DNA of 64,000 nt from Pseudanabaena yagii GIHE-NHR1 (GTDB lineage Bacteria; Cyanobacteriota; Cyanobacteriia; Pseudanabaenales; Pseudanabaenaceae). The stretch lies in the NCBI RefSeq assembly GCF_012863495.1, contig NZ_JAAVJL010000001.1, forward strand, positions 124,001 through 188,000. Reading direction: 5' to 3'. Under the pieces are notes generated by a model. That model saw nothing but the letters and a program-made list of their open reading frames with translations. It did no database searches and was not told where the DNA came from. Shown here piece after piece: positions 1 through 64,000 of the stretch; positions within the stretch are counted from its first letter, which is position 1; the number at the start of each line of letters is the position of its first letter. Both the position numbers and the translations under genes were made by a program.

Positions 1-1
1 A

Positions 2-152
2 AATAACGCGAGTTCGGGATGATTTGAAACAGGCTTTGAGAGAGGATTTGCTACGCAAAACCTCTCTCAAAGCCCAAAAATAAAAGCCTTGCTACGCAAG
101 GCTTTTATTTTTGGGCTTTATTTGTCAGCTTACCCCGAACTGACGTTAAATA
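2..152. repeat. Composite double-hairpin element, family A, copy 1
   Basis: Outer arms aacgcgagttcggg (5-18) and cccgaactgacgtt (134-147) are imperfect inverted repeats. They enclose two adjacent hairpins: 32-74 (14-bp stem ggctttgagagagg) and 70-118 (core gccttgc-tac-gcaaggc, 22-bp stem). The reverse complement of the whole arrangement recurs at 28501-28655, and the two hairpins alone recur at 50541-50618. Stem bases differ between copies in paired fashion. Confidence 0.85.
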
Positions 153-186
153 ATAGAAGCAACGCTCTGCGTTGCTTCTATTATTT
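148..186. terminator. Hairpin at the 3' end of the lytic transglycosylase gene
   Basis: This is a perfect 18-bp stem with a 3-nt loop (148-165 and 169-186). It covers the stop codon of the transglycosylase gene read on the minus strand (181-183) and would act as its transcription terminator or mRNA 3' end. Loop and size match the other gene-end hairpins of the window. Confidence 0.7.
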
Positions 187-2337
187 GGCTGAAGCATTGA
201 GATTACTGGACTGTTGTAAACTCGCGATTTGTTGCTGTACAGATGGCGAATATAAGCGTAAATAGTTCCAATAATTACCTAAAACCTTCGATACATAGTC
301 TCTCGTTTCTTCGTAAGGAATGTTATTGACAAATTCATCGGGATCGCCAACTCCACGCTCTTCTACCCATCTACCAACTGCTCCAGGACCCGCATTATAA
401 CTAGCGACAGCTAACATCGAGTTATCGCTATAGCGGCTGTGCGTATAGTCCAGATACCAAGTACCAAAACTGATATTGTCCGAAGGATTATCAAGATTGT
501 AATTACTTACTCCCTTCTTGCTAGCAATCCATGTGCCTGTATCGGGCATAATCTGCATCAAACCGATCGCACCAGAACGAGAACGAATTTGCGCTTCAAA
601 TCGTGACTCTTGACGCATCAAACCAATTACCAATGCAGGAGAAAGTCTCCGTTCACGCGCCCAATTAGAAATGATATCCCAGTAATGGAATGGATAAAGG
701 GATTGCATATAGGCAGGATGCTGTTTGATCTTGGCGATTTCAACCTTTTGAGGAGAAGAAACATCAATCAAATCTAAGCTTTCGATGGTTTTAATGCCAA
801 CAAGATTATCCTGAACGGCTACGCGCAATACGCCATCGGTAAAAATTTCACTAGGTTCCAAATTCCGCTTTGCACCTAGCTCTGTTTGCCACTGCGATCG
901 CGCATCACGATCTAAACCAAGCACATATAACTCTTGCAACTTTGCCGAACCAGCAGGCAAGGGAGTACGCGCACTAGGGATGGCAATCGCGGGCGCAGTA
1001 TAACGCGCTGTGGTAAATGTGCCCACTTGCCAACCGAGTGAACCTGCGGCGCGCCATGCGTAATAGGAAGAGGGGTGTTGACGAATTGTAAATTCAAAAA
1101 ATTTCTTGGCTCTGGACTTATCACCGATTTGGTTAGCCCATTTGCCTGCCCAGAAACTTGCTTCGGCAGCAGAGTCACTATCAGGACTATTGGCGATAAT
1201 TGCATCAACAGTGGCGATCGCATTATTCAGTTGTCCGCCGCGTGCCTGCCCTTTTGCAATGCGCCAACGCAGTTGACTTGCCGCATCACTATTGCCATAG
1301 CGCTCTAGCAATAGATTTCTAGCATTACTAGCAGCTTGCGGACTACCAAGTTTATCTTGCAAGATGGTAGCTTTAATGGCTAATGCTTCGCCTGCGGTGT
1401 CAGGGTAGTTAGCCACAATTCGATCAGTCGCCGCGATCGCTACTTCAGGAGATTCAATCTGAGTAATCCGAATCAGGGCGCGAGGAGCTTGAGGACTTTT
1501 GGGGAACTGTTGAACAACGCGATTGTAGGCAACAATTGCTGATTCAATCTGTCTACCACGGTGCAGGCTACGGGCATATTGATAAGCTGTAAGCGGATTA
1601 ACCGTTGCCCGAGCATAGGCATTCGCGGCTTTACCAAATTCAAAATTTTTGTAATAGGCATCGGCGATCGCCCACCATTGCTCGCTTGTAAGTGCAGGTG
1701 AACTAGCGACTAACCGATCTAAAGTTGGGCTGATACCTTTAAGATCACCAAAATAGGTCGCCAAATGCGCTATCAAATCAACTCGATTAGGAGCTTGAGC
1801 CAATAGGCGAAGGGCAGCTTCTTGCGATCGGGGATGAGCAGGAAATTTATCTAAAATCTGTTGGTTTTGCCCCAAGGCAAACATGGCTTCTGCGGCTACA
1901 GGACTATTGGGGAAATTGGTTAAAATACTTTGCCAAGTGGTTGTTGCGCCTTGGAGATCTCGCAGTTGAGTTTGAGCCTGTGCGCGTTTGAGCAACACAT
2001 AATCAGCCAAAAGCGGATATTCGATTTCCAATTTGTCAAGAGCAGCGATCGCTTCACGGAATTTTCGGTTATTAAGATGAATATCCGCAATTACCAATCT
2101 GGCACGAACGCGATCGGTATTCTCAGATGTCTGTTGAGCTTGAGTTTCTAATTTAGCGAGTCTTTGCTCGACCGAAGAGTAAGTGAGAGGATCGAATGAC
2201 TTGCTGTCTCGGTTATTTGCTAAGCTTGCATTAAGAGCAAGATTTGACTCAGAAGAAGTCGTAATTATTGGGGCACTAGCTCCTGCCAATGTAGCACTGA
2301 GCATTAGCACAATTGACCAACGCATTAAATTTTTCAT
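181..2337 (-). CDS. slt: Soluble lytic murein transglycosylase (Slt70-like) with TPR-type repeats
   Basis: The enzyme would cleave the MurNAc-GlcNAc bond of peptidoglycan with formation of 1,6-anhydro-MurNAc, outside the cytoplasmic membrane. The 718-residue protein starts with a signal peptide (hydrophobic stretch ending near ASA). Residues about 60-460 are helical TPR-like repeats of the Slt70 superhelix type. The C-terminal SLT domain contains the hallmark blocks RQESRF (catalytic Glu577), GLMQIMP and ASYNAGPGAV. The size is close to E. coli Slt70. The gene lies downstream of the lipoprotein gene on the same strand, separated from it by a hairpin at 2488-2532, so it is probably transcribed alone. 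Family assignment is secure; the exact start is the only in-frame ATG preceding the signal peptide. Confidence 0.92.
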   Translation of the reverse strand: MKNLMRWSIVLMLSATLAGASAPIITTSSESNLALNASLANNRDSKSFDPLTYSSVEQRLAKLETQAQQTSENTDRVRARLVIADIHLNNRKFREAIAALDKLEIEYPLLADYVLLKRAQAQTQLRDLQGATTTWQSILTNFPNSPVAAEAMFALGQNQQILDKFPAHPRSQEAALRLLAQAPNRVDLIAHLATYFGDLKGISPTLDRLVASSPALTSEQWWAIADAYYKNFEFGKAANAYARATVNPLTAYQYARSLHRGRQIESAIVAYNRVVQQFPKSPQAPRALIRITQIESPEVAIAATDRIVANYPDTAGEALAIKATILQDKLGSPQAASNARNLLLERYGNSDAASQLRWRIAKGQARGGQLNNAIATVDAIIANSPDSDSAAEASFWAGKWANQIGDKSRAKKFFEFTIRQHPSSYYAWRAAGSLGWQVGTFTTARYTAPAIAIPSARTPLPAGSAKLQELYVLGLDRDARSQWQTELGAKRNLEPSEIFTDGVLRVAVQDNLVGIKTIESLDLIDVSSPQKVEIAKIKQHPAYMQSLYPFHYWDIISNWARERRLSPALVIGLMRQESRFEAQIRSRSGAIGLMQIMPDTGTWIASKKGVSNYNLDNPSDNISFGTWYLDYTHSRYSDNSMLAVASYNAGPGAVGRWVEERGVGDPDEFVNNIPYEETRDYVSKVLGNYWNYLRLYSPSVQQQIASLQQSSNLNASAK

Positions 2338-2487
2338 CCCGATACGTTCTGAATGTCGAGCATATTAACATTTTTTAATGTTTTTTACAGCACTTGATGC
2401 TAACTCAACACTATATCTAGATAGAATGGGCGGCGCGAAGTACCACTCATTAAAATCATATTAACTTCGCTTAATTACGTCTAGTCT

Positions 2488-2532
2488 AAAAAACTTTGAA
2501 AGCGTTACAAAGCGACGCTTTCAAAGTTTTTT
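2488..2532. terminator. 18-bp hairpin between the lipoprotein and slt genes
   Basis: Arms 2488-2505 and 2515-2532 are perfectly complementary, with a 9-nt loop. Flanking text (gcaaagcgctgcat near 2550-2566) resembles the acagcgctt tags beside the hairpins at 13416, 46949 and 18061, so it belongs to the same dispersed family (family C). Confidence 0.65.
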
Positions 2533-2575
2533 CTGTTTTTCAATTCAATGCAAAGCGCTGCATCAATGCGGAAAA

Positions 2576-3169
2576 TTAAGACTTAATCTTGTCTTTATGT
2601 TGAGGACAAGCGATCGCAACACTAGAACCAACCACAAATCCAGTATATTCCTTCAATTTGGTAAGTTTAGCAGGTGGAAGAGAACTACCTTGCTTATCAA
2701 ATTCCTTTTCTAGAGCATCAATCAAAGTTGCAAAGGGAACCCCCTGATCCAAAGCTTTGCAAGTTTCAGTTTCCACTAGACCAACATATTTGATCCCCCC
2801 AGTGGCTTCATACATTTCTTTGTATTCTGGATTCTCTTTAATGAATGCATCAACATCCTTTGTCTTAGGAGAAGAAGGAGCGTCAGACTTAGCAGTATCA
2901 GACTTAGTAGTATCGGACTTAGTAGTATCGGACTTAGTAGTATCAGTTTTAGGAGATTCTGATGCTTTAGGTGACTCTGAAGCTTTGGGAGATTCTGATG
3001 CCTTAGGCGATTCTGAAGCTTTGGGAGATTCTGAAGCAGTAGCTGAAGGACTAGCTGAAGCTGAAGCTGACGGCGAAGAACTGGTTGTTGCACTAGGCTG
3101 CTGGCATGATGCTACTGCCAATGCGACGGAGACAGGCAGCAACAAACGCTTAGCAAAGTGTTTAATCAT
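2576..3169 (-). CDS. Lipoprotein with Ser/Pro/Lys/Thr repeat linker and DUF732-like C-terminal domain
   Basis: This is a 197-residue secreted lipoprotein. A basic N-terminus, a hydrophobic stretch and the lipobox VASC (Cys22) indicate lipid anchoring. Residues about 25-105 are low-complexity: Ser/Ala-rich, then about five SESPKA units and four TKSDT units, forming a flexible linker. The C-terminal ~90 residues carry two cysteines (ETCKALDQG and AIACPQH) in the spacing of DUF732, a small secreted domain of unknown function. The repeat DNA at 2885-3040 makes the opposite strand appear open too (2757-3188), but that is a shadow. Function is unknown; a cell-envelope role is inference. Confidence 0.8.
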   Translation of the reverse strand: MIKHFAKRLLLPVSVALAVASCQQPSATTSSSPSASASASPSATASESPKASESPKASESPKASESPKASESPKTDTTKSDTTKSDTTKSDTAKSDAPSSPKTKDVDAFIKENPEYKEMYEATGGIKYVGLVETETCKALDQGVPFATLIDALEKEFDKQGSSLPPAKLTKLKEYTGFVVGSSVAIACPQHKDKIKS

Positions 3170-3303
3170 ATTTAATTCTGGAGTTTAAGATTACAACCCC
3201 ATGATATTACCCTACCCATAGAGTTGGTATAGTACTTTTTGCTGCAACACAATAAATCATAAAATAAGAGAAATTTACCTACAACAAATTAATCTAATTA
3301 GCT

Positions 3304-3342
3304 TTTGTGGAAGTGCACCCCGAAGGGGTGCACTTCCACAAA
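3304..3342. repeat. Hairpin of family B (partial copy)
   Basis: This is a perfect inverted repeat: tttgtggaagtgcacccc, loop gaa, and its complement. It is the same central stem as at 4367-4405, 16692-16731 and 46061-46100, but the outer arms of that family are degraded here. It lies in the 280-bp gap between the divergent lipoprotein and HD-domain genes; I see no gene in the rest of that gap. Confidence 0.8.
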
Positions 3343-3468
3343 CCATTTACGGTTGCTATATAGCTTCCGATAATTTTGTAGATAAATCCTAATAAATGAT
3401 CTCTAAAAACAAAAGTTAGGCTTATTATTTAGGTTGAATTTTGGCTTTACATAGGCATACGAAGATTT

Positions 3469-4341
3469 ATGTTTAATGCAACTGAGCTTCTGATCGGTAA
3501 TTTTGTAGAACAACTAAAGTTGGGATATCGTCGTACCTATGGCGGCTATCTCCATGATTATGAAGATATTATCGGTTGGGCTGGCAATATGGCTCTAGAA
3601 AACATCGCTAATAGTGATGCGCTCTACCACAATGTTGAACATACGATCTTAGTCACCCTAGTTGGTCAAGAGATTTTGCGAGGAAAACATATTCGCGAAG
3701 GTCGAGTAGCCCCTGAAGATTGGTTGCATTTCATTATTTCTCTTGTTTGCCATGACATTGGCTATGTCAAAGGGGTTTGTCTACAAGATGGTAGTGGCAA
3801 GTTTGCGACTGGGGTTGGTGATGGCATGGTGGAGTTACCTCCCGGAGCTTCCGATGCTGGCTTGACTCCCTACCATGTCGATCGCGCTAAATTATTTGTT
3901 AATCAACGCTTTGCTAACCATTCCCTAATCAAGGCTGAGAAAATCTGCCGCAATATTGAGCTGACACGTTTTCCTGTGCCGAAAACTGGCGATCATCAAG
4001 ATACGACTAATTTTGCAGGGCTAGTGCGATCGGCGGATTTAATCGGACAGCTCAGCGATCCTCGTTATCTGAAAAAGATTGGGGCATTATTTTATGAGTT
4101 TGAAGAAACTGGTGTCAATGAAGCATTAGGTTATGCTCACCCCGGAGATTTACGCCGCAACTATCCCAAATTCTATTGGACGAGTGTATATCCTTACGTC
4201 AAGGATGCACTCTACTACTTGTCGCTCACCCAACAAGGTCAGGAAATTGTTGCTCACCTCTATTCCAATGTGTTTGTGGTTGAGCATGAAAAACCAGAAT
4301 ATCAGCAGACACTTACTACTCTGCCAACTACTAATCCATAA
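3469..4341 (+). CDS. HD-domain metal-dependent phosphohydrolase-like protein
   Basis: This 290-residue cytosolic protein has an HD-superfamily metal site. YHNVEH (His54, His58) precedes CHDIGY (His95-Asp96), and a later Asp in RSADLIGQLSD completes the usual H-HD-D set. HD proteins hydrolyse phosphate esters of nucleotides or other substrates with divalent metals; the substrate is not evident here. The length and the insert GVCLQDGSG after the HD pair match a cyanobacterial group typified by Npun_R2479 (recalled, not searched). It is a single gene with no operon partner, followed at once by a family B hairpin element. No ribosome-binding site is evident before the ATG. Confidence 0.8.
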   Translation: MFNATELLIGNFVEQLKLGYRRTYGGYLHDYEDIIGWAGNMALENIANSDALYHNVEHTILVTLVGQEILRGKHIREGRVAPEDWLHFIISLVCHDIGYVKGVCLQDGSGKFATGVGDGMVELPPGASDAGLTPYHVDRAKLFVNQRFANHSLIKAEKICRNIELTRFPVPKTGDHQDTTNFAGLVRSADLIGQLSDPRYLKKIGALFYEFEETGVNEALGYAHPGDLRRNYPKFYWTSVYPYVKDALYYLSLTQQGQEIVAHLYSNVFVVEHEKPEYQQTLTTLPTTNP

Positions 4342-4349
4342 AACATCTC

Positions 4350-4436
4350 TAGCAATCCTAAATGTTTTATGGAAGCGCATCCCTTCGGGGTGCGCTTCCA
4401 TAAACCCCAAAATTTATAAATGACTTAGGACTGCTA
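4350..4436. repeat. Dispersed element family B, complete copy
   Basis: Outer arms tagcaatcctaaat (4350-4363) and the imperfect complement ending ggactgcta enclose a perfect 18-bp hairpin (4367-4405, loop ttc). Nearly the same unit, with both outer arms, is at 46046-46136. It follows the HD-domain stop codon by 8 bp and may terminate that transcript. Confidence 0.82.
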
Positions 4437-4502
4437 TAGAGGGTTTCCATACTAAAAAAGCAATCCAAATTGAAAGTTGTGACGACTGCAAAGAATATCT
4501 CC

Positions 4503-5957
4503 ATGAGTCAAGAACGAGAATATGATGTTGTGATTGTTGGTGCAGGTCCAGTGGGATTAGCAACAGCGATCGCTTTATATAAACGTGGTATTGATAATAT
4601 TTTAGTCATAGATCAAACTCGCAAATTTCGTCGTGTCGGTCAAGTAATTGACCTCTTACCAAATGGTTTAAAGTCAATTAAATATATCAGTCCTGACGCT
4701 TATCAACAAGTCAAAGAAACTGCTTTTCAATCACTAAATTCTCCGCTCAGAAATAATGCTCCTAGTAATAGCAATGAGAGCGAAGTTAAAGAAACAAAAG
4801 TTCCTTCAAAAAAACAATGGCATCATAAAAATCTTCAAGGAGAAATAACAAGCTCAGTTGATTTGGATTTTGATAGTTGGTTTAATCGTTATGGAGAAGG
4901 AAGAATTTCTATGTCTTGGTACGATTTACAAACGACATTGAGAAATGTATTGCCAGCAGAAATTATCCAAGCAAATCATCGATGCATTAATGTTGAGCAA
5001 AATTTAGCAGGAGTATATTTAGACTGTATCTCAGATACCACAATTACTAATAATTCTTTTGCCCATCGGAAAATGGATATATCTAATTCTAATGATCTAG
5101 ATATATCAGAAAAGAGGCAAGAGGATTGCTATAAAAGGTTTCGCGCCAAGTTAGTTATTGCGGCTGATGGCATTAACTCAACAGTTCGGCAGATTATTTA
5201 TGCAGAAACAGACTTACAAGAATTTGCAAAACCTAAATATTCTGGTTTTGTTGCGATTGGCTGTTCGCAAATTGAAGCAATCCCCAATGCAATTAGAGAA
5301 GAATTAGAGTCTAAATATTTTCAAGGCGATCGCGTTATTACTTTGTCCAATGACGCTATTACTTCTACTGATTTTGACTTTCACGGTTTAGATCAATTAC
5401 GGATTATTTTATTTTGCAAGCCAGACCAGAGCATGGGTTACTTGCTTCATACACCCTTGGGATTAGAAGCATTTCAAAATAAGCAACCATCTGAAATTAT
5501 TAGTCTAGGCATTGAATGCTTAAAAAATGCTGGATTTCCTCCTGTTTTTGCGGATTTACTCAATTTGTCAAATCCAGAAAAATTAATTCATCGTCCCTAC
5601 TATATTCATCCAGCAAATACGCCATCTGCTCGTCAACCATTCTGGAGTTGTGGTCGTGTGGTTTTAGTCGGAGATGCAGCCCATGGAATGCCCCCATTTA
5701 TGGCTCAGGGTGCTAATCAGGGTCTAGAAGACGCAGCGCTGATTTCGAGTTTAATTACTCAGCTGATTCAAGATCACTGTTTAGACGACGAACAAGCGAT
5801 CGCTAAAGCATTTCATAAATATGAGGAAGTGCGTGTTCCTTTGATGATCAAAATTCAAGAAGCAACGATGAAAAATAATCACTGGTCACAGCAACAATGG
5901 GAGCAATACAGTGAGATGGTTTATAGTCGTGACTATAGCAGCAACTATTTGCAGTAA
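4503..5957 (+). CDS. FAD-dependent monooxygenase (PHBH/UbiH-like)
   Basis: This is a flavoprotein hydroxylase of the p-hydroxybenzoate hydroxylase superfamily. The N-terminal dinucleotide-binding motif VVIVGAGPVGLA (Gly13-Gly18), a DG-type motif (VIAADGINSTVRQ) and the second FAD motif GDAAHGMPPFMAQG are all present. It would use NAD(P)H and O2 on an aromatic or isoprenoid substrate; related cyanobacterial proteins are often compared with salicylate hydroxylase or zeaxanthin epoxidase, but the substrate cannot be told. A hydrophilic Ser/Asn/Lys-rich insertion (about residues 76-103) is unusual. A TTG start at 4470 would add 11 residues; the ATG at 4503 fits the family start better. It is slightly richer in AT than its neighbours. 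Confidence 0.83.
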   Translation: MSQEREYDVVIVGAGPVGLATAIALYKRGIDNILVIDQTRKFRRVGQVIDLLPNGLKSIKYISPDAYQQVKETAFQSLNSPLRNNAPSNSNESEVKETKVPSKKQWHHKNLQGEITSSVDLDFDSWFNRYGEGRISMSWYDLQTTLRNVLPAEIIQANHRCINVEQNLAGVYLDCISDTTITNNSFAHRKMDISNSNDLDISEKRQEDCYKRFRAKLVIAADGINSTVRQIIYAETDLQEFAKPKYSGFVAIGCSQIEAIPNAIREELESKYFQGDRVITLSNDAITSTDFDFHGLDQLRIILFCKPDQSMGYLLHTPLGLEAFQNKQPSEIISLGIECLKNAGFPPVFADLLNLSNPEKLIHRPYYIHPANTPSARQPFWSCGRVVLVGDAAHGMPPFMAQGANQGLEDAALISSLITQLIQDHCLDDEQAIAKAFHKYEEVRVPLMIKIQEATMKNNHWSQQQWEQYSEMVYSRDYSSNYLQ

Positions 5958-6081
5958 TATATAAGCTTATACTTGTTTACCAGTACGACTCAAACCCAGT
6001 CTGAATTTAAATTTAATCTCAGGCTAAACTAGGTTTGAAACTTGATTTGACACTTTATAAGCATTTTATTTAGAAGAAAGC

Positions 6082-7182
6082 GTGATTGATACTCGTCTCG
6101 ATCTTTACCCTGCCTCTACAGTTCCTAATGGTTGGCCCGGACTGATATGTCGCTATGCGGATTATTTGCCAGTTACAGACCAAACGCCGATCGTAACTTT
6201 GCATGAAGGCAATACCCCTCTAATCCCTGCGATCGCGCTCAGTGAAAGACTGGGACGCAATATCAAAGTCCTGCTCAAGTACGACGGACTCAACCCCACA
6301 GGCAGTTTTAAAGATCGCGGTATGACCATGGCGATCTCTAAAGCTAAAGAGGCTGGATCGCAGGCGGTAATCTGTGCGAGTACAGGTAACACCTCAGCAG
6401 CAGCAGCAGCCTACGCAAAACGTGGTGGACTCAAAGCTTTTGTATTGATTCCTGATGGCAAAATTGCTCTCGGTAAGTTAAGCCAAGCTTTAATCTATGG
6501 GGCAGAGGTAATTGCGATCGATGGTAACTTCGACCAAGCTCTGGAAATTGTGCGGGAAATGTCTGAAAAGTTCCCGATCACCTTGGTTAATTCCGTCAAT
6601 CCTTACCGTTTAGAAGGTCAAAAGACTGCCGCCTTTGAATTGGTTGAGGCGATCGGTGATGCTCCTGACTGGCTCTGTATTCCCATGGGTAATGCAGGTA
6701 ATATTACCGCTTACTGGATGGGCTTTAATCAATATTATGCGTCAGGCAAATCTAAAAAATTACCCCGTATGATGGGCTTCCAAGCCGCAGGATCTGCACC
6801 TTTGGTAACAGGTCAAATCTTCGAGAAGCCTGAAACGATCGCTACAGCGATCAGAATTGGTAATCCTGCTAATTGGCAAAAAGCCCTCAAAGTCCGCGAA
6901 GAAAGTGGTGGCGAATTTAATAGCGTTACCGATGTTGAAATTCTGGCGGCTTACAAGTTCTTAGCAGGCGAAGAAGGTGTATTTTGTGAACCTGCCAGTG
7001 CCGCTTCTGTTGCAGGCTTGCTGAAAGTAAGCGATCAAATCCCTTCAGGCGCAACGATTGTCTGTGTACTAACTGGTAATGGTATTAAAGATCCTGACAC
7101 CGCGATCGCGGCGGCTGATGCCAAATTACATAAAGGCATTGCCCCAGATATTACGAGCGTCGCTAAAGTCATGGGCTTTTAA
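6082..7182 (+). CDS. thrC: Threonine synthase
   Basis: It converts O-phospho-L-homoserine to L-threonine and phosphate with pyridoxal phosphate, the last step of threonine synthesis. The 366-residue protein has the fold-type II PLP motif TGSFKDRGM with the Schiff-base Lys77, the Ser/Thr-rich phosphate loop [15 protein letters not shown], the glycine-rich PMGNAGNIT loop, and SAASVAGLL near the end. Its length matches the short bacterial form. The start is a GTG preceded by gaagaaag, which is a plausible ribosome-binding site. It is monocistronic. Confidence 0.95.
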
Positions 7183-7206
7183 TTAAGGTACTTCGCAACT
7201 CATTTG

Positions 7207-7279
7207 TTCGCAACTGATATGTAAAACCTATGCAAAATCTATGTAAAAGTACTTTGCGAGTCTACATATCGGTTGCGAA
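7207..7279. repeat. Inverted repeat downstream of thrC
   Basis: ttcgcaactgatatgta (7207-7223) pairs with 7263-7279 in 16 of 17 positions around a 39-nt centre. It lies between the thrC stop and the Uma2 gene. It could be a terminator-like structure or the remains of a small mobile element; it does not match the other hairpin families. Confidence 0.6.
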
Positions 7280-7355
7280 AGAACATAGGCAAGAAATAGG
7301 CGATCGCACTATGAACCTAACTTCATCATTCGTGAGATAACTAATCAAGCAAACT

Positions 7356-7970
7356 ATGGCTCTTGTCAATGAAACTATTCCTCGGATCACTCTGGAGTCA
7401 AGCATCCTTAAACGTTGGACAGCTAACGATTATCGGCGCATGAGTGAATTAGGAATTTTGGATTGCAATGAGCGCACTGAACTGATTGACGGACAAATTA
7501 CTTTAATGGCAGCCAAAGGAACGCCCCACGTTACTTCACTACATTTGCTTGCCAATGTTTTCCGTGATCGCCTTGGCAATTTTGCCTTAGTTCGTACCCA
7601 AGATCCCATTCATTTAGATGATTTCTCGGAACCTGAACCAGACTTAGTAATCGCCCAAGGGACGGTTCTCGACTATACCGACCAACATCCATATCCTGAG
7701 CAAATCTATCTCATCGTAGAAGTTGCTGACTCCACATTAAAGCAGGATTGTGAAACCAAAGATAAACTCTATGCAAAAGCAGGTATTGCTGACTATTGGG
7801 TATTGGCTCCTCAAAAACGTCAACTGCATATCTTTCGCAAACCAACAGCAACAGGTTACATCGAACATCTCATCCTTTCCGAGCCTAGCCAAGTTTCACC
7901 TTTAGTATTTCCTGATTGTGCGATCGCCCTAACCTCAATACTGCCACCTGTCTCATCAGTCTCAGCTTGA
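7356..7970 (+). CDS. Uma2-family (DUF820) putative restriction endonuclease-like protein
   Basis: This 204-residue protein is of the Uma2/DUF820 family, greatly expanded in cyanobacteria, with a PD-(D/E)XK nuclease fold. The features seen are the N-terminal RWTANDYRRMSELGIL, ELIDGQI, the acidic pair in SEPEPDLVIAQG, the core LIVEVADSTLKQDCETKDKLYAKAGIADYWV, split here as LIVEVADST (acidic catalytic position) and KDKLYAKAGI (Lys), and a C-terminal beta segment. Nuclease activity is inferred from the fold; biological roles are unproven. It lies on the left side of the IS/CRISPR zone, with a second paralogue at 11351. Confidence 0.88.
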   Translation: MALVNETIPRITLESSILKRWTANDYRRMSELGILDCNERTELIDGQITLMAAKGTPHVTSLHLLANVFRDRLGNFALVRTQDPIHLDDFSEPEPDLVIAQGTVLDYTDQHPYPEQIYLIVEVADSTLKQDCETKDKLYAKAGIADYWVLAPQKRQLHIFRKPTATGYIEHLILSEPSQVSPLVFPDCAIALTSILPPVSSVSA

Positions 7971-7980
7971 TACGGCGCAT

Positions 7981-8169
7981 TTTAAAGACGGAAGATGGAA
8001 GATGGAAGGCGGAATGGATTATTTCAAAAGTTTGACTTTATATAATCACTGATGTTGTGGAACTCAGGGTATGAATTTCTTGCTGATAGCACAGCAGGGC
8101 AACTACGGGGGGATTGCCCCTACCTGAATAATTGAAATTTTTTTAAATTTTTGTAGGGGCTGTGCCTCC
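7981..8169. repeat. Left part of a long repeat unit split by the insertion sequence
   Basis: The stretch gacggaag...ggaaggcggaat and the following ~40 bp (7987-8050) are homologous to 9905-9955 and 10079-10140 further right. Removing the IS (8170-9664) and one 7-bp duplication joins it to 9672-9846, making one complete long unit like the two that follow. It contains no gene. Confidence 0.7.
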
Positions 8170-9664
8170 CTGGAGTTTAGACTAAAAAAGGTAAAAAAGG
8201 CAGAGTAAAAGAGATACAAACTGCCTAAAGTAGATGAAAAGTAAAGAGACATCTACAGCCATGATTATTGATAAACTACAAGACTTTCGTCAACAGGTAT
8301 ATAGATTTTTAGGGAACGGACGGGATGCAATATTTGACTTGATGGATGCAGTATTGACCAGTCCGAGAGTGAAATCATTTGTAGAATTATCGTTATCCGC
8401 AGTGTATCGAAGAAAATGGTCAAGTCTGTATGAATCATTAAAAGACAGTCGCCCCAACCGAGGCAGGATAAGACGGTTATGTGTGGAACAAATACCCAAA
8501 GACATCCGCCCTTTGCTAGCAGGAGACCATACAGGATGGGGAAGACCCCATGCCAAAACGCTAAAAGACAGGAGTTTTGTGCATCAACCGAATTTGGTAG
8601 AAGGGAACAAACCGATCGTGTTAGGGCATGACTACAGCACCTTGGCATGGATACCAGAGATGACAGGGAGTTGGGCAATCCCGTTATGTCACGAGCGGAT
8701 CAGTAGTTTTGAGACAGCAGGGCAAAGAGCCGCATTCCAACTGAGTCAAGTATGTCGAGATTTAACGGTAAGACCAATCGCTACTTACGACAGTGAATAT
8801 GGCAGTGCCGTCTTTATGAATTTGACTGAGGATATCCCTGCCGATTTACTAATACGTCTACGTCCTAACCGATGCTTATACAAAGCCCCTGCGCCCTACA
8901 GTGGTTATGGTCGTCCTCGTAAGCATGGGGATAAATTCCAACTTGCCAATGCTGATAGTTGGGGAGAGCCATCGGCAACTTTTAGCTTAGAAGATGAGAC
9001 GGTTGGACAGGTGCAAATCCAGCAATGGTCTAACTTACACTTTCGGCAAGCAGCCCAACGACATATTCAAGTTATTCGAGTTACACATTCTCATTGCTCT
9101 GGTTTGTGGTTAGCTTGGGTGGGTGAACAGATGCCGACTTTAGACTCCCTTTGGCGCTTGTACTTACGTCGTTTTGCCATCGACCATTGGTATCGTTTTG
9201 CCAAACAAAGATTACATTGGACTCTTCCCCATTTGTTGACTCCTCAGCAAGCTTTGCGTTGGAGTGACCTTATGCCTTTACTCTCTTGGCAATTGTGGTT
9301 GGCTCGTCAACTGGTTATTGATACTCCTTTGCCTTGGCAGAAACCTCAAACCAATCTTAATTTTGGTCGAGTCGCTCAGGGCTTTGCCGCACTTTTGGTC
9401 AGGATTGGCTCTCCTGCTTGTTCTCCCCAACCTCGTGGTAAGTCTCTCGGTTGGAAATCTGGACGCAAGCGTTCTCCTTTTTCTCGCTTTCCTGTCGTCA
9501 AAAAACGAGCTTCTCGCTCGAAAAAGGTCAATCAAGACTACCTTAATTCCTAACTTTCAATATTCTCTTTTTCTCTCTCTTGCTTTTTCTCAGTTCTCCG
9601 TTTTCTGGGTCACTTTTTCCTGCTCTTTTTCTGATTCTCTTAATCAACTTAGTCTAAATTCCAG
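8170..9664 (+). mobile_element. Complete insertion sequence, IS4/IS701-like
   Basis: The element is 1495 bp. The terminal inverted repeats are ctggagtttagactaa (8170-8185) and its complement ttagtctaaattccag (9649-9664), 15 of 16 matching. Both ends are bordered by the identical direct repeat tgcctcc (8163-8169 and 9665-9671), a 7-bp target duplication, so both borders are defined. One uninterrupted transposase gene fills it. The site of insertion was the loop of a small hairpin: ggggct and agcccc flank the duplicated target. Confidence 0.92.
8234..9553 (+). CDS. Transposase, DDE superfamily (IS4/IS701-like)
   Basis: The 439-residue transposase catalyses cut-and-paste movement of the element. 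The RNase H-like core shows the first Asp in LLAGDHTGWG (Asp98) and the second in YDSEYGSAVF (Asp186). The C-terminal signature Y-(2)-R-(3)-E-(6)-K of IS4-type enzymes is present as YLRRFAIDHWYRFAK, but the glutamate position is Asp317. This may lower or abolish activity, or may be normal in this subgroup; I cannot tell without an alignment. The C-terminus is Arg/Ser-rich and basic. An internal ATG at 8264 is an alternative start. Confidence 0.88.
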   Translation: MKSKETSTAMIIDKLQDFRQQVYRFLGNGRDAIFDLMDAVLTSPRVKSFVELSLSAVYRRKWSSLYESLKDSRPNRGRIRRLCVEQIPKDIRPLLAGDHTGWGRPHAKTLKDRSFVHQPNLVEGNKPIVLGHDYSTLAWIPEMTGSWAIPLCHERISSFETAGQRAAFQLSQVCRDLTVRPIATYDSEYGSAVFMNLTEDIPADLLIRLRPNRCLYKAPAPYSGYGRPRKHGDKFQLANADSWGEPSATFSLEDETVGQVQIQQWSNLHFRQAAQRHIQVIRVTHSHCSGLWLAWVGEQMPTLDSLWRLYLRRFAIDHWYRFAKQRLHWTLPHLLTPQQALRWSDLMPLLSWQLWLARQLVIDTPLPWQKPQTNLNFGRVAQGFAALLVRIGSPACSPQPRGKSLGWKSGRKRSPFSRFPVVKKRASRSKKVNQDYLNS

Positions 9665-9671
9665 TGCCTCC

Positions 9672-10211
9672 GTGCCAGCCCCGATACTTCAACATCGCAG
9701 GAATTCCTTCCACGTAATATCAGTAATTACAGAATTTTTTATTCTTTATTCTTTTATTTTTCTTTCTTCGATCTTCCTTCTTCGACCTTCAATCTTCGAT
9801 CTTTCCCTCTCGTTTCCGTCCCCTTGCGGGGAAATGGATATAGAGGTAAGAGGGAAGACGGAAGATTGAAGGCGGAATGAAGAATTTATTTTAAAGGCAG
9901 AAGACGGAAGATTGAAGGCGGAATGGGATTATCTCAAAAATCTGACCTTACATGATCACATAAATTCCTTATTTTTTTGTTCTTTGTTTTTACTTCTTCG
10001 ACCTTCGATCTTCATTTTTCGATCTTTCCTTCCCATTTCCGTCCCCTTGCGGGGAAATGGTTATAGAGGTAAGAGGGAAGACGGAAGATTGAAGGCGGAA
10101 TGGGATTATCTCAAAAATCCGACCTTATATGATCACATAAATTTCTTGTTTTTTTGTTCTTTGTTTTTACTTCTTCGACCTTCGATCTTCATTCTTCGAT
10201 CTTTCTCTCGC
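9672..10211. repeat. Long repeat units carrying CRISPR-repeat cores, beyond the trailer end of the array
   Basis: Copies of the CRISPR repeat, intact over the first 26 bases but with a changed tail (tatagagg instead of tatgaaac), lie at 9812-9846 and 10035-10069. The intervals 9847-10034 and 10070-10211 are not unique spacers but homologous to each other over ~140 bp (gacggaagattgaaggcgg ... cttcgaccttcgatcttca). Each interval is itself a loose palindrome: the gaagattgaagg part pairs with the ccttcgatcttc part. No real gene is present; open frames here are repeat artefacts. Confidence 0.8.
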
Positions 10212-11081
10212 GTTTCCATCCCCTTGCGGGGAAATTGTTATGAAACGGAGAATAGGCTTCGGTAATTTATCAAAAGATAAATTACTTTCGTTTCCGTCCC
10301 CTTGCGGGGAAATGATTATGAAACGTTGTAGTAGCTAAGCAATGTTTACCACATAAGCTTGTTATTCGTTTCCGTCCCCTTGCGGGGAAATGGTTATGAA
10401 ACGTTGAACGTTGATCTGCAAACAGCTCAACAGCTTAACAATCAGCTGTTTCCGTCCCCTTGCGGGGAAATGGTTATAAAACGTGTTTGTGGTCAATAGT
10501 TTCTGAGATTTTAGTTTCTTCTCGTTTCCGTCCCCTTGCGGGGAAATGGTTATGAAATCGAGATTGCAGGTGTATACCAAAACAATCTGCCATACATGTT
10601 TCCGTCCCCTTGCGGGGAAATGGTTATGAAACGCAACACGCCGTCTAGGTCGCGATTATGAAAGATACGGTTTCCGTCCCCTTGCGGGGAAATGGTTATG
10701 AAACTATTGTGAAACCAATTTTCGGCACTGTTTTGGAAACGTTTGGTTTCCGTCCCCTTGCGGGGAAATGGTTATGAAACCATTTGCTCTGGCGATTCCT
10801 ACGAAGTACCGATTAATAGTTTCCGTCCCCTTGCGGGGAAATGGTTATGAAACACCATTGATTATGACTAAAAGACAAAGAATTGCTCTATTCCTATGTT
10901 TCCGTCCCCTTGCGGGGAAATGGTTATGAAACAACTTGAACAACACATGTTTCGCGGGAGCAGCGCATTTAGGTTTCCGTCCCCTTGCGGGGAAATGGTT
11001 ATGAAACAGTACATTAAAATAGCCTATTATCTGATTAACAATCTATGTTTCCGTCCCCTTGCGGGGAAATGGTTATGAAAC
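10212..11081 (-). CRISPR. CRISPR array, 12 repeats and 11 spacers, probably transcribed on the minus strand
   Basis: The 35-bp repeats start at 10212, 10290, 10368, 10448, 10524, 10598, 10670, 10746, 10819, 10898, 10973 and 11047. Plus-strand form begins gtttccgtccccttgcgggg and ends tggttatgaaac. Spacers are 37-45 bp and all different. Read on the minus strand the repeat has a CCCC-GCAA-GGGG hairpin followed by the 8-nt tail ACGGAAAC, the usual Cas6-type 5' handle. Repeats 6-12 are identical, while those at 10212 (two changes), 10290, 10448 and 10524 (one each) are decayed, which marks the left side as the old trailer end. No cas genes lie within the window, so the effector must be encoded elsewhere. 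Confidence 0.95.
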
Positions 11082-11340
11082 TCTGTAAATTCTAAGCCAT
11101 ACCTAGCAACCTTTTCAAAGGGGTCAATCGACACACCTCATTTTAGTCTCAATAAGAACACCTTATTGACAGGTTTTCAAGAAAACGGACATCTTGCAAA
11201 CCTTACTGGGTAAAGCATCGACACAAGTAAACGAAATTATGCGGTTTTCAAGGTTCGAGAAGGATGGGTCGATTTGACGATACAAAATAGACTAAAGGCT
11301 AAAAAATAAAAAGTCAACCTAAAGTAATGTAAACATTTAC
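11082..11340 (-). promoter_or_regulatory. Probable CRISPR leader
   Basis: About 260 bp without a gene lies next to the newest, undecayed repeat. Two short motifs occur twice: atcgacaca (about 11127 and 11217) and ggttttcaag (11172 and 11243). The far side (11285-11340) is AT-rich and could hold the array promoter reading leftwards. The leader assignment follows from repeat orientation and decay; it is not matched to a known leader. Confidence 0.65.
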
Positions 11341-11350
11341 AAACCTCTCG

Positions 11351-11977
11351 CTAAAGCCCCGATCGCTCTCCGCGCAGTACCGTTGCCATATCACCATTTA
11401 AAATTGCACTTACATTCAACCGTAAGCCAGCAAACTCGCAACTATGAATAATTCCTGAAGCATCGGGCGCTAACTCCACATATTGACCATTTTCTAAAAC
11501 AAACCAATCGATCGCTTGCTCTAACGTCCGCCAAACAATATATTCTTTCACCCCATTACGTTCATAAGCACGTTTCTTAGCATGTAAATCGTAGGAAACA
11601 GTACTTGCCGCAATTTCCACAATTAATTCAGGCGATCCTGTAATATAGCCATCCTCATCAATTTGAGCCTTACCACCTAACCGAAAAAGCACAGCATCAG
11701 GTTGCGGTTCATTATCAATATCAAGGCGAACTGTTGGCTCAATGCCGACTTTTAAACCACTTGACATAGCTTGATATGCAATCAGCCAACCAGTAATGCG
11801 ACCATGAGGTTCAGCATGGGGAGTAAATCTTAAGAGAGATGCCACGTATACAATTCCTTCGATGAGTTCCGCTTTTTTGATACTTGAGGCTGTATAACGT
11901 CGCTCAAATTCAAGGCGATCTAAGCGATCGCCATTTTCTAGAATTGTTAACGTTGGCGGAGAATTGGCTATAACCAT
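11351..11977 (-). CDS. Uma2-family (DUF820) putative restriction endonuclease-like protein
   Basis: This 208-residue paralogue of the protein at 7356 shows weak identity. The family order is visible: LEFERRYTAS..., KAELIEGIVYVAS, NEPQPDAVLF (acidic pair), SPELIVEIAASTVSYDLHAKK (acidic position then Lys, written here only in part: PELIVEIAAS) and VKEYIVWRTLEQAIDWF. Its stop lies beside the CRISPR leader. It starts 16 bp after hisD on the same strand, so it is probably read from the hisD promoter. Function is unknown beyond the PD-(D/E)XK fold. Confidence 0.87.
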   Translation of the reverse strand: MVIANSPPTLTILENGDRLDRLEFERRYTASSIKKAELIEGIVYVASLLRFTPHAEPHGRITGWLIAYQAMSSGLKVGIEPTVRLDIDNEPQPDAVLFRLGGKAQIDEDGYITGSPELIVEIAASTVSYDLHAKKRAYERNGVKEYIVWRTLEQAIDWFVLENGQYVELAPDASGIIHSCEFAGLRLNVSAILNGDMATVLRGERSGL

Positions 11978-11993
11978 CGCGATTAAAAAACGA

Positions 11994-13292
11994 TTACAGA
12001 TCTTTTAGACGTAAGCTAACCGAGTCACCGTGGGAAGGTAAGCCTTCGGCTTCCGTGAGCAATGCGATCGCCCCTGATACTTCCTTTAGAGCTTCAGGAC
12101 TGTACTGGATCAAACTGGAATGCTTGAGAAAAGTCTCGACCCCAAGTGCCGAGGAATAACGCGCACCGCCACAGGTCGGCAAAGTATGATTTGGTCCTGC
12201 TAAATAGTCCCCTACGGCTTCAGGCGTGGAATGTCCAATGAAAATTGCCCCCGCATGACGAATTTGATCAATCAATTGCCAAGGCTCTTCGACTTCTAGT
12301 TCTAGATGTTCTGGCGCAAACTGGTTGGATAGCTCAGCAGCAGTTTTCAGGCTATCGACAACGACAATTAAGCCATAATGGGCGATCGCCTTTTCGGTCA
12401 TCATCCGACGGGGATGATTTTCGAGCATCCGATTTACTTCTTCAGAGACGCGATTCGCGAGGCGCGAATCATTGGTGATCAAGATTGACGCTGCCATTTG
12501 ATCATGCTCCGCTTGAGCAAGCATATCGGCAGCAACATAGGTGGGATTAGCGCTCGCATCAGCAATAATCAAGACTTCTGAAGGCCCCGCGATCGAGTCA
12601 ATACCAACACGACCAAATACTTGTTTCTTTGCAAGGGTGACATAGATATTGCCCGGACCTGTGATCACATCAACCTTGGGAATAGTTTCTGTGCCATAGG
12701 CTAAGGCAGCGATCGCCTGTGCGCCACCCACACGATAAATTTCTTCCACCCCAGCTACTTGTGCTGCTACAAGAATTGCAGGATTAATTGTGCGCTCCTG
12801 ACCGGGAGGCGTAACCATCACAATCTTTTTGACACCTGCAACTCTTGCAGGTACAGCATTCATCAAAACTGTACTCGGATAGGCAGCTTTTCCCCCCGGA
12901 ATGTAAATACCCGCAGCATCAACTGGCGTATAGCGTTTGCCCAAGACTACATCCTTGTCACCAAAATGCACCCAACTTTTTGGCACACGCATTTTGTGAA
13001 ATTCTTCGATGCGTTGATGCGCCATTTCGATCGCTTTCAGCAGACCTCCTTTGACCTGTTGATAAGCAGCATCAAGTTCCGATCCACTTACGCGCAGTTC
13101 TGCGGCTGTAAAGTCTTGACCGTCAAATTCAGAGGTATAGTGCAGCAGGGCTGTATCGCCTTTGCGTCTTACCGTTTGGATGATTTCGGTGACGGTGGCT
13201 TCCTTGTGGATCATCTGATCGTCATAAATGCGATCGCAAATCCGCTTGATTTCGGATTCTGCTTCAGTTCTCTGGGTGACAATTCGTAGCAT
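11994..13292 (-). CDS. hisD: Histidinol dehydrogenase
   Basis: It oxidises L-histidinol to L-histidine in two NAD-dependent steps, with Zn2+, the last step of histidine synthesis. The 432-residue length is typical. The signatures seen are YTPVDAAGIYIPGGKAAYPS, the VITGPGNIYVTLAKK region, IAGPSEVLIIAD, AQAEHDQMAASILIT and NQFAPEHLELE, and the C-terminal HTLPTCGGARYSSALGVETF region holding the conserved histidine. The ATG start at 13292 agrees with the family start. It is separate from other his genes, as in most cyanobacteria, and is followed closely by the Uma2 gene. Confidence 0.96.
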   Translation of the reverse strand: MLRIVTQRTEAESEIKRICDRIYDDQMIHKEATVTEIIQTVRRKGDTALLHYTSEFDGQDFTAAELRVSGSELDAAYQQVKGGLLKAIEMAHQRIEEFHKMRVPKSWVHFGDKDVVLGKRYTPVDAAGIYIPGGKAAYPSTVLMNAVPARVAGVKKIVMVTPPGQERTINPAILVAAQVAGVEEIYRVGGAQAIAALAYGTETIPKVDVITGPGNIYVTLAKKQVFGRVGIDSIAGPSEVLIIADASANPTYVAADMLAQAEHDQMAASILITNDSRLANRVSEEVNRMLENHPRRMMTEKAIAHYGLIVVVDSLKTAAELSNQFAPEHLELEVEEPWQLIDQIRHAGAIFIGHSTPEAVGDYLAGPNHTLPTCGGARYSSALGVETFLKHSSLIQYSPEALKEVSGAIALLTEAEGLPSHGDSVSLRLKDL

Positions 13293-13415
13293 AGATTGTG
13301 ACGTAAGAAGCGATGATTAATCCTAGCTTAACCTGTATTCCCGTAAGTTGTGTGACCTAAAATCTAAAAAAGAGAGTTAGGATTTTTATTACAGCGCTTT
13401 ATATTCAATTCCAAA

Positions 13416-13468
13416 CCAAGAGATTTTTTGAAAGTGTTGCTTAGTAACACTTTCAAAAAATCTCTTGG
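13416..13468. repeat. Hairpin, family C, in the hisD/MNT divergent gap
   Basis: Perfect 23-bp arms (13416-13438 and 13446-13468) with a 7-nt loop. It is preceded by ttacagcgctt (13390-13400), the tag found beside several other hairpins. It lies only 21 bp before the start of the MNT gene, so it would sit in that gene's leader RNA or operator region. Confidence 0.8.
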
Positions 13469-13489
13469 GGTTCGTTTGAAGGAAAGAAA

Positions 13490-13855
13490 ATGATCAGTTC
13501 CCATGATTTAAAAACTTATATTGCAGGCGCAAAGCAACGCCAACGGCAAAAACAAATCTTGCTAGATGCTCGCTATGAGCTTTTGCAGACTGTTGCCCAA
13601 AAGGGAGCAGAAATACTCAAAACTGATTTTGCTGCTCATAAAGTTTGGTTATTTGGGTCTGGACTACGTCGTGATTTAATTCATTTAGAATCAGATGTCG
13701 ATCTTGCGGTAGAAGGTTTAGCAGAAACATCGTATTTAAGGGCTGTTAGCAGATTACTAGACTTAAATGCTAATGTCAGTGTGGATTTGGTGATGCTCGA
13801 TGATGCTTCAGAAAGTTTACGCGATCGCATCATCCGTGAAGGTAAGGAGTTATGA
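13490..13855 (+). CDS. MNT-type minimal nucleotidyltransferase (MntA-like antitoxin)
   Basis: This 121-residue protein has the Pol-beta-type nucleotidyltransferase signature GSGLRRDLIHLESDVDLAV: Gly56-Ser57, then Asp69 and Asp71 as metal ligands. Members paired with a HEPN gene act as the antitoxin in the type VII HepT/MntA system, where MntA AMPylates the HEPN RNase and silences it. Its stop codon overlaps the next gene's ATG by 4 bp (ATGA), so the pair is translationally coupled. A good AAGGAA ribosome-binding sequence (13479-13484) precedes the ATG. Activity is inferred from family and neighbourhood. Confidence 0.85.
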   Translation: MISSHDLKTYIAGAKQRQRQKQILLDARYELLQTVAQKGAEILKTDFAAHKVWLFGSGLRRDLIHLESDVDLAVEGLAETSYLRAVSRLLDLNANVSVDLVMLDDASESLRDRIIREGKEL

Positions 13856-14331
13856 CAGAGTATCTGGCGCTGAGCGCAGTTTTGCGCCAAAAGTTACTAG
13901 ATTTATTACGCCTAGTAGAAAGGATTGAGACTTTGTTGCAAAAGTCCAATCTATCCAAAGATGACGACTATATTGATGGGGTTGCACTACATCTGCAAGG
14001 CTTTTATACGACTATAGAGCAGATGCTAGAAGCGATCGCGGCGGCTTTTAGTGAGAGATTACCTGCGGGGGCTAATTGGCATCAAAATCTTCTACTACAA
14101 ATGTCAATTCAAATACCTGATTTACGCCCTGCGGTGATTTCTCAGGAAACTCGCCAAAAATTAGATGAATATCGTGGGTTTCGCCATGTGGTACGCAATG
14201 TTTATACATTAAATCTCCGTCCATCAAGGGTGCGGGAATTAGTAGGGACATTGAGGGATTGCTATGAATCCTTAGCAGATGATTTAGAAAAATTTTGTGA
14301 TTTTATGGAAATAATGGTGAGTAATGGTTAA
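13852..14331 (+). CDS. HEPN-domain protein (HepT-like toxin)
   Basis: This 159-residue, mostly helical protein belongs to the HEPN/HepT-like group, whose active members are metal-independent RNases. The likely active-site region is EYRGFRHVVRNVY (Arg108, Arg111, His112, Arg115). It does not fit the textbook RX4-6H spacing exactly, because Asn116 is where a second His would stand. It overlaps the MNT gene by 4 bp upstream and the cobD-like gene by 8 bp downstream. The gene order MNT-HEPN matches a complete toxin-antitoxin unit. Whether it is an active RNase is open. Confidence 0.78.
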   Translation: MTEYLALSAVLRQKLLDLLRLVERIETLLQKSNLSKDDDYIDGVALHLQGFYTTIEQMLEAIAAAFSERLPAGANWHQNLLLQMSIQIPDLRPAVISQETRQKLDEYRGFRHVVRNVYTLNLRPSRVRELVGTLRDCYESLADDLEKFCDFMEIMVSNG

Positions 14332-15436
14332 TGATCTCAAGCAAGCATCGCGTCCAATCCATGGGGGAAATCGTCAATGGGCGGCGAGTATGGCTGGTAT
14401 CTCACCAGAGCAAATCTTAGATTTTTCGGCAAGTATTAATCCTCTTGGCACACCTAAATCAGCGATCGCAGCCATCCAATCCCATTTAACCGATCTCGGT
14501 CATTATCCTGACCCTGAATATACATTGCTCAGAGAAGCATTAGGAAAGTTTCATCAACTATCACCAGAGTGGATTTTGGCTGGCAACGGTGTGGCGGAGC
14601 TATTAACTTGGGTGGGGCGCGATCTTTCGCAACTATCCTCAACGGTTCTATTTACACCAGCCTTTACCGATTACTATCGCGCTTTAAAAACCTTTGATTG
14701 TCAAATAGAAAGGTATCCATTTCTATTGAGAACTCAAGACGTAAGTTTTGATTCTGAACTGCCAGAAATTACGAATTCCCATACCAAAGGAATCTTGATC
14801 AATAATCCCCATAATCCTACGGGCTATTTATTTACAAGAGATAGTATCTTGCCCTATTTAGAGAAATTTGCTTTGGTGGTGATTGATGAAGCTTTTATGG
14901 ATTTCCTCACACCAGATCAGCAGCAAAGTTTAATCGATTTAGTTCCATTACATCCGAATTTAGTAATTTTGCGATCGCTTACTAAATTCTACAGTTTGCC
15001 AGCATTGAGACTTGGCTATGCGATCGCCCATCCCGAACGCTTGCAACGTTGGCAAGCATGGCGTGATCCTTGGTGTGTAAATAGTTTAGCTGCCGCCGCA
15101 GGAATTGCCGTATTAGAAGATGTGGAATTTCAGCAGCAAACATGGGCATGGTTAAAAAGTGCTAAATCTCAACTATTTAAAGGTTTATCGCAAATATCAG
15201 GTTTAAATCCATTACCAAATGCTGCAAATTATCTATTAGTTCAAACCGAAATAGCAGGTTCGCTTTTACAAAAGGAACTATTACAAAAAGATAAAATTCT
15301 CATTCGCGATTGCTTGAGTTTTCCTGAATTAGGCGATCGCTATTTTCGAGTAGCAGTACGTCTGGAAGATGAAAATCAAAAATTAATAAACGCTATAAGG
15401 GTTATGCGATTTAATAAAGAACCCGATTTATTGTAG
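14324..15436 (+). CDS. cobD: CobD/HisC-family PLP enzyme, probable L-threonine-O-3-phosphate decarboxylase
   Basis: This is a fold-type I PLP enzyme of 370 residues. The N-terminal RPIHGGNRQWAA and DFSASINPLGTP are hallmarks of the CobD branch, which makes (R)-1-amino-2-propanol phosphate for the lower-ligand arm of cobalamin. Histidinol-phosphate aminotransferase (HisC) is the close alternative. The PLP region shows INNPHNPTGYLF, VVIDEAFMDF and the Schiff-base Lys in RSLTKFYSLPALRLGYA. It starts inside the HEPN gene (8-bp overlap), an odd placement for a biosynthetic gene. The last residues are encoded in a hairpin arm. Confidence 0.82.
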   Translation: MVNDLKQASRPIHGGNRQWAASMAGISPEQILDFSASINPLGTPKSAIAAIQSHLTDLGHYPDPEYTLLREALGKFHQLSPEWILAGNGVAELLTWVGRDLSQLSSTVLFTPAFTDYYRALKTFDCQIERYPFLLRTQDVSFDSELPEITNSHTKGILINNPHNPTGYLFTRDSILPYLEKFALVVIDEAFMDFLTPDQQQSLIDLVPLHPNLVILRSLTKFYSLPALRLGYAIAHPERLQRWQAWRDPWCVNSLAAAAGIAVLEDVEFQQQTWAWLKSAKSQLFKGLSQISGLNPLPNAANYLLVQTEIAGSLLQKELLQKDKILIRDCLSFPELGDRYFRVAVRLEDENQKLINAIRVMRFNKEPDLL

Positions 15437-15483
15437 AGCAGTTGTTTTGTCGCTCTATAATAAATCGGGTAAATCGGGTTCTT
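15417..15483. terminator. Hairpin overlapping the 3' end of the cobD-like gene
   Basis: acccgatttattgtagagc (15421-15439) pairs with 15452-15470 at 18 of 19 positions and contains the stop codon (15434-15436). A second copy of the right arm (aaatcgggttctt, 15471-15483) could pair alternatively with 15417-15429. Confidence 0.65.
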
Positions 15484-15595
15484 GGGGTTTTCACTAGCAT
15501 AACTGGCTAACGCTATATTAAAATTATTAAAGATTGGATAAGATTTACTACAAAGTATTTGTATTGCTCATTTTAATAAATAGCCCACCAAGTTT

Positions 15596-16078
15596 ATGAT
15601 TATTGCAATTCCCGAGCCTCTTAAAACGTTGGTGACTTTTGCTCACCCCATTCTCATGACCCTGACCCTAATTTTGGCATTGTATGCAGGTTATGTTGGG
15701 TGGCAATACCGCAGAATTCGTAGCACTGAGGGTGAAGAGAAAAAAGCGCTAATCTCCAAGAAATATAACCTCCTCCATCACAATCTAGGTTCAGTGTTTT
15801 TATTATTAATGGTGGCAGGTGCGATCGGTGGCATGGCTGTGACTTACAACAACAATGGCAAGCTTTTTGTAGGAGCGCATTTGATTGCTGGTTTGGGACT
15901 CACCTTCTTAGCTGCCTTATCGGCGGCATTAGCACCTATTCTGCAACAGGGCAAGGAATGGGCGCGGAGTACCCATATCGCGGTTAATACTGTATTAGTC
16001 GGTGTTTTTGTATGGCAAACCCTGACAGGCTTTGAAATTGTCCAGAGAATTCTTGAACAAATGTCTAAAGCTTCATAA
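15596..16078 (+). CDS. DUF4079 membrane protein
   Basis: This 160-residue integral membrane protein has about four hydrophobic segments (residues ~12-32, 57-75, 86-108, 120-142). Charged loops include RRIRSTEGEEKKALISKKYN, cited here in part (RRIRSTEGEE), and a conserved-looking HHNLGSVF. The pattern and length match DUF4079, a family found in cyanobacteria and plant plastids; no function is established. Histidines at membrane edges (HHNLG, AHLIAG, THIAVN) suggest b-type haem binding, but that is inference. It is convergent with yajQ and shares a terminator with it. Confidence 0.8.
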   Translation: MIIAIPEPLKTLVTFAHPILMTLTLILALYAGYVGWQYRRIRSTEGEEKKALISKKYNLLHHNLGSVFLLLMVAGAIGGMAVTYNNNGKLFVGAHLIAGLGLTFLAALSAALAPILQQGKEWARSTHIAVNTVLVGVFVWQTLTGFEIVQRILEQMSKAS

Positions 16079-16079
16079 C

Positions 16080-16108
16080 AAAAAAGCGGCGCTTCGCGCC
16101 GCTTTTTT
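16080..16108. terminator. Bidirectional intrinsic terminator
   Basis: aaaaaagcggcgc-ttc-gcgccgctttttt is a 13-bp stem with A and T runs on both sides, placed exactly between the stops of the convergent DUF4079 and yajQ genes. It has classic rho-independent geometry in both directions. Confidence 0.9.
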
Positions 16109-16109
16109 G

Positions 16110-16601
16110 TTAACGGTAGTTTGTGAATTGGAGTGCGAGGGGGAAGTCTTCGCCTTTTACTAGTTGGATAATTTCTTGAAGTTCATCTTTTGATTTGGAA
16201 GTAACTCGTAAAGCATCGCCTTGAATTGAGGCTTGAGCTTTAGGGAAATTATCACGGATGGTTTTAGAAAGTTTTTTGGCTTGATCTTGCTCGATACCAC
16301 GCTTGAGTTTTATCTTTTGGGTGACACGATTACCGCTAGCGGACTCGATTTCGCCATAGTCAAAGATTTTTAGAGATAGGTTACGCTTGATTGCTTTAGA
16401 TTGCAACACATCAACAACCGAGGTAAGTGTCATTTCACTATTAGTTTTGATGGTTATGAGTTCTTTTTCAAGTTCAACTTCTGTATTTGTACTTTTTAAG
16501 TCATAGCGACTAACAATTTCACGGCGAGTTTGATCGATCGCATTGACAAGTTCTTGATGATCAAAATCGCTAACGATGTCAAAGGAATAACTGGAAGCCA
16601 T
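16110..16601 (-). CDS. yajQ: YajQ-family nucleotide-binding protein
   Basis: This 163-residue cytosolic protein of the YajQ (UPF0234) family has two alternating alpha/beta subdomains. Members bind nucleic acid or nucleotides, and in Xanthomonas cyclic di-GMP. The family start [14 protein letters not shown], the segment [13 protein letters not shown] and the end [11 protein letters not shown] are all recognisable, and the length is standard. Ligand binding in cyanobacteria is unproven. The window also has a GGDEF/EAL protein at 34188, but no linkage is implied. Confidence 0.93.
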
Positions 16602-16691
16602 AGATTTATTTCAGGTTTTGTTGATCACAAAGCAGCAGGAGCAGCAGTGTTTTGCGTTCCTCATCCTACCAAAAAACGGTAGTGCTAAATG

Positions 16692-16731
16692 GTTTGTGGA
16701 AGCTCACCCCGAAGGGATGAGCTTCCACAAA
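16692..16731. repeat. Hairpin of family B at the aldo/keto reductase 3' end
   Basis: tttgtggaagctcacccc / loop gaag / complement, an 18-bp stem with a family B centre. The left outer arm (gtgctaaatgg, 16682-16692) is recognisable and the right one is lost. It ends 2 bp before the stop codon of the reductase gene on the minus strand. Confidence 0.8.
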
Positions 16732-16732
16732 C

Positions 16733-17860
16733 CTATTCCCAGAGTCGCCGACCTTCTTCACCATGTAAGCGATCATGGGTATCCCGCAAAAGTCTAGGGA
16801 TTTCAAGATTTTCAGGACATCTCGGTAAGCAGTCGCCACAGTCGGTACAGCGAATGGCTTTATTCCCCGGAAACCAATGTCCTGCATTCTCAAACATTTT
16901 ATAGCGATATTTCCCAAACTCCACCATATCAAAGCCGATCGCTAAATTTCGGAGTCTGAGGACTTCAGGAATATTAATGCCTTCGGGACAGGGTAGGCAT
17001 TGATAGCATTGTGAACAGCGATCGTTTTCTAAGAGTGTGTAGCGGCGATTCATGCAATCGAGAACTGCGGCTTCTAATTCAGACATCGGGGCATCGTTAT
17101 CCCATGCGTCCTGATGGGAATCTACTTCGCTAGGATTCGCTGCACCAAGGCTGAGGGTATGTACACGCGGATCACTCAGCAAAAAGCGATCGCACATATA
17201 TAAAGCTGTATATGGATAGCAAACACCTGATAGTTCTTCGGAAGGGTTATAGAGCATCCCGCCTTTATCCGATGGCGAAATGATAAATACCCCCATATCT
17301 TTTTCATGGGCAAGCTGTACCGCAGGGGCATTACGCTGATTGAAGTAGTAATAATGTAAATTAACAGACTCAAATAAGCCAGTACGAATCGTGTCTAAAA
17401 TTACTTCAAGTGAACCGTGGGTAGAAAAGCCTACATGTCCAAGCATCTTTTGATCGATCGCTTCCCTAACCGCTTTCATACATCCATTGGGATCTTTCAC
17501 CAGATCGAGATGTTCGTATAGATTAATCCCATGGATATCGAAGTTATCGACATAGTCCACATTCATCTTTTTGAGGGACTGTTCGATTTGCCGACGCATA
17601 GAGTCTGCATCTTTGGTAGGACCAATTTTGGTTGTCAGATAAAAGCGATCGCGTTGCTTACTAAGACCATTTCGCATTGCCTGACCAATAAATTCTTCAC
17701 TCTTGCCATAGCCCTGCGCTGTCTCAATATGGTTAATGCCAACTTCTAAGGCGTGCCAAATCGTTTTTTCCGCATTCGCCGCAGATTCTAAATAGCGCAT
17801 TGCTCCTAAGGAGAATACGGACAAAAGCATCTCAGTTTTGCCAAAACGACGATAGCGCAT
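16733..17860 (-). CDS. Aldo/keto reductase with C-terminal double [4Fe-4S] cysteine motif
   Basis: This 375-residue protein is a TIM-barrel aldo/keto reductase (residues ~1-270) joined to a ferredoxin-like tail. The barrel shows the start MRYRRFGKTEM, INHIETAQGYGKSEEF with the probable catalytic Tyr, and TTKIGPTKD with the Lys. The tail has CSQCYQCLPCPEG and CTDCGDCLPRCPE, eight cysteines that could ligate two [4Fe-4S] clusters. This architecture is known as a family of NADPH or ferredoxin-linked oxidoreductases, but the substrate is unknown. It is monocistronic, with hairpins at both ends. Confidence 0.9.
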   Translation of the reverse strand: MRYRRFGKTEMLLSVFSLGAMRYLESAANAEKTIWHALEVGINHIETAQGYGKSEEFIGQAMRNGLSKQRDRFYLTTKIGPTKDADSMRRQIEQSLKKMNVDYVDNFDIHGINLYEHLDLVKDPNGCMKAVREAIDQKMLGHVGFSTHGSLEVILDTIRTGLFESVNLHYYYFNQRNAPAVQLAHEKDMGVFIISPSDKGGMLYNPSEELSGVCYPYTALYMCDRFLLSDPRVHTLSLGAANPSEVDSHQDAWDNDAPMSELEAAVLDCMNRRYTLLENDRCSQCYQCLPCPEGINIPEVLRLRNLAIGFDMVEFGKYRYKMFENAGHWFPGNKAIRCTDCGDCLPRCPENLEIPRLLRDTHDRLHGEEGRRLWE

Positions 17861-17897
17861 AATTCATTCACTAAATGTGCTGAGGGTTCTGCAATTT

Positions 17898-17959
17898 AAT
17901 AAGGAACCAAATTTTTTGTGGCGAGGCTTCGCCTCGCCACAAAAAATCGGTTCCTTATT
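17898..17959. repeat. Long hairpin upstream of the aldo/keto reductase gene
   Basis: Arms 17898-17927 and 17931-17959 (about 29 bp, one bulged base) with loop ttc. The core is gtggcgaggc-ttc-gcctcgccac. It lies 38 bp upstream of the reductase start, so it is not that gene's terminator. Confidence 0.75.
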
Positions 17960-18060
17960 TCCCTGCATGTGCTTATTTTATAGGGATGACGCAAAAATGA
18001 TGGGAAATCATTATTTTAAATTCATAAATTGAAGTATAGCTTGGTGTTTCCAGCAACGGC

Positions 18061-18133
18061 TTAAAGTAGTCCAGAGAAATATTTGAAAGCGCGACTGAGT
18101 CGCGCTTTCAAATATTTCTCTGGACTACTTTAA
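18061..18133. repeat. Perfect 35-bp hairpin, family C, downstream of umuD
   Basis: Arms 18061-18095 and 18099-18133 match at all 35 positions around loop tga, the longest perfect stem in the window. It is followed by cagcgctttgcgctgtaa (18136-18153), the family C tag. It stands 22 bp beyond the umuD stop. Confidence 0.88.
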
Positions 18134-18155
18134 GTCAGCGCTTTGCGCTGTAATT

Positions 18156-18731
18156 CTAAAGTGCGTGAATTACATTGGTAACTACGCCCCAAATATGAAG
18201 ATCGGTATGTTCATCAATCTCAATGGGCTTAAAAGCTTCATTCTCAGGCATAAGCCATAGTTTATCTCTATCCTTACGAATTCTTTTTACCGTTAATTCT
18301 CCATTCACCACGGCGATCACAACTTGACCATTAGTAACTTCAATCGAGCGATCGACAATTAACATATCGTTGGGGTGAATCCCTGCATCAATCATTGATT
18401 CCCCAACCACACGCACCAGATATGTGGTGTCAGGATGCTTCACCAGATGGCGATTGAGATCGATATTATCATCCACATAATCTTCGGTGGGAGCAGGAAG
18501 CCCCGCTGCAACTGGGTTGAGATAAAGAGGTAAGCTCACCTTAGTCTTTCTTTCGGGTTTGAAGATGGATTGCACCATAGTTCCTAATTCAATTTCTTGG
18601 CTTCCCCCAGCCAAAGCTGCTAAAATTTCGTCAGCAATTCTTATCGGTAGCCTTACCGCTTTTGTCGCCTCACCATATTTCCCTGTTCCTTGGGGACGAC
18701 CTGCACCTATACGTTTTCCTCCTCGTGGCAT
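18156..18731 (-). CDS. umuD: UmuD-like S24 self-cleaving protein
   Basis: This 191-residue protein is of the LexA/UmuD S24 peptidase family. The C-terminal half carries the Ser-Lys dyad: Ser112 in GESMIDAGIHPNDM and Lys149 in GELTVKRIRK. A likely autocleavage site is Ala76-Gly77 in NPVAAGLP. The N-terminus MPRGGKRIGAGRP is the basic start typical of cyanobacterial UmuD. After RecA-stimulated cleavage UmuD' would join UmuC as the error-prone polymerase V, but no umuC is in the window. I chose the ATG at 18731 because tggaga stands 7 bp before it; the longer frame to 18875 runs through a hairpin and is unlikely. Confidence 0.88.
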   Translation of the reverse strand: MPRGGKRIGAGRPQGTGKYGEATKAVRLPIRIADEILAALAGGSQEIELGTMVQSIFKPERKTKVSLPLYLNPVAAGLPAPTEDYVDDNIDLNRHLVKHPDTTYLVRVVGESMIDAGIHPNDMLIVDRSIEVTNGQVVIAVVNGELTVKRIRKDRDKLWLMPENEAFKPIEIDEHTDLHIWGVVTNVIHAL

Positions 18732-18756
18732 TTGATTTTCTCCAAGTACATTACAA

Positions 18757-18771
18757 ACACATGAAATGTGT
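18757..18771. promoter_or_regulatory. Palindrome upstream of umuD, possible operator
   Basis: acacat-gaa-atgtgt is a perfect 6-bp dyad 26 bp upstream of the umuD start. It has the size of a repressor site, but does not match the cyanobacterial LexA consensus (AGTAC-N-GTACT type) well; gtac occurs only singly next to it. Its role as operator is inference. Confidence 0.4.
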
Positions 18772-18836
18772 ACGCTTATCAATAAAAGTATACTCAAAAA
18801 TGACAGCTTATTGGTAATTTCGCCCCATAAGCTACA

Positions 18837-18893
18837 AACCAAGTAAGAAGAGAGTTGCCGCGCGAAGCGCGGCAACTCTCTTCTTACTTGGTT
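18837..18893. repeat. Perfect 27-bp hairpin in the umuD/desaturase gap
   Basis: Arms 18837-18863 and 18867-18893 match fully around loop gaa. The divergent gap 18732-19171 also holds the umuD operator-like palindrome. From 18894 to 19171 I see no gene and no further clear structure, only presumed promoter DNA for the desaturase. Confidence 0.85.
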
Positions 18894-19171
18894 ATGTCAA
18901 AACATTTTGATTGCGTTTTACAAATCCCTTCAGGAATTTTCCAACGAATCATGTAACATCAGAAACATATTGCGATCGCTACTACAGGTCTTTGCGCCAA
19001 ATAAAAACTGACTTTTTGCTACAAGCATTACGAATTTGAGTTTGAATGTGGGTAGTGGCTTAGGAAATATGGGTGACACACCATCTGTATTCACTAAAAT
19101 GCTGCCATCTTTGGCACTACCGTATAAGTGAAAGAATTATAAGTACGACATTTAGTTAGACATGGTAAAAG

Positions 19172-20290
19172 ATGCAAGATCGAGATGAATCCTCGCAGTC
19201 TACGGTTCTCGAAAAAGAATCAGCGAAAAAATTGAAATTTGCCAAGAATAGTGGATTTCAGGTAGAACTAAGACGACGGGTTGACGAACTTTTTCAAAAC
19301 AGTAAGCTCAAAGAGCGTGATTGTCCCCAAATGTATGCCAAGACAGCGACCCTGTTAATTGGCTTTTTGGGAACCTATGCAGCCTTAATTTTTTTAGCCC
19401 AAACATGGTGGCAGGTTGTTCCGCTATGTATCCTAATGGGTGTGATCACCGCAGGTATTGGGTTTAGCATTCAGCATGATGGCGCTCATCACGCCTATTC
19501 CAATTCCCTATGGGTAAATAAACTCATGTCGATGAGCCTCGATCTCATCGGTGGTAGCTCCTACATTTGGCATTGGAAACATGATGTTTTGCATCATACC
19601 TATACCAATATTGTGGGTTATGACATGGATTTAGAAGTGGGAATGTTTGGCAGACTTTCTCCTTCCCATCAAAAACTTCCATTTCACCGTTGGCAGCATT
19701 ATTACCTATGGCTGTTATATGGTTTTCTGGCAATCAAGTGGCATTTTTTTGATGATTTTAATAACTTGATTACTGGCAAAATTAGCGATCGCAACTATCC
19801 TCGTCCTAGAAATAGCAATTTAGTCACATTCTTTGCTGGCAAGATAGTATTTCTGACGATTGCTTTCGTGATTCCCTCACTATTTCATTCATTTTGGCTG
19901 GTTTTAGCTAGCTATAGTCTCGTCGCATTTACCCTAGGTCTAGTCCTAAGTGTCGTCTTCCAATTAGCCCATGTGGTTGAAGAAGCAGATTTTCCTATTC
20001 CTGATGCAGAGACCTGTTTAATTGAGAAAGATTGGGCAATTCACCAAATCGAAACTACAGTAAATTTTTCACGGAACAATCCCTTTCTTACTTGGTTGCT
20101 CGGTGGTTTAAATTTTCAAGTCGAGCATCATCTCTTCCCCAATGTTTGCCATGTTAATTACCCAGCAATTTCCAAAATAGTCGAACAAACCTGTCAGGAA
20201 TTTGGTGTGAAGTATAACTATCACCGTTCCTTCTGGGCGGGTTGCCTCTCCCACTTCCATTGGTTACGTCGCATGGGAACTTCTTTTTAA
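19172..20290 (+). CDS. Acyl-lipid fatty acid desaturase, Delta6 (DesD)-like
   Basis: This 372-residue membrane-bound diiron desaturase has the three histidine boxes: HDGAHH (102-107), HDVLHH (137-142) and QVEHH (316-320). A Gln in the third box is the hallmark of front-end desaturases, such as cyanobacterial Delta6 (DesD), which introduces a double bond into 18:2 or 18:3 acyl chains of membrane lipids with ferredoxin as donor. Two hydrophobic pairs (about 60-100 and 215-260) span the membrane. There is no fused cytochrome b5 domain, as expected for cyanobacteria. Regioselectivity cannot be proved from sequence. Confidence 0.9.
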   Translation: MQDRDESSQSTVLEKESAKKLKFAKNSGFQVELRRRVDELFQNSKLKERDCPQMYAKTATLLIGFLGTYAALIFLAQTWWQVVPLCILMGVITAGIGFSIQHDGAHHAYSNSLWVNKLMSMSLDLIGGSSYIWHWKHDVLHHTYTNIVGYDMDLEVGMFGRLSPSHQKLPFHRWQHYYLWLLYGFLAIKWHFFDDFNNLITGKISDRNYPRPRNSNLVTFFAGKIVFLTIAFVIPSLFHSFWLVLASYSLVAFTLGLVLSVVFQLAHVVEEADFPIPDAETCLIEKDWAIHQIETTVNFSRNNPFLTWLLGGLNFQVEHHLFPNVCHVNYPAISKIVEQTCQEFGVKYNYHRSFWAGCLSHFHWLRRMGTSF

Positions 20291-20323
20291 TTACTAATGT
20301 TACTTGGCAGTAAGGACAAATTC

Positions 20324-20364
20324 CCAAAGAGAAGGGCGCTGCGAAGCAGCGCCCTTCTCTTTGG
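20324..20364. terminator. Hairpin after the desaturase gene
   Basis: Perfect 19-bp stem ccaaagagaagggcgctgc, loop gaa, 33 bp after the desaturase stop. The stem core agagaaggg-cgc resembles the pnp terminator at 49306. Confidence 0.8.
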
Positions 20365-20466
20365 ATTTTCTAAGCAAAATTTGCTATATCAATAGAATGA
20401 AAAATGCTATATGCTTCTTGATTTAGAGCGATTAGACATCTTGTTAGTAAGAGGATACATAAGCTT

Positions 20467-22992
20467 ATGCGTAAAGGTTTTGGCATTATGCTTTTAGCAA
20501 TTTTGTTTTGTTTGCCCATGCAAATAGTGACAAATGAAAGATTACAAGCTCAATCAGAGCAGGAGCATAAGTCAGAAGCCGATCGCTTACTTGAAATGGG
20601 AGAACAACAGTTTGGGAAAAGTCAGTATCAAGAAGCCTTCAAAACATTTCAATCCGCATTAGAAAGCTATCGACTTAATAACAATCGCAAAGGTGAAGCC
20701 GATGCCATTATTAGTTTAGCGCATATTTTTAACAGTGTGGGCACATATCAAAAAGCGCTGGAACTTTATCAACAAGCCCTAGGAATTAAAAAACAAATCG
20801 GCGATCGCGAAGGGGAAGGAAATGCATTACATGGTCTAGGAGATGTTTATGATAGTTTAGGACAATATTCCAAAGCAATAGAGTTCCACCAACAAGCTCT
20901 AGATATTGCCAAGCAAATTGGCGATCGCGATGGTGAAGGTAATGCTCTCAATGGACTCGCCGATGTTTATGAAAGTTTAGGGCAATATCCTAAAGCAATT
21001 ACGCTATACCAACAATCTCTAGTTCTTAGAAAACAAATTGGCGATCGGATTGGTGAAGCATATGTTCTTTTCGGATTAGCGGATATTTACGAAACTTTAG
21101 AGGATTACCCCAAATCTCTCGATTTTTATCAACAATCCCTCGCCATCAGACAACAAATCGGCGATCGCAATGGTGAAGCTAGTTCTCTCTTCGGGCTAGG
21201 AATTATCAACACCAGCATTGGTCAGCATCAAAAAGCCATTGATTATTTTCAACAAAGCTTAGCCATCAAGAAACAGATTGGTGATCGTAATGGTGAAGCC
21301 TACATTCTTAATGGATTGGGATATGTCTATGGCAAAGTTGGACAATATGACCAAACAATTGATTTCTTACAGCAGTCCTTATCCATCTCAAAACAAATTG
21401 GCGATCGTTATAGCGAAGGCTATTCCCTCGAAAATCTGGGACTAGCATTGAGCAAACTCAATCAGACTGAATTGGCAATTCTTTTTTACAAGCAATCTGT
21501 TAACGTCCACGAATCCATTCGCAAAGACATTCGCAAATTACCAAAAGAGATACAAAAGACCTATCTCTCAACCATTGAGGAGTCCTATCGTAACCTTGCC
21601 GATCTTTTGCTCAAGCAAAACCGCATCCTTGAGGCTCAACAAGTGCTCGATTTGCTCAAGGTGCAGGAACTGAGTGCATACCTGCGTAATGTGCGCGGCA
21701 ATAGCGAAACTGAAAAAGGGTTAAACCTATACCAGTCCGAACAAAATATAATTGCTTTAGCAATTGAACTCAATAGTTTGCTACAAAAGGAACGTAACAA
21801 TCAACTCTCAGCATCAGAACAACAGCGCCTAAATAAACTAATTGGAGATGAAAAGGATAGAAACAAGCAGTTTAGTGCTTTTCTCAATAATCCTGAAGTG
21901 CAAAAGTCAATTAATGAACTCCGAAATACTGAAAAAAACAATATCGATCTCGAAAATGTCCGTAATTTACGAAACGAAATTCTCTCTCAGCGGTCTAATG
22001 TAGCAATTCTCTATCCCTTAGTTCTTGAAGATCGACTTGAATTAATCTTGCTCACGGCTCAAACACCACCGATTCGTCGCACGATCGCGATCAGGCGTGA
22101 CATACTAAACAAAGAAATAGCTGAATTTGTGACAAATTTGCGAGATACAACTTCAGAAGATGTTAAGGTGTCTGCCCAAAAATTCCATACATGGTTAATT
22201 GAGCCATTCGAGACTGAATTAGCACAATTAAAAATCGATACAATCGCCTACGCTCCCGATTCTAGACTGCGATATATTCCCCTTGCTGCGCTCTATGATG
22301 GTAAGCAATGGTTAGCCGAAAAGTATCGGATTAACTATATCACCGCACAATCATTGACTAAATTTAATGTAAAGCAGATTTCTACTCCACATATTCTTGC
22401 GGGAGCATTTGGCGGTAAAAGTAATGAAAATCGTTCGGGATTTAATGGATTACCTGCAACCGTGATCGAAGTTAAAAAGATCGCCAATCGCTTTGGTAAC
22501 ACAACTACTTTAGTCGAATCTGATTTCTCAAAAACGATTACAGAATCTAAAGCGAACTCTTATACAATTCTGCATTTAGCTACACATGGACAACTAGTGC
22601 AAGGCAAACCTGAAGATTCATTTATTCTCTTTGGTAATGGAGATAAGGCAACCGTCAGTGAAATTCGTGACTGGGCATTAAACAATGTCGATCTAGTTGT
22701 ATTAAGTGCCTGCCAGTCTGGGGTTGGTGGTAAATTGGGTAATGGTATCGAGATTCTCGGATTGGGATATCAAATGCAAGTGGCAGGAGCAAGAGTGGCG
22801 ATCGCATCTCTATGGCAGGTTGATGACACAGGTACACAAGTGCTCATGGAAGCATTTTATAGTGAACTCCAAAAAGGCAATGTGACGATTTCTGAATCAC
22901 TACGCAGAGCGCAAGTATCTCTAATTAAATCGCCAAATTATAGTCATCCCTACTTCTGGTCAGCTTTCTTTGCGATCGGTAATGCACTTTAA
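20467..22992 (+). CDS. Secreted TPR-CHAT protein (caspase-like protease domain)
   Basis: This 841-residue protein has an N-terminal signal peptide or anchor (about 1-30). Seven or so regular 40-residue TPR repeats follow, with recurring KQIGDRxGEAxxLxGLGxxY and YxKAIDxYQQSL patterns (about 40-345). Then come a helical linker (350-530) and a CHAT domain (about 560-841). CHAT domains are clan CD, caspase-like cysteine peptidases; the expected dyad is His707 in LHLATHGQL and Cys749 in LSACQSGVG, both intact. In cyanobacteria the family includes HetF-related proteins. The substrate is unknown. An export signal on a CHAT protein suggests a periplasmic or thylakoid-lumen role (inference). It stands alone, with no adjacent target gene. 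Confidence 0.9.
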   Translation: MRKGFGIMLLAILFCLPMQIVTNERLQAQSEQEHKSEADRLLEMGEQQFGKSQYQEAFKTFQSALESYRLNNNRKGEADAIISLAHIFNSVGTYQKALELYQQALGIKKQIGDREGEGNALHGLGDVYDSLGQYSKAIEFHQQALDIAKQIGDRDGEGNALNGLADVYESLGQYPKAITLYQQSLVLRKQIGDRIGEAYVLFGLADIYETLEDYPKSLDFYQQSLAIRQQIGDRNGEASSLFGLGIINTSIGQHQKAIDYFQQSLAIKKQIGDRNGEAYILNGLGYVYGKVGQYDQTIDFLQQSLSISKQIGDRYSEGYSLENLGLALSKLNQTELAILFYKQSVNVHESIRKDIRKLPKEIQKTYLSTIEESYRNLADLLLKQNRILEAQQVLDLLKVQELSAYLRNVRGNSETEKGLNLYQSEQNIIALAIELNSLLQKERNNQLSASEQQRLNKLIGDEKDRNKQFSAFLNNPEVQKSINELRNTEKNNIDLENVRNLRNEILSQRSNVAILYPLVLEDRLELILLTAQTPPIRRTIAIRRDILNKEIAEFVTNLRDTTSEDVKVSAQKFHTWLIEPFETELAQLKIDTIAYAPDSRLRYIPLAALYDGKQWLAEKYRINYITAQSLTKFNVKQISTPHILAGAFGGKSNENRSGFNGLPATVIEVKKIANRFGNTTTLVESDFSKTITESKANSYTILHLATHGQLVQGKPEDSFILFGNGDKATVSEIRDWALNNVDLVVLSACQSGVGGKLGNGIEILGLGYQMQVAGARVAIASLWQVDDTGTQVLMEAFYSELQKGNVTISESLRRAQVSLIKSPNYSHPYFWSAFFAIGNAL

Positions 22993-22993
22993 A

Positions 22994-23032
22994 GGCGATG
23001 ATATGCCGTACAAAGTATGGCACATCATCGCC
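22994..23032. terminator. Hairpin between convergent CHAT and methyltransferase genes
   Basis: ggcgatgatatgccgta pairs with 23016-23032 at 15 of 17 positions. It starts 2 bp after the CHAT stop and ends 9 bp before the methyltransferase stop, so it probably terminates both transcripts. Confidence 0.7.
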
Positions 23033-23040
23033 ATCGTTTT

Positions 23041-23991
23041 TTATATGGCTTTGGCAATCACAGTGCGATGGCGAGGAGTATTCGCGGTGATAGTAGGAGC
23101 TTCAAAACCTGCGGCAACGAGTTCTGAGGCGAGATCAAAAGAGAAGTATTGATCGAGATAGGGTTCGGTACTCTTGAGTAAAGTCAGGATGTAGGGAGGC
23201 ATCTTGAGATAGATATCCGAGTAGGGATTCATATCCATGAGTGTGAAGTAACCATTGGGACGCAAGACACGACGGATTTCACGCAAGATTTGGCGCGTCG
23301 CATCTTGAGGCAATTCGTGAAATAGGAGAAAACAGGAAACGAAATCAAAGGAAGCATCAGGTAAGCCTGTGTTTTCGGCGGCGGCGTGAATCCAGTTGAT
23401 TTGTTGCGATTCTAGTAATTCGGGATGTTTAGTGCGCGTATTGTAATTTGCGATCGCTAAAAAATGGGGAGATAAATCCAAGCCTGTAATTTTTGCTTGT
23501 GGATAAGCATTGTGCAATACGAAAGTACTCATCCCCACACTGCAACCAATATCGAGAATATCTTGAGGTGCAGTAGGAAGCTTTTCTTTCACAATATCAA
23601 TATAGCTTTGACGTAGACGGGAATCGCCTTTTACAGGAGGTTCCGCATCATTCCAAATCCGTGAATGCACAGCATAGGCCGCAACTTCTACTTCCGTTGC
23701 AGGTAGCCAGCCGAGATTCCCTTCTTCATAGGCGTGGAAATGCTTGAGGTAATATTCGGGATACTTAATATTGGGATTTTGGACTTTCGCAAGTTCGCCA
23801 TCAAGATCTTGTTTTTGCAAATCCGCAACAATTTGTCGCCAGTTTACGCCCATTGACTCGGCACGTTCGATCATCATCTTCCGAGCGCGTTGTTTGGCAA
23901 TATTGAATAAAGGGCTAATCGCTAAAATGCCATTAACTAATCGTGAAGCTAGTCCAATTTTGGGGCTAGGGGCTGAATTGGCAACAGTCAT
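23041..23991 (-). CDS. Class I SAM-dependent methyltransferase
   Basis: This 316-residue protein has a Rossmann methyltransferase domain in residues ~130-260. Motif I is ILDIGCSVGMSTFVL, the acidic end of strand 2 is ITGLDLSPHFLAIA, and the later strands show FDFVSCFLLFHELP and REIRRVLRPNGYFTLMDMNP (cited in part: VLRPNGYFTLMD). The N-terminal ~120 residues are helical and specific to a cyanobacterial/algal group. A UbiE/Coq5-like fold is certain, but the substrate is not. It is downstream of the acetyltransferase gene on the same strand. Confidence 0.86.
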   Translation of the reverse strand: MTVANSAPSPKIGLASRLVNGILAISPLFNIAKQRARKMMIERAESMGVNWRQIVADLQKQDLDGELAKVQNPNIKYPEYYLKHFHAYEEGNLGWLPATEVEVAAYAVHSRIWNDAEPPVKGDSRLRQSYIDIVKEKLPTAPQDILDIGCSVGMSTFVLHNAYPQAKITGLDLSPHFLAIANYNTRTKHPELLESQQINWIHAAAENTGLPDASFDFVSCFLLFHELPQDATRQILREIRRVLRPNGYFTLMDMNPYSDIYLKMPPYILTLLKSTEPYLDQYFSFDLASELVAAGFEAPTITANTPRHRTVIAKAI

Positions 23992-24019
23992 AATAATTTA
24001 AAAAATATAATTTCTAAAA

Positions 24020-24054
24020 TCAAAGAGTAGCAAGCTAAGCTTGCTACTCTTTGA
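24020..24054. terminator. Hairpin overlapping the acetyltransferase stop
   Basis: tcaaagagtagcaagc / loop taa / complement, a 16-bp stem. The right arm contains the stop codon (24044-24046) and last codons of the acetyltransferase gene on the minus strand. Confidence 0.75.
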
Positions 24055-24589
24055 TTCTACGTGACTTAATGGCGATCGCAGGATTGCCCATATAAATTGT
24101 CATTGGTTCTAGCGATCGCGTCGCCACACTATCTAAGCCCAAAACTGCTCCTTGACCGACTCTAACCCCTGCGGCAATGGTCGCATGGGCGGCAATCCAA
24201 CTACCTGATTCGATATAAATGGGGGCAGTACGCAAAGCAAAATCGCGATCGCCCCAGTCGTGATTTCCCGTGCAGAGATATACACCTTGGGATATGCAGC
24301 AGTGGCTCTCAATCGTAATCAGCTCAAGATTATCTAGCCAAGTATCTTCACCAATCCAGACAAAATCTTGAATGATGAGCCGCCAAGGAAATTTAACCCG
24401 CACCCCTGTTTTAATCCGCACACCCTGACCAATTTTTGCGCCGAACCATCGCAAAATAAGTACTTTGAATCCCGAAAAAGGGATCAAGTAACTCCGCACA
24501 ATTGGTGCACCGATAAAGTACCAAAGGACTTGTTGCCAAAGTGGTGCACCGATAGTGTAAGTTCCTGTGGTGTAGCGATCGAGACGCAA
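24044..24589 (-). CDS. WcaF-like hexapeptide-repeat acetyltransferase
   Basis: This 181-residue enzyme belongs to the left-handed beta-helix acetyltransferases of the colanic acid WcaF/NodL type. It would transfer acetyl from acetyl-CoA to a sugar of an exopolysaccharide. The N-terminal LRLDRYTTGTY-like start, GAKIGQGVRIKTGVRVKFPW, the catalytic His in GNHDWGDRDF and hexapeptide repeats such as IAAHATIAAGVRVGQGAVLG are seen. The start is TTG at 24589; ggggag lies 8 bp upstream and no other start fits the frame. The last residues are encoded in a hairpin. Acceptor sugar is unknown. Confidence 0.85.
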   Translation of the reverse strand: MRLDRYTTGTYTIGAPLWQQVLWYFIGAPIVRSYLIPFSGFKVLILRWFGAKIGQGVRIKTGVRVKFPWRLIIQDFVWIGEDTWLDNLELITIESHCCISQGVYLCTGNHDWGDRDFALRTAPIYIESGSWIAAHATIAAGVRVGQGAVLGLDSVATRSLEPMTIYMGNPAIAIKSRRIKE

Positions 24590-24619
24590 AGTTACAACTC
24601 CCCATTAAAATTTTTTAAT

Positions 24620-24707
24620 CATCGCTAAGCTGCTAATTTATTGTGGTAGGGATGGGCGCGCCCATCCCTACCTATTTAGAGTTCGCCCATAGGGTGAGCT
24701 TAGCGAT
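24620..24707. repeat. Hairpin element with outer arms between wcaF-like and DUF3110 genes
   Basis: The inner stem ggtagggatgggcg / complement (24645-24672, no loop) is enclosed by outer arms atcgctaagct (24620-24630) and agcttagcgat (24697-24707). This nested plan is like families A and B, but the sequence is different. It lies between divergently read genes, so it is not a simple terminator. Confidence 0.7.
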
Positions 24708-24763
24708 AGGTATATAAGCGTGCTATACAATATTAAGGCTTTTCTAATGGTCGAGTTTTTTCT

Positions 24764-25147
24764 ATGCAAGTTTGGGTATTGCTGTTTAACGCCAACACCG
24801 ATAACGAAGGGATCTACACCCTAGAAATAGATGGCGACAATATTGTGGTTGCGTTTGAACAGGAAGATGATGCAATTCGTTATGCAGGTCTACTAGAAGC
24901 GCAGGATTTCTTATCGCCGACAGTAGAAAGCATCGACAGCGAAGATTTAGAAGCATTTTGTCGAGAATCAGACTATGACTTAAATATTGTGCCAACCGAA
25001 GGTCTGCTAGTTCCACCTGAGAAAAATGTTGATAAAACTGATTGGTCTAAGGATCTCGAAAAGGATCAGTCAGAGCCAGAGGAGGAAATCATAGTCGAAG
25101 ATCCCGTAATTGCCATGATGCGCCGTCGCCTAGAGAATTTACTGTAG
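24764..25147 (+). CDS. DUF3110 protein
   Basis: This 127-residue protein has a short conserved N-terminal domain of the DUF3110 type, found in cyanobacteria and plastids: MQVWVLLFNANTDNEGIYTL, then FEQEDDAIRYAGLLEAQDF and ESIDSEDLEAFC. The C-terminus is acidic and variable (SKDLEKDQSEPEEE). No catalytic motif is evident and function is unknown. The next gene starts 15 bp downstream on the same strand, so the two are probably co-transcribed. Confidence 0.82.
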   Translation: MQVWVLLFNANTDNEGIYTLEIDGDNIVVAFEQEDDAIRYAGLLEAQDFLSPTVESIDSEDLEAFCRESDYDLNIVPTEGLLVPPEKNVDKTDWSKDLEKDQSEPEEEIIVEDPVIAMMRRRLENLL

Positions 25148-25162
25148 TTATTTATTCTAGGT

Positions 25163-25645
25163 ATGACCACAATGGCAGATTTACCTTCTACAACTCTAAC
25201 CAGTGAGATTACTAAATTTCAACCAACTAATACCAATGATGGTTGGTTTCACTACCCTGTACGGGTCTATCCCCACCATACGGACTATTCAGGTGTAGTT
25301 TGGCATGGTATGTACTTAACTTGGATGGAAGAGGCAAGGGTAGAATGCTTACGGACAGTGGGGATGAGCTTTGAGGAACTAGTCTCGGCAGGGGTGGATT
25401 TACCTGTAGCGGAGATGTCTTTGCGTTATCACCGTTCAGCAAGGATGGGAGATGATGTGCTGGTCATGACGAAGCTTGTACCAGATAAGGTACGTCTAAA
25501 CTGGGAATATCAAATTCGTACAGAAACAGATCTATGTGTAACAGCAACGGTGACACTCGTACCTGTAGATTTTGAGAAACGTAAGTTGTTGCGATCGCTA
25601 CCAAGCTCTTTAGAAGGGGCGATCGCCAAACTTGCAGGAATTTAG
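25163..25645 (+). CDS. Acyl-CoA thioesterase, hotdog fold (4HBT family)
   Basis: This 160-residue hotdog-fold thioesterase has the 4-hydroxybenzoyl-CoA thioesterase signature VYPHHTDYSGVVWHGMY, in which the Asp of HTDYSG is the expected catalytic residue, followed by YLTWMEEARVECLR. It hydrolyses a thioester, with the acyl substrate unknown. In cyanobacteria some relatives act on 1,4-dihydroxy-2-naphthoyl-CoA in phylloquinone synthesis, but I cannot assign that here. A second ATG three codons in (25172) is possible. It is co-directional with DUF3110 upstream and argJ 60 bp downstream. Confidence 0.86.
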   Translation: MTTMADLPSTTLTSEITKFQPTNTNDGWFHYPVRVYPHHTDYSGVVWHGMYLTWMEEARVECLRTVGMSFEELVSAGVDLPVAEMSLRYHRSARMGDDVLVMTKLVPDKVRLNWEYQIRTETDLCVTATVTLVPVDFEKRKLLRSLPSSLEGAIAKLAGI

Positions 25646-25704
25646 ATATTGAGCCACGCTAAGCATGGTTCAAGTGATTATTCAAAGAGGAAATTAATAA
25701 AATC

Positions 25705-26916
25705 ATGGCAGATTGGCAAGTAATTGCAGGCGGCGTGACTGCCGCTAAGGGCTATAAAGCCGCAGGAATCACCGCAGGATTGAAACCATCGGGCGCACCT
25801 GACTTAACTCTGATTGCATCTGATGTACCTGCGATCGCGGCAGGAGTATTTACAAAATCCTGTGTTCGTGCTGCCTGCGTGGACTTTAACCGTGAAGTCT
25901 TAGCCAAGGGTGGTAACGTTAGCGCAATTCTCTGCAATGCGGGTCAAGCCAATGCCAGCACAGGCGCAGAAGGTTGGCGCAATGCCTTGGAAACAGCAGA
26001 ACTAGTCCAAAAAGCTTTAAATACTGAAGATGGGGTTTTGGTTGCATCAACTGGTGTCATCGGCAAGCAACTACTCATGGACAAAATGCGGGCAGGCATT
26101 GCCAAAATTGCGCCGCTGATTTCACCCGATGGTGGTGAAGCAGCCTCCAAAGCGATCATGACTACCGATACTGTGCCAAAAAGTATTGCCTTGGAAACTG
26201 TAATTGATGGTAAACCCGTGAGAATCGGTGGTATCTGTAAAGGTTCGGGCATGATTCACCCAAATATGGCAACGATGCTCGGATTTGTCACCTGTGATGC
26301 GGGTGTCGAACCCAAGCTCTGGCAAAAAATGCTGTCAAGCTCAATCGATGCCAGTTTTAACCAAGTCACCGTCGATGGTGATACCAGTACCAATGACATG
26401 GTGCTAGCCTTAAGCAATGGACAGTCAGGCGTAACCATTGATGATGAAAGCTCTCCTACGGCGAAACAATTACAAGCGATGCTGCAAGAAGTATGTATGA
26501 GTCTTGCTAAGGCGATCGCCCGTGATGGTGAAGGCGCTACCTGTATGATCGAGGTCAATGTTTCAGGAGCATCTAGCACTGAGGATGCTCGCAAAATTGC
26601 CAAAACCATTGTCGGTTCTTCATTAGTAAAATCTGCTGTCTTTGGTAATGATCCTAACTGGGGCAGAATTGCTGCCGCCGCAGGACGTGCAGATGTGAAC
26701 TTTAATCAAGATGTGTTGAATATTCAACTCGGTGATTTTGTGATGATGCAGGATGGCACACCACAGGATTACGATCGCGCCGCCGCCAGCGACTATCTCA
26801 AAAATGACACCGTGATCATCAATGTCGGTGTGGGCGATGGCGATGGCAGTGGCACAGCTTGGGGCTGTGACCTCAGCTACGATTACGTCAAAATCAACGC
26901 TGAATACACGACTTAG
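25705..26916 (+). CDS. argJ: Glutamate N-acetyltransferase / N-acetylglutamate synthase
   Basis: This is the bifunctional ornithine acetyltransferase, which moves the acetyl group from N-acetylornithine to glutamate and so closes the cyclic arginine pathway. The 403-residue precursor should self-cleave before the nucleophile Thr190 in HPNMATMLGFV, giving alpha and beta chains. Other signatures are the start WQVIAGGVTAAKGYKAAG, TDTVPKSIALE, DGDTSTNDMV and GNDPNWGRI. The ribosome-binding region agagga stands 16 bp before the ATG. argC, which acts in the same pathway, is on the other strand at 40656. Confidence 0.95.
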   Translation: MADWQVIAGGVTAAKGYKAAGITAGLKPSGAPDLTLIASDVPAIAAGVFTKSCVRAACVDFNREVLAKGGNVSAILCNAGQANASTGAEGWRNALETAELVQKALNTEDGVLVASTGVIGKQLLMDKMRAGIAKIAPLISPDGGEAASKAIMTTDTVPKSIALETVIDGKPVRIGGICKGSGMIHPNMATMLGFVTCDAGVEPKLWQKMLSSSIDASFNQVTVDGDTSTNDMVLALSNGQSGVTIDDESSPTAKQLQAMLQEVCMSLAKAIARDGEGATCMIEVNVSGASSTEDARKIAKTIVGSSLVKSAVFGNDPNWGRIAAAAGRADVNFNQDVLNIQLGDFVMMQDGTPQDYDRAAASDYLKNDTVIINVGVGDGDGSGTAWGCDLSYDYVKINAEYTT

Positions 26917-26923
26917 ATCTATC

Positions 26924-26956
26924 AGGTTTCATTTTGCCGTAGGCAAAATGAAACCT
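26924..26956. terminator. Hairpin after argJ
   Basis: aggtttcattttgcc, loop gta, full complement. The 15-bp stem begins 7 bp after the argJ stop. Confidence 0.8.
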
Positions 26957-27013
26957 CAAAACTCTTACTGGGGTTGATTTTTTGTTTTAAAGTGTGTTCT
27001 CATTTGAAAAGCA

Positions 27014-27052
27014 CTCAAACAGGTACACTGCGAGGCAGTGTACCTGTTTGAG
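27014..27052. repeat. Hairpin that encodes the C-terminus of the DsbA-like protein
   Basis: ctcaaacaggtacactgc, loop gag, full complement; an 18-bp stem. Unlike most others it lies almost wholly within the coding sequence: the stop of the DsbA-like gene is at 27015-27017, so about 11 codons (ending TLPRSVPV) come from the palindrome. Confidence 0.85.
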
Positions 27053-27635
27053 CAAGATAATGCTCTAGTAAAACTAAGCGATCATTGCCCCAAAACATTT
27101 CATCATTTACAAAAAATGTAGGAACACCAAACGCGCCACGCTGAGAAGCTTCTTGGGTAATTTGCTCTAATTCAATTTGAAGATCTGGCGATCGCAAAGC
27201 TGCTTGAAAATCATCTTTAGGAATTCCTAAACTAGTAGCAAGTTGCACTAGTACGTCTACTTGTATTTCTAGCTGCTCTGCAAAAATTGCCTTAAACAAA
27301 ATCTGGCTGTATGCCTCCAGTAAGTTATGCCGATTCGCCGCTAAAACCGCGATCGCTAAGAGTTCAGGTGCGATCGCTTTAAGCTTCGGCTCATGAAAAG
27401 GAATCCCATAATAATCAGCCCAAAGTTTGGCATCCCGTTGGCGATAGCCCCAATCATATTGTCCAGAGCTATGCGTAAATGGATTATGTTGTCTCAGATT
27501 GATTAAACTTCCGCTAAATAGAGGTTTCCAAATAAATTTACAGTCAAACTTAGCTTCAAAACGCGAAATTTGGGAAGCAGCTAAATAAGAATAGCGACTT
27601 CCCAAACCATAGTAAAAATCAATACGTGACTGCAT
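27015..27635 (-). CDS. DsbA-family protein, 2-hydroxychromene-2-carboxylate isomerase-like
   Basis: This 206-residue thioredoxin-fold protein is of the kappa-GST/HCCA isomerase branch. IDFYYGLGSRYSYLAASQI is the usual N-terminal glutathione site, with Ser in place of a CxxC, and GAFGVPTFFVNDEMFWGNDRL is the cis-Pro and C-terminal motif. It probably uses glutathione for isomerisation or conjugation; substrate unknown. It overlaps the upstream GST gene by one base (TAATG), giving translational coupling, which suggests a two-gene detoxification unit. The C-terminal ~11 residues derive from a palindrome. Confidence 0.85.
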   Translation of the reverse strand: MQSRIDFYYGLGSRYSYLAASQISRFEAKFDCKFIWKPLFSGSLINLRQHNPFTHSSGQYDWGYRQRDAKLWADYYGIPFHEPKLKAIAPELLAIAVLAANRHNLLEAYSQILFKAIFAEQLEIQVDVLVQLATSLGIPKDDFQAALRSPDLQIELEQITQEASQRGAFGVPTFFVNDEMFWGNDRLVLLEHYLAQTGTLPRSVPV

Positions 27636-28309
27636 TACTTGCTAGCAGGAGCCACTTCACCTAAAATCTTTGCAAATCGCTCTAGATAGAATTCCTTAGA
27701 ATTAGCTATAGATTTAATTGACTCGCGATCGCGCAGGGCTGCCCACCATTTCTGAATGCGTGGGGTTTCGGAAGGAAGTTCAAATTTACGGAAATGCTCG
27801 ATCACGGGTAAGCGCTCAAACCAAGGATAGAAGCTAATATCAACTAGACTGATCTGCTCACCAAAGAAATAAGCACCTTCACCTGAGAACTTGCCAAAAC
27901 CTTCCTGTTCAATGTAAAGCAAAGCTTCGATAAACTCACGTCTTCCTTGCTCTTGCTCCTCGACGGTTTTACCACGCAACAGTTTTACAAAAGCAGGGAC
28001 AAAACGGGTATTGGCATAGTCAATCCAAATTCTGGCGATCGCCTTTTGTCCAGCATCTTTAGGCAAGAGAGCAGGTTCAGGGAATACTTCTTCTAAATAT
28101 TCGTTGATAATCGCAGATTCGTAAATTTCAAAACCATTATGGACAATGGCAGGAACCTTGCCATAGCGAGAAACCTTGAGAAATTCTGCGGATTTGTTTT
28201 GGAAGTCAATGTCAGTAGAGGTAAATTCGATACCTTTTTCTAATAGAACTGCGCGAGTACGTTGAGCAAAGGTAGAAGCCTTCGCAAAATAAAGATGTAA
28301 TGCAGTCAT
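27635..28309 (-). CDS. Glutathione S-transferase family protein
   Basis: This 224-residue two-domain GST has an N-terminal thioredoxin fold with [23 protein letters not shown] (cited in part: [11 protein letters not shown]; Ser is the likely activating residue), the cis-Pro in [10 protein letters not shown] and the Glu-Ser pair in [13 protein letters not shown]. The helical C-terminal domain holds [14 protein letters not shown]. The class is near omega/lambda-type bacterial GSTs. It is coupled to the DsbA-like isomerase gene downstream. Substrate unknown. Confidence 0.88.
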
Positions 28310-28500
28310 AGGAATATTTGAGAAGATGCTGATTAATTTTAGGTGAAATACTACGGTTTGCTTATCGGTTTACCGTAGATTTGTCTTAATGATGACATAT
28401 AGGTTTGCAATAAAGATGTTCTCTACATAACAAAGCAGGCGTTGCACAAATGAAAGATGAATCAAGAAAAAGAAGGGAGCGATTTGTAATTAAGGTAGTG

Positions 28501-28655
28501 AATTAACGTCAGTTCGGGTTAAGTTGGCAAATTTTAAAAGCCCCAAAGTAAAAGCCTTGCATAGCAAGGCTTTTACTTTGGGGCTTTGAGAGATGGTTTG
28601 CTATGCAAACCATCTCTCAAAGCCTATTTCAAATTATCCAGAACTCGCGTTATTT
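28501..28655. repeat. Composite double-hairpin element, family A, copy 2 (inverted)
   Basis: This is the reverse complement of the element at 2-152 over its whole length. Outer arms are at 28505-28518 and 28638-28651. The hairpins are the long stem around gccttgc-ata-gcaaggc and the stem around gagagatggtttgc. Relative to copy 1, stem positions change in pairs (for example aaaat/atttt to aaagt/acttt). The rest of the gap 28310-28828 holds no gene that I can see. Confidence 0.88.
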
Positions 28656-28828
28656 ATCTCACTGCTTCTGTTATCTAGCTTAATTGATGACACGCCATAA
28701 TGTGGTTGGGATGACAACTATCTCAAGGATATGCTTACAGCCTTAAACATATGCGGGCTATATCAAAACTTACGTTAATTTAACTAGCGATCGCTATAGA
28801 ATTAATGCTGTAACTTACAGAAATAAAT

Positions 28829-30163
28829 GTGAATCCTGCTAGAACCATATGTTTTGGCTTTTTAGCCGTTATCTCATTTGGCACATTTCTATTGATGCTG
28901 CCCATATCTTCTAGTAACGGCACATGGACAGACCCAATTACCGCTCTGTTTACGTCAACTTCAGCAGTATGTGTGACAGGGCTTTCGGTCGTTGATGTGG
29001 GAAAATTTTATTCCTTTTGGGGACAACTATTTTTGACGGGCTTAGTCCAAGTGGGTGGATTGGGCTATATGACTGCGACTTCTATCCTGCTATTACTGAT
29101 TGGTCGTAAATTTAGCTTGCGAGATAAAATCACCTTACAGCAATCCTTAGATACCCCCGGTATTCGTGGTGGGCTGCAATTAGTGAAGTCCATTATTGCA
29201 GTGACAATGTTATTTGAACTAACGGGTGTATTTGCCCTAATTCCGATCTTTAATCAAAAGATGAGTTTTCATGAGAGCGTCTGGCAGGCGATTTTCCATA
29301 GTGTGAATGCTTTTAATAATGCAGGATTTAGCCTGTTTACTGATAACTTAATGGGCTATGTTCAGACCCCAATGGTTAGCATCATTATTGGTTTGTTGAT
29401 TATATTTGGTGGAATTGGCTATCAGGTGATTTTAGAAGGTTATCTATGGCTCCGCACAAAGCTTTCACGCAATCGTGACTATATCTCATTCAGTTTAACT
29501 TTTTGCGTTGTGACCAGTACGACGATCGCTTTATTGCTATTTGGGACAATCGCCTTCTGGTTCACCGAATTTCAAAACAATGACACCCTTGGTAATTTAT
29601 CGCTATTTGAGCAAATTGTGGCTGCATGGTTTCAATCAGTCAGTACTCGTACCGCAGGTTTTAACACCATTGATAATGGCAAAATGACCGTAACAGCGAT
29701 GTTTATCACGATCGCCCTTATGTTTATTGGTGCAAGTCCGGGGAGTACAGGAGGAGGGATTAAGACTACTACAGCAAGAATCTTGGCAAGTTGCACAGGT
29801 GCGGCTTTGCAAGGTCGAGATCAAGTTAATCTCTATAAACTTCAAGTTCCCAATGGGCTAATTTTGAAAGCGGTTGGTGTGGCGGTAGGCTCACTATTTA
29901 CAGTAATTTGCTCAACAGGTTTGCTATCACTGACCGATCGCAATATGAGCTTTATCAGCATCTTATTTGAGGCAACCTCTGCCTTTGCCACAGTTGGTCT
30001 ATCCACAGGCATTAGCAGTTCGTTATCCTCAGCAGGGCGGCTAGTGATCATCGCGACAATGTATATCGGTCGGGTGGGCGTATTACTATTGATGGCAGCG
30101 ATATTTACCGATACAAAACCTAGCTTGATTAAGTACCCACAAGAATCAATGTTAGTTGGATAA
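28829..30163 (+). CDS. ktrB: KtrB/TrkH-family potassium transporter subunit
   Basis: This 444-residue integral membrane protein has four membrane-pore-membrane repeats characteristic of Trk/Ktr/HKT transporters. Pore-like segments include STSAVCVTGLSVVD, SVNAFNNAGFSLF, SVSTRTAGFNTID and TSAFATVGLSTG, each with the selectivity Gly. It conducts K+ (Na+-dependent in Synechocystis) across the cytoplasmic membrane. The start is GTG at 28829. The regulatory subunit KtrA follows 77 bp downstream on the same strand. Known cyanobacterial Ktr systems need a third subunit, KtrE, which is not in the window. Confidence 0.93.
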   Translation: MNPARTICFGFLAVISFGTFLLMLPISSSNGTWTDPITALFTSTSAVCVTGLSVVDVGKFYSFWGQLFLTGLVQVGGLGYMTATSILLLLIGRKFSLRDKITLQQSLDTPGIRGGLQLVKSIIAVTMLFELTGVFALIPIFNQKMSFHESVWQAIFHSVNAFNNAGFSLFTDNLMGYVQTPMVSIIIGLLIIFGGIGYQVILEGYLWLRTKLSRNRDYISFSLTFCVVTSTTIALLLFGTIAFWFTEFQNNDTLGNLSLFEQIVAAWFQSVSTRTAGFNTIDNGKMTVTAMFITIALMFIGASPGSTGGGIKTTTARILASCTGAALQGRDQVNLYKLQVPNGLILKAVGVAVGSLFTVICSTGLLSLTDRNMSFISILFEATSAFATVGLSTGISSSLSSAGRLVIIATMYIGRVGVLLLMAAIFTDTKPSLIKYPQESMLVG

Positions 30164-30240
30164 TTTGGTTAGTGTTTGTAATAAAAAATGGCGCTGACAT
30201 TTTTTAACTTGGCATAAAGTAGAAAATCAAGGAAATTTCT

Positions 30241-31017
30241 GTGGATATCTCGTCGTTAAGCTTTTTTCGGAGTCTCCGTCCTGAGAATAAACAGTTTGCC
30301 GTCATCGGTTTAGGGCGTTTTGGTCGAGCGGTATGTTTTACACTCGATCGCCTAGGGCATGAAGTATTAGCCGCCGACAAAGATGAGGAGCGTGTCAGTC
30401 AACTAAGGGCTGAAAATTTGGCAGCACATTGCATTCAACTAGATTCAACTAATCCACTTGCGTTAAAAGAGTCAGGTATTTTAGAAATTGACACCGTGAT
30501 TGTCGCTATTGGTAATTTCTTAGAAGAGAGCATTGTGACAACCCTAAATGTCAAGGAGGCGGGAGTTCATCATGTTGTTGCCAAGGCTTCATCAGAAGTA
30601 CATGGGACATTGCTGAAAAAAGTTGGCGCAGATCTAGTAGTTTATCCAGAGGCGGAAATGGGCTGTGCTTTGGCGCGATCGCTCACGCAAAGAGGCATCT
30701 TAGAACGATTTGAGCTAGATCCAGACAACAGTATTGTGGAAGTGATGGTTCCCGAAGAATTTGATGGCAAAACAATTTTAGACCTCAAACTCCGCAGCCA
30801 TTATGGGGTGAATGTAATTGCTGTTAGTCAAGGTCAAAAGTTTGAAATTAATCCCGATCCTCTTCAAAAACTATCTAAAGGCTCAGCGATCGTGGTGATT
30901 GGTAGCAACAAAAATATTAGCCGCCTTCCCATTTCCTGTGATTTGTTTAATCCAGATGGTACATCGGTCACAACTCAGTTACCTTTACATCGCTCATCGG
31001 AGGTGAAACTCAAGTAG
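30241..31017 (+). CDS. ktrA: KtrA/TrkA-family potassium transport regulator (RCK)
   Basis: This 258-residue cytosolic protein has an RCK_N (TrkA-N) domain with the nucleotide motif FAVIGLGRFGRAV and DKDEERV at the end of strand 2, followed by an RCK_C domain (about 160-230, SIVEVMVPEEFDGKTILDL, cited in part). Octameric KtrA rings bind ATP/ADP and gate KtrB. The length slightly exceeds the usual ~220 residues because of short extensions at both ends. The start is GTG at 30241. Confidence 0.92.
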   Translation: MDISSLSFFRSLRPENKQFAVIGLGRFGRAVCFTLDRLGHEVLAADKDEERVSQLRAENLAAHCIQLDSTNPLALKESGILEIDTVIVAIGNFLEESIVTTLNVKEAGVHHVVAKASSEVHGTLLKKVGADLVVYPEAEMGCALARSLTQRGILERFELDPDNSIVEVMVPEEFDGKTILDLKLRSHYGVNVIAVSQGQKFEINPDPLQKLSKGSAIVVIGSNKNISRLPISCDLFNPDGTSVTTQLPLHRSSEVKLK

Positions 31018-31034
31018 TTTTTTAAAAGAAGGTT

Positions 31035-31805
31035 TTAGAAAATCGGTTTATAGCCTTCAGGACACTTGATTTCTCGTCCATCCCATTTAGGTATAGGTGG
31101 CAATTTCATCGTTGGTTCTATAGATTCACAGAGACTAGCATAGGAAGTAACATCCTTGGAAACAGAAATATCTTGCAACCAGACAATACCCACATAGCTT
31201 TTTAAATTTGGTTTTCTAGCAATGCCCAGATTAATAGCAATACCTGCGTCAGTATAGGGTTTTGTGGTAGCAGTTGCGATCGCCTTATTTACTTGAATAC
31301 TGTAGCGATAATTCTCAGTTTCCGATTTCATGGGTATGCCTAGCTCTTGCAAACTCTTGCTCCAAGTCTCTTTCTCTAAGAAATGAGCTTGTTGTCCTCT
31401 ATTCATAGAACCTACATAGGCTTTCGCCTCCGAATTTCTAGCTCGATTTGTCGAAGAGTGAGGAGGCAGAATTTTGGCATTAGGAGGTAAAGAGGAATTA
31501 TCAGAAGACTTGCGGATGATGCCAACCTCAGTATATTCATCCTGCCGTAATGGATCTTGGACAAACAACTTGCCCTCTGGGGTAATGATGATTTTCAAGG
31601 GTGGCATCAAATTCACCGAAAAGCTGGGATTATTAGGAGTTAATTTCCAAGTTCCCGTGATTGGTGATGAATTAACAGGCTTGGGAGTTTCCGCGATCGC
31701 TTGATCAGCAAGATGTCCCACACTAGCTAATATCGCTAACGTTCCCAACAGCATTGGATTTAAGCAAAATTGAGAAATTAAGCTTTTAATTGAAGAGTTT
31801 GCCAT
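31035..31805 (-). CDS. Type IV pilin-like G/H family protein, secreted
   Basis: This 256-residue protein has an N-terminal signal sequence (hydrophobic ~15-40). The C-terminal half has the block AKAYVGSMNRGQQAHFLE followed by YRYSIQ, typical of the cyanobacterial pilin-like G/H domain; those domains usually sit in proteins with a type IV pilin leader, which I do not see here. Two cysteines near the end (SLCESIE, IKCPEGY) could form a disulfide. An extracytoplasmic role is likely; pilus assembly is unproven. It is convergent with ktrA, 17 bp away. Confidence 0.78.
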   Translation of the reverse strand: MANSSIKSLISQFCLNPMLLGTLAILASVGHLADQAIAETPKPVNSSPITGTWKLTPNNPSFSVNLMPPLKIIITPEGKLFVQDPLRQDEYTEVGIIRKSSDNSSLPPNAKILPPHSSTNRARNSEAKAYVGSMNRGQQAHFLEKETWSKSLQELGIPMKSETENYRYSIQVNKAIATATTKPYTDAGIAINLGIARKPNLKSYVGIVWLQDISVSKDVTSYASLCESIEPTMKLPPIPKWDGREIKCPEGYKPIF

Positions 31806-31829
31806 AAAAATATAGATACATTTAGTAGC

Positions 31830-31882
31830 CCAGAGAAATTTTTGAAAGAATGGCTAAGCCGCTCTTTCAAAAATTTCTCTGG
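31830..31882. repeat. Hairpin, family C
   Basis: ccagagaaatttttgaaaga (31830-31849) pairs perfectly with 31863-31882. It is followed by cagcgcattgggctgtaa. The stem is related to the one at 18061-18133 (shared ccagagaaat-ttgaaag), and it sits upstream of the divergent pilin-like and NurA-like genes. Confidence 0.8.
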
Positions 31883-31975
31883 TTTTTAATTCAGCGCATT
31901 GGGCTGTAATTTGCTATAAAAACTACCTAATTATGTTCATTCTGTGCTATTAATTACGCAAAAATTTACAGCAGC

Positions 31976-33049
31976 ATGACTACTAATCTTGTCAAACCAA
32001 TAGCAGAAAACTTTTGGAGTGCATATAACATTCGCCTAGAACCTTGGAGTATTGGCTACGATGCCCCTGTTAGTATCAATCCTGAAGAGATTCCTACTAG
32101 TGACAAGGTTAATACGGAAGTCGAGGTTGGTAATAGTGATTGGCAGCCAATCCGTAATGCGATCGCGCCAGATCTTCCCAATCAGCTTTTATTTATCGAT
32201 GGAAGGTTGCGAATCGATGCTAATTTTCTAGGTCGGCGTGATGATGAGATTTTGTATGGAGCTTTCGCAACGATCTCCGTAGGGGCAGTTCTAGTTGATC
32301 GAACGATTAGCCGTGCTAAATGTATTGCCACCGAGGTTAAGCGGATTATTGCGATCGGGGGTAACTTAAATCCACCTGTCACAATCATTCCAGCGCCGAT
32401 GAGTGGTCGGGGTGAGCTTAAATATGATTACTGTCTCACGAGTAGTAATAATGATTCGGATACGCCTTCACAAATAGTACAAAGTGCAATGCTTGATGAA
32501 GAGCTTCGCATTGCCAATGAACTATCCTTAAATAAAGAACTCATCAAAGAAAATACCTTGATTGTGCGTGATGGACCGTTACTCTATCGCGTTTATCAAA
32601 CCCCCTTCGATACGATTGGCTATGTCAAAACGATGGGTAAGGCATATCTCAAAGGGGAAAATGCTCAAGTCTTACGATCGCTCAAAGTTGGCGAACGCAC
32701 ACCTATTTTTCGGATTTCTAATAGCAATGGTTCTAATCTCAGTTGGTACTTGCGCTCGGGAAGCAAAGATTTAAATTACAAGAAATTGGGCTACCACGAT
32801 TTGCATGGCATCATTCGCATCGATCTCGATGGGAGCATTCCTCTAGAACGTGCGAAGGCGATCGCTGACCAAAGTACCTATTTAATTCCGCAATATGCCT
32901 CCCACCCTACTCGAGATCCCCGTGCACCTCAAAACTTAACTCCTGTTGGTGCATTAGAGAAAGAATTAGGAAGAAGAATGGGTAGTCGTGAATTAATTTC
33001 TCGACGTTTACGTGATTTTCTGGCTGACTCTGCCTATAGTCCTGTCTAA
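31976..33049 (+). CDS. NurA-like nuclease domain protein (tentative)
   Basis: This 357-residue soluble protein was not recognised with certainty. LLFIDGRLRIDA (acidic Asp after a hydrophobic strand), LIVRDGPLLY, the basic WYLRSG and GIIRIDLDG are spaced as in NurA 5'-3' nucleases, where the first Asp and later Asp/His residues bind Mn2+. A conserved-looking C-terminal QYASHPTRDPRAPQNL is also present. NurA normally works with the HerA ATPase, and no herA is in this window. An alternative is an uncharacterised cyanobacterial family sharing only the RNase H-like fold. Confidence 0.55.
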   Translation: MTTNLVKPIAENFWSAYNIRLEPWSIGYDAPVSINPEEIPTSDKVNTEVEVGNSDWQPIRNAIAPDLPNQLLFIDGRLRIDANFLGRRDDEILYGAFATISVGAVLVDRTISRAKCIATEVKRIIAIGGNLNPPVTIIPAPMSGRGELKYDYCLTSSNNDSDTPSQIVQSAMLDEELRIANELSLNKELIKENTLIVRDGPLLYRVYQTPFDTIGYVKTMGKAYLKGENAQVLRSLKVGERTPIFRISNSNGSNLSWYLRSGSKDLNYKKLGYHDLHGIIRIDLDGSIPLERAKAIADQSTYLIPQYASHPTRDPRAPQNLTPVGALEKELGRRMGSRELISRRLRDFLADSAYSPV

Positions 33050-33056
33050 TGCCATC

Positions 33057-33113
33057 TTTACATAAGTTAAGGATAGGCGGCGCAAAGCGCCGCCTATCCT
33101 TAACTTATGTAAA
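33057..33113. terminator. Perfect 27-bp hairpin after the NurA-like gene
   Basis: Arms 33057-33083 and 33087-33113 match fully around loop aaa; core ggataggcggcgc. It lies 7 bp after the stop codon. A related core (aggatggacggcgc) is at 51498-51535. Confidence 0.85.
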
Positions 33114-33188
33114 GTAATGTAGCCCTTGGGGGTAACATAGATTTAATGCTAAGTCCTTTCTCCTACAGCAATTTTCGATCAAAAGAAT

Positions 33189-33248
33189 CTGAAGCAATTT
33201 CCTGAAAGTGTTACTTTACTTTGTAGCACTTTCAGAAAATTGCTTCAG
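33189..33248. repeat. Hairpin, family C, upstream of the FecR gene
   Basis: ctgaagcaatttcctgaaagtg pairs with 33227-33248 with one mismatch. It is followed by aaagcgctgtaa (33260-33271), the family C tag. It occupies the leader region 66 bp before the fecR-like start. Confidence 0.75.
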
Positions 33249-33313
33249 GGCTGAGCTTAAAGCGCTGTAAGTTTTTGTAGCTTTCTATATTTAACCTTTT
33301 AGACCATATTGAA

Positions 33314-34207
33314 ATGCTTCCCAAACGCACAAATTTTAAAGCGATCAACTTTGTTTTAGTTACTGTTGTTGGCTTATTATTTGATGCGTCAGGGATATTT
33401 TTTGCATCTCTAAATAACCAAAATGTGCAGGCTCAGGGGGGTATTCAGGTACGTGCCGATCAATGGTTACGGGTGGATCAAGTATCAGGTAACGTTGTCT
33501 ATCGCAATTATTATAACTATGCCAATCGTCCCGCTAGAGTAGGCGATCTCTTGCAAGTTCCTAGCGACGAAATCTCTACAGGTGCTAATAGTTCGGCAAT
33601 TTTGAGCGTAGATACAGGTGTGGGTTCCATCTATGTTGCCGAAAACACAACCATCAAAATTAATTCCTTTCGACTTGCCTCGGATAACGGTCGCATCACC
33701 AATTTATTTGTTTCGCGGGGTAGAGCAAGATTACAAATTCGCAAATTCACCAATCGCGGCTCACAACTGAATATCCAGACCCCTGCGGGTATTAGTGGGG
33801 TACGCGGTACTAAATATATTGTAATTGCCAAACCCAATGGCAATATGATCATTACGACCTTTGAGGGTAGTGTCGCGACTACTGCTCAGAAACGGACAGA
33901 AATGGTGAATGGTGGATTTCAGAATTTGACAGTTGTGGGAGAACCGCCCTCTCGTCCTGTCCCCATTAGCAATGATGCCAGTTTTAGTTATGTGATTACT
34001 AGACAATCAACAGGGGCTGGGCGTTCTATCTTATTCATAGGTTACACAAATCCTTTTAATGCTGTAAAAGTTAATGGGCAGGAGCAAGCTCTAGATCGTA
34101 ATGGTAATTTTTCGATACAATTCCCAGCAACTTCAAACCTTAAAGTGAATGTAACGGTGGAAACCCCTCAGGGAAAAATACAAGTCTATGAGATTCCAAT
34201 TCTCTGA
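33314..34207 (+). CDS. FecR-domain secreted protein
   Basis: This 297-residue protein has a signal peptide (hydrophobic ~12-35, processing near NVQAQG). A FecR domain spans residues ~55-200: VGDLLQVPSDEISTGANSSA (cited in part: DEISTGANSSA), the beta-rich TPAGISGVRGTKYIV and TFEGSVATTAQ. The C-terminal ~70 residues look like a beta-sandwich. In cyanobacteria such FecR proteins commonly neighbour CHASE2 sensor proteins, and here the 3' end overlaps the CHASE2 gene by 20 bp. FecR may feed an extracytoplasmic signal to the CHASE2 domain (inference). Confidence 0.87.
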   Translation: MLPKRTNFKAINFVLVTVVGLLFDASGIFFASLNNQNVQAQGGIQVRADQWLRVDQVSGNVVYRNYYNYANRPARVGDLLQVPSDEISTGANSSAILSVDTGVGSIYVAENTTIKINSFRLASDNGRITNLFVSRGRARLQIRKFTNRGSQLNIQTPAGISGVRGTKYIVIAKPNGNMIITTFEGSVATTAQKRTEMVNGGFQNLTVVGEPPSRPVPISNDASFSYVITRQSTGAGRSILFIGYTNPFNAVKVNGQEQALDRNGNFSIQFPATSNLKVNVTVETPQGKIQVYEIPIL

Positions 34208-36785
34208 GTTTATTTCGCAACTATTCTCTAAAGCATGGACGAATCGTAGTTTCGGGAGAATACGATCGCGTGTAGTGAGATTAGTTTGGCGAGCATTACC
34301 GACCATATTTGCCATAGTTATTATCATTCCCTTTGTTTACTTTCAGACGTTACAACCCCTTGAGTTTTGGGTTTACAACAGTTTTACGACTTGGCGAGGC
34401 GATCGCCCTTGGGATGATCGGATTGTGATTATTGCCATTGATGATGCCAGTATTAGTAAGTTGGGGGGATTTCCTTGGACACGCAATCGCTATGTACAGC
34501 TTTTGCAAAAGCCGAGCCTAAAGGCAGCAAGTGTAATTGGTTTTGATATTTTATGGTCTGAAACGAGTCCCGCCGATCCACAACTTGCCGAGATTATAGG
34601 TCGCTATCAACGGGTAGTTCTATCTATGGCTTGGAACAAGTCGGGAGAAGCCCTATTACCTACGGATGAGCTAAGTAATGCTGGCGTAGCGATCGGGCAT
34701 ATTCTCAAACGTGAAGATAGTGATGGGATTGTGCGGCAAATGGATTTGCAAATTCACGATATTCCTGCTTTAAGTGTGGCGATGTTGCAAACCTATGAGT
34801 TGACTACTGCGGCTCTATCCCATTTACCTAGTCTGAGACAACCTCTAACAATCAATTGGACAAAACGCATTAAAGATATTCCCCATATATCTTTTAGTGA
34901 TGTTCTCGATGACAAGATTCCTGCATCTGCCTTTCGCAATAAGATTGTCTTAGTTGGCGTGACTGCTTCAGGAATCGATGGCTTAGTCACTCCCTTTGAC
35001 CGCAATCCGCCAGCCAATGGGGTACATTTACATGCGGTGCTTTTGCAAAATCTCCTGCAAAAAAATTCACTGACAATTGCTAATAATCAAGATGTTTGGA
35101 GCATTGCCCTATTAATCAGCTTTTGTATGAGTTTGCTGCTACCTAGACGCAATCTTTGGCTAGGATTCATTAGTGCCTCCATAATTTCTGGGCTATGGTT
35201 TGCGATCGCCTTGATTGCTTTTAATTTCAACTATTGGATTATTAGTGCTGTACCAATCCTGATGTTGCTATTAACAAATGCAGTAATTGCTCTCCAAGAG
35301 CGTTGGCAAGTCCAGCGATCGCTCAACTACGCCAAGTCTCAAATCTTCTATGATGCTACCCATGACCGCTTGACAGGACTATTTAATCGCGCCCTGATTG
35401 AAGAGAAGTTACAAAATCTCATGTTTCTCGATCAAGCATTATCTCCACATACTTATCCCGCAAATGTGAAGCATCGGCTATTAGCAGTTCTATGGATTAA
35501 TATCGATCGCTTTAAAAATATCAATGACATCTTTGGTCATCCGATTGGGAACCTGCTCTTAGTTGAGGTGGGTAAGCGTTTACAAAGTTGCATTCCAATC
35601 ACCGCTTCAACAGCGCGGTTTGGCGGTGCTGAGTTTGTGATTCTCTTAGAAAATTTAGCCAATGAGCAATTGGCGATCGATATTGCCGATCGCATTCAAA
35701 GTAGACTGCAAGAAAAATTTATCCTTCAAGGTCATGAGATAGAGATTGCCGCAAATATTGGCATTAAGTTCCATGAAGTGGAGCCACCAGTTGAGCAAGG
35801 GGATATCGCGCCAACGCATGAACAAATACGCGAACAGAAACCTGCGGAACAGATTTCTCCTGAGACTATTCTCCGAGATGCTGACACAGCAATGTTTTAC
35901 GCCAAGAAGCTCGGCAACTCATACACTAAAGTGTTTGAAATTTCCATGCGCGAACGGGTTCTTGAAAGACTCCAGTTAGAAAAAGATTTACGCCAAGCCG
36001 TAGCGATCGCTCAAGATCCGCAAAATCAAGATCCACAAAATCAAGAAAATCAAGAATTTCTGATCTACTATCAGCCTATCGTCTCACTAAAAAATATGCG
36101 GATCGTGGGACTAGAAGCCCTAATTCGCTGGCGACATCCCCAACGCGGCTTAATTTCTCCCACCTATTTTATTCCCCTTGCCGAAGAAACAGGTTTAATC
36201 ATTCCCATTGGTGATTGGATTATGCGGAATGCTTGCTATCAGCTTAAATCTTGGCATCAACGCTTTACTAACGCCAAGGATATCACCATCAGTGTGAATC
36301 TTTCGCCGAAGCAACTTGCCCAAGATGATGTGCTAGATAAATGTCTAAATACGCTCCAAGAAATAGAGCTAGAGCCGCAATATCTAAAAATCGAACTCAC
36401 TGAAAGCTCAATTATGGAAAATCCTAATTTTGCGGTGAGTGTACTTCGGAAAATGCAGCAAGCAGGCATTAACATCTACATCGATGATTTTGGGACAGGT
36501 TATTCATCCCTTGCTTATCTGCACAAGTTTCCCTTTGATGGCTTAAAAATAGATCGTTCCTTTGTGAATAATATTCATGCTGATAATAATGGTACAGAAA
36601 TCCTTCAAGCAATTATCTCGCTCGCCCAAAGTGTAAATGCCCATATCGTGGCAGAAGGAATTGAGAGTCTAGCGCAGTTAAACTATTTGCAAGATTTACT
36701 ACAAGAAGGCGATGGTCAAGGATTTTTTCTGTTTCGCCCCCTTGATCTCAAAGGAATCGAGGCGATTTTACAAACTTCCATGTAA
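34188..36785 (+). CDS. CHASE2-GGDEF-EAL cyclic-di-GMP signalling protein with degenerate GGAEF
   Basis: This is an 865-residue membrane sensor. A TM helix (~38-58) leads to an extracytoplasmic CHASE2 domain (~60-300, with IDDASISKLGGFPWTR and GTTASG-like VGVTASGIDG), then two or three TM helices (~305-370). A GGDEF domain (~395-550) has Ala481 in place of Asp (FGGAEF), so diguanylate cyclase activity is probably lost. The EAL domain (~610-865) keeps EALIRW (Glu643), ELTESSI, DDFGTGYSSL, KIDRSFV and AEGIE, all needed for c-di-GMP hydrolysis. It likely acts as a phosphodiesterase, with the GGAEF domain perhaps sensing GTP. It is coupled to fecR by a 20-bp overlap. Confidence 0.9.
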   Translation: MRFQFSEFISQLFSKAWTNRSFGRIRSRVVRLVWRALPTIFAIVIIIPFVYFQTLQPLEFWVYNSFTTWRGDRPWDDRIVIIAIDDASISKLGGFPWTRNRYVQLLQKPSLKAASVIGFDILWSETSPADPQLAEIIGRYQRVVLSMAWNKSGEALLPTDELSNAGVAIGHILKREDSDGIVRQMDLQIHDIPALSVAMLQTYELTTAALSHLPSLRQPLTINWTKRIKDIPHISFSDVLDDKIPASAFRNKIVLVGVTASGIDGLVTPFDRNPPANGVHLHAVLLQNLLQKNSLTIANNQDVWSIALLISFCMSLLLPRRNLWLGFISASIISGLWFAIALIAFNFNYWIISAVPILMLLLTNAVIALQERWQVQRSLNYAKSQIFYDATHDRLTGLFNRALIEEKLQNLMFLDQALSPHTYPANVKHRLLAVLWINIDRFKNINDIFGHPIGNLLLVEVGKRLQSCIPITASTARFGGAEFVILLENLANEQLAIDIADRIQSRLQEKFILQGHEIEIAANIGIKFHEVEPPVEQGDIAPTHEQIREQKPAEQISPETILRDADTAMFYAKKLGNSYTKVFEISMRERVLERLQLEKDLRQAVAIAQDPQNQDPQNQENQEFLIYYQPIVSLKNMRIVGLEALIRWRHPQRGLISPTYFIPLAEETGLIIPIGDWIMRNACYQLKSWHQRFTNAKDITISVNLSPKQLAQDDVLDKCLNTLQEIELEPQYLKIELTESSIMENPNFAVSVLRKMQQAGINIYIDDFGTGYSSLAYLHKFPFDGLKIDRSFVNNIHADNNGTEILQAIISLAQSVNAHIVAEGIESLAQLNYLQDLLQEGDGQGFFLFRPLDLKGIEAILQTSM

Positions 36786-36834
36786 CCCAAAATATAAGTA
36801 GCGGCACGAAGTGCCGCTACTTATATTTTGGGTT
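36784..36834. terminator. Hairpin after the CHASE2-GGDEF-EAL gene
   Basis: Perfect 24-bp stem (aacccaaaatataagtagcg as left start), loop gaa. It overlaps the stop codon (36783-36785). A weaker relative is at 49372-49412. Confidence 0.82.
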
Positions 36835-36874
36835 TGCGATAAGGCTCTTACGGATAAAAAATGTCCCACCAAAG

Positions 36875-36956
36875 TTATCTAGCTTCGACTTCGCTCAGCT
36901 AACGTTGGCTGAGCGAAGCCGAAGCCAGAGGTACTTTAATTAATAGCAAGTCCCTA
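36875..36956. repeat. Dispersed element family D, single copy (inverted)
   Basis: Core hairpin agcttcgacttcgctcagc / complement (36881-36926) plus the tail gtactttaattaatagcaagtccc. The reverse complement matches 45365-45447, where the left half is present three times. Its last three bases supply the bioF stop codon (36954-36956). Confidence 0.82.
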
Positions 36957-38120
36957 AACACTTGCCAAACATTGAAGTAAGGTCTGAATTTGACTAGTTG
37001 TATGAGTTGCCATCAACGTCAGGCGGATACGTGCAGTTGGTACTGTCGGTGGACGAATCGCAGGAGCAAAGATGCCATTGTGACGCAAGTGTTGGGCAAT
37101 TTGCATCGTTAATTCGATATCACCAAACTCGATCGCCATAATTGGAGAATCACAAGCGATCGCCTGAATTCCTAAATCCTGTAATCCCTGTTTCAAAAAT
37201 TCGACATTTTGCCAAAGTTGCTGACGGCGCTCAGGTTCGGTTGTGACAAGATTAATCGCCGCGATCGCAGCAGCCGTATCCGCAGGCGAAAGCGCTGTGG
37301 TATAGATCCAAGTCGCCGCCCGATTGCGTAAATAATCGATTAATTTTGCTGAACCAGCGACATAACCACCTAAACTGCCCAAGGCTTTACTCAGGGTTCC
37401 CACCTGAATTAGCTCCTGCTCAATTCCTACGGCATTGGTTAAACCGCCACCGCGATCGCCAAATACGCCTGTTCCATGAGCCTCATCGACGAGCACCATA
37501 CAGTCATAGCGATCGGCTAAGTCCATAATTTCCTGCAATGGGGCAAGGTCGCCATCCATACTAAACACACTGTCGGTTGTAATCAGACAACGACGGTATT
37601 TGGCGCGATTTTCTTGCAATTTGGCAGCAAGGTCAGCGATATCGAGATGTAAATAATTGATCGCCTTTGCGCCGCTAAGTAAACTTCCTTTTTTCAGACA
37701 AGAATGATTATATGCATCGCCTAAAACTAAATCGCGTGCGCCGACAATGGCGGAGATAGCTCCCAAATTTGCTAAATAGCCTGAGCTAAAAACGAGAGCT
37801 GCTTCTGTATTTTTGAGATCCGCGATTGCTTGTTCCAATTGCTCATGTAAAGCCAGATGTCCTGTCACCAAGCGCGATCCCGTCGAGCCAGTGCCATACA
37901 TTTGTGTAGCGCTCATAGCAGCTTCAATCAAACGGCGATCGCTAGCTAGCCCCAGATAGTTGTTACTGGCAAACATCAGCATTTCGCACCCATCAATGGT
38001 CGCGATCGTTCCCGCCTTGCTGGTGATCGTTTGCGTGGAACGATACCAATTAGCTTTATGGATTGAGGCTAAATTGCGATCGAGCCAGTCGTAGGGCGTA
38101 GATATGGGTTCGGTCTTCAC
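36954..38120 (-). CDS. bioF: 8-amino-7-oxononanoate synthase
   Basis: This PLP enzyme condenses pimeloyl-thioester with L-alanine to 8-amino-7-oxononanoate, the first step of the biotin ring pathway. The 388-residue alpha-oxoamine synthase has FASNNYLGLA, GTGSTGSRLVTGH, SGYLANLGAI, VLVDEAHGTGVFG and the PLP Lys in GTLSKALGSLGGYV. 2-amino-3-ketobutyrate CoA ligase is the closest alternative; the Ala-Asn-rich start and SGYLAN favour BioF. The start faces the ferritin-like gene across 89 bp, so the two may share a regulatory region. Confidence 0.92.
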   Translation of the reverse strand: MKTEPISTPYDWLDRNLASIHKANWYRSTQTITSKAGTIATIDGCEMLMFASNNYLGLASDRRLIEAAMSATQMYGTGSTGSRLVTGHLALHEQLEQAIADLKNTEAALVFSSGYLANLGAISAIVGARDLVLGDAYNHSCLKKGSLLSGAKAINYLHLDIADLAAKLQENRAKYRRCLITTDSVFSMDGDLAPLQEIMDLADRYDCMVLVDEAHGTGVFGDRGGGLTNAVGIEQELIQVGTLSKALGSLGGYVAGSAKLIDYLRNRAATWIYTTALSPADTAAAIAAINLVTTEPERRQQLWQNVEFLKQGLQDLGIQAIACDSPIMAIEFGDIELTMQIAQHLRHNGIFAPAIRPPTVPTARIRLTLMATHTTSQIQTLLQCLASV

Positions 38121-38209
38121 ACTTCTTTACAAATCAGTTTAAAATTGGATGCAAGGAGTAAGTGACGCATCGCGCCATTGATCCTACCGTTATTATCAAG
38201 GTTTAAAAA

Positions 38210-39100
38210 ATGACTGTTGCATATCCTCGCAAACTTCGTGGACAGCTAAGCGCCCAAGACATTCTTGATCAAGTGGTGCGTCAGCGTGAAATCCACATGG
38301 TAACGATCAATCGTTATCGCTATAGTGAACAACGTAGCTGCAAAGATCTTACCGACTTGATTGAAAGACTAGATGGCAAGCCACGGGATTTAATCAAAGA
38401 TTTATCGCACCACATTGCCGATGAATCTCGTCATGCACTCTGGCTGACCGATCTACTCTATAATCTTGGTGAAGATATTGGTACTCCCCCCGGGACTTCC
38501 TACATTGATGAGTTTGAGCGATTGATTAGCTATGAAACCATTGGGACTGATCCTGAAGATGGCATCATTGAATCTTTAGCAGCGATCAATGTCACGGAAA
38601 AGCGTGGTTGTGAGTACTTTGCAGCTCATGTGCGATCGCTCCAAAAAGCAGAGCAAACCTCTGAAAATATTAAGATTCGCGAAACTATCGAAAAGATTCT
38701 CCCTGAAGAAGTGGCTCACGTTCGTTGGGGAAATCGCAAACTCGCGGAAATTGCCAAAAAGAGTGAAGCTCACTATGTCAAGGTTGATACCGCTAAGCGC
38801 AAATATGCTGCGATCGAGCAAGCTGCCTATGAATCAGGAATGGATGTTCTTGCTGGTGCTGAGGTTCGCCGCATGGAGAACTTGATGAAAATTGCCGATA
38901 CATTGCCAATCTGGCAACGTCCTCAATATCTCATCGATCAACTGCCTAAGACCCTATTCTCGCCTGAATTGCAAAAGACAAGAATCGAACTTGCTCGCAA
39001 AGCATGGGAAAAAGACCCTTCTTCTTTTGTGGAAAAGTTTATTCCCATGTTCTTTAATGCCAATCTCAAAGATACAGCGCATAAGGCTGGAACCTATTAG
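38210..39100 (+). CDS. Ferritin-like diiron-domain protein
   Basis: This 296-residue, almost wholly helical soluble protein has ferritin-like diiron ligands in two helices: DESRHALWL and EEVAHVRWG are E-x-x-H motifs, with additional Glu in QREIHMVTINRYRYSE and NVTEKRGCEYF. The 4-helix core would occupy residues ~20-190, with a helical C-terminal part ~190-296. Function is unknown; iron storage, a rubrerythrin-like peroxidase or a MiaE-like hydroxylase are possible. It diverges from bioF, but a biotin link is only suggested by position. Confidence 0.8.
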   Translation: MTVAYPRKLRGQLSAQDILDQVVRQREIHMVTINRYRYSEQRSCKDLTDLIERLDGKPRDLIKDLSHHIADESRHALWLTDLLYNLGEDIGTPPGTSYIDEFERLISYETIGTDPEDGIIESLAAINVTEKRGCEYFAAHVRSLQKAEQTSENIKIRETIEKILPEEVAHVRWGNRKLAEIAKKSEAHYVKVDTAKRKYAAIEQAAYESGMDVLAGAEVRRMENLMKIADTLPIWQRPQYLIDQLPKTLFSPELQKTRIELARKAWEKDPSSFVEKFIPMFFNANLKDTAHKAGTY

Positions 39101-39103
39101 TCC

Positions 39104-39136
39104 AAAAGAGAGTGGTGCTTTGCACCACTCTCTTTT
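39104..39136. terminator. Bidirectional hairpin between ferritin-like and thiL genes
   Basis: aaaagagagtggtgc, loop ttt, full complement. It starts 3 bp after the ferritin-like stop and ends inside the thiL stop codon (39135-39137). Confidence 0.85.
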
Positions 39137-40148
39137 AAGTTGCAAAATGCTGAAAAGCCGATCGCATTTCTAAGCCATCAATTTGATTGCCTTCGATAAT
39201 CTCGCCAATGATTGCTGAATTGGGTAATTGATGGACAAATGGTTCGGCGAGTTTAAAGGGCATACATAAAACAAGTTCAAAGTCTTCTCCCCCATACAAG
39301 ACCCAATCTAAGGCGCGATCGCCTGCCAAAATGCGGATGGCGCGGTGAATCGGCAATGAACGCCAAAATATTTTCGCCCCAACTTGACTGGCGCGACAAA
39401 TTTGGGCGATCGCATCGGCAAGTCCATCGCTACTATCCATGCCTGAGATTGGGAAATCCTTTAAATGATTATGTTGTTTGAGCAGTTTGTGTAAAAGGGC
39501 GATCGCATCAAAACGAGGAGTTGGACGCTGATGGTAACGACAAATTGCTTGCTCTAGAGCTTTTCCTGACAAAATACAATTGCCAATTTTTAAGTTCGCC
39601 AATAACTTCTCTTGCAAGTTTTCGTGTAACAGAAGTTCTAACCCTGCCTTAGAAAGACCATGCAGTCCCGTCATCACAATGGCATCACCAACTCTTGCAG
39701 TATGTCGTTGGATAATTTGATTTTGGGGAACCTGTCCAAATGCCGTCACTGATAAAGTCCGAATTGGCGATCGCACTGTATCCCCACCCACTAACTCTGT
39801 GCCATAGGTTCGCAAACATTCACTAAAGCCCCGATATACCCCTTCAATCCACGCAACTGTGGTATCAGATGGTAAGCCAACGGACATGACTACTCCCCAA
39901 GGTTTAGCTCCCATTGCGGCTAAATCTGATAAATTCACGGCAGCAGCACGCCAACCGACATCTTCAGGACTAGTAGTGCGATCGCTAAAATGCACACCAT
40001 CCACCAACATATCTGTAGTGACGACCATCTGATGCTCAGTTAAAGTCCCCCCCATCGGTGCGGCATCATCGCCAACAACTTCACTACAATATTGCCGAAA
40101 GATTTTCAGCAATCCTTGCTCACCTAAATTTTTAATCGTTTCTGTCAT
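39135..40148 (-). CDS. thiL: Thiamine-monophosphate kinase
   Basis: It phosphorylates thiamine monophosphate to thiamine diphosphate with ATP. The 337-residue protein belongs to the PurM/HypE-like superfamily and has the family start GEQGLLKIFRQY, VGDDAAPMG, TTDMLVDGVHF, VNLSDLAAMGAKPW, ELVGGDTVRS, DSSDGLADAIAQI and YGGEDFELV, all of them nucleotide or Mg2+ loops of ThiL. It is monocistronic, with the DUF6887 gene 30 bp upstream on the same strand. Confidence 0.94.
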   Translation of the reverse strand: MTETIKNLGEQGLLKIFRQYCSEVVGDDAAPMGGTLTEHQMVVTTDMLVDGVHFSDRTTSPEDVGWRAAAVNLSDLAAMGAKPWGVVMSVGLPSDTTVAWIEGVYRGFSECLRTYGTELVGGDTVRSPIRTLSVTAFGQVPQNQIIQRHTARVGDAIVMTGLHGLSKAGLELLLHENLQEKLLANLKIGNCILSGKALEQAICRYHQRPTPRFDAIALLHKLLKQHNHLKDFPISGMDSSDGLADAIAQICRASQVGAKIFWRSLPIHRAIRILAGDRALDWVLYGGEDFELVLCMPFKLAEPFVHQLPNSAIIGEIIEGNQIDGLEMRSAFQHFAT

Positions 40149-40178
40149 CTATAGCTATTGATAGCCCTGAGCAGTTTC

Positions 40179-40385
40179 TTAAGAAGACTGCTCCAGTTTT
40201 TGCTTAATTAAATTCTCAATTTCTTGCAGATCGGTTACTGACTGAGGCATCGCAAATATTTCTGACGATGTGTTTACCGTAAAGCGATCGACAAAGATCC
40301 GAAATGCTTCTCTATCACTGGGATTCTTAATCACATAAGTTCGTAATTCTTTCTTAGTCATTGTGTTGAAATTTAGATTAATCAC
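40179..40385 (-). CDS. DUF6887-like small protein, second gene of a coupled pair
   Basis: This 68-residue soluble protein reads INLNFNTMTKKELRTYVIKN, then DREAFRIFVDRF and a C-terminal helix (DLQEIENLIKQKLEQ). It resembles the cyanobacterial DUF6887 family (recalled, not searched). I chose the GTG at 40385: ggagg stands 5 bp before it, and the GTG overlaps the upstream TGA stop as GTGA, giving tight translational coupling. An ATG four codons upstream (40397) is possible. Function is unknown. The partner at 40382 belongs to the family usually found with it. Confidence 0.72.
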   Translation of the reverse strand: MINLNFNTMTKKELRTYVIKNPSDREAFRIFVDRFTVNTSSEIFAMPQSVTDLQEIENLIKQKLEQSS

Positions 40386-40555
40386 AAGAACCTCCAAAGA
40401 CCATTACGATAAATCTCTATCTCTATATTATCCCCAGCTAGTATAAATACATTACCTGTTCGCTCGTCCAATCTTACTAAAAAAATAGTCGTAAAAGTAC
40501 TTGTTAACGATTGACATAAAATTACGCAAATAATCCCTTGCTCAGAAGTTGGCAA
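40382..40555 (-). CDS. DUF6888-like small protein, first gene of a coupled pair
   Basis: This is a 57-residue protein when read from the TTG at 40555: LPTSEQGIICVILCQSLTS, then FLVRLDERTGNVFILAGDN and IEIEIYRNGLWRFL. The PT-x-EQ start and the FILAGDNIEIEI strand resemble DUF6888 (recalled). ggag lies 10 bp upstream of the TTG. A longer frame from ATG at 40585 would add 10 hydrophobic residues and begin inside a hairpin, which seems less likely. It is followed by DUF6887 with a GTGA overlap. Confidence 0.68.
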   Translation of the reverse strand: MPTSEQGIICVILCQSLTSTFTTIFLVRLDERTGNVFILAGDNIEIEIYRNGLWRFL

Positions 40556-40583
40556 AATCAATAAACTCCACAGGATTAACATC

Positions 40584-40620
40584 ATTTTTGATAGCGCAGC
40601 TTCGCCGCGCTATCAAAAAT
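40584..40620. repeat. Hairpin 5' of the DUF6888/DUF6887 pair
   Basis: atttttgatagcgc (40584-40597) pairs with 40607-40620. It stands 29 bp before the preferred start of the DUF6888-like gene, so it would lie in the leader RNA of the pair. It is also about 35 bp from the argC stop and may terminate argC transcripts. Confidence 0.75.
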
Positions 40621-40655
40621 CTAGTTCTTATTTTACGACGAAGTCCTTGTGAATA

Positions 40656-41714
40656 TTAAGGATAGAAAGTTAGCTTAGGTAAAGCTAATGATTCTTCCCA
40701 ACCCATCATGATATTCATGCATTGCACCGCTTGGGCGGCTTGACCTTTCATCAGATTATCGATCGCTGAAACGACAATGACGCGACCTGTGCGCGGATCA
40801 ACTTCCACACCGAGATAGCAGAGATTTGTACCCAAAGCCCATTTCGTCTGCGGAAAGATATTTTTGGGTAATACCTGTACCCATTCAGAATTGCGATAAA
40901 AGGATTTATAGATCGTGAGAATATCGTCCTTAACTAAACCGGGGTCGCGTAATTTGGCATATACCGTCGATAGAATGCCGCGTATCATCGGAATTAGGTG
41001 CGGAGTAAATTGCACCAGCACCTCTTGACCTGCCAGATCGCTACAAACCTGTTCTATTTCTGGCGTATGGCGATGGTTTGCAATTCCGTAAGCTCCCAGA
41101 GATCCGTCAGCTTCGGCTAGCAATAAATTGGTTTTCGGTTGACGACCGCCACCTGATGTTCCCGACTTAGCATCAATAATAATCGTACTAGGATCAACTA
41201 ATCCCTGTTTGAGCAAAGGTTGTAAAGCTAATAAGCTTGCCGTTGGATAACAACCTGCACAACCAACGAGATTAGCAGTAGCAATGCGATCGCGATAAAT
41301 TTCTGGCAAACCATACACAGCTTTAGAATTGACCTCGCCATCGGTGCGTGTCTCTTTGTACCAAGATTCATAGACTTGCAGATCGGTGAAGCGATAATCG
41401 GCAGATAGATCCAGTACTTTGCAGCCCTTAGCTAATAGCCTTGGAGCAATTTTGCTAGCAAGACCATTTGGTAATGATAAAAACACGACTTGGGCGCGAT
41501 CAGCGACCTCTTCTGGTTCGATATTTTCGATTGGTAAATTTACAGCATGGGAGATATGTGGATAAAGATCCGCAAAATTTTGACCAACAGAACCGCTTCC
41601 ACCCATATAGGTAATGTCCACTAATGGATGCTCTAGCAGCAATCTGACCAATTGGATGCCACCGTAACCTGATGCGCCAATAATACCTACAGGGATACGA
41701 TTCTGTGCGCTCAT
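40656..41714 (-). CDS. argC: N-acetyl-gamma-glutamyl-phosphate reductase
   Basis: This NADPH-dependent enzyme reduces N-acetylglutamyl-phosphate to the semialdehyde, the third step of arginine synthesis. The 352-residue protein begins with the Rossmann motif [18 protein letters not shown] and contains [17 protein letters not shown], the active-site Cys in [25 protein letters not shown] and [12 protein letters not shown]. Start and length fit the family. argJ of the same pathway is at 25705. Confidence 0.95.
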
Positions 41715-42614
41715 AAATTTACTCCATCAAAATATTAAAAAATGCTATGCGAGTTTGGGGTAATAACTTAGCACAAGCCAAGTATTTAACCTCAATTCAT
41801 GTTTGGGAAATACTGGATTTGCGATCGCCGAGGATATGCAGTGTAAAGATAACGCATCTGCATCCTATGTAATCACCGTAAATTGGAAAGATGCTTTATG
41901 TAGAAACATTTTATGCATAATTGCAAGTTTTCGGTTCCATGTCCAGCAACTTAGTCTCAGCCCAGGAATTTCTTGGAGTGATGAAAATGTACCGAGAATA
42001 TGGTGAGGCTCTTTAATTTTCAAAATCGTTGGATCAAGATTTCGGTATTATAGCAATGAACATTTGTTACAAGATTGACAAATCACCTAAGTGGGTGAAG
42101 AAATATAACTTTAATTCGTGTGAAGTTTTGGCAGGGTAGATATTAGTTGAGAAAAATAACTAGCTAAAAGCATTGTCCTACTTATCTATTTTGAAATCAC
42201 ACCTAGTGATTTAACATCAATAAAACCTAACAAAGTACGACCAAGAATCTGATGCTAGATTTAGCGAAAATAACTAGTCATCATTAGGGGAAAATATGTT
42301 TAACCGCTCTAACTAACCTTACATAGTGATAATCAATGTTAGAAATAGGTTAAATCTTAGGATTATTTCTTTCGTATTTCCATACATTTCCTATATCTGT
42401 ATAATTTCATTTTGTTATAATTTTGGAAAACTCCTAATATTTCTAAAATTATTTTCAAGTATTAGATAATATTTTTGTCCAATATGTTTAAAAATGTACG
42501 ACAATAAGAAAGTAATTCTTAAACAGATTAAAACCACCAAATTTGTCAAATCACTCCTTATTAGTTTTAAAGAGAGATTTACAATTTTGAAACCTTGAAA
42601 TTTCTGATAATCCT
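41715..42614. other. 900-bp AT-rich gap upstream of the cyAbrB gene, no gene seen
   Basis: Only a 67-codon frame (41803-42006) is open, and its protein shows no coding character. From about 42010 the sequence is unusually AT-rich, with no long hairpin, in contrast to nearly every other gap here. It probably holds the argC promoter at the left and a long regulatory or leader region for the cyAbrB gene at the right. Confidence 0.6.
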
Positions 42615-43007
42615 ATGACAGACACTGTAACTGCTCCTTTAACAGGAAAGGCTCTCCTTCAAAAGGCAAAAGAGCTAAATAACTTGCCTAAACGTGAACA
42701 AGCCAAAAAATGTGGTTATTTCACTAGGGGGAAAGATGGCGTAGACCGAGTTAATTTGACAGAGTTTTATGAAGCAGTGCTTGCTGCTAGAGGCTTTGCC
42801 ATTAATCCTGAACAGAATAAAGATGGTCGTGGACGCGAACCAACTTTCCGTGTTAGCGTTCATAAAAATGGTCAAATCGTGATTGGTTCTACCTATACAA
42901 GGTCAATGGGGTTGAATGAAGGGGATGAGTTTGAAATTAAACTAGGATATAAGCATATCCATCTGATTCAGTTGACTAATGATCAACCAGAAGATGGCGA
43001 AGAATAA
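42615..43007 (+). CDS. cyAbrB-type transcriptional regulator
   Basis: This 130-residue DNA-binding protein is of the cyanobacterial AbrB family. The N-terminal segment APLTGKALLQKAKELNNLP and KCGYFTRGKDG are shared with Synechocystis cyAbrB2 (Sll0822). The C-terminal AbrB-like swapped hairpin domain reads GREPTFRVSVHKNGQIVIG and GLNEGDEFEIKLGYKHIHL. These regulators control carbon/nitrogen balance genes and others, often as chromatin-like repressors. The domain order is typical of the group, with the AbrB domain at the C-terminus. It has an exceptionally long AT-rich upstream region. Confidence 0.92.
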   Translation: MTDTVTAPLTGKALLQKAKELNNLPKREQAKKCGYFTRGKDGVDRVNLTEFYEAVLAARGFAINPEQNKDGRGREPTFRVSVHKNGQIVIGSTYTRSMGLNEGDEFEIKLGYKHIHLIQLTNDQPEDGEE

Positions 43008-43220
43008 ATATATCGATCTACTTCTATATACAAGTTATGTTTAAGCTTATAGTCTGTAAATCATATTTATGAGAAAACTTAGACTTGTATTTTAAGTAAC
43101 TATTTAACTAGTAAAACTAAGCGAGAAGATTGATACTGCTTAATATGGAGTAGTTCATTTTCTCGTTTTTTTATTTATTCTGATTTTTAATATAACTTTT
43201 GCTTTCTAGGATTCCTTTCT

Positions 43221-44015
43221 ATGCAGCTTGTAGATACCCATGTGCACATTAACTTCAAAGATTTTCAGGCTGATCTCAATGCAGTGCGCGATCGCTGGTT
43301 GAGTAATGGTGTCACCAAACTCGTACATTCCTGTGTTAGCCCTGATGAATTTCCCCAACTGCAAGCGATCGCCGATCAATTTCCTGAAGTCAGCCTAGCG
43401 GTTGGGCTACATCCGTTAGATAAAAATTTGAATACAACGGGTTGGCATCCTGAAATTGGCGATCGCATTAAGTCATTAGCTAGTAGTGAACCGAGGGTAG
43501 TAGCGATCGGCGAGACTGGTTTAGATTTTTTTAAGTCAGATAATGAAGCTGCTCAAATCGAAGCCTTTAAATCGCAACTACGCACTGCGCGATCGCTAAA
43601 TTTGCCCGTGATTATTCATTCGCGTGAAGCCTCAGTCGCGACTCGTCAAGTATTGCAAGAAATTAATGCCGAAGCGCCCCAAGAACCAATTCGTGGTGTA
43701 ATGCATTGCTGGGCGGGGAATCCAGAGGAAACACAATGGTTTGTAGATCTGGGGATGTATATCAGTTTTAGTGGTGTAGTAACGTTCAAAAATGCCCATG
43801 ACTTGCATGAGTCAGCAAAATTTGTGCCAAGCGATCGCCTTTTAGTAGAGACCGATTGCCCATTTCTCGCACCAGTACCAAAACGTGGCAAGCGGAATGA
43901 ACCTGCCTATGTCCTACATGTTGCTGAGCACGTCGCTAAGTTACGAAATGTTGAGTTAGTCACTCTCGCTGAACAAACCACAAATAACGCTTTTACTTTG
44001 TTTTCGCTTGCATAA
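43221..44015 (+). CDS. tatD: TatD-family metal-dependent hydrolase (DNase)
   Basis: This 264-residue TIM-barrel amidohydrolase has metal ligands DTHVHINF, the Glu of [27 protein letters not shown] and the Asp of ETDCPFLAP. TatD proteins are Mg2+-dependent 3'-5' exonucleases active on single-stranded DNA/RNA and in repair after oxidative damage. The length is normal, although family members usually read DTHCHL at the start (here DTHVHI). The cysteine desulfurase gene follows about 95 bp downstream, separated from it by a hairpin. Confidence 0.93.
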
Positions 44016-44020
44016 GATGG

Positions 44021-44053
44021 GTTTAGAAAGGTTGCCAAGCAACCTTTCTAAAC
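44021..44053. terminator. Hairpin after tatD
   Basis: gtttagaaaggttgc, loop caa, full complement, beginning 6 bp after the tatD stop. Confidence 0.82.
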
Positions 44054-44110
44054 GGAGTTTGTATTGAGCGGCACTCGTAAGCTCACTCAACAAACCGCTA
44101 AAATTGATTC

Positions 44111-45244
44111 ATGCAAATATATCTAGATCACGGTGCTACTAGCCCTGCGCGTCCAGAAGTCATTGAGCTAATGACAGAAGTAATGCGATCGCAATGGGGC
44201 AATCCCTCTAGCCTCCATGCGTGGGGTGAGCGTTCAACAATGGCGATCGAACGTGCACGCTTGCAAGTGGCAAGTTTGTTAAACGCCGATCCTGAAGGCA
44301 TTATTTTTACTTCGGGGGGAACAGAGTCAGACAATATGGCTTTGATGGGGATTGCGCGGCAATATCGAACACCACAGCACATGATCATCTCATCGGTGGA
44401 ACATTCCGCCGTGCGTTTGCCTGCTCAATATTTAGAACAACATGGTTGGGAAATTACCAGATTATCTGTCGATCGCGATGGGAAAGTATCGCCTCAAGAT
44501 TTAGGGCGATCGCTACGTCCTAATACAGTACTAGTGTCAGTAATTGCTGCTCAAAATGAAGTGGGTACAATTCAACCGATTGATAAGCTTGGTCAAATTT
44601 GTCGCAATGCTAATGTGCCATTTCATACTGATGCGGTGCAAGCGATCGCGAAGATAGACATCAATGTTCAGACTTTACCGATCGATTTGTTATCTCTATC
44701 CGCCCATAAGTTCTATGGCACACAGGGGATTGGTGCGTTATATATTAATCCGCTAATTATTCAAAAACATGGACTAGTTCCCCTCAACCTAGGTGGTGGA
44801 CAAGAACGTGGTTATCGCTCAGGGACACAGGCTGTTGCCGCGATCGCAGGATTAGGGCTTGCTGCTGAACTAGCCGCCAAGGAATTAATGAGCGAATCAC
44901 AACGCCTTACAAAATTGCGCGATCGCCTCTATGCATTACTAGATGACATCCCTGACCTCGTTCCCACAGGAAGCTCAGACCGATTACCCCATCATCTGAG
45001 CTTCTATCATAAATACCTTGATGGTCGTCGGCTTGTGCGGGAACTCAATTATGCAGGAATTGCAATTAGTTCTGGTTCAGCATGTAGTAGCGGTGCGATC
45101 GAGCCAAGCGCCATCCTATTAGCAATGGGATATTCTGATTCCGAAGCTAGAAATAGTATTCGCCTCACCCTCGGCAAATCCACCACCGAAGCCGATATCG
45201 AGTGGACAGCATTGGCAATACATCAAATTCTGAGCCGCGTTTAA
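44111..45244 (+). CDS. Cysteine desulfurase (NifS/IscS family)
   Basis: This PLP enzyme removes sulfur from L-cysteine for Fe-S clusters and thiolated tRNA. The 377-residue protein has IYLDHGATSPARPEV at the start, TSGGTESDNMA, HSAVRLPAQ, the PLP Lys200 in SLSAHKFYGTQGIG and the persulfide Cys in SSGSACSSGAIEPS. The SGSACSSG loop is the long-loop class I (IscS/NifS) form. It is not next to an iscU, iscR or suf gene here. Cyanobacteria usually have several paralogues, so the exact role is unassigned. Confidence 0.93.
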   Translation: MQIYLDHGATSPARPEVIELMTEVMRSQWGNPSSLHAWGERSTMAIERARLQVASLLNADPEGIIFTSGGTESDNMALMGIARQYRTPQHMIISSVEHSAVRLPAQYLEQHGWEITRLSVDRDGKVSPQDLGRSLRPNTVLVSVIAAQNEVGTIQPIDKLGQICRNANVPFHTDAVQAIAKIDINVQTLPIDLLSLSAHKFYGTQGIGALYINPLIIQKHGLVPLNLGGGQERGYRSGTQAVAAIAGLGLAAELAAKELMSESQRLTKLRDRLYALLDDIPDLVPTGSSDRLPHHLSFYHKYLDGRRLVRELNYAGIAISSGSACSSGAIEPSAILLAMGYSDSEARNSIRLTLGKSTTEADIEWTALAIHQILSRV

Positions 45245-45258
45245 GAAATATAGCCATA

Positions 45259-45445
45259 AGGGACTTGCTATTAGTACCTGTGGCTTCGACTCCGCTCAGC
45301 CAACGTTAGGGACTTGCTATTAAAGTTAAAGTACCTGTGGCTTCGACTCCGCTCAGCCAACGTTAGGGACTTGCTATTAAAGTTAAAGTACCTGTGGCTT
45401 CGACTCCGCTCAGCCAACGTTAGCTGAGCGAAGTCGAAGCTAGAT
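45259..45445. repeat. Dispersed element family D with tandemly triplicated left half
   Basis: The unit beginning agggacttgctattaaag and ending gctcagccaacgtt is 57 bp and occurs at 45308-45364 and 45365-45421, identical, plus a first copy of 49 bp (45259-45307) lacking eight bases. Only the last copy is followed by the complementary arm agctgagcgaagtcgaagct, completing the hairpin. A simple single-copy version is at 36875-36956. Confidence 0.9.
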
Positions 45446-45479
45446 AAATTTGTTGGGACATTTTTTATCCGCAAGAGCA

Positions 45480-45518
45480 TAAGGTAGGTTTGCCTGCTCC
45501 GCAGGCAAACCTACCTTA
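45480..45518. terminator. Hairpin after the universal stress protein gene
   Basis: taaggtaggtttgcctgc, loop tcc, full complement, ending 16 bp before the usp stop (45534). It separates the convergent cysteine desulfurase and usp units. Confidence 0.8.
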
Positions 45519-45533
45519 TAGTCGTAAATATAC

Positions 45534-45923
45534 TTACGGCACAACGAGAACAGGACAAGGAGAAAGATTGATCACCTTCTGGCTTACGCTGTGCTCCTCA
45601 GGATGTTCTTCGGTCAAGCTAACTCCCCGTGAACCCATGACAATTAAATCAGCATTAATTTCATCGGCAAAATCGCAAATTACAAAAGCAGTCTTGCCCT
45701 CAGCAACTTTGGTCTGAACGGAAATACCGACTTCAGCAAAATAAGTCTTGACTTCTTCGATTAAATCTTGGGATGAAATGCGATCGCTATCGTTAGCATC
45801 AGGCTCCGTAACCGACAGTACATATAGTTGCGCCTGATATTTCTGTACCAGATCGATCGCGACGGCTACAGCTTGGCGGGTTTCTTGACTTCTGTTTAAA
45901 GGGAATAAAACAGTTTTAAACAT
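45534..45923 (-). CDS. Universal stress protein, UspA family
   Basis: This 129-residue protein has one Usp domain: the start KTVLFPLNRSQETRQAV, the beta strand AQLYVLSVTEP, DLIVMGSRGVS with the ATP-binding G-x2-G type region, and the end VLVVP. It lacks the complete G-2x-G-9x-G-S/T loop, reading GSRGVSLTEEHPEEHSVSQK (cited in full at 20 residues), so ATP binding is uncertain. It is a single gene. Its role is presumably stress survival. Confidence 0.88.
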   Translation of the reverse strand: MFKTVLFPLNRSQETRQAVAVAIDLVQKYQAQLYVLSVTEPDANDSDRISSQDLIEEVKTYFAEVGISVQTKVAEGKTAFVICDFADEINADLIVMGSRGVSLTEEHPEEHSVSQKVINLSPCPVLVVP

Positions 45924-46045
45924 AATTCCTACCTAACACTGCAATTCAGTCAACAAATTTGGGATTTGAGAAATTTTTATTCTCTTTATTCCATTTTAGT
46001 AACGAACATGTCGCAAGGATTTAATTTTCTTAATTTTTAACATGA

Positions 46046-46136
46046 TATAGCAATCCTAAATGGTTTGTGGAAGCGCACCCCAAAGGGGTGCGCTTCCACA
46101 AACCCAAAAATCTACAAATGATTTAGGACTGCTATA
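46046..46136. repeat. Dispersed element family B, complete copy
   Basis: Outer arms tatagcaatcct and aggactgctata enclose the perfect stem tttgtggaagcgcacccc, loop aaa (gap 45924-46674). Nearly identical to 4350-4436; the loops differ (aaa against ttc). Confidence 0.87.
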
Positions 46137-46159
46137 GGTAATTCAGAATAGTTATAAAT

Positions 46160-46214
46160 AAAACCCAGATTGCTATGCCGCCCGCGTAGCGGGCGGCATA
46201 GCAATCTGGGTTTT
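46160..46214. repeat. Perfect 26-bp hairpin
   Basis: Arms 46160-46185 and 46189-46214 are fully complementary around loop gta; core ctatgccgcccgc. It is in the long gene-free stretch 45924-46674 and touches no gene end. Confidence 0.85.
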
Positions 46215-46395
46215 GCTTAACTACTTAGTTATTATAACCAGCTTTACGCGATCCTCCAATGACTAGATAATTCTACTTAGAAACTATTTGTAAAATTCTG
46301 ACCTTCGCTAAAAATACTGATTGAGTTCCCCTTCCCCCTTATGAGACTACTTTGTATATAAAAGTCATAAAACCTAGTCAAGTCAACATTTATTC

Positions 46396-46475
46396 GCCCC
46401 CTAGCCCCCAATTCTGGGGGAACAAGAAAATAACATTCTTTCAAAGTCCCCCAGAATTGGGGGATTTAGGGGGCT
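46396..46475. repeat. Inverted repeat of the C-rich cyanobacterial type
   Basis: agcccccaattctggggg and cccccagaattgggggat are complementary over ~25 bp with a 23-nt centre; each arm is itself palindromic. A degenerate relative (aagccccttttttagggga) follows at 46544-46563. No gene is recognisable between 45924 and 46674. Confidence 0.75.
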
Positions 46476-46674
46476 TAGATAAATTGAAACGTAGACAGTT
46501 AGACTTGTGCGTACACCGTACCTTGTAAAAGGGAGATATTAAAAAAGCCCCTTTTTTAGGGGAGATTTAGGAGAATCCCAACTGTTCAAACAGACTCTTA
46601 CGTAGTGATAAAAGTTAAGACTTTTATCACTAGTTACGAATTGCGATCGCCATTGCACTAAAGAGAGAAAATTT

Positions 46675-46920
46675 ATGCCACAAGAATCAAACTTACACAA
46701 TTCAGACACAGCAACTTCCGTTACATCTGTCACAGAAGAACCTGTTCAAGAAAAGATTACTCTATGGGGAGAGATTATTAAAGGTTGGCATTGGGTTGTA
46801 TTTATCTGGAAAATGATGGGCAGCTTTGGCGGAATTCGTCAATTATTAAGTTCTATAAAGAAGACCGTGATCATGTTAATTAAACGATTATTAATTCAGT
46901 TGCAAACTGATAAACGGTAG
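46675..46920 (+). CDS. Small hypothetical protein with a hydrophobic/amphipathic segment
   Basis: This 81-residue protein was not recognised. The N-terminal ~28 residues are polar and Thr/Ser/Glu-rich; residues ~32-50 (GEIIKGWHWVVFIWKMMGSF) are aromatic and hydrophobic, followed by a basic amphipathic helix ending QLQTDKR. This suggests a membrane-surface peptide. agagag stands before the ATG. It is bounded by a hairpin that begins 28 bp after the stop, as real genes here are. The coding potential is plausible but not proven. Confidence 0.55.
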   Translation: MPQESNLHNSDTATSVTSVTEEPVQEKITLWGEIIKGWHWVVFIWKMMGSFGGIRQLLSSIKKTVIMLIKRLLIQLQTDKR

Positions 46921-46948
46921 TACAGCGCTTTGCATTTTCTTAAAACTC

Positions 46949-46997
46949 AGAGCAACCTTCAAAAAGCTTACAAAGCAAGCTTTTTGAAGGTTGCTCT
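46949..46997. terminator. Hairpin, family C, after the small hypothetical gene
   Basis: agagcaaccttcaaaaagctt pairs perfectly with 46977-46997. It is preceded by tacagcgctttg (46921-46932), the family C tag, immediately after the stop codon. Confidence 0.8.
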
Positions 46998-47039
46998 AGA
47001 CTCCACAAAACCTAAATAGGTTGTAATACTTAATAAAAT

Positions 47040-47066
47040 GGATAGGAACGCTTTGCGTCCCTATCC
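47040..47066. repeat. Short hairpin upstream of pnp
   Basis: ggataggaacgc, loop ttt, gcgtccctatcc, 11 of 12 paired. It lies about 95 bp before the pnp start, and could lie in the leader of the pnp mRNA. Confidence 0.65.
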
Positions 47067-47160
47067 ACTTTCTCGACAGTAAACACCAGACTTTACTACA
47101 TCAGTGCTAACATTGCGAGATATATAAAGAGAAAAAAGTCAAAACGGAAGAAGATTATAG

Positions 47161-49305
47161 ATGGATGCCGTAACAAAAATTATCCCTTTTTATGGCAGGG
47201 AAATTAAATTAAGAATTGGCACGTTTGCGCCCCAAGCTGGTGGCTCAGTATTAGTCCAGTGTGGGGAAACTGCAATCTTAGTGACAGCGACCAGAGGTCC
47301 TGCTCGTGAAGGTGTAGATTTTGTACCCCTCCTTGTTGATTACGAAGAGCGTTTATATGCGGCAGGTCGGATTCCTGGTGGTTTCCTGCGTCGTGAAGGT
47401 AGACCACCTGAAAAAGCAACCCTGATTTGCCGTTTAATCGATCGCCCGATGCGTCCTTTGTTCCCCAATTGGTTGCGCGATGATGTGCAGATCGTAGCAA
47501 CAACAATGGCGATCGACGAAAAAGTTCCCCCCGATGTGTTGGCGGTAACAGGTGCATCGATCGCAGCCCAAATTGCAGGACTCCCCTTCAGTGGTCCAAT
47601 GGCAGGTGTACGTGTAGGTCTAGTCGGTGATGAATTTATCATCAACCCTACCTATGCTGAAGTAGAAGCAGGCGACCTTGATCTCGTAGTAGCTGGTACT
47701 GCTGAAGGAATCATCATGGTAGAAGCAGGGGCAAACCAGTTGCCTGAAGCGGACATGATCGAAGCGATCGATTTTGGTTATGAGGCTGTGCAAGAGCTAA
47801 TCAAAGCCCAACTCGATCTGATCCAAGAGCTAGGCATTGCACCACCAGACCTTACACCTCCTGAAACTGATCCAACTCTAGAAAACTTTATTGCGGATCA
47901 AGTTAAGGATAAAGTTGCCCAAGTAGTTGCTAGCTGTGAAAGGGATCGCAATGTCCGTGATGCTAACCTCGATGCAATCAAAGCCGAGCTACTAGAAGCG
48001 ATCGCTGCTTTGCCCGATGAAGATCCGATCAAGTTGGCTGCCGATAAGAAGGTGATTAGCGCCACCTACAAGGAACTCACCAAAAAACTAATGCGATCGC
48101 AGGTAATTGAGCAGAGCGTGCGGATTGACGGACGCAAGCTCGATGAAGTCCGCCCCATTTGGACAGAGGTCAGCGTATTGCCTCGCGTGCATGGTAGTGG
48201 TCTATTTAACCGTGGTCTCACCCAAGTTCTATCGATCGCAACCCTTGGAACCCCCGGTGATGCACAGGAACTTGACGATCTGCATCCCGATGCTAAGAAG
48301 CGCTATATGCACCATTACAACTTCCCCCCCTACTCTGTGGGTGAAGCCAGACCTATGCGATCGCCCGGTCGTCGTGAAATTGGTCACGGAGCCTTAGCCG
48401 AACGCGCTCTCGAACCTGTATTACCACCTAAAGATAAATTCCCCTATATCCTCCGTGTTGTATCCGAGGTCTTGTCATCCAATGGTTCCACATCGATGGG
48501 TTCTGTCTGTGGTTCGACGCTTGCCTTGATGGATGCAGGTGTGCCGATCTCTAAACCCGTTAGCGGTGTAGCGATGGGCTTGATCAAAGAAGGCGATGAA
48601 GTTCGTATCTTGACTGACATCCAAGGTATCGAAGATTTCCTTGGTGACATGGATTTCAAGGTTGCAGGTACTGATACAGGTATCACAGCACTGCAAATGG
48701 ATATGAAGATTACTAGCATCTCCATGAATACAGTGCGTGAAGCGATCACCCAAGCCAAAACTGGTCGCGCTCACATCATGCAAAAGATGCTGGAAATTCT
48801 TCCTGAGCCAAGACCACAGCTATCACCCTATGCGCCACGCTTGCTAACAATTCGCATCGATCCAGAGCAAATCGGTATGATCATTGGTCCTGGTGGTAAA
48901 AACATCAAGGGCATCACTGAGGAGACTGGAGCCAAGATCGATATCGAAGATGACGGTACGGTGATGATTTCCTCGATGAGTGGCGAAGGTGCGCTCAAGG
49001 CGAAACGCATCATCGAAAATATGACCCGTCGTGTTGGTTCAGGTGATGTTTATTTGGGTAAGGTCACAAGGATTATTCCCATTGGCGCGTTTGTCGAGTT
49101 TCTCCCTGGTAAGGAAGGAATGGTACATATTTCCCAATTGGCGGAAGGTCGTGTGGGCAAAGTCGAAGATGAAGTTGCCGTTGGTGATGAAGTCTTGATT
49201 AAAATTCGCGAAGTAGATAGTCGCGGACGCTTCAATCTCACTCGTTTGGGTATTCACCCCGATGAGGCAGCAGCAGCAAGAGCAGCAGCAGCAGCTAATA
49301 CATAA
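47161..49305 (+). CDS. pnp: Polyribonucleotide nucleotidyltransferase (PNPase)
   Basis: This 3'-5' phosphorolytic exoribonuclease is 714 residues long and trimeric. Two RNase PH domains (about 1-220 and 310-550) flank the helical domain. The first keeps [14 protein letters not shown] and the second [13 protein letters not shown] and [19 protein letters not shown], the active phosphate-binding loop. A KH domain ([15 protein letters not shown], ~555-615) and an S1 domain ([15 protein letters not shown], ~620-690) bind RNA. The C-terminus is Ala-rich. In E. coli pnp mRNA is autoregulated through a 5' hairpin; a hairpin lies upstream here too, but equivalence is unproven. Confidence 0.97.
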
Positions 49306-49342
49306 AAAAAGAGAAGGGACGCTAAGCGTCCCTTCTCTTTTT
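49306..49342 (+). terminator. Intrinsic terminator of pnp
   Basis: aaaaagagaagggacgc, loop taa, full complement ending in tttttt. It begins directly after the pnp stop codon. Confidence 0.9.
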
Positions 49343-49371
49343 GGAAATTAAATGCTAGGACGAGCGATCGC

Positions 49372-49506
49372 AAAATACAAGTAGTGGCTCTTCGCGCTGC
49401 TACTTGTATTTTGGCTACAGATAATTACACCTAGCGACTTATAGCTATAGTCACCTGTATCAGGAAATAGTGTTAAGGTGGCGCAAGCGCTGCCTTAACA
49501 CTATTT
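49372..49506. repeat. Two hairpins between pnp and the NERD gene
   Basis: The first (49372-49412) is an interrupted stem around aatacaagtag, related to 36784-36834. The second (49465-49506) has arms aaatagtgttaaggtggcgc and a complement with small interruptions. No gene occurs between 49306 and 49572. Confidence 0.7.
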
Positions 49507-49572
49507 GGGTTTCAAGAATCGCGACAGCTATATGCTAAAAAAGAAAAGGCGTTTAGGGGGTGTATCCAAGTA

Positions 49573-50538
49573 ATGATTGTTAAAGAATTAGATCGTCTAG
49601 AACCAAGTGATAAATTTGAGCAAGCAGGATATTACGCTGAATCCCAGCTTGCGTTTTATCTCAAACGTGAATTTAAAGATGATCCACAGTTTCTAATTTT
49701 TAATAATCTACGGTTAGTAAAAGCTAATGATGTTTGCCAGATCGATCATTTAGTATTACATCGATATGGAATGGTAATTATCGAGAGTAAAAGCGTTACT
49801 ACTCGTGTTGAGGTTAATGAGCATGGTGAGTGGAAGCGTTGGTTTAATAATGCTTGGCAAGGAATGCCATCACCAATTTTGCAGGCACAACGACAGGGGA
49901 AATTTCTTAAAGATTATTTGGAGAATCATGTTGAGACTCTTCTAAATAAGAACCTTTTGGGCAATCAAACCCATTTCACGAAAATGCCAATTGATGTTTT
50001 GGTAGCAATTTCTGATTCTGGAATTATCAACCGTCCTCAGAATGAAAAGCTCGATCTTGTCTGTAAGGCGGATCAAGTTCCTGACAAGGTTAAAGCGATC
50101 GCAACGGAATATCGGAAAAAAGATAGTCTCTTCAACCTTAGCTTAGAGATTCCCTATGAGTTTGCTAAAGATGAAATCCCAAGAATTAGTCAATTTTTGC
50201 TGACTAGCCACAAACCAGCCGCAACTCATAAAAAAACTGTTTCTGTTGCGCCTAAGGATATTCAGAAACCAGAAATCAAGAATAAGCCGATTATTAAAGA
50301 AGCAAAGCCAACTGCAAAGAACATCTGTTCCCATTGTCAAAGTCTAAATTTGTCAATTTTGTATGTTCATAGTTACTTCTTTAAATGTAACGATTGCAGC
50401 AAAAATACGGCGATTAAAAATATATGCCCATCCTGTGGCGATCGCGAGAAAGTCAGAAAAAGCAGCCTACAGTTTTTTACTGAATGCGAAAAATGTGGTA
50501 CTTCACGCTTATTTCATACCAACTCAACAAACACCTAA
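49573..50538 (+). CDS. NERD-domain protein with C-terminal zinc-ribbon pair
   Basis: This 321-residue protein has an N-terminal NERD domain (~10-125), a nuclease-related fold: GYYAESQLAFYL, then the acidic CQIDHLVLH and VIIESKSV with the D-x-ExK-like active-site pattern. The middle part (~225-250) is Lys/Pro-rich and likely flexible. The C-terminus has four CxxC pairs (CSHC, CNDC, CPSC, CEKC), forming two topoisomerase-type zinc ribbons. Nuclease activity is inferred from the fold. It could act in DNA processing or defence; no partner gene is adjacent. The cysteine pairs suggest DNA binding. Confidence 0.86.
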   Translation: MIVKELDRLEPSDKFEQAGYYAESQLAFYLKREFKDDPQFLIFNNLRLVKANDVCQIDHLVLHRYGMVIIESKSVTTRVEVNEHGEWKRWFNNAWQGMPSPILQAQRQGKFLKDYLENHVETLLNKNLLGNQTHFTKMPIDVLVAISDSGIINRPQNEKLDLVCKADQVPDKVKAIATEYRKKDSLFNLSLEIPYEFAKDEIPRISQFLLTSHKPAATHKKTVSVAPKDIQKPEIKNKPIIKEAKPTAKNICSHCQSLNLSILYVHSYFFKCNDCSKNTAIKNICPSCGDREKVRKSSLQFFTECEKCGTSRLFHTNSTNT

Positions 50539-50540
50539 AA

Positions 50541-50656
50541 CTTTTAGAGAGGGTTTGCTACGCAAACCCTCTCTAAAAGCTCAAAAGTAAAAGCCTTGCT
50601 TCGCAAGGCTTTTACTTTCGACTTTGCTCAGCCCGCGTTGGCTGAGCGAAGTCGAA
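50541..50656. repeat. Family A double hairpin joined to a family D hairpin
   Basis: Stem 1 is cttttagagagggtttgc (50541-50579) and stem 2 is aaaagtaaaagccttgc (50583-50618), the two hairpins of family A without its outer arms. Immediately after comes ttcgactttgctcagcc / complement (50617-50656), the core of family D. The compound lies between the convergent NERD and mlaE genes. Confidence 0.85.
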
Positions 50657-50665
50657 GCCACAGTC

Positions 50666-51445
50666 CTATGATGCGGTTAATGAAGAGCCGATACCTTGGA
50701 AGAACGCCCATGATAGAAAGAAGTTGCTAATAAAAATAGCTAGTAAAGCAGTCACAACTGCGGTAGTTGTGGACTCACCCACACCCTTTGCACCACCTGT
50801 AGTCGTTAAACCCCATGTCGTCCCGATTACAGCTATCAACAAACCGAAAAAGCTCGATTTGAGTAAGGCCGCGATCAAATCCCAAGGCTTGAGTAAATCC
50901 TGCACAGAGTTAAGGAACATGGTCGAAGAAATACCATACATCGCATCTGAGAGAAATAAACCGCCAGCCATCCCTGTTAAAAAGCCCATAATCGTGAGGA
51001 TTGGCAACATTAAAATACAGGCGATCGCGCGAGGGGTTGCCAAATAATCAATCGGATTTGTCCGCAACATATAGAGCGCATCAATTTGCTCAGTCACCTG
51101 CATTGTGCCAATTTCTGCGGCAAAGGCGGAGCCAACCCGTCCTGCAATAATCACAGCCGTCAACACAGGAATTAACTCACGGCTCAAAGCGATCGCTAAG
51201 ATCCCACCGATCGCCTGTTGAGCACCAAAGTGAATAAATTCGCGGGCAACTTGAATTGTAAACACCGCGCCGACAAAGGAAGCCGTAATCAAAGTGATCA
51301 ACAGAGATTCTGTACCAACTATGGACATTTGCTCGACTGTATTGCGCCAATGGAAACGTCGATATATCAAAATATGGGTGATGATTTGTCCAACTAGTAG
51401 ACAACTTTGCCCCACTTTAACTAGCCAACTACCAAAATTGCCCAT
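50666..51445 (-). CDS. mlaE: MlaE-family ABC transporter permease (lipid transport)
   Basis: This 259-residue inner-membrane permease is of the MlaE/TGD1 (DUF140) family, which moves phospholipids between membranes with an MlaF ATPase and an MCE-domain protein. Around five TM segments are present. Signatures are ESLLITLITASFVGAVFTIQ, the GGILAIALSRELIPVLTAVI region with SRELIPVLTA, GRVGSAFAAEIGTMQVTEQI, cited here in 20 residues, and DYLATPRAIA. The ATPase and substrate-binding partners are not adjacent here. Confidence 0.9.
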   Translation of the reverse strand: MGNFGSWLVKVGQSCLLVGQIITHILIYRRFHWRNTVEQMSIVGTESLLITLITASFVGAVFTIQVAREFIHFGAQQAIGGILAIALSRELIPVLTAVIIAGRVGSAFAAEIGTMQVTEQIDALYMLRTNPIDYLATPRAIACILMLPILTIMGFLTGMAGGLFLSDAMYGISSTMFLNSVQDLLKPWDLIAALLKSSFFGLLIAVIGTTWGLTTTGGAKGVGESTTTAVVTALLAIFISNFFLSWAFFQGIGSSLTAS

Positions 51446-51497
51446 GCCCTAAAATTCCTGTTTGATTGTTTTCATCCTATAGCAAAATTAGAGTGGA

Positions 51498-51535
51498 GTG
51501 TAGGATGGACGGCGCGGTGCGCCGCCTATCCTACA
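51498..51535. repeat. Hairpin upstream of the mlaE gene
   Basis: gtgtaggatggacggcgc pairs with 51518-51535 with one mismatch. Related in its core to 33057-33113. Confidence 0.75.
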
Positions 51536-51580
51536 CTAGCAAAAGATTTAGAGATTATTGAAAGCTCCCAAAAATCTAAG

Positions 51581-51615
51581 AGATGAGAGACGGCTCTTAG
51601 CGCCGTCTCTCATCT
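51581..51615. terminator. Hairpin overlapping the stop of the 162-aa protein gene
   Basis: agatgagagacggc (51581-51594) pairs with 51602-51615, which covers part of the stop codon (51614-51616) of the minus-strand gene. Confidence 0.78.
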
Positions 51616-52102
51616 AGGGAAATAGGTGCAATGTCCAGTTACAGGGTTGCTGAAGATCGCTAAACTTGCCAGTTAGCCAGTACCACAGAGCAAGACGAGT
51701 CCGAAAGAAACCAACCATCAAAAAAGAATTCTCAGGAACTGTTACGCCATACTTCTTACCGTCGGTAATTGTGGCATACCAATGCGTATCAGTACCTTTG
51801 ACTACTAAGGCAGAACGATAGTAGATTTCTTGATATTGCAAAGGTAGCGCAAATATCGCGTAAACATTATGCTCACCCCGCCAAGGTTCCGCCACAATCT
51901 TAACAGGATGAAATTGTAGGCTAGTTGAGTTTCTGATTTCTGTCATCGTAGGACATAGAGAAGAATCTAGATTTGAGATCTCTGGACTTTTAGGCGAGGA
52001 AATTGTCATCAACATGAATACAGCGCCTATGCTTAAAGCTCCGATCGCCGCAACTAGAAATTTATTTGAGGCAATCAGCCCCTTTTCATGAACTTGTTTC
52101 AT
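51614..52102 (-). CDS. Hypothetical membrane-anchored extracytoplasmic protein
   Basis: This 162-residue protein has one N-terminal TM helix (~14-34) and a soluble domain with two cysteines (SLCPTM and QPCNWT) that could pair. The domain contains beta-type segments (LQFHPVKIVAEPW, HWYATITDGKKYGV) and a hydrophobic WYWL near the end. I do not recognise a family. It starts 23 bp after the end of the PBP4-type gene on the same strand, so the two are probably one transcript and it may act in the cell envelope (inference). Confidence 0.7.
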   Translation of the reverse strand: MKQVHEKGLIASNKFLVAAIGALSIGAVFMLMTISSPKSPEISNLDSSLCPTMTEIRNSTSLQFHPVKIVAEPWRGEHNVYAIFALPLQYQEIYYRSALVVKGTDTHWYATITDGKKYGVTVPENSFLMVGFFRTRLALWYWLTGKFSDLQQPCNWTLHLFP

Positions 52103-52125
52103 GGGCTAGCTGGATGGGCTTGATG

Positions 52126-53700
52126 TTATTGACAAGTCTCAAGGCGATTGATGCGAGCAACGATCGCATCGACATAGCTGTTCAATTCCCTCGGTCGTAA
52201 GTTGCTGTTATTAATCATGACACTGAAAATAACTTCAGGATAATGCTGAGGTTTAGCGTAACCCGATAAAGCGCTTACACCTGTTAATGTGCCAGTTTTA
52301 GCTTGCATAGCAATGGGATTAACTCTCCATCGGTTAGTTAAAGTACCATCCCCTGTGCCATCGCCATTTGATACTGGCAAAGAACTACGAAAAGTACGAT
52401 CATCAGCCACATTATACAAAAGTTGGGCGATCGCTCTAGGGGTCGTCAAATTACGTCGCGATAGTCCAGAGCCATCTGCTAGCAAGACATTATGCGAGCC
52501 AATTTTGATGACATCTAAATATTCCTTGAGCGCATATATGCCACCGTTCACACCATTGAGGGAAACATATTCATAAACCCGATCGCCTAGTTTTTCTTGA
52601 AATAATTTGCTATAGAATTTCTCACCTACGGCTCTGAGTAATAGTTCGGCGTAGAGGTTATTGCTATCTTTATTGGTAGTTGTAATGAGCGCAGAGAGCG
52701 GTGGCGAGTAGGCGATCGCTAAGTCTTGGGTCGGTGGCAGTTTTTTGGGAATATTTGCGAATGGGTTGACTTTAATTCCTTGTGCGTCTAACTCTTTACT
52801 CAATAGGCGCACAAAATTAGCTTCAGGATCGGGAATTGCGACACCACCCTCCTCTGGCTCAGCCTTGTCAGAAATTGCGCCACTAATGATCAGTACTTTT
52901 TGACCGTAGGGACGGACAATGCTCAAAGCGTTATCAGGAAACATATACAGCATAGAGTCATCACTAGCTGTGTAGGATTTGTTCTCCACCAGCCAGTCTT
53001 TAGCCAATGCAGGATTTTCCCATTCAAAGATGGCAGGTTGACCAATTTTATTGGGACGGATTGACCAATTCAAGGCATTTTCATTAATCGTGAAGGGAGA
53101 AACCTTAGCGGCGTAATATTCTTGGAGATCTTTCCATTCCCAACTATCTACAAGTTCGTCACCCCTACGAATAGTTCTTGTCCAAATACCACCATTGATC
53201 TGCTTGACCCCTTTATCTTTGAGTTGGCTGACGAGGGATTTTAATCCTGTCTCTGAGTTAAAGCTGGGATCACCCGATCCCACTAGCCATAATCCATTTT
53301 CTAGAGTGCCTTGAGGATTGGGCAAATTGCTGGACATCAATTTGGTTGCAAAGCGGTGGTCTGCTCCCAAAACTTTTAAGGCGATCGCAGTGGTAAATAG
53401 TTTGGTATTAGAGGCAGGAATGAAATAGCGATCGCCATCAAGATTGGCTAATACTTGTGGTTTCGGCTCATTGGTTTGGACAAATACCCCCACTCGTGAA
53501 GACTGTAATTGAGGAGATTGGGCAACTTGGGACAATTCCTGTTGCAACTGGGCAGGACAAATGCGATCGGGATTGGCTTGGATAGGTAATGGCGCAATCA
53601 GAGGAATTGCAACTAGGGCGATCGCTGGAAATATAGAGCCTTGGAAATTACGCTTCATCAACTGACAAATAAAGCGTGAGGAAAGAGACTGAAGTTGCAT
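52126..53700 (-). CDS. dacB: D-alanyl-D-alanine carboxypeptidase/endopeptidase, PBP4 (DacB) type
   Basis: This is a class C low-molecular-weight penicillin-binding protein, peptidase family S13, that trims or cleaves peptidoglycan cross-links in the periplasm. The 524-residue protein has a signal peptide (QGSIFPAIALVAIPLIAPLP, cleaved near IQA), SxxK as Ser97-x-x-Lys100 in PASNTKLFTTA, the SxN triad as KDSNNLYAELLLR, and KTG in MQAKTGTLTG. An internal Met at residue 16 (53655) gives a more usual signal peptide and may be the true start. Confidence 0.91.
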   Translation of the reverse strand: MQLQSLSSRFICQLMKRNFQGSIFPAIALVAIPLIAPLPIQANPDRICPAQLQQELSQVAQSPQLQSSRVGVFVQTNEPKPQVLANLDGDRYFIPASNTKLFTTAIALKVLGADHRFATKLMSSNLPNPQGTLENGLWLVGSGDPSFNSETGLKSLVSQLKDKGVKQINGGIWTRTIRRGDELVDSWEWKDLQEYYAAKVSPFTINENALNWSIRPNKIGQPAIFEWENPALAKDWLVENKSYTASDDSMLYMFPDNALSIVRPYGQKVLIISGAISDKAEPEEGGVAIPDPEANFVRLLSKELDAQGIKVNPFANIPKKLPPTQDLAIAYSPPLSALITTTNKDSNNLYAELLLRAVGEKFYSKLFQEKLGDRVYEYVSLNGVNGGIYALKEYLDVIKIGSHNVLLADGSGLSRRNLTTPRAIAQLLYNVADDRTFRSSLPVSNGDGTGDGTLTNRWRVNPIAMQAKTGTLTGVSALSGYAKPQHYPEVIFSVMINNSNLRPRELNSYVDAIVARINRLETCQ

Positions 53701-53764
53701 TTAATGAACAAGGCAGAAAGAATATGTATAGATTTCAGATTAGCGATATTGTGCCTCAACATTA

Positions 53765-54412
53765 CTAATCTATAGTCCATAGATAAATCATATGTTCTTG
53801 ATCGCCAACTTTAACTTTTTCGGTTCTAGTTGCAGATAAATCTCCTAAACTGTATTGATAGGAAACAATTCGTGTTCCTGATTTTAATTTTGGTAAAATT
53901 TCTGATCGTATCCGCAGATTTGCTTGGGGAAGCAAATATAGCGTAATCACCGTTGCATCTCGTAAATCAGTTTTAAATAGATCCTGTTTGACAAATTTAA
54001 TTTGAGAGCGAATCTGTGGAGTTTTGACGATCGCGGCTTTTGTCGCTCTCTCAGATTCTCGAATTAATTCAGGATCGATCTCTATACCGATCGCCTTTGC
54101 CCCAAATTTCTGCGCTGCCGCAATCACAATTCTGCCATCCCCACTACCAAGATCGTAAACCACATCCTGAGAATTCACCTTTGCCATTTCTAGCATCTTG
54201 ATAACAACTCGCTCAGGAGTTTGCAAATAGGGCGCATCAGGAGTCCGCTCTGGATCAGAATTTTTGGGATCAATATTGGGAACTGATGGCAGGGGTTTAC
54301 TCTCTAAGGGAGTTTTAGGCGCTTCACTATTCACCCAAATCTGGCAAGCAACTAAAGTTGATGCGGTAATTGCAGCAATTAAGATGAACCGAAATAGATT
54401 TGCCATGTTCAT
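53765..54412 (-). CDS. Membrane-anchored class I SAM methyltransferase
   Basis: This 215-residue protein starts with a hydrophobic stretch and Cys in STLVACQIW, which could be a lipobox or an anchor. The catalytic domain has the segment PYLQTPERVVIKMLEMA, SAM motif I VYDLGSGDGRIVIAAAQKFG, the acidic IGIEIDPELI and VITLYLLPQANLRIR. The fold is like DOT1/PrmA-type protein lysine methyltransferases; the substrate is unknown. A methyltransferase domain exported outside the cytoplasm would be odd, so an anchored inside-facing form is more likely. Confidence 0.82.
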   Translation of the reverse strand: MNMANLFRFILIAAITASTLVACQIWVNSEAPKTPLESKPLPSVPNIDPKNSDPERTPDAPYLQTPERVVIKMLEMAKVNSQDVVYDLGSGDGRIVIAAAQKFGAKAIGIEIDPELIRESERATKAAIVKTPQIRSQIKFVKQDLFKTDLRDATVITLYLLPQANLRIRSEILPKLKSGTRIVSYQYSLGDLSATRTEKVKVGDQEHMIYLWTID

Positions 54413-54490
54413 AAATTTGCCATAAGTAACTGGGCGAAACTACAACTCTGTAGTGCAAGCGCATGGTGCAATACAGGGTTTGTTCTAGAT

Positions 54491-56050
54491 TTATCCAAAT
54501 CCTAATTTTTGTAAAACTGCTGCCTGAGCCTCTGGTTGCTGACTATAGGCAAATCCCCAAGGAATATTGGCTGGCAAAATTTGCAGAAATGGATCGAGGG
54601 CATAGGGACTACCATAGACAACCATAGCTTCTAATTTTTCGCTTGCTAGGAGTGCATTCGCTAAGGTCTGTGTTTTAGCGTGCAGATTGGTGTTGCCACG
54701 AAATGGATTACCACGACTAAACATTTGGATAAATACATCAGTAAATTGCTTCAGTTGGAGATGCTCTATTGTCTGACCATCGGTGATAATTCTCTGGTAG
54801 CCACTATTCTTGGGGAATAACACCGCAGGCGATCGCGAGTTGAGAAATTCACCACAGGTGAGCGGATCATCGACAATGATCAGGTTGAGATAATTGGCTT
54901 TTGGGTTTGCAGTATCACCAGATTGCAAATGGGGAATTGCCGAATAGACGCTAATTGATTTGGTGGCAATCTCCTTAGCAATTGCCAGATTTTCAGGCTT
55001 ACCCAGTTGCGTTAAATCCGTGGGTATCCCACATACTTTTTGTTTTGCTTGCCAAATTCTTTGCAATGATTGCTTAATGCGATCGCGACTAATTTCCCCA
55101 GATTCCACGGCGGCACATACAGCATGAATCGTAGCGATCGGATCGACGGGCATTAATAAAATATCTGCACCTGCCTTGACTGCCTGCACGGCGATCGCTT
55201 CAGGGCTATTTAAATTGGCAACTCCCGACATAATCAGCGCATCGGTGGTAATAATCCCCTCAAAGCCCAACTGGTCGCGCAAAATTTCTGTGAGGATATG
55301 CGGTGATAAAGTCGCAATATTTTGTGGATCTAGGTGTGGGGCGAAGATATGAGCGCTCATGATCGTATCTACGCCTGCGGCGATCGCATTGCTGAAGGGT
55401 AGAAATTCTAAATTCTCAAATCTTGAGCGATCGTGAGTCAATGTCGGGGTTTGTAAATGTGAATCTACAGCCGTGTCACCATGTCCGGGGAAATGCTTTG
55501 CGGTCGTCAATACGGGATATTGCTTTGCCCCTGCGATAAAGCCCCGCGTCGCCCCCATCACCTCGCCAACTGTAATTCCAAAGGAACGTACATTGATGAC
55601 AGGATTTTGAGGGTTGTTATTGATATCCACAATCGGTGCTAGCACCCAATTTAGCCCGATCGCTAGAGCTTCTTCGGCAGTAACACGCCCCATTGCTTCG
55701 GCATAGTCAATACCGACATCTTGCAACGCCATCGGTGGTGGAAACCATGTCGCGCCACTAAACCTGTGTCCTACACCCTCTTCGATATCGGCTGCCATCA
55801 ACAAAGGTACTTTTGCCCATGACTGCATTTGCTGTGTTTTGAGAGCAATTTCCGCCGCACTTCCACCCAGCAAAATTACGCCACCAACCCCATATTCACC
55901 AATGAGGGTTTGTAGTTGTTTACTTGTTAATTCCCACTGTGGATATTGAATCTGATGGTCGTACAGCATTCCGCAGGTGCGAACAACCAACATTTGCGAG
56001 ACTTGCTCAACGAGGCTCAACGTATCAATATCAGGCAAGTGGATTGGCAT
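54491..56050 (-). CDS. nagZ: Glycoside hydrolase family 3, beta-N-acetylhexosaminidase (NagZ-like)
   Basis: It removes N-acetylglucosamine from muropeptides in cell-wall recycling. In the GH3 TIM barrel (~1-340) the NagZ hallmark KHFPGHGDTAVDSH (Lys185, His186, Asp192, catalytic His198) is followed by the nucleophile Asp270 in IITTDALIMSG. Residues ~350-519 form a second alpha/beta/alpha domain, as in Gram-positive NagZ and unlike the single-domain E. coli enzyme. There is no signal peptide, so it acts in the cytosol or by another route. It is grouped on one strand with other envelope genes. Confidence 0.9.
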   Translation of the reverse strand: MPIHLPDIDTLSLVEQVSQMLVVRTCGMLYDHQIQYPQWELTSKQLQTLIGEYGVGGVILLGGSAAEIALKTQQMQSWAKVPLLMAADIEEGVGHRFSGATWFPPPMALQDVGIDYAEAMGRVTAEEALAIGLNWVLAPIVDINNNPQNPVINVRSFGITVGEVMGATRGFIAGAKQYPVLTTAKHFPGHGDTAVDSHLQTPTLTHDRSRFENLEFLPFSNAIAAGVDTIMSAHIFAPHLDPQNIATLSPHILTEILRDQLGFEGIITTDALIMSGVANLNSPEAIAVQAVKAGADILLMPVDPIATIHAVCAAVESGEISRDRIKQSLQRIWQAKQKVCGIPTDLTQLGKPENLAIAKEIATKSISVYSAIPHLQSGDTANPKANYLNLIIVDDPLTCGEFLNSRSPAVLFPKNSGYQRIITDGQTIEHLQLKQFTDVFIQMFSRGNPFRGNTNLHAKTQTLANALLASEKLEAMVVYGSPYALDPFLQILPANIPWGFAYSQQPEAQAAVLQKLGFG

Positions 56051-56091
56051 AGTTAACTAAAAAATAAACAACAATATAGCGCTTCAGGTTT

Positions 56092-56116
56092 GTTTCCCCG
56101 CCTTCGGCGGGGAAAC
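56092..56116. repeat. Short hairpin between GerMN and nagZ genes
   Basis: gtttccccgcc, loop ttc, full complement. It is preceded by atatagcgctt (56074-56084), a family C-like tag. Confidence 0.72.
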
Positions 56117-56154
56117 ATGAAAACACTATATGCGGCAATAAGCACCGCGCATCC

Positions 56155-56757
56155 CTAAAACTCTAGCGCAAAATCTTTGCGTGTCATCGGTTGTGGTACT
56201 TCTAAACCTTCGCCGCCGATATATTTTAAAGCTTTACCTTCAACGGATAAATAAACCTTTGCCTCAGGTTCTAAGCTAGTTGCTGTGTAAAGCACCTGAA
56301 TAATCCTGCCCTGCATCGAAGCAGAGCCGCCACCCTTGGTAAAGTCCTTGGATAGGTCAATCCGAATTTCTTTGCCTTTAGCCTGTACCTTTAGAACTTT
56401 TGTATTGGCGGGAATGGCACTATAAAGGCTCGATTCCGATGGTTTCTCAGATATCAAAGTATTTAAACCAGAAGCGATCGCTTCGTCATTACTTTTGGCT
56501 TTGATGGCGATCGGGACAGCCTTTAATTTATTTTTGCTAGATTCAATCCAATAAACAGCTAATTCACCATCTACGGCTCGCTGTGCAGGTGGGGACTGGC
56601 TAATTTGATTTACTGACGCAGGAGCAGATATCTGAGGATTGGGTTGGTTAGGTTGATTAAAATGACTATTGAGCAATACTGCCGTTGCCGAACCACCAAC
56701 TAGCGCTGCTCCAACTAGCCCTAACCAAGTACCTTTACTTAAAACTGGCATTTTCAT
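56155..56757 (-). CDS. GerMN-domain membrane-anchored protein
   Basis: This 200-residue protein has an N-terminal TM anchor (~10-30) and a Pro/Asn/Gln-rich linker, then a GerMN domain (~67-180). The pattern AVYWIESSKNKLKAVPI, LSEKPSE-like LISEKPSESSLYSAIP, KVLKVQAKGKEIRIDLSKDF and IIQVLYTATSL is typical of the domain, first described in germination protein GerM and in LpqB. Its role in cyanobacteria is unknown; extracytoplasmic location and wall association are likely. It is a single gene upstream of nagZ on the same strand. Confidence 0.85.
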   Translation of the reverse strand: MKMPVLSKGTWLGLVGAALVGGSATAVLLNSHFNQPNQPNPQISAPASVNQISQSPPAQRAVDGELAVYWIESSKNKLKAVPIAIKAKSNDEAIASGLNTLISEKPSESSLYSAIPANTKVLKVQAKGKEIRIDLSKDFTKGGGSASMQGRIIQVLYTATSLEPEAKVYLSVEGKALKYIGGEGLEVPQPMTRKDFALEF

Positions 56758-56872
56758 AATTTAGCTCCTCAACGCTGTTGATTAAGTTTGCTGCGATCGA
56801 TGGGACTATGTGACGCAAACAAACGCGAATTAGCTCCTTAATCTATCTTAATTCTAACTGATGTGATGAAAC

Positions 56873-56970
56873 CCTCACCCCCCAGATCCCTCTCCCATTA
56901 AGAGAGAAGGGGAGTAAAGCTAATTTTTTGTTCCCTTCTCCCCTTTTGGGAGAGGGGATAGGGGTGAGGG
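56873..56970. repeat. Large inverted repeat overlapping the 3' end of trpF
   Basis: ccctcaccccccagatccc (from 56873) and ggggataggggtgaggg (to 56970) are the ends of ~38-bp arms with several mismatches; each arm is loosely palindromic. It is the familiar ccctcacccctatcccctct type cyanobacterial repeat. The right arm is inside the trpF reading frame. Confidence 0.78.
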
Positions 56971-57627
56971 TCTTACCAACTTCCGCACAAATTCTTTAAC
57001 TTTAGATAGATCTTTGTCTCCTGCGGAACGTTCTACCCCACTTGATACGTCTAAACCACTTGGGCATACTAGCGCGATCGCTTGTTCGACATTTTCTGGA
57101 GATAGCCCTCCCGCTAGCCACCAGTCACAATGGGGACGGAAATCGCGCAACATTTGCCAATCGATAGTTTTGCCAGTGCCTCCCGCCATTTGTGGATCGT
57201 AGGCATCGAGTAAAATCACATCAACCACATCACTATACCGTTGAGCTTGCTCTAAGCCTGCTTGATCTTTGACTCGAAGGGCTTTGATGAGTTTAATGTT
57301 TGAGTTGATATTTGGTTGCAGTTGATCGAGATGCGATCGCACCTCATGACAAAACTCTGGTGATTCATCGCCATGTAGTTGTACGCCATTAAGTCCCCCT
57401 TGCTCTACGGTTTGACAAATTTCCTCGGCGCTAGCGTTGAGAAATACCCCGATCAAATCAATCGTAGGATAATCAGGTATTAGGCTAGTTGTAATCTGGG
57501 CGATCGCGGAGGTAGTGATATATCGTGGTGATGACGAGACACATATAAAACCAATTGCGTTAACTCCCATTTGGGCGATCGCCTGAGCCTGATCGATTTT
57601 CGTAAGTCCGCAAATTTTGATATACAT
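56920..57627 (-). CDS. trpF: Phosphoribosylanthranilate isomerase
   Basis: It converts N-(5-phosphoribosyl)anthranilate to the 1-carboxyphenylamino-deoxyribulose phosphate in tryptophan synthesis. The 235-residue TIM barrel has the catalytic Cys in YIKICGLTKIDQA, GFICVSSSPRYI, GVQLHGDESPEF, the Asp in ILLDAYDPQMAGGTGKTIDW and LAGGLSPENVEQAI and SGLDVSSGVERSAGDKD. I start at Met 57627; an upstream ATG (57645) adds six residues. After FVRKLVR the last ~16 residues (starting PSPLSPLPKGEKG) are translated repeat DNA and not family sequence. Confidence 0.92.
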   Translation of the reverse strand: MYIKICGLTKIDQAQAIAQMGVNAIGFICVSSSPRYITTSAIAQITTSLIPDYPTIDLIGVFLNASAEEICQTVEQGGLNGVQLHGDESPEFCHEVRSHLDQLQPNINSNIKLIKALRVKDQAGLEQAQRYSDVVDVILLDAYDPQMAGGTGKTIDWQMLRDFRPHCDWWLAGGLSPENVEQAIALVCPSGLDVSSGVERSAGDKDLSKVKEFVRKLVRPSPLSPLPKGEKGTKN

Positions 57628-57706
57628 ACAAGCACAATATTTCATGACAAAGTACTCATCCTATCCAAATTCCATGCAGTCCTCTCAGAATTTAGTCTCA
57701 AAGTTT

Positions 57707-58330
57707 ATGACGAAATTTTCTACTGGTTCGGCGGTGGTGATGGCGATCGCGATTGCCTGTTGCACACCGACCATGCCCGTCCGTGCGGCGCTCTTTGATG
57801 GGCCAGTTGATCGCTTACCTGCGATCGAGCGTGATTCTTTGCGTAATGGACAAACGGTAGTTACAGGTGAGAAAGGAAAATATGTAGCAAAGGTACTAGT
57901 CACGGCTTCCCCTGATGCGGTTTGGCGGGTTTTGACTGACTATGCCAATCTCTCTAAATTTATCCCGAATATGACCTCTAGCAAAGTCCTTGAGAGCTAT
58001 GGCAATCGCAAGGTGATTGAACAGGTAGATACGCGTCAAGTCTTTATTGTTTCTATCGTTTCTCGCACCAAGCTTGCTATTGAGGAAACTGATCGCAAGC
58101 AGATTGATTTCCATCTCATTGATGGTGATCTATCGAAAATGGAAGGCTATTGGAAAATGGAACCTGTATCTTCCGTTCCCAATCGTCCCGCCAATCAGGT
58201 TTTGATTACTTACACTGTGAATGCTCAGCCGAGTGATTCGACTCCTGCGGATGCTTTTTATGGCATTTTTAAGGATGCGTTGAATGATACTTTGCAGGCA
58301 ATCAAAAACGAAATCAAAAGCAGAGGCTAG
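57707..58330 (+). CDS. SRPBCC-fold secreted or membrane-attached protein
   Basis: This protein of ~207 residues has a signal peptide (SAVVMAIAIACC, processing after PVRA) and an SRPBCC/START-type ligand-binding domain: GEKGKYVAKVLVTASPDAVW, VLTDYANLSKFIPNM, VSRTKLAIEE and YWKMEPV. The fold binds hydrophobic ligands, as in polyketide cyclases and ribosome-associated CoQ-binding proteins. Upstream ATGs at 57617, 57644 and 57674 are in frame, but the first would overlap trpF; 57707 gives the most usual signal peptide and leaves room for two divergent promoters. Ligand unknown. Confidence 0.82.
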   Translation: MTKFSTGSAVVMAIAIACCTPTMPVRAALFDGPVDRLPAIERDSLRNGQTVVTGEKGKYVAKVLVTASPDAVWRVLTDYANLSKFIPNMTSSKVLESYGNRKVIEQVDTRQVFIVSIVSRTKLAIEETDRKQIDFHLIDGDLSKMEGYWKMEPVSSVPNRPANQVLITYTVNAQPSDSTPADAFYGIFKDALNDTLQAIKNEIKSRG

Positions 58331-58365
58331 TGATCCTATAACAACTCACTGTCAGTCTCTCGCCC

Positions 58366-60327
58366 TCATAGCTGTAGAATCTTTCGCAACCCATCGGCGA
58401 TCGCTTGGACGGGGGTAAGTAATTTCGCAGCTTTGCTAACAACTTTGATGATTTTGTCAATTACTGTGCCAATCATGTCGTGATCTTCTTTGTTGTTAGC
58501 AAACTTGCCAATCGTATCGATATATTGCAAAGCTTTTGTCTTGTCTTCTTCTGTCAATTCCGTAGATTCGCTAATTGCTTTTTGTAAGTCAGTCAGGAGA
58601 TCGGCAAGTTTTGGTGCTTCGGGGGTGTCGCTGTCACGGAGTTGTTGAATCGTGACGGTGACAGTGCCGCTAATATCTCCACCTGCAACGGTTACGCCTG
58701 TCATGTTGCCATCAGATTTTAGAGAAATATTTTGATTTTTGTCAGACACTTGATTTTTCTCTCCTTGAACTTGTTGAACAATAATTTTATCGTTAGATTT
58801 AGTTGCTTGGGTTTTGGCAATTTCTTTGAAACCTGCATTTGCATCTTTCAAATCGGCAATACGTTCATCCTTTTCAGCATTGAGAACTTTTAAAGTTTTG
58901 ACTTCACCTTCTAAAAATGTGAGTTTTCGGTTTAAATCCCTGATGAGTTGATTGTCTTCTGGATGAAGTCGCTTGTAAATGTCGTAGGATTCCGAAAAGT
59001 CAGCATGGAGTTTGCCTTTGTCTGCATCAGGGCTTACATCGTAGCTTCTTTTGAGAGCGTCTTTATTTTGACCAATAAATTTAGTTTGGTTGATGGATAG
59101 TTGTACTTCAGGATTTTTGATTACCATTTGCTGCATGGCATATTGAAAAGCGCTGAAGTTGATTTCATTTTTAAATAGAAAATCGAGTGTATTGGTAAAC
59201 TCTCCAACTAAAAGCGCAAAGTCACCTTCAGCAAAATCACCACTCGCGGGTTTACGTTCCTTTCCTGCTTCATCGATATAAACGTGTGTGCAAATAACAT
59301 TCTCAAATTTGGTTTCAGGATTAATTCCCCAATTAAATATCCTTGCGCCTGTGAGAGTTGCACCTGTGAAGTCAGTTCCTAATGCTTGTGAGTTGCTGAG
59401 GTCAGCATTGATCAGTTTTGCACCACGCAGATCAGCACCATTTAAATTGGCATTGTGGAGAATGGCATCGACTAAATCGACATTTTGTAAATATGCCTTA
59501 TGGAAGTTAGCCGATGCATAATTTACTGCTCTTCCGCTCTCAGGTTTCTTGCATAAATTTCGTACTTTAGTATCTTCAATATTTTTTGGTAATTTGCATC
59601 TAAAGAATTTAGCTCCTTGCCAGTTAATTAAATCACAATTTGTATCTGTGAAGTCGGTAAATTGTAATTCCGCATTGGCAAAATTTGCACCAGTAAGATC
59701 TGCACCATTAAAGTAGGTACTTATTGAACTTTTCAACGTTTCTAGTAATTCTTTGGACACAGGCAGCGTAATAATGATAAAGACCAAACTGGCAGTAATG
59801 CATAAAATTCCCCATCTAACATTGCCAGTGAGAAAAGACTTATATGCTTGAACTATAATTACAACTACAATTCCAAGTAGACTGACAATAGCAAGTGTAA
59901 TTTTAAACATTAATGGGTCTACTCTCACAATTCCAGCACCACCAGTCACTCTAGCTATAAATGCAGTTAAAAATGATACGAGACTGACCACAATTCCACT
60001 TGCAACTGCACCTAAAAATCCACCTAAAACTGAACCTAAGATTGAAACCAAAGCATCATCTACAATTACACCCAAAAGAAATCCCAAAGATGCCCCTGAT
60101 CCTATAACTACAAACATAAATGTAAATGCAACTGTAACCTCTATTAAATAGATGAATTGCTGATTACTCTGACCAGTTTTAACACCTGTAAAATTTGCCC
60201 CAGTTAGTATAGCCTCTCGAAAATCACAACCTCGCAGATCTGCACCTGTAAAATCTGCACCTGCTAAGTCTTCTCGTCCATTAAAGGATTGATGACGCAA
60301 GTCTTGACCGACAAAGGATAGAGTCAT
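58366..60327 (-). CDS. Membrane-embedded pentapeptide-repeat protein with conserved cyanobacterial C-terminal region
   Basis: This 653-residue protein starts with pentapeptide repeats (A(D/N)LxG pattern, ~10-50, for example LAGADFTGADLRGCDF), then a hydrophobic region with four to five TM helices (~55-205). A second pentapeptide block follows (~207-340, NANLNGADLRGAKLINADL), then a helical NTLDFLFKNEINFSAF segment, a coiled coil (~455-505, FLEGEVKTLKVLNAEKDERI) and a Val/Thr-rich beta part (MTGVTVAGGDISGTVTVTI). The final helices start with EAPKLADLLTDLQKAI. That C-terminal layout occurs in many cyanobacterial pentapeptide proteins (recalled). No enzymatic motif is evident and function is unknown. 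Confidence 0.85.
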   Translation of the reverse strand: MTLSFVGQDLRHQSFNGREDLAGADFTGADLRGCDFREAILTGANFTGVKTGQSNQQFIYLIEVTVAFTFMFVVIGSGASLGFLLGVIVDDALVSILGSVLGGFLGAVASGIVVSLVSFLTAFIARVTGGAGIVRVDPLMFKITLAIVSLLGIVVVIIVQAYKSFLTGNVRWGILCITASLVFIIITLPVSKELLETLKSSISTYFNGADLTGANFANAELQFTDFTDTNCDLINWQGAKFFRCKLPKNIEDTKVRNLCKKPESGRAVNYASANFHKAYLQNVDLVDAILHNANLNGADLRGAKLINADLSNSQALGTDFTGATLTGARIFNWGINPETKFENVICTHVYIDEAGKERKPASGDFAEGDFALLVGEFTNTLDFLFKNEINFSAFQYAMQQMVIKNPEVQLSINQTKFIGQNKDALKRSYDVSPDADKGKLHADFSESYDIYKRLHPEDNQLIRDLNRKLTFLEGEVKTLKVLNAEKDERIADLKDANAGFKEIAKTQATKSNDKIIVQQVQGEKNQVSDKNQNISLKSDGNMTGVTVAGGDISGTVTVTIQQLRDSDTPEAPKLADLLTDLQKAISESTELTEEDKTKALQYIDTIGKFANNKEDHDMIGTVIDKIIKVVSKAAKLLTPVQAIADGLRKILQL

Positions 60328-60631
60328 GAAGTTTGGGTTAACCGACTGAAGTTAAAGATCTCTATTTGCAAGAATTGAGATTTTAATAAATATATCAGGA
60401 TTCTTTTATCAAAAAAATGAAAGATTTCTGTAGAGGCAAAGCATTCCCGTCATAATTTACCAATTTACAGACAACCTCACATCGGGAATGCTCTGCCCTA
60501 AACCTCCAACATTCGCACCACAAATTCTCAACCGCAAATCAATGCAACACACTTTATTTTTGTCTTGGCGAAAGCAATTTATTCGGAACAATTTCTATCC
60601 AGCTATATAGCAATTTTAAATATTTACTAGA

Positions 60632-60684
60632 GGCTTCGACTTCGCTCAGCCATCGGTGAGAGGTGGCTGAGCGAAGTCGAAGCC
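60632..60684. repeat. Hairpin with family D core in the gap before the ABC gene
   Basis: ggcttcgacttcgctcagcca (60632-60652) pairs perfectly with 60664-60684. The gap 60328-60782 otherwise shows no gene and only presumed promoters for the divergent genes. Confidence 0.85.
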
Positions 60685-60782
60685 CTAACTCTTAAATGTC
60701 AACTTCAGCAATTAAGTAGCAATAGCATGATATTTTAGCTTGAGATGCTTATCAATTAACTCTTAAAAAGTCCAAAAAAATC

Positions 60783-62561
60783 ATGCTGCTTGAAGTTGAC
60801 AACTTGACTGTTCGCTATGGCGAAGCAACGCCTGCGGTCGATCGCGTGACTTTTCATTTGCAAGCAGGTGAAGCGCTGGGATTAATTGGTGAAAGCGGCT
60901 GTGGTAAATCGACCATCGGGCGATCGCTAATCAAGCTATTACCCAAATATGCCAATGTCGAGGGGACGATTTGCGTCGATGGGGAAGAAATTGCGGAGAA
61001 AAAAGATGGAACATGGCGCGGTGAAAAGGTCGGCTTAATTTTCCAAGATCCGATGACAAGGCTCGATCCCTTGATGAGCATCGAAGATCATGGGTTAGAA
61101 GTATTGTCTTCCCACTATCCTAAACTTTCATCGCAGTCGGCAAAACAGCGCATACATGATGCCCTACGCTCGGTTCGCATCGATCCTAGTCGCGCTAAGC
61201 AATATCCCCACGAATTTAGCGGCGGGATGCGGCAGAGAGTAGCGATCGCTTTATCACTATTGCTAAATCCCGTTTTATTAATTGCCGATGAGCCAACTAC
61301 GAGCCTCGATGTCACCGTTGCTACTGATATTCTCAAGGAGCTAACAGTACTTCGCAAAACGCGATCGATGGGCTTATTGTTAGTTACCCATGACCTCGGT
61401 ATGGTTGCCGAATATTGCGATCGCATTGCCGTAATGTATAACGGGAATATTGTGGAAACTGGCTATGTGGAGCAGATCTTCCGCGATCCGCAGCATCCCT
61501 ACACCCAGAGTTTGCTAGCTTCAGTTCTCCATTTCAATCCAGAAGCATTAACTATCAGAACAGATGAATCTGAATCTCAAGATCAAGATACTGGGGAGGA
61601 AATTAATCAAAATATTGCAGATGATGTTCCCGTAGCTTCCGATGTCAATATTCTAGAAGACAGTCAAGAACAGACTAATGCTCAAGGGAATAGTCAAGAA
61701 TTTGCGATGATTGAGAAGTCAGTGACTTCTGTAAAAGCAGCTCCCAGAGTGATTCTCCATGTCAATCGCCTACAAAAGCATTATGTTACGGGGGGCAATC
61801 CGTTAACGCGCTTTGTTGATCCTTCTAATGGTTTAGTCAAAGCAGTTGATGGCATTGATTTAGAAATAATGTCAGGAGAAACCTTTGGGATTATTGGCGA
61901 AAGTGGCTCTGGCAAAAGTACAACGGGTCGAGCAATTTTGCAATTAATCAAACCCGATCGCGGTAGTTCTGTGCGATTTAATGGGGTGGAGTTAACCAAA
62001 CTCAAGGGTGAACAATTGCGCCAAATGCGATCGCAAATGCAAATGATCTTCCAAGATCCTCGCGCTTGCTTTAGCCCCTATATGACCGTTTTTAACAGCG
62101 TTGCCGATCCTTTAATAATTCATAACTTTGCCCCCAATCTCGAAGCGGCTAAGGATAAGGTCTATGCAATTCTCGAAAAAGTCGGACTTAATTCTGATCT
62201 TGCTGATCGCTATCCTTCGGACTTATCGGGTGGTCAATTGCAACGGGTAGCGATCGCCCGCGCCTTGATTACGCATCCCAAATTTATTATTTGCGATGAG
62301 CCTGTGAGTATGCTCGATGCGTCGATTCAGAGCCAAGTTTTGCAATTAATGCGCGATCTCAAACAGGAATTTAAGCTAACTTATATTTTCATTACCCACG
62401 ATCTCGCCGTGGCTCAATTTTTCTGCGATCGCATTGCGGTGATGCGTAAGGGTAAAATTGTAGAGCAGGGCAGTACTGAGGCAGTGTTGACCAATCCCCA
62501 ACATGAATACACCAAGTCTTTAATCGCTTCGATTCCACGCATTCCCTATGTCAATAATTAA
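60783..62561 (+). CDS. Peptide/nickel-type ABC transporter, fused double ATPase (DppD-DppF)
   Basis: This 592-residue cytosolic protein carries two complete ABC domains of the oligopeptide importer family. Domain 1 (~1-250) has Walker A GESGCGKS (36-43), signature FSGGMRQRV and Walker B LLIADEPTTSLDV. Domain 2 (~320-585) has Walker A GESGSGKS (372-379), LSGGQLQRVAIA and FIICDEPVSMLDA. An acidic linker (about 258-320) rich in Glu/Gln/Asp joins them. Such fusions (as YejF or GsiA) energise uptake of peptides or glutathione with two permeases and a binding protein, none of which is adjacent here, as is common in cyanobacteria. Confidence 0.93.
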   Translation: MLLEVDNLTVRYGEATPAVDRVTFHLQAGEALGLIGESGCGKSTIGRSLIKLLPKYANVEGTICVDGEEIAEKKDGTWRGEKVGLIFQDPMTRLDPLMSIEDHGLEVLSSHYPKLSSQSAKQRIHDALRSVRIDPSRAKQYPHEFSGGMRQRVAIALSLLLNPVLLIADEPTTSLDVTVATDILKELTVLRKTRSMGLLLVTHDLGMVAEYCDRIAVMYNGNIVETGYVEQIFRDPQHPYTQSLLASVLHFNPEALTIRTDESESQDQDTGEEINQNIADDVPVASDVNILEDSQEQTNAQGNSQEFAMIEKSVTSVKAAPRVILHVNRLQKHYVTGGNPLTRFVDPSNGLVKAVDGIDLEIMSGETFGIIGESGSGKSTTGRAILQLIKPDRGSSVRFNGVELTKLKGEQLRQMRSQMQMIFQDPRACFSPYMTVFNSVADPLIIHNFAPNLEAAKDKVYAILEKVGLNSDLADRYPSDLSGGQLQRVAIARALITHPKFIICDEPVSMLDASIQSQVLQLMRDLKQEFKLTYIFITHDLAVAQFFCDRIAVMRKGKIVEQGSTEAVLTNPQHEYTKSLIASIPRIPYVNN

Positions 62562-62562
62562 T

Positions 62563-62593
62563 CTAGGAAAAGATACTTCGTATCTTTTCCTAG
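62563..62593. terminator. Hairpin after the ABC ATPase gene
   Basis: ctaggaaaagatac, loop ttc, full complement, directly after the stop codon and 25 bp before the next start, so the two genes may be separately transcribed. Confidence 0.82.
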
Positions 62594-62618
62594 TGACTAT
62601 AAATCATTAACCGCGACA

Positions 62619-63986
62619 ATGCCCGATTTCCCTCCCGATTTTTTACCGCAAAATTTTCTTGATTCCCACTTTCTCAATCCCGATCGCTCTAATCTTGAAG
62701 ACATCCGTAAGTTGGGCTATGCCTTTGTCGATCTCATTGTTGATTCGGTTCTAGATACACAAAATCAAGCCTTCGTTCAGGATGAATCCTCTTTTAAAAT
62801 CAATATTCCTGAACATGGCGATAAACTTGCAGACTTGTTAGCCGAAGTGCGATCGCAGGTTTTGCCTCGTACTGTCAATTTCCAAAATCCTCGCTACATG
62901 GGACATATGGACAGTGTACCTACTGCGATTACGATTTGGGCAGATGCGCTCATCTCGGCTATTAACAACAATATGCTCAGTTATGAACTCGCTCCCGTAT
63001 TTACAGAAATGGAAGCACAACTGATGCAATGGTTTGGGAATCTCTTTGGAATGGGAACTGATTGTTTCGGTACATTGACCGCAGGGGGAAGTCTCGCCAA
63101 TATTTCGGGACTATTATTAGCGAGAAACTGGAAACAACCACAGAGCAAGACTGTAGGCGAGGCGAATAATTTAGTTGCCTTTGTCTCCGATGCTGCTCAT
63201 ACTTCCTTTGAGAAGGCGATGAATGTAATCGGTGTTGGCAAAGAGAACTTAGTACGAGTTCTCACCAATGATCGGGGTGAAATTATTCTCGAAGAATTAG
63301 AACTGGAAATCCAAAAAGCAATTAGACAAGGGAAACAACCTTTTTTTGTAGCAGCGATCGCAGGAACGACAGTCACAGGCGCAGTCGATGCGATTCAAGC
63401 CGTGGGAGAAATCGCTAAACGTTATGACTGCTGGTTTCATATCGATGCAGCCTACGGTGGCGCAGGGATTTTTTCGCCGAAATTACAACCGCTATTCCAA
63501 GGCTGTGAACTTGCGGACTCGATCACCTTTAATCCGCAAAAATGGCTATGGGTAGCGCGAACCTGTGCCATGCTCATCGTCAAAGATAAGCAGCATCTTG
63601 TCGATGGCTTTGATGGCGAACTTCCCTATATGGATGATCGCACTCTCAATTTTGGAAACCTTAACCTACAGGGAACGCGCCGTACCGATAGCCTGAAGCT
63701 ATGGATGGCACTGAAGGCGATGGGAATTTCAGGTTGTCGCTATCTCGTCGAGCGATCGCTAGATCTCTCCGATAACTTGAGACAATGGGTAGAAGCATCA
63801 CCCGAATTAGAACTAGTCTGTGAACCAACTCTAAATATTATCTGTTTGAAATCTAATAATCCAAACCTTAGTAGTACCTTCCTGCGTCAACAATGGATCG
63901 ATGCAGGGAAATTATGGCTATCTTTACCACTCTGGAAAGGCGATCGCATTCTCAAAGCCGTCGTTTTACATCCCTATGCAGGTTAG
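62619..63986 (+). CDS. Pyridoxal-dependent (group II) amino-acid decarboxylase
   Basis: This 455-residue fold-type I PLP decarboxylase belongs to the group that includes aromatic-L-amino-acid, glutamate and 2,4-diaminobutyrate decarboxylases. The features seen are NPRYMGHMDSVPTA, GTLTAGGSLANISGLL, SDAAHTSFEKA, HIDAAYGGAGIF and the PLP Lys308 in FNPQKWLWV. Length and motifs suit the diaminobutyrate or tyrosine/DOPA-type branches. The C-terminus (DRILKAVVLHPYAG) looks slightly short but ends at a proper stop inside the window. The product amine cannot be assigned. Confidence 0.88.
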   Translation: MPDFPPDFLPQNFLDSHFLNPDRSNLEDIRKLGYAFVDLIVDSVLDTQNQAFVQDESSFKINIPEHGDKLADLLAEVRSQVLPRTVNFQNPRYMGHMDSVPTAITIWADALISAINNNMLSYELAPVFTEMEAQLMQWFGNLFGMGTDCFGTLTAGGSLANISGLLLARNWKQPQSKTVGEANNLVAFVSDAAHTSFEKAMNVIGVGKENLVRVLTNDRGEIILEELELEIQKAIRQGKQPFFVAAIAGTTVTGAVDAIQAVGEIAKRYDCWFHIDAAYGGAGIFSPKLQPLFQGCELADSITFNPQKWLWVARTCAMLIVKDKQHLVDGFDGELPYMDDRTLNFGNLNLQGTRRTDSLKLWMALKAMGISGCRYLVERSLDLSDNLRQWVEASPELELVCEPTLNIICLKSNNPNLSSTFLRQQWIDAGKLWLSLPLWKGDRILKAVVLHPYAG

Positions 63987-64000
63987 CCCTTGTCTTTGAT

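Follow-up and report, generated by a model that had tools for sequence, protein, structure and literature searches.

An IS982-derived MITE of Pseudanabaena with hairpins probably inverted and homogenised by replication template switching

The repeated two-hairpin element found at the beginning of the analysed DNA of the freshwater cyanobacterium Pseudanabaena is, judged by its sequence, an IS982-derived MITE, that is, an ordinary kind of mobile element. We consider it probable, at about three chances in four, that this MITE is mobilised by IS982 and that its hairpins are inverted and homogenised by template switching in the course of replication. Flips of the hairpin loops between close relatives suggest that DNA copying, rather than selection on an RNA, keeps the arms matched. 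On our analysis, both the loop inversion and the stem covariation are most likely due to template switching, whose fit is clearest for the inversion. Covariation in stems is usually taken as proof of a functional RNA; the present bacterial case combines strong covariation with a mutational process that is visible in the same hairpins and could account for it.

The window (the whole stretch of 64,000 nucleotides that was analysed) corresponds to G000:C1:124001-188000, where G000 is the window's own genome of 5.57 Mb. A preceding sequence-only reading had described two hairpins between outer arms at 2-152, the same arrangement as its reverse complement at 28501-28655, and the hairpin pair alone at 50541-50618. 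This description held: 2-152 and 28501-28655 are one element in two opposite copies, with arms 1-119 and 28537-28655 complementary at 87% over 119 nt and covariance model scores of 166.6 bits for copy 1 and 183.7 bits for copy 2 (both copies belong to the model-building set), and the match at 50538-50625 is limited to model positions 30-117 of 152, with 86.6 bits. The fold z-score of the element is -13. The limits and parts of the copies are as follows.

6..146, + strand: MITE copy 1, 141 bp, 5'-ACG...CGT-3' (placed by BLAST, target duplication, covariance model and sequence)
32..74, + strand: hairpin 1 of copy 1; its stem has a single A-A mismatch and its loop is TAC
69..119, + strand: hairpin 2 of copy 1; perfect stem of 24 bp closed by the loop TAC; terminator-like on the + strand
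147..152, no strand: right target-site duplication of copy 1, TAAATA; on the left side, it consists of the nucleotide preceding the window and positions 1-5
28506..28650, - strand: MITE copy 2, 145 bp; the flank repeat is TA only
28537..28587, - strand: hairpin 2 of copy 2; stem of 24 bp; read on the + strand, the loop is ATA
28582..28624, - strand: hairpin 1 of copy 2, arms GAGATGG/CCATCTC, perfect
50541..50618, + strand: fragment with both hairpins and without the terminal arms (placed by sequence comparison and covariance model)

In copy 1, AAAGCC is common to hairpin 1 and the outer arm of hairpin 2, so that the outer pairs compete. The fragment starts right after the end of an open reading frame at 49573-50538 and runs into a different palindromic repeat at 50615-50662. 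The individual stem changes quoted in the sequence-only reading were found in the sequence; an exception that it had not mentioned is the A-A mismatch in hairpin 1 of copy 1.

The element is present in many copies. With the covariance model, at least 90 distinct places were found in G000 at 86 bits or more, fragments included; this count, made by hand, is a lower bound, as 150 of the 4007 candidates were scored, and the element is thus far from confined to the few copies that would have spoken against a mobile element. BLAST gave at least 40 long matches in G000 (40 of 174 candidates scored), and the terminal motif AACGNNAGTTCGGG had 74 matches there against 3 for the reversed pattern. The copies of G000 lie in either orientation. 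Across the genus, a match at E 1e-4 or better was obtained in 25 of 26 Pseudanabaena genomes, and in only 10 of the 26 was the best match at 1e-40 or better. A 36-nt stretch of the consensus was found exactly in 6 contigs of three Pseudanabaena records and in no others among the matches listed, a listing that may lack the records belonging to the genome of the window. Among individual loci of G000, two copies in the same orientation lie with 154 bp between them at G000:C1:2225431-2225888, and two partly overlapping matches were seen at G000:C1:2141145-2141425. The copy in L063 (G000:C1:2473900-2476400) is broken in hairpin 1 by an insertion that carries a 435-aa transposase-like open reading frame (weak IS701 match) and another one repeating about its last 150 residues.

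The ends of the MITE match those of a resident insertion sequence (IS), with ACGTGAGTTCGGG(A/T)TAA in the IS and ACGCGAGTTCGGG or ACGTCAGTTCGGG in the MITE (end sequences compared: IS ACGTGAGTTCGGGATAA; MITE ACGCGAGTTCGGGAT and ACGTCAGTTCGGG). Two identical 1006-bp copies of this IS are present in G000, their transposase frame being cut at 256 aa, and a third copy, 84% identical, has the full 293-aa frame and a broken right end. The 293-aa frame covers positions 2-242 of the 243 of the IS982 transposase profile, and the assignment to the IS982 family by NF033520 was obtained with 239.4 and 260.6 bits at a cut-off of 130. Beyond the ends, BLAST detected nothing in common between the MITE and the IS at E below 1. 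Note that in the third IS982 copy (L270), a long perfect palindrome stands in place of the right terminal repeat, and the core of this palindrome recurs at the left flank of the same copy; this may be a hairpin caught while template switching was creating it.

Target duplications and an empty site, for both of which the sequence-only reading had proposed to look, were found. The duplication test was applied to 40 copies, and the end pattern was located at both ends in 31 and missed in 9; direct repeats of 6-9 bp flank 20 of these 31 testable copies, and all have the form T...A, i.e. T-N4-7-A. In five copies without any repeat, the pattern seems to have misplaced an end. Copy 1 is flanked by the TAAATA duplication, while copy 2 repeats only TA. 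One empty site was seen, a copy of the related genome G007 being absent at the matching place of G000, with flanks 87-88% identical and a small length difference within an AT run. For copy 1, a clean empty site was not found in four other Pseudanabaena species (L201, L203, L204 and L205), in which different hairpin elements occupy the same intergenic place.

The copies of the window, 141-145 bp in length, are too short for a transposase of their own, and they have the terminal inverted repeats in common with an IS, a target duplication and an empty site, as expected for a MITE. The IS982 family is known for 5'-AC ends and direct repeats of variable length (PMC7335449), and the same features, along with an IS982 transposase in the partner, are found here in a Pseudanabaena host. 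The element is therefore assigned to the IS982-derived MITEs, because of ends that match IS982, T...A duplications and the empty site, and we infer that it is mobilised in trans by the IS982-family transposase. The earlier proposal of a non-autonomous mobile element of MITE type is in this way substantiated by the ends, the target duplications, the empty site and the resident IS982 transposase. A counterpart has been described in Cardinium, where MITECca01 is an IS982-derived MITE with the ends of its parent and without transposase (PMC9769881). MITECca01 is about 240 bp long and the main text of that paper does not use the word hairpin (PMC9769881), whereas the Pseudanabaena element is 141-145 bp long in the copies of the window and has two long internal hairpins.

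The kinship to REP elements that had been suggested at the same time is not supported, since IS-type inverted ends and target duplications are present instead. REP elements have no target duplication and no IS-type ends, and their partner is a RAYT. The likeness to REP/RAYT palindromes (PMC3733652) consists in short, intergenic, palindromic sequences in many copies, but inverted ends matching IS982 and target duplications set the Pseudanabaena element apart, and REP membership is rejected on these two grounds.

That changes in one stem arm are usually accompanied by changes in the opposite arm, as had been claimed, was confirmed for an alignment of 39 of the 40 copies, L066 being left out as a tandem. 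In this alignment, 16 of 38 stem pairs changed on both sides against 2.7 in shuffles, 35 cells were two-sided changes against 3.1, and 97.8% of cells were paired against 94.4%, so that compensation clearly exceeds chance; no slid structure went above 6 pairs. Mismatched cells in both hairpins were divided into 21 G-T and 22 A-C, with no sign of wobble tolerance on the + strand, a comparison that counts as moderate evidence only because the copies lie in either orientation. Across the window, L061, L023 and L063, the Rfam gathering score was reached only by CRISPR repeats and by no family on the element. The selection on an RNA or on a folded DNA form that had been proposed to explain the covariation survives in part: selection on an RNA is not needed, because between near-identical genomes unrelated hairpins also show inverted loops and, in a few cases, paired changes of the arms, and the folded-DNA alternative comes close to the best explanation, though as a mutational process and not as selection.

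Loop inversion was observed in sister genomes, the draft G006 (about 160 contigs) and the one-contig G007, which differ by 0.745% over 346.5 kb aligned. Fifteen MITE copies could be matched across the two. For hairpin 1, 13 of them were comparable: 6 have an inverted loop (GC-TAC-GC to GC-GTA-GC), 6 the same loop and 1 a substituted one. For hairpin 2, the loop is inverted in 3 of 12 copies and the same in the other 9. The flanks of 12 of the 15 paired copies had 0-4 differences over 566-649 positions; those of the other three had 19, 90 and 171, two of these values stemming from a contig end (L111/L131) or from probable non-orthology (L113/L137), both of which were kept in the counts. No inversion was seen in four hairpins whose stems are imperfect (both hairpins of L128, hairpin 2 of L124 and, in L119, hairpin 2 of the second copy). 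At the level of assemblies, exact inversion of the loop between otherwise equal alleles is thus seen. Both orientations also coexist within single genomes: hairpin 1 loops read 17 times CTACG and 7 times CGTAG in G000, plus rarer forms, and 9 times CGTAG and 7 times CTACG in the 16 copies read in G007, and hairpin 2 loops of G000 comprise CTTAG (12) and CTAAG (5), CTACG (5) and CGTAG (9), and rarer forms besides.

This inversion acts on long perfect hairpins in general and is not a property of the MITE. Perfect hairpins with arms of at least 9 bp and loops of 3-12 were compared between 400 kb of G007 and 394 kb of G006; 183 of 208 were mapped and kept (20 were unmapped and the rest lost to the flank filter or at edges), and 176 of the 183 were informative, self-complementary loops being left out. 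The finder mostly takes at most one hairpin per MITE copy because neighbouring MITE hairpins overlap. Exactly inverted loops were found in 42 of the 176, mostly outside the MITE, and their share rose with arm length: 1 of 50 at 9-11 bp, 6 of 41 at 12-15, 15 of 44 at 16-19, 5 of 17 at 20-23 and 15 of 24 at 24 bp or more (Spearman 0.43, P 2e-9). Starting from G006, with all mapped hairpins, the same classes gave 1 of 51, 6 of 47, 14 of 49, 4 of 14 and 15 of 24. With arms of at least 14 bp, 40 of 108 were inverted; MITE-like hairpins (3 of 7) and others (37 of 101) did not differ, MITE-likeness being set by a sequence pattern; a degenerate MITE copy contains at least one of the 37. Where the loop had changed and the stem of at least 12 bp had not, 38 changes were exact inversions and 2 were other. 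Among hairpins of at least 14 bp with identical 300-bp flanks, 13 were inverted, 20 unchanged and 2 changed in length. Under a two-state model, inversion at arms of 12-23 bp exceeds the per-site substitution distance by a factor of 25 to 88, and at longer arms it is saturated.

A second and more distant genome pair was G000 and G023, in which synteny is broken: of the 80 hairpins counted in a 144-kb part of G000, 10 could be mapped to G023, and shorter flanks were then used. For arms of at least 12 bp, with MITE-like hairpins left out, 4 of 7 cores were inverted, 3 replaced and none unchanged. Between these genomes, whole hairpins are swapped for different ones at window position 62563 and at positions 127552 and 127711 of the G000 stretch continuing the window, with flanks 95-98% identical. 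In small syntenic pieces of five further genome pairs, no inversion was found, 3 cores being unchanged and 8 different. Outside the genus, ten pairs of 20-kb rpsL stretches from other genera gave no inversion among 11 mapped hairpins, of which only 4 had arms of at least 12 bp, a sample that says nothing about the rate, and 50 kb of E. coli MG1655 and SE15 gave none among 5 mapped, again too small a number.

In a few hairpins, the two arms change together as well. In G007 against G006, stems of at least 14 bp with 2060 pairs showed 15 one-sided and 6 complementary two-sided changes, where 0.04 two-sided changes would be expected from independent change; the reverse direction gave 10 and 2. One-sided changes are in both directions commoner than two-sided ones, and homogenisation would therefore be slower than inversion. 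Of the 6 two-sided changes, 4 are confined to a pair of hairpins whose flanks are only 96-97% identical and could come from exchange with a more distant strain that swapped the hairpin; the other two lie in hairpins with flanks 98.0 and 99.0% identical. In hairpin B 41223, with identical flanks, GGG/CCC became GAG/CTC together with a length change.

The course of events that we propose would begin with an IS982-family transposase mobilising in trans a MITE whose cargo is two long, near-perfect hairpins. Within such a palindrome, the replicating polymerase would sometimes change strand or template; a switch to the opposite strand and back would leave the loop inverted, and copying of one arm from the other would make the arms complementary again. 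Loop flips and arm matching together may then produce the covariation, in long perfect hairpins across these Pseudanabaena genomes. In yeast, template switching between the arms of inverted repeats homogenises the arms and inverts the spacers, and spacer inversions, ten of which were reported in coding genes, were seen only at arms over 9 bp, favour long arms and are reversible (PMC8604942). Trees of rRNA genes gave 69 loop inversions, and template switching in RNA genes was named there as a source of compensatory changes (PMC8794818). Exact loop inversion, the preference for long arms and, here in a few hairpins, arm matching are common to these systems and the present one (PMC8604942, PMC8794818), and the reversibility reported for yeast (PMC8604942) is suggested here by both loop forms among the copies. 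In contrast to the ten spacer and 69 loop inversions recorded there (PMC8604942, PMC8794818), a single Pseudanabaena genome pair gave 42 among 176 hairpins, mostly intergenic, with a mobile element in addition.

The genomic position of the hairpins bears on the alternatives. Relative to open reading frames from a simple calling script, the long hairpins (arms of at least 14 bp, 183 in all) comprise 62 in convergent, 75 in tandem and 32 in divergent spacers, 11 within reading frames and 3 at edges; the respective spacer lengths are 18.8, 46.3 and 28.5 kb, so that convergent spacers are the densest, and 117 of the long hairpins are nearer to a 3' end against 52 nearer to a start. For the MITE, 30 of the 40 copies were classed in the same way: 11 each fall in convergent and tandem spacers, 4 in divergent ones, and 4 have no set context. 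Rho is absent from cyanobacteria, and in one species only a minority of transcript ends is accounted for by canonical terminators (PMC13289151). A MITE-carried transcription terminator is a possible secondary role, although the region of copy 1 hairpin 2 has 4 terminator-like matches against 3.3 in shuffles. In stretches of five Pseudanabaena genomes, hairpins with arms of at least 14 bp number 31-39 per 100 kb against 2.5 in 400 kb of ten other genera, and those with arms of at least 20 bp 11-19 per 100 kb against none, a contrast that is overstated by the choice of gene-dense stretches surrounding rpsL in the other genera.

It is unlikely in our estimation that selection on a structured RNA (a small RNA, an mRNA stabiliser or a terminator) keeps the stems through compensatory substitutions. 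Strong covariation (16 of 38 pairs), a stable fold and the crowding of hairpins in convergent spacers and near 3' ends would all suit such selection, as would the terminator-like hairpin 2 of copy 1, though matches of this kind are no more frequent than in shuffles. However, G-T and A-C cells are nearly equal (21 and 22), the copies lie in either orientation, no Rfam family reaches the gathering score, the loops flip freely where an RNA function of the loop would resist, and complementary double changes appear already at 0.75% divergence. Selection for any hairpin at gene ends could coexist with a process at the DNA level. Such a process might instead consist in a dedicated or structure-specific enzyme that cuts extruded cruciforms at the hairpin base and re-joins them without replication. 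The graded dependence on arm length fits extrusion as well as it fits template switching, and long hairpins are far more numerous in Pseudanabaena than in the ten other genera with their biased, gene-dense stretches; yet the inverted hairpins have no common sequence (37 distinct inner arm 8-mers among 42), and template switching accounts directly for two-sided arm changes, whereas cutting and re-joining would explain the inversion but the arm changes less directly. Such an enzyme is unlikely. The loss of the hairpin-suppressing nucleases SbcD or XseA was rejected as the cause, SbcD being found in 25 of 25 Pseudanabaena genomes, with two copies in G000, and XseA in G000, the sole Pseudanabaena member of the XseA search sample.

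An error of assembly or amplification in loop orientation, by k-mer ambiguity or strand switching in PCR, is very unlikely. PCR enzymes do invert hairpin loops, at most in 1.54% of reads, which is too few to change a consensus (PMC5218489); G006 is a draft of about 160 contigs, and the five other pairs, with few hairpins, lack inversions, but inversion was also seen in the second pair, with G000 in 9 contigs and G023 in 1, and both loop forms occur within the one-contig G007 (9 CGTAG and 7 CTACG). Moreover, inversion rises gradually from arms of about 10-12 bp, where k-mer ambiguity would give a step at one length. Gene conversion between MITE copies, spreading loop and stem variants, would agree with the same variants being present in many copies; as inversion is equally frequent in hairpins that are not MITE-like (37 of 101, compared with 3 of 7 MITE-like ones, arms of at least 14 bp), it is rejected as the sole cause and is scarcely credible as the main one. 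Template switching remains the reading that we prefer, and a bolder reading is rather unlikely, namely that an unusually active hairpin-inverting process of Pseudanabaena, possibly with an enzyme of its own, turns hundreds of intergenic hairpins into two-state loops, at a rate that exceeds per-site substitution by a factor of tens or more, and builds and maintains the genome-wide stock of perfect hairpins, while MITEs spread hairpins as mobile gene-end signals.

If template switching acts as proposed, screens for intergenic hairpins in such genomes could yield false RNA families. At the same time, these genomes offer a natural, countable template-switching system in a free-living bacterium, with loop orientation as a clean two-state marker that depends steeply on arm length, and they link a cyanobacterium to the hairpin inversions of chloroplasts. 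Small inversions at chloroplast hairpins were reportedly described by Kelchner and Wendel in 1996. Inversions at chloroplast hairpins are already in print: in trnH-psbA and others, loops are inverted between palindromic arms and vary within species (PMC2903610). Both traits are paralleled here, whereas the chloroplast case concerns organelle DNA with 25-27 bp inverted and the present one mostly 3-nt loops in a free-living cyanobacterium (PMC2903610). In a search of limited listings by title or the start of the abstract, no report was found of an IS982-derived MITE of Pseudanabaena, nor of hairpins with inverted loops in the chromosome of a cyanobacterium.

Additionally, the window holds other repeats. 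A CRISPR array occupies 10263-11081, with ten repeats over the gathering score of Rfam CRISPR-DR57; it is preceded by degenerate duplications from 9741, direct duplications of 139-165 bp with repeat-like units. A second palindromic family (GTTTGTGGAAGCGCACCCC...) is found at 4350-4439 and 46048-46137, and also at 3296-3344 and 16685-16733; the outer arms TAGCAATCCTAAATG / TTAGGACTGCTATAG are common to two copies, and it looks like another hairpin-carrying MITE. A third palindromic family (GCTTCGACTTCGCTCAGCC...) lies at 36844-36939, 45273-45478, 50615-50662 and 60633-60680, once as a 57-bp tandem, and it adjoins the truncated MITE copy at 50541-50618.
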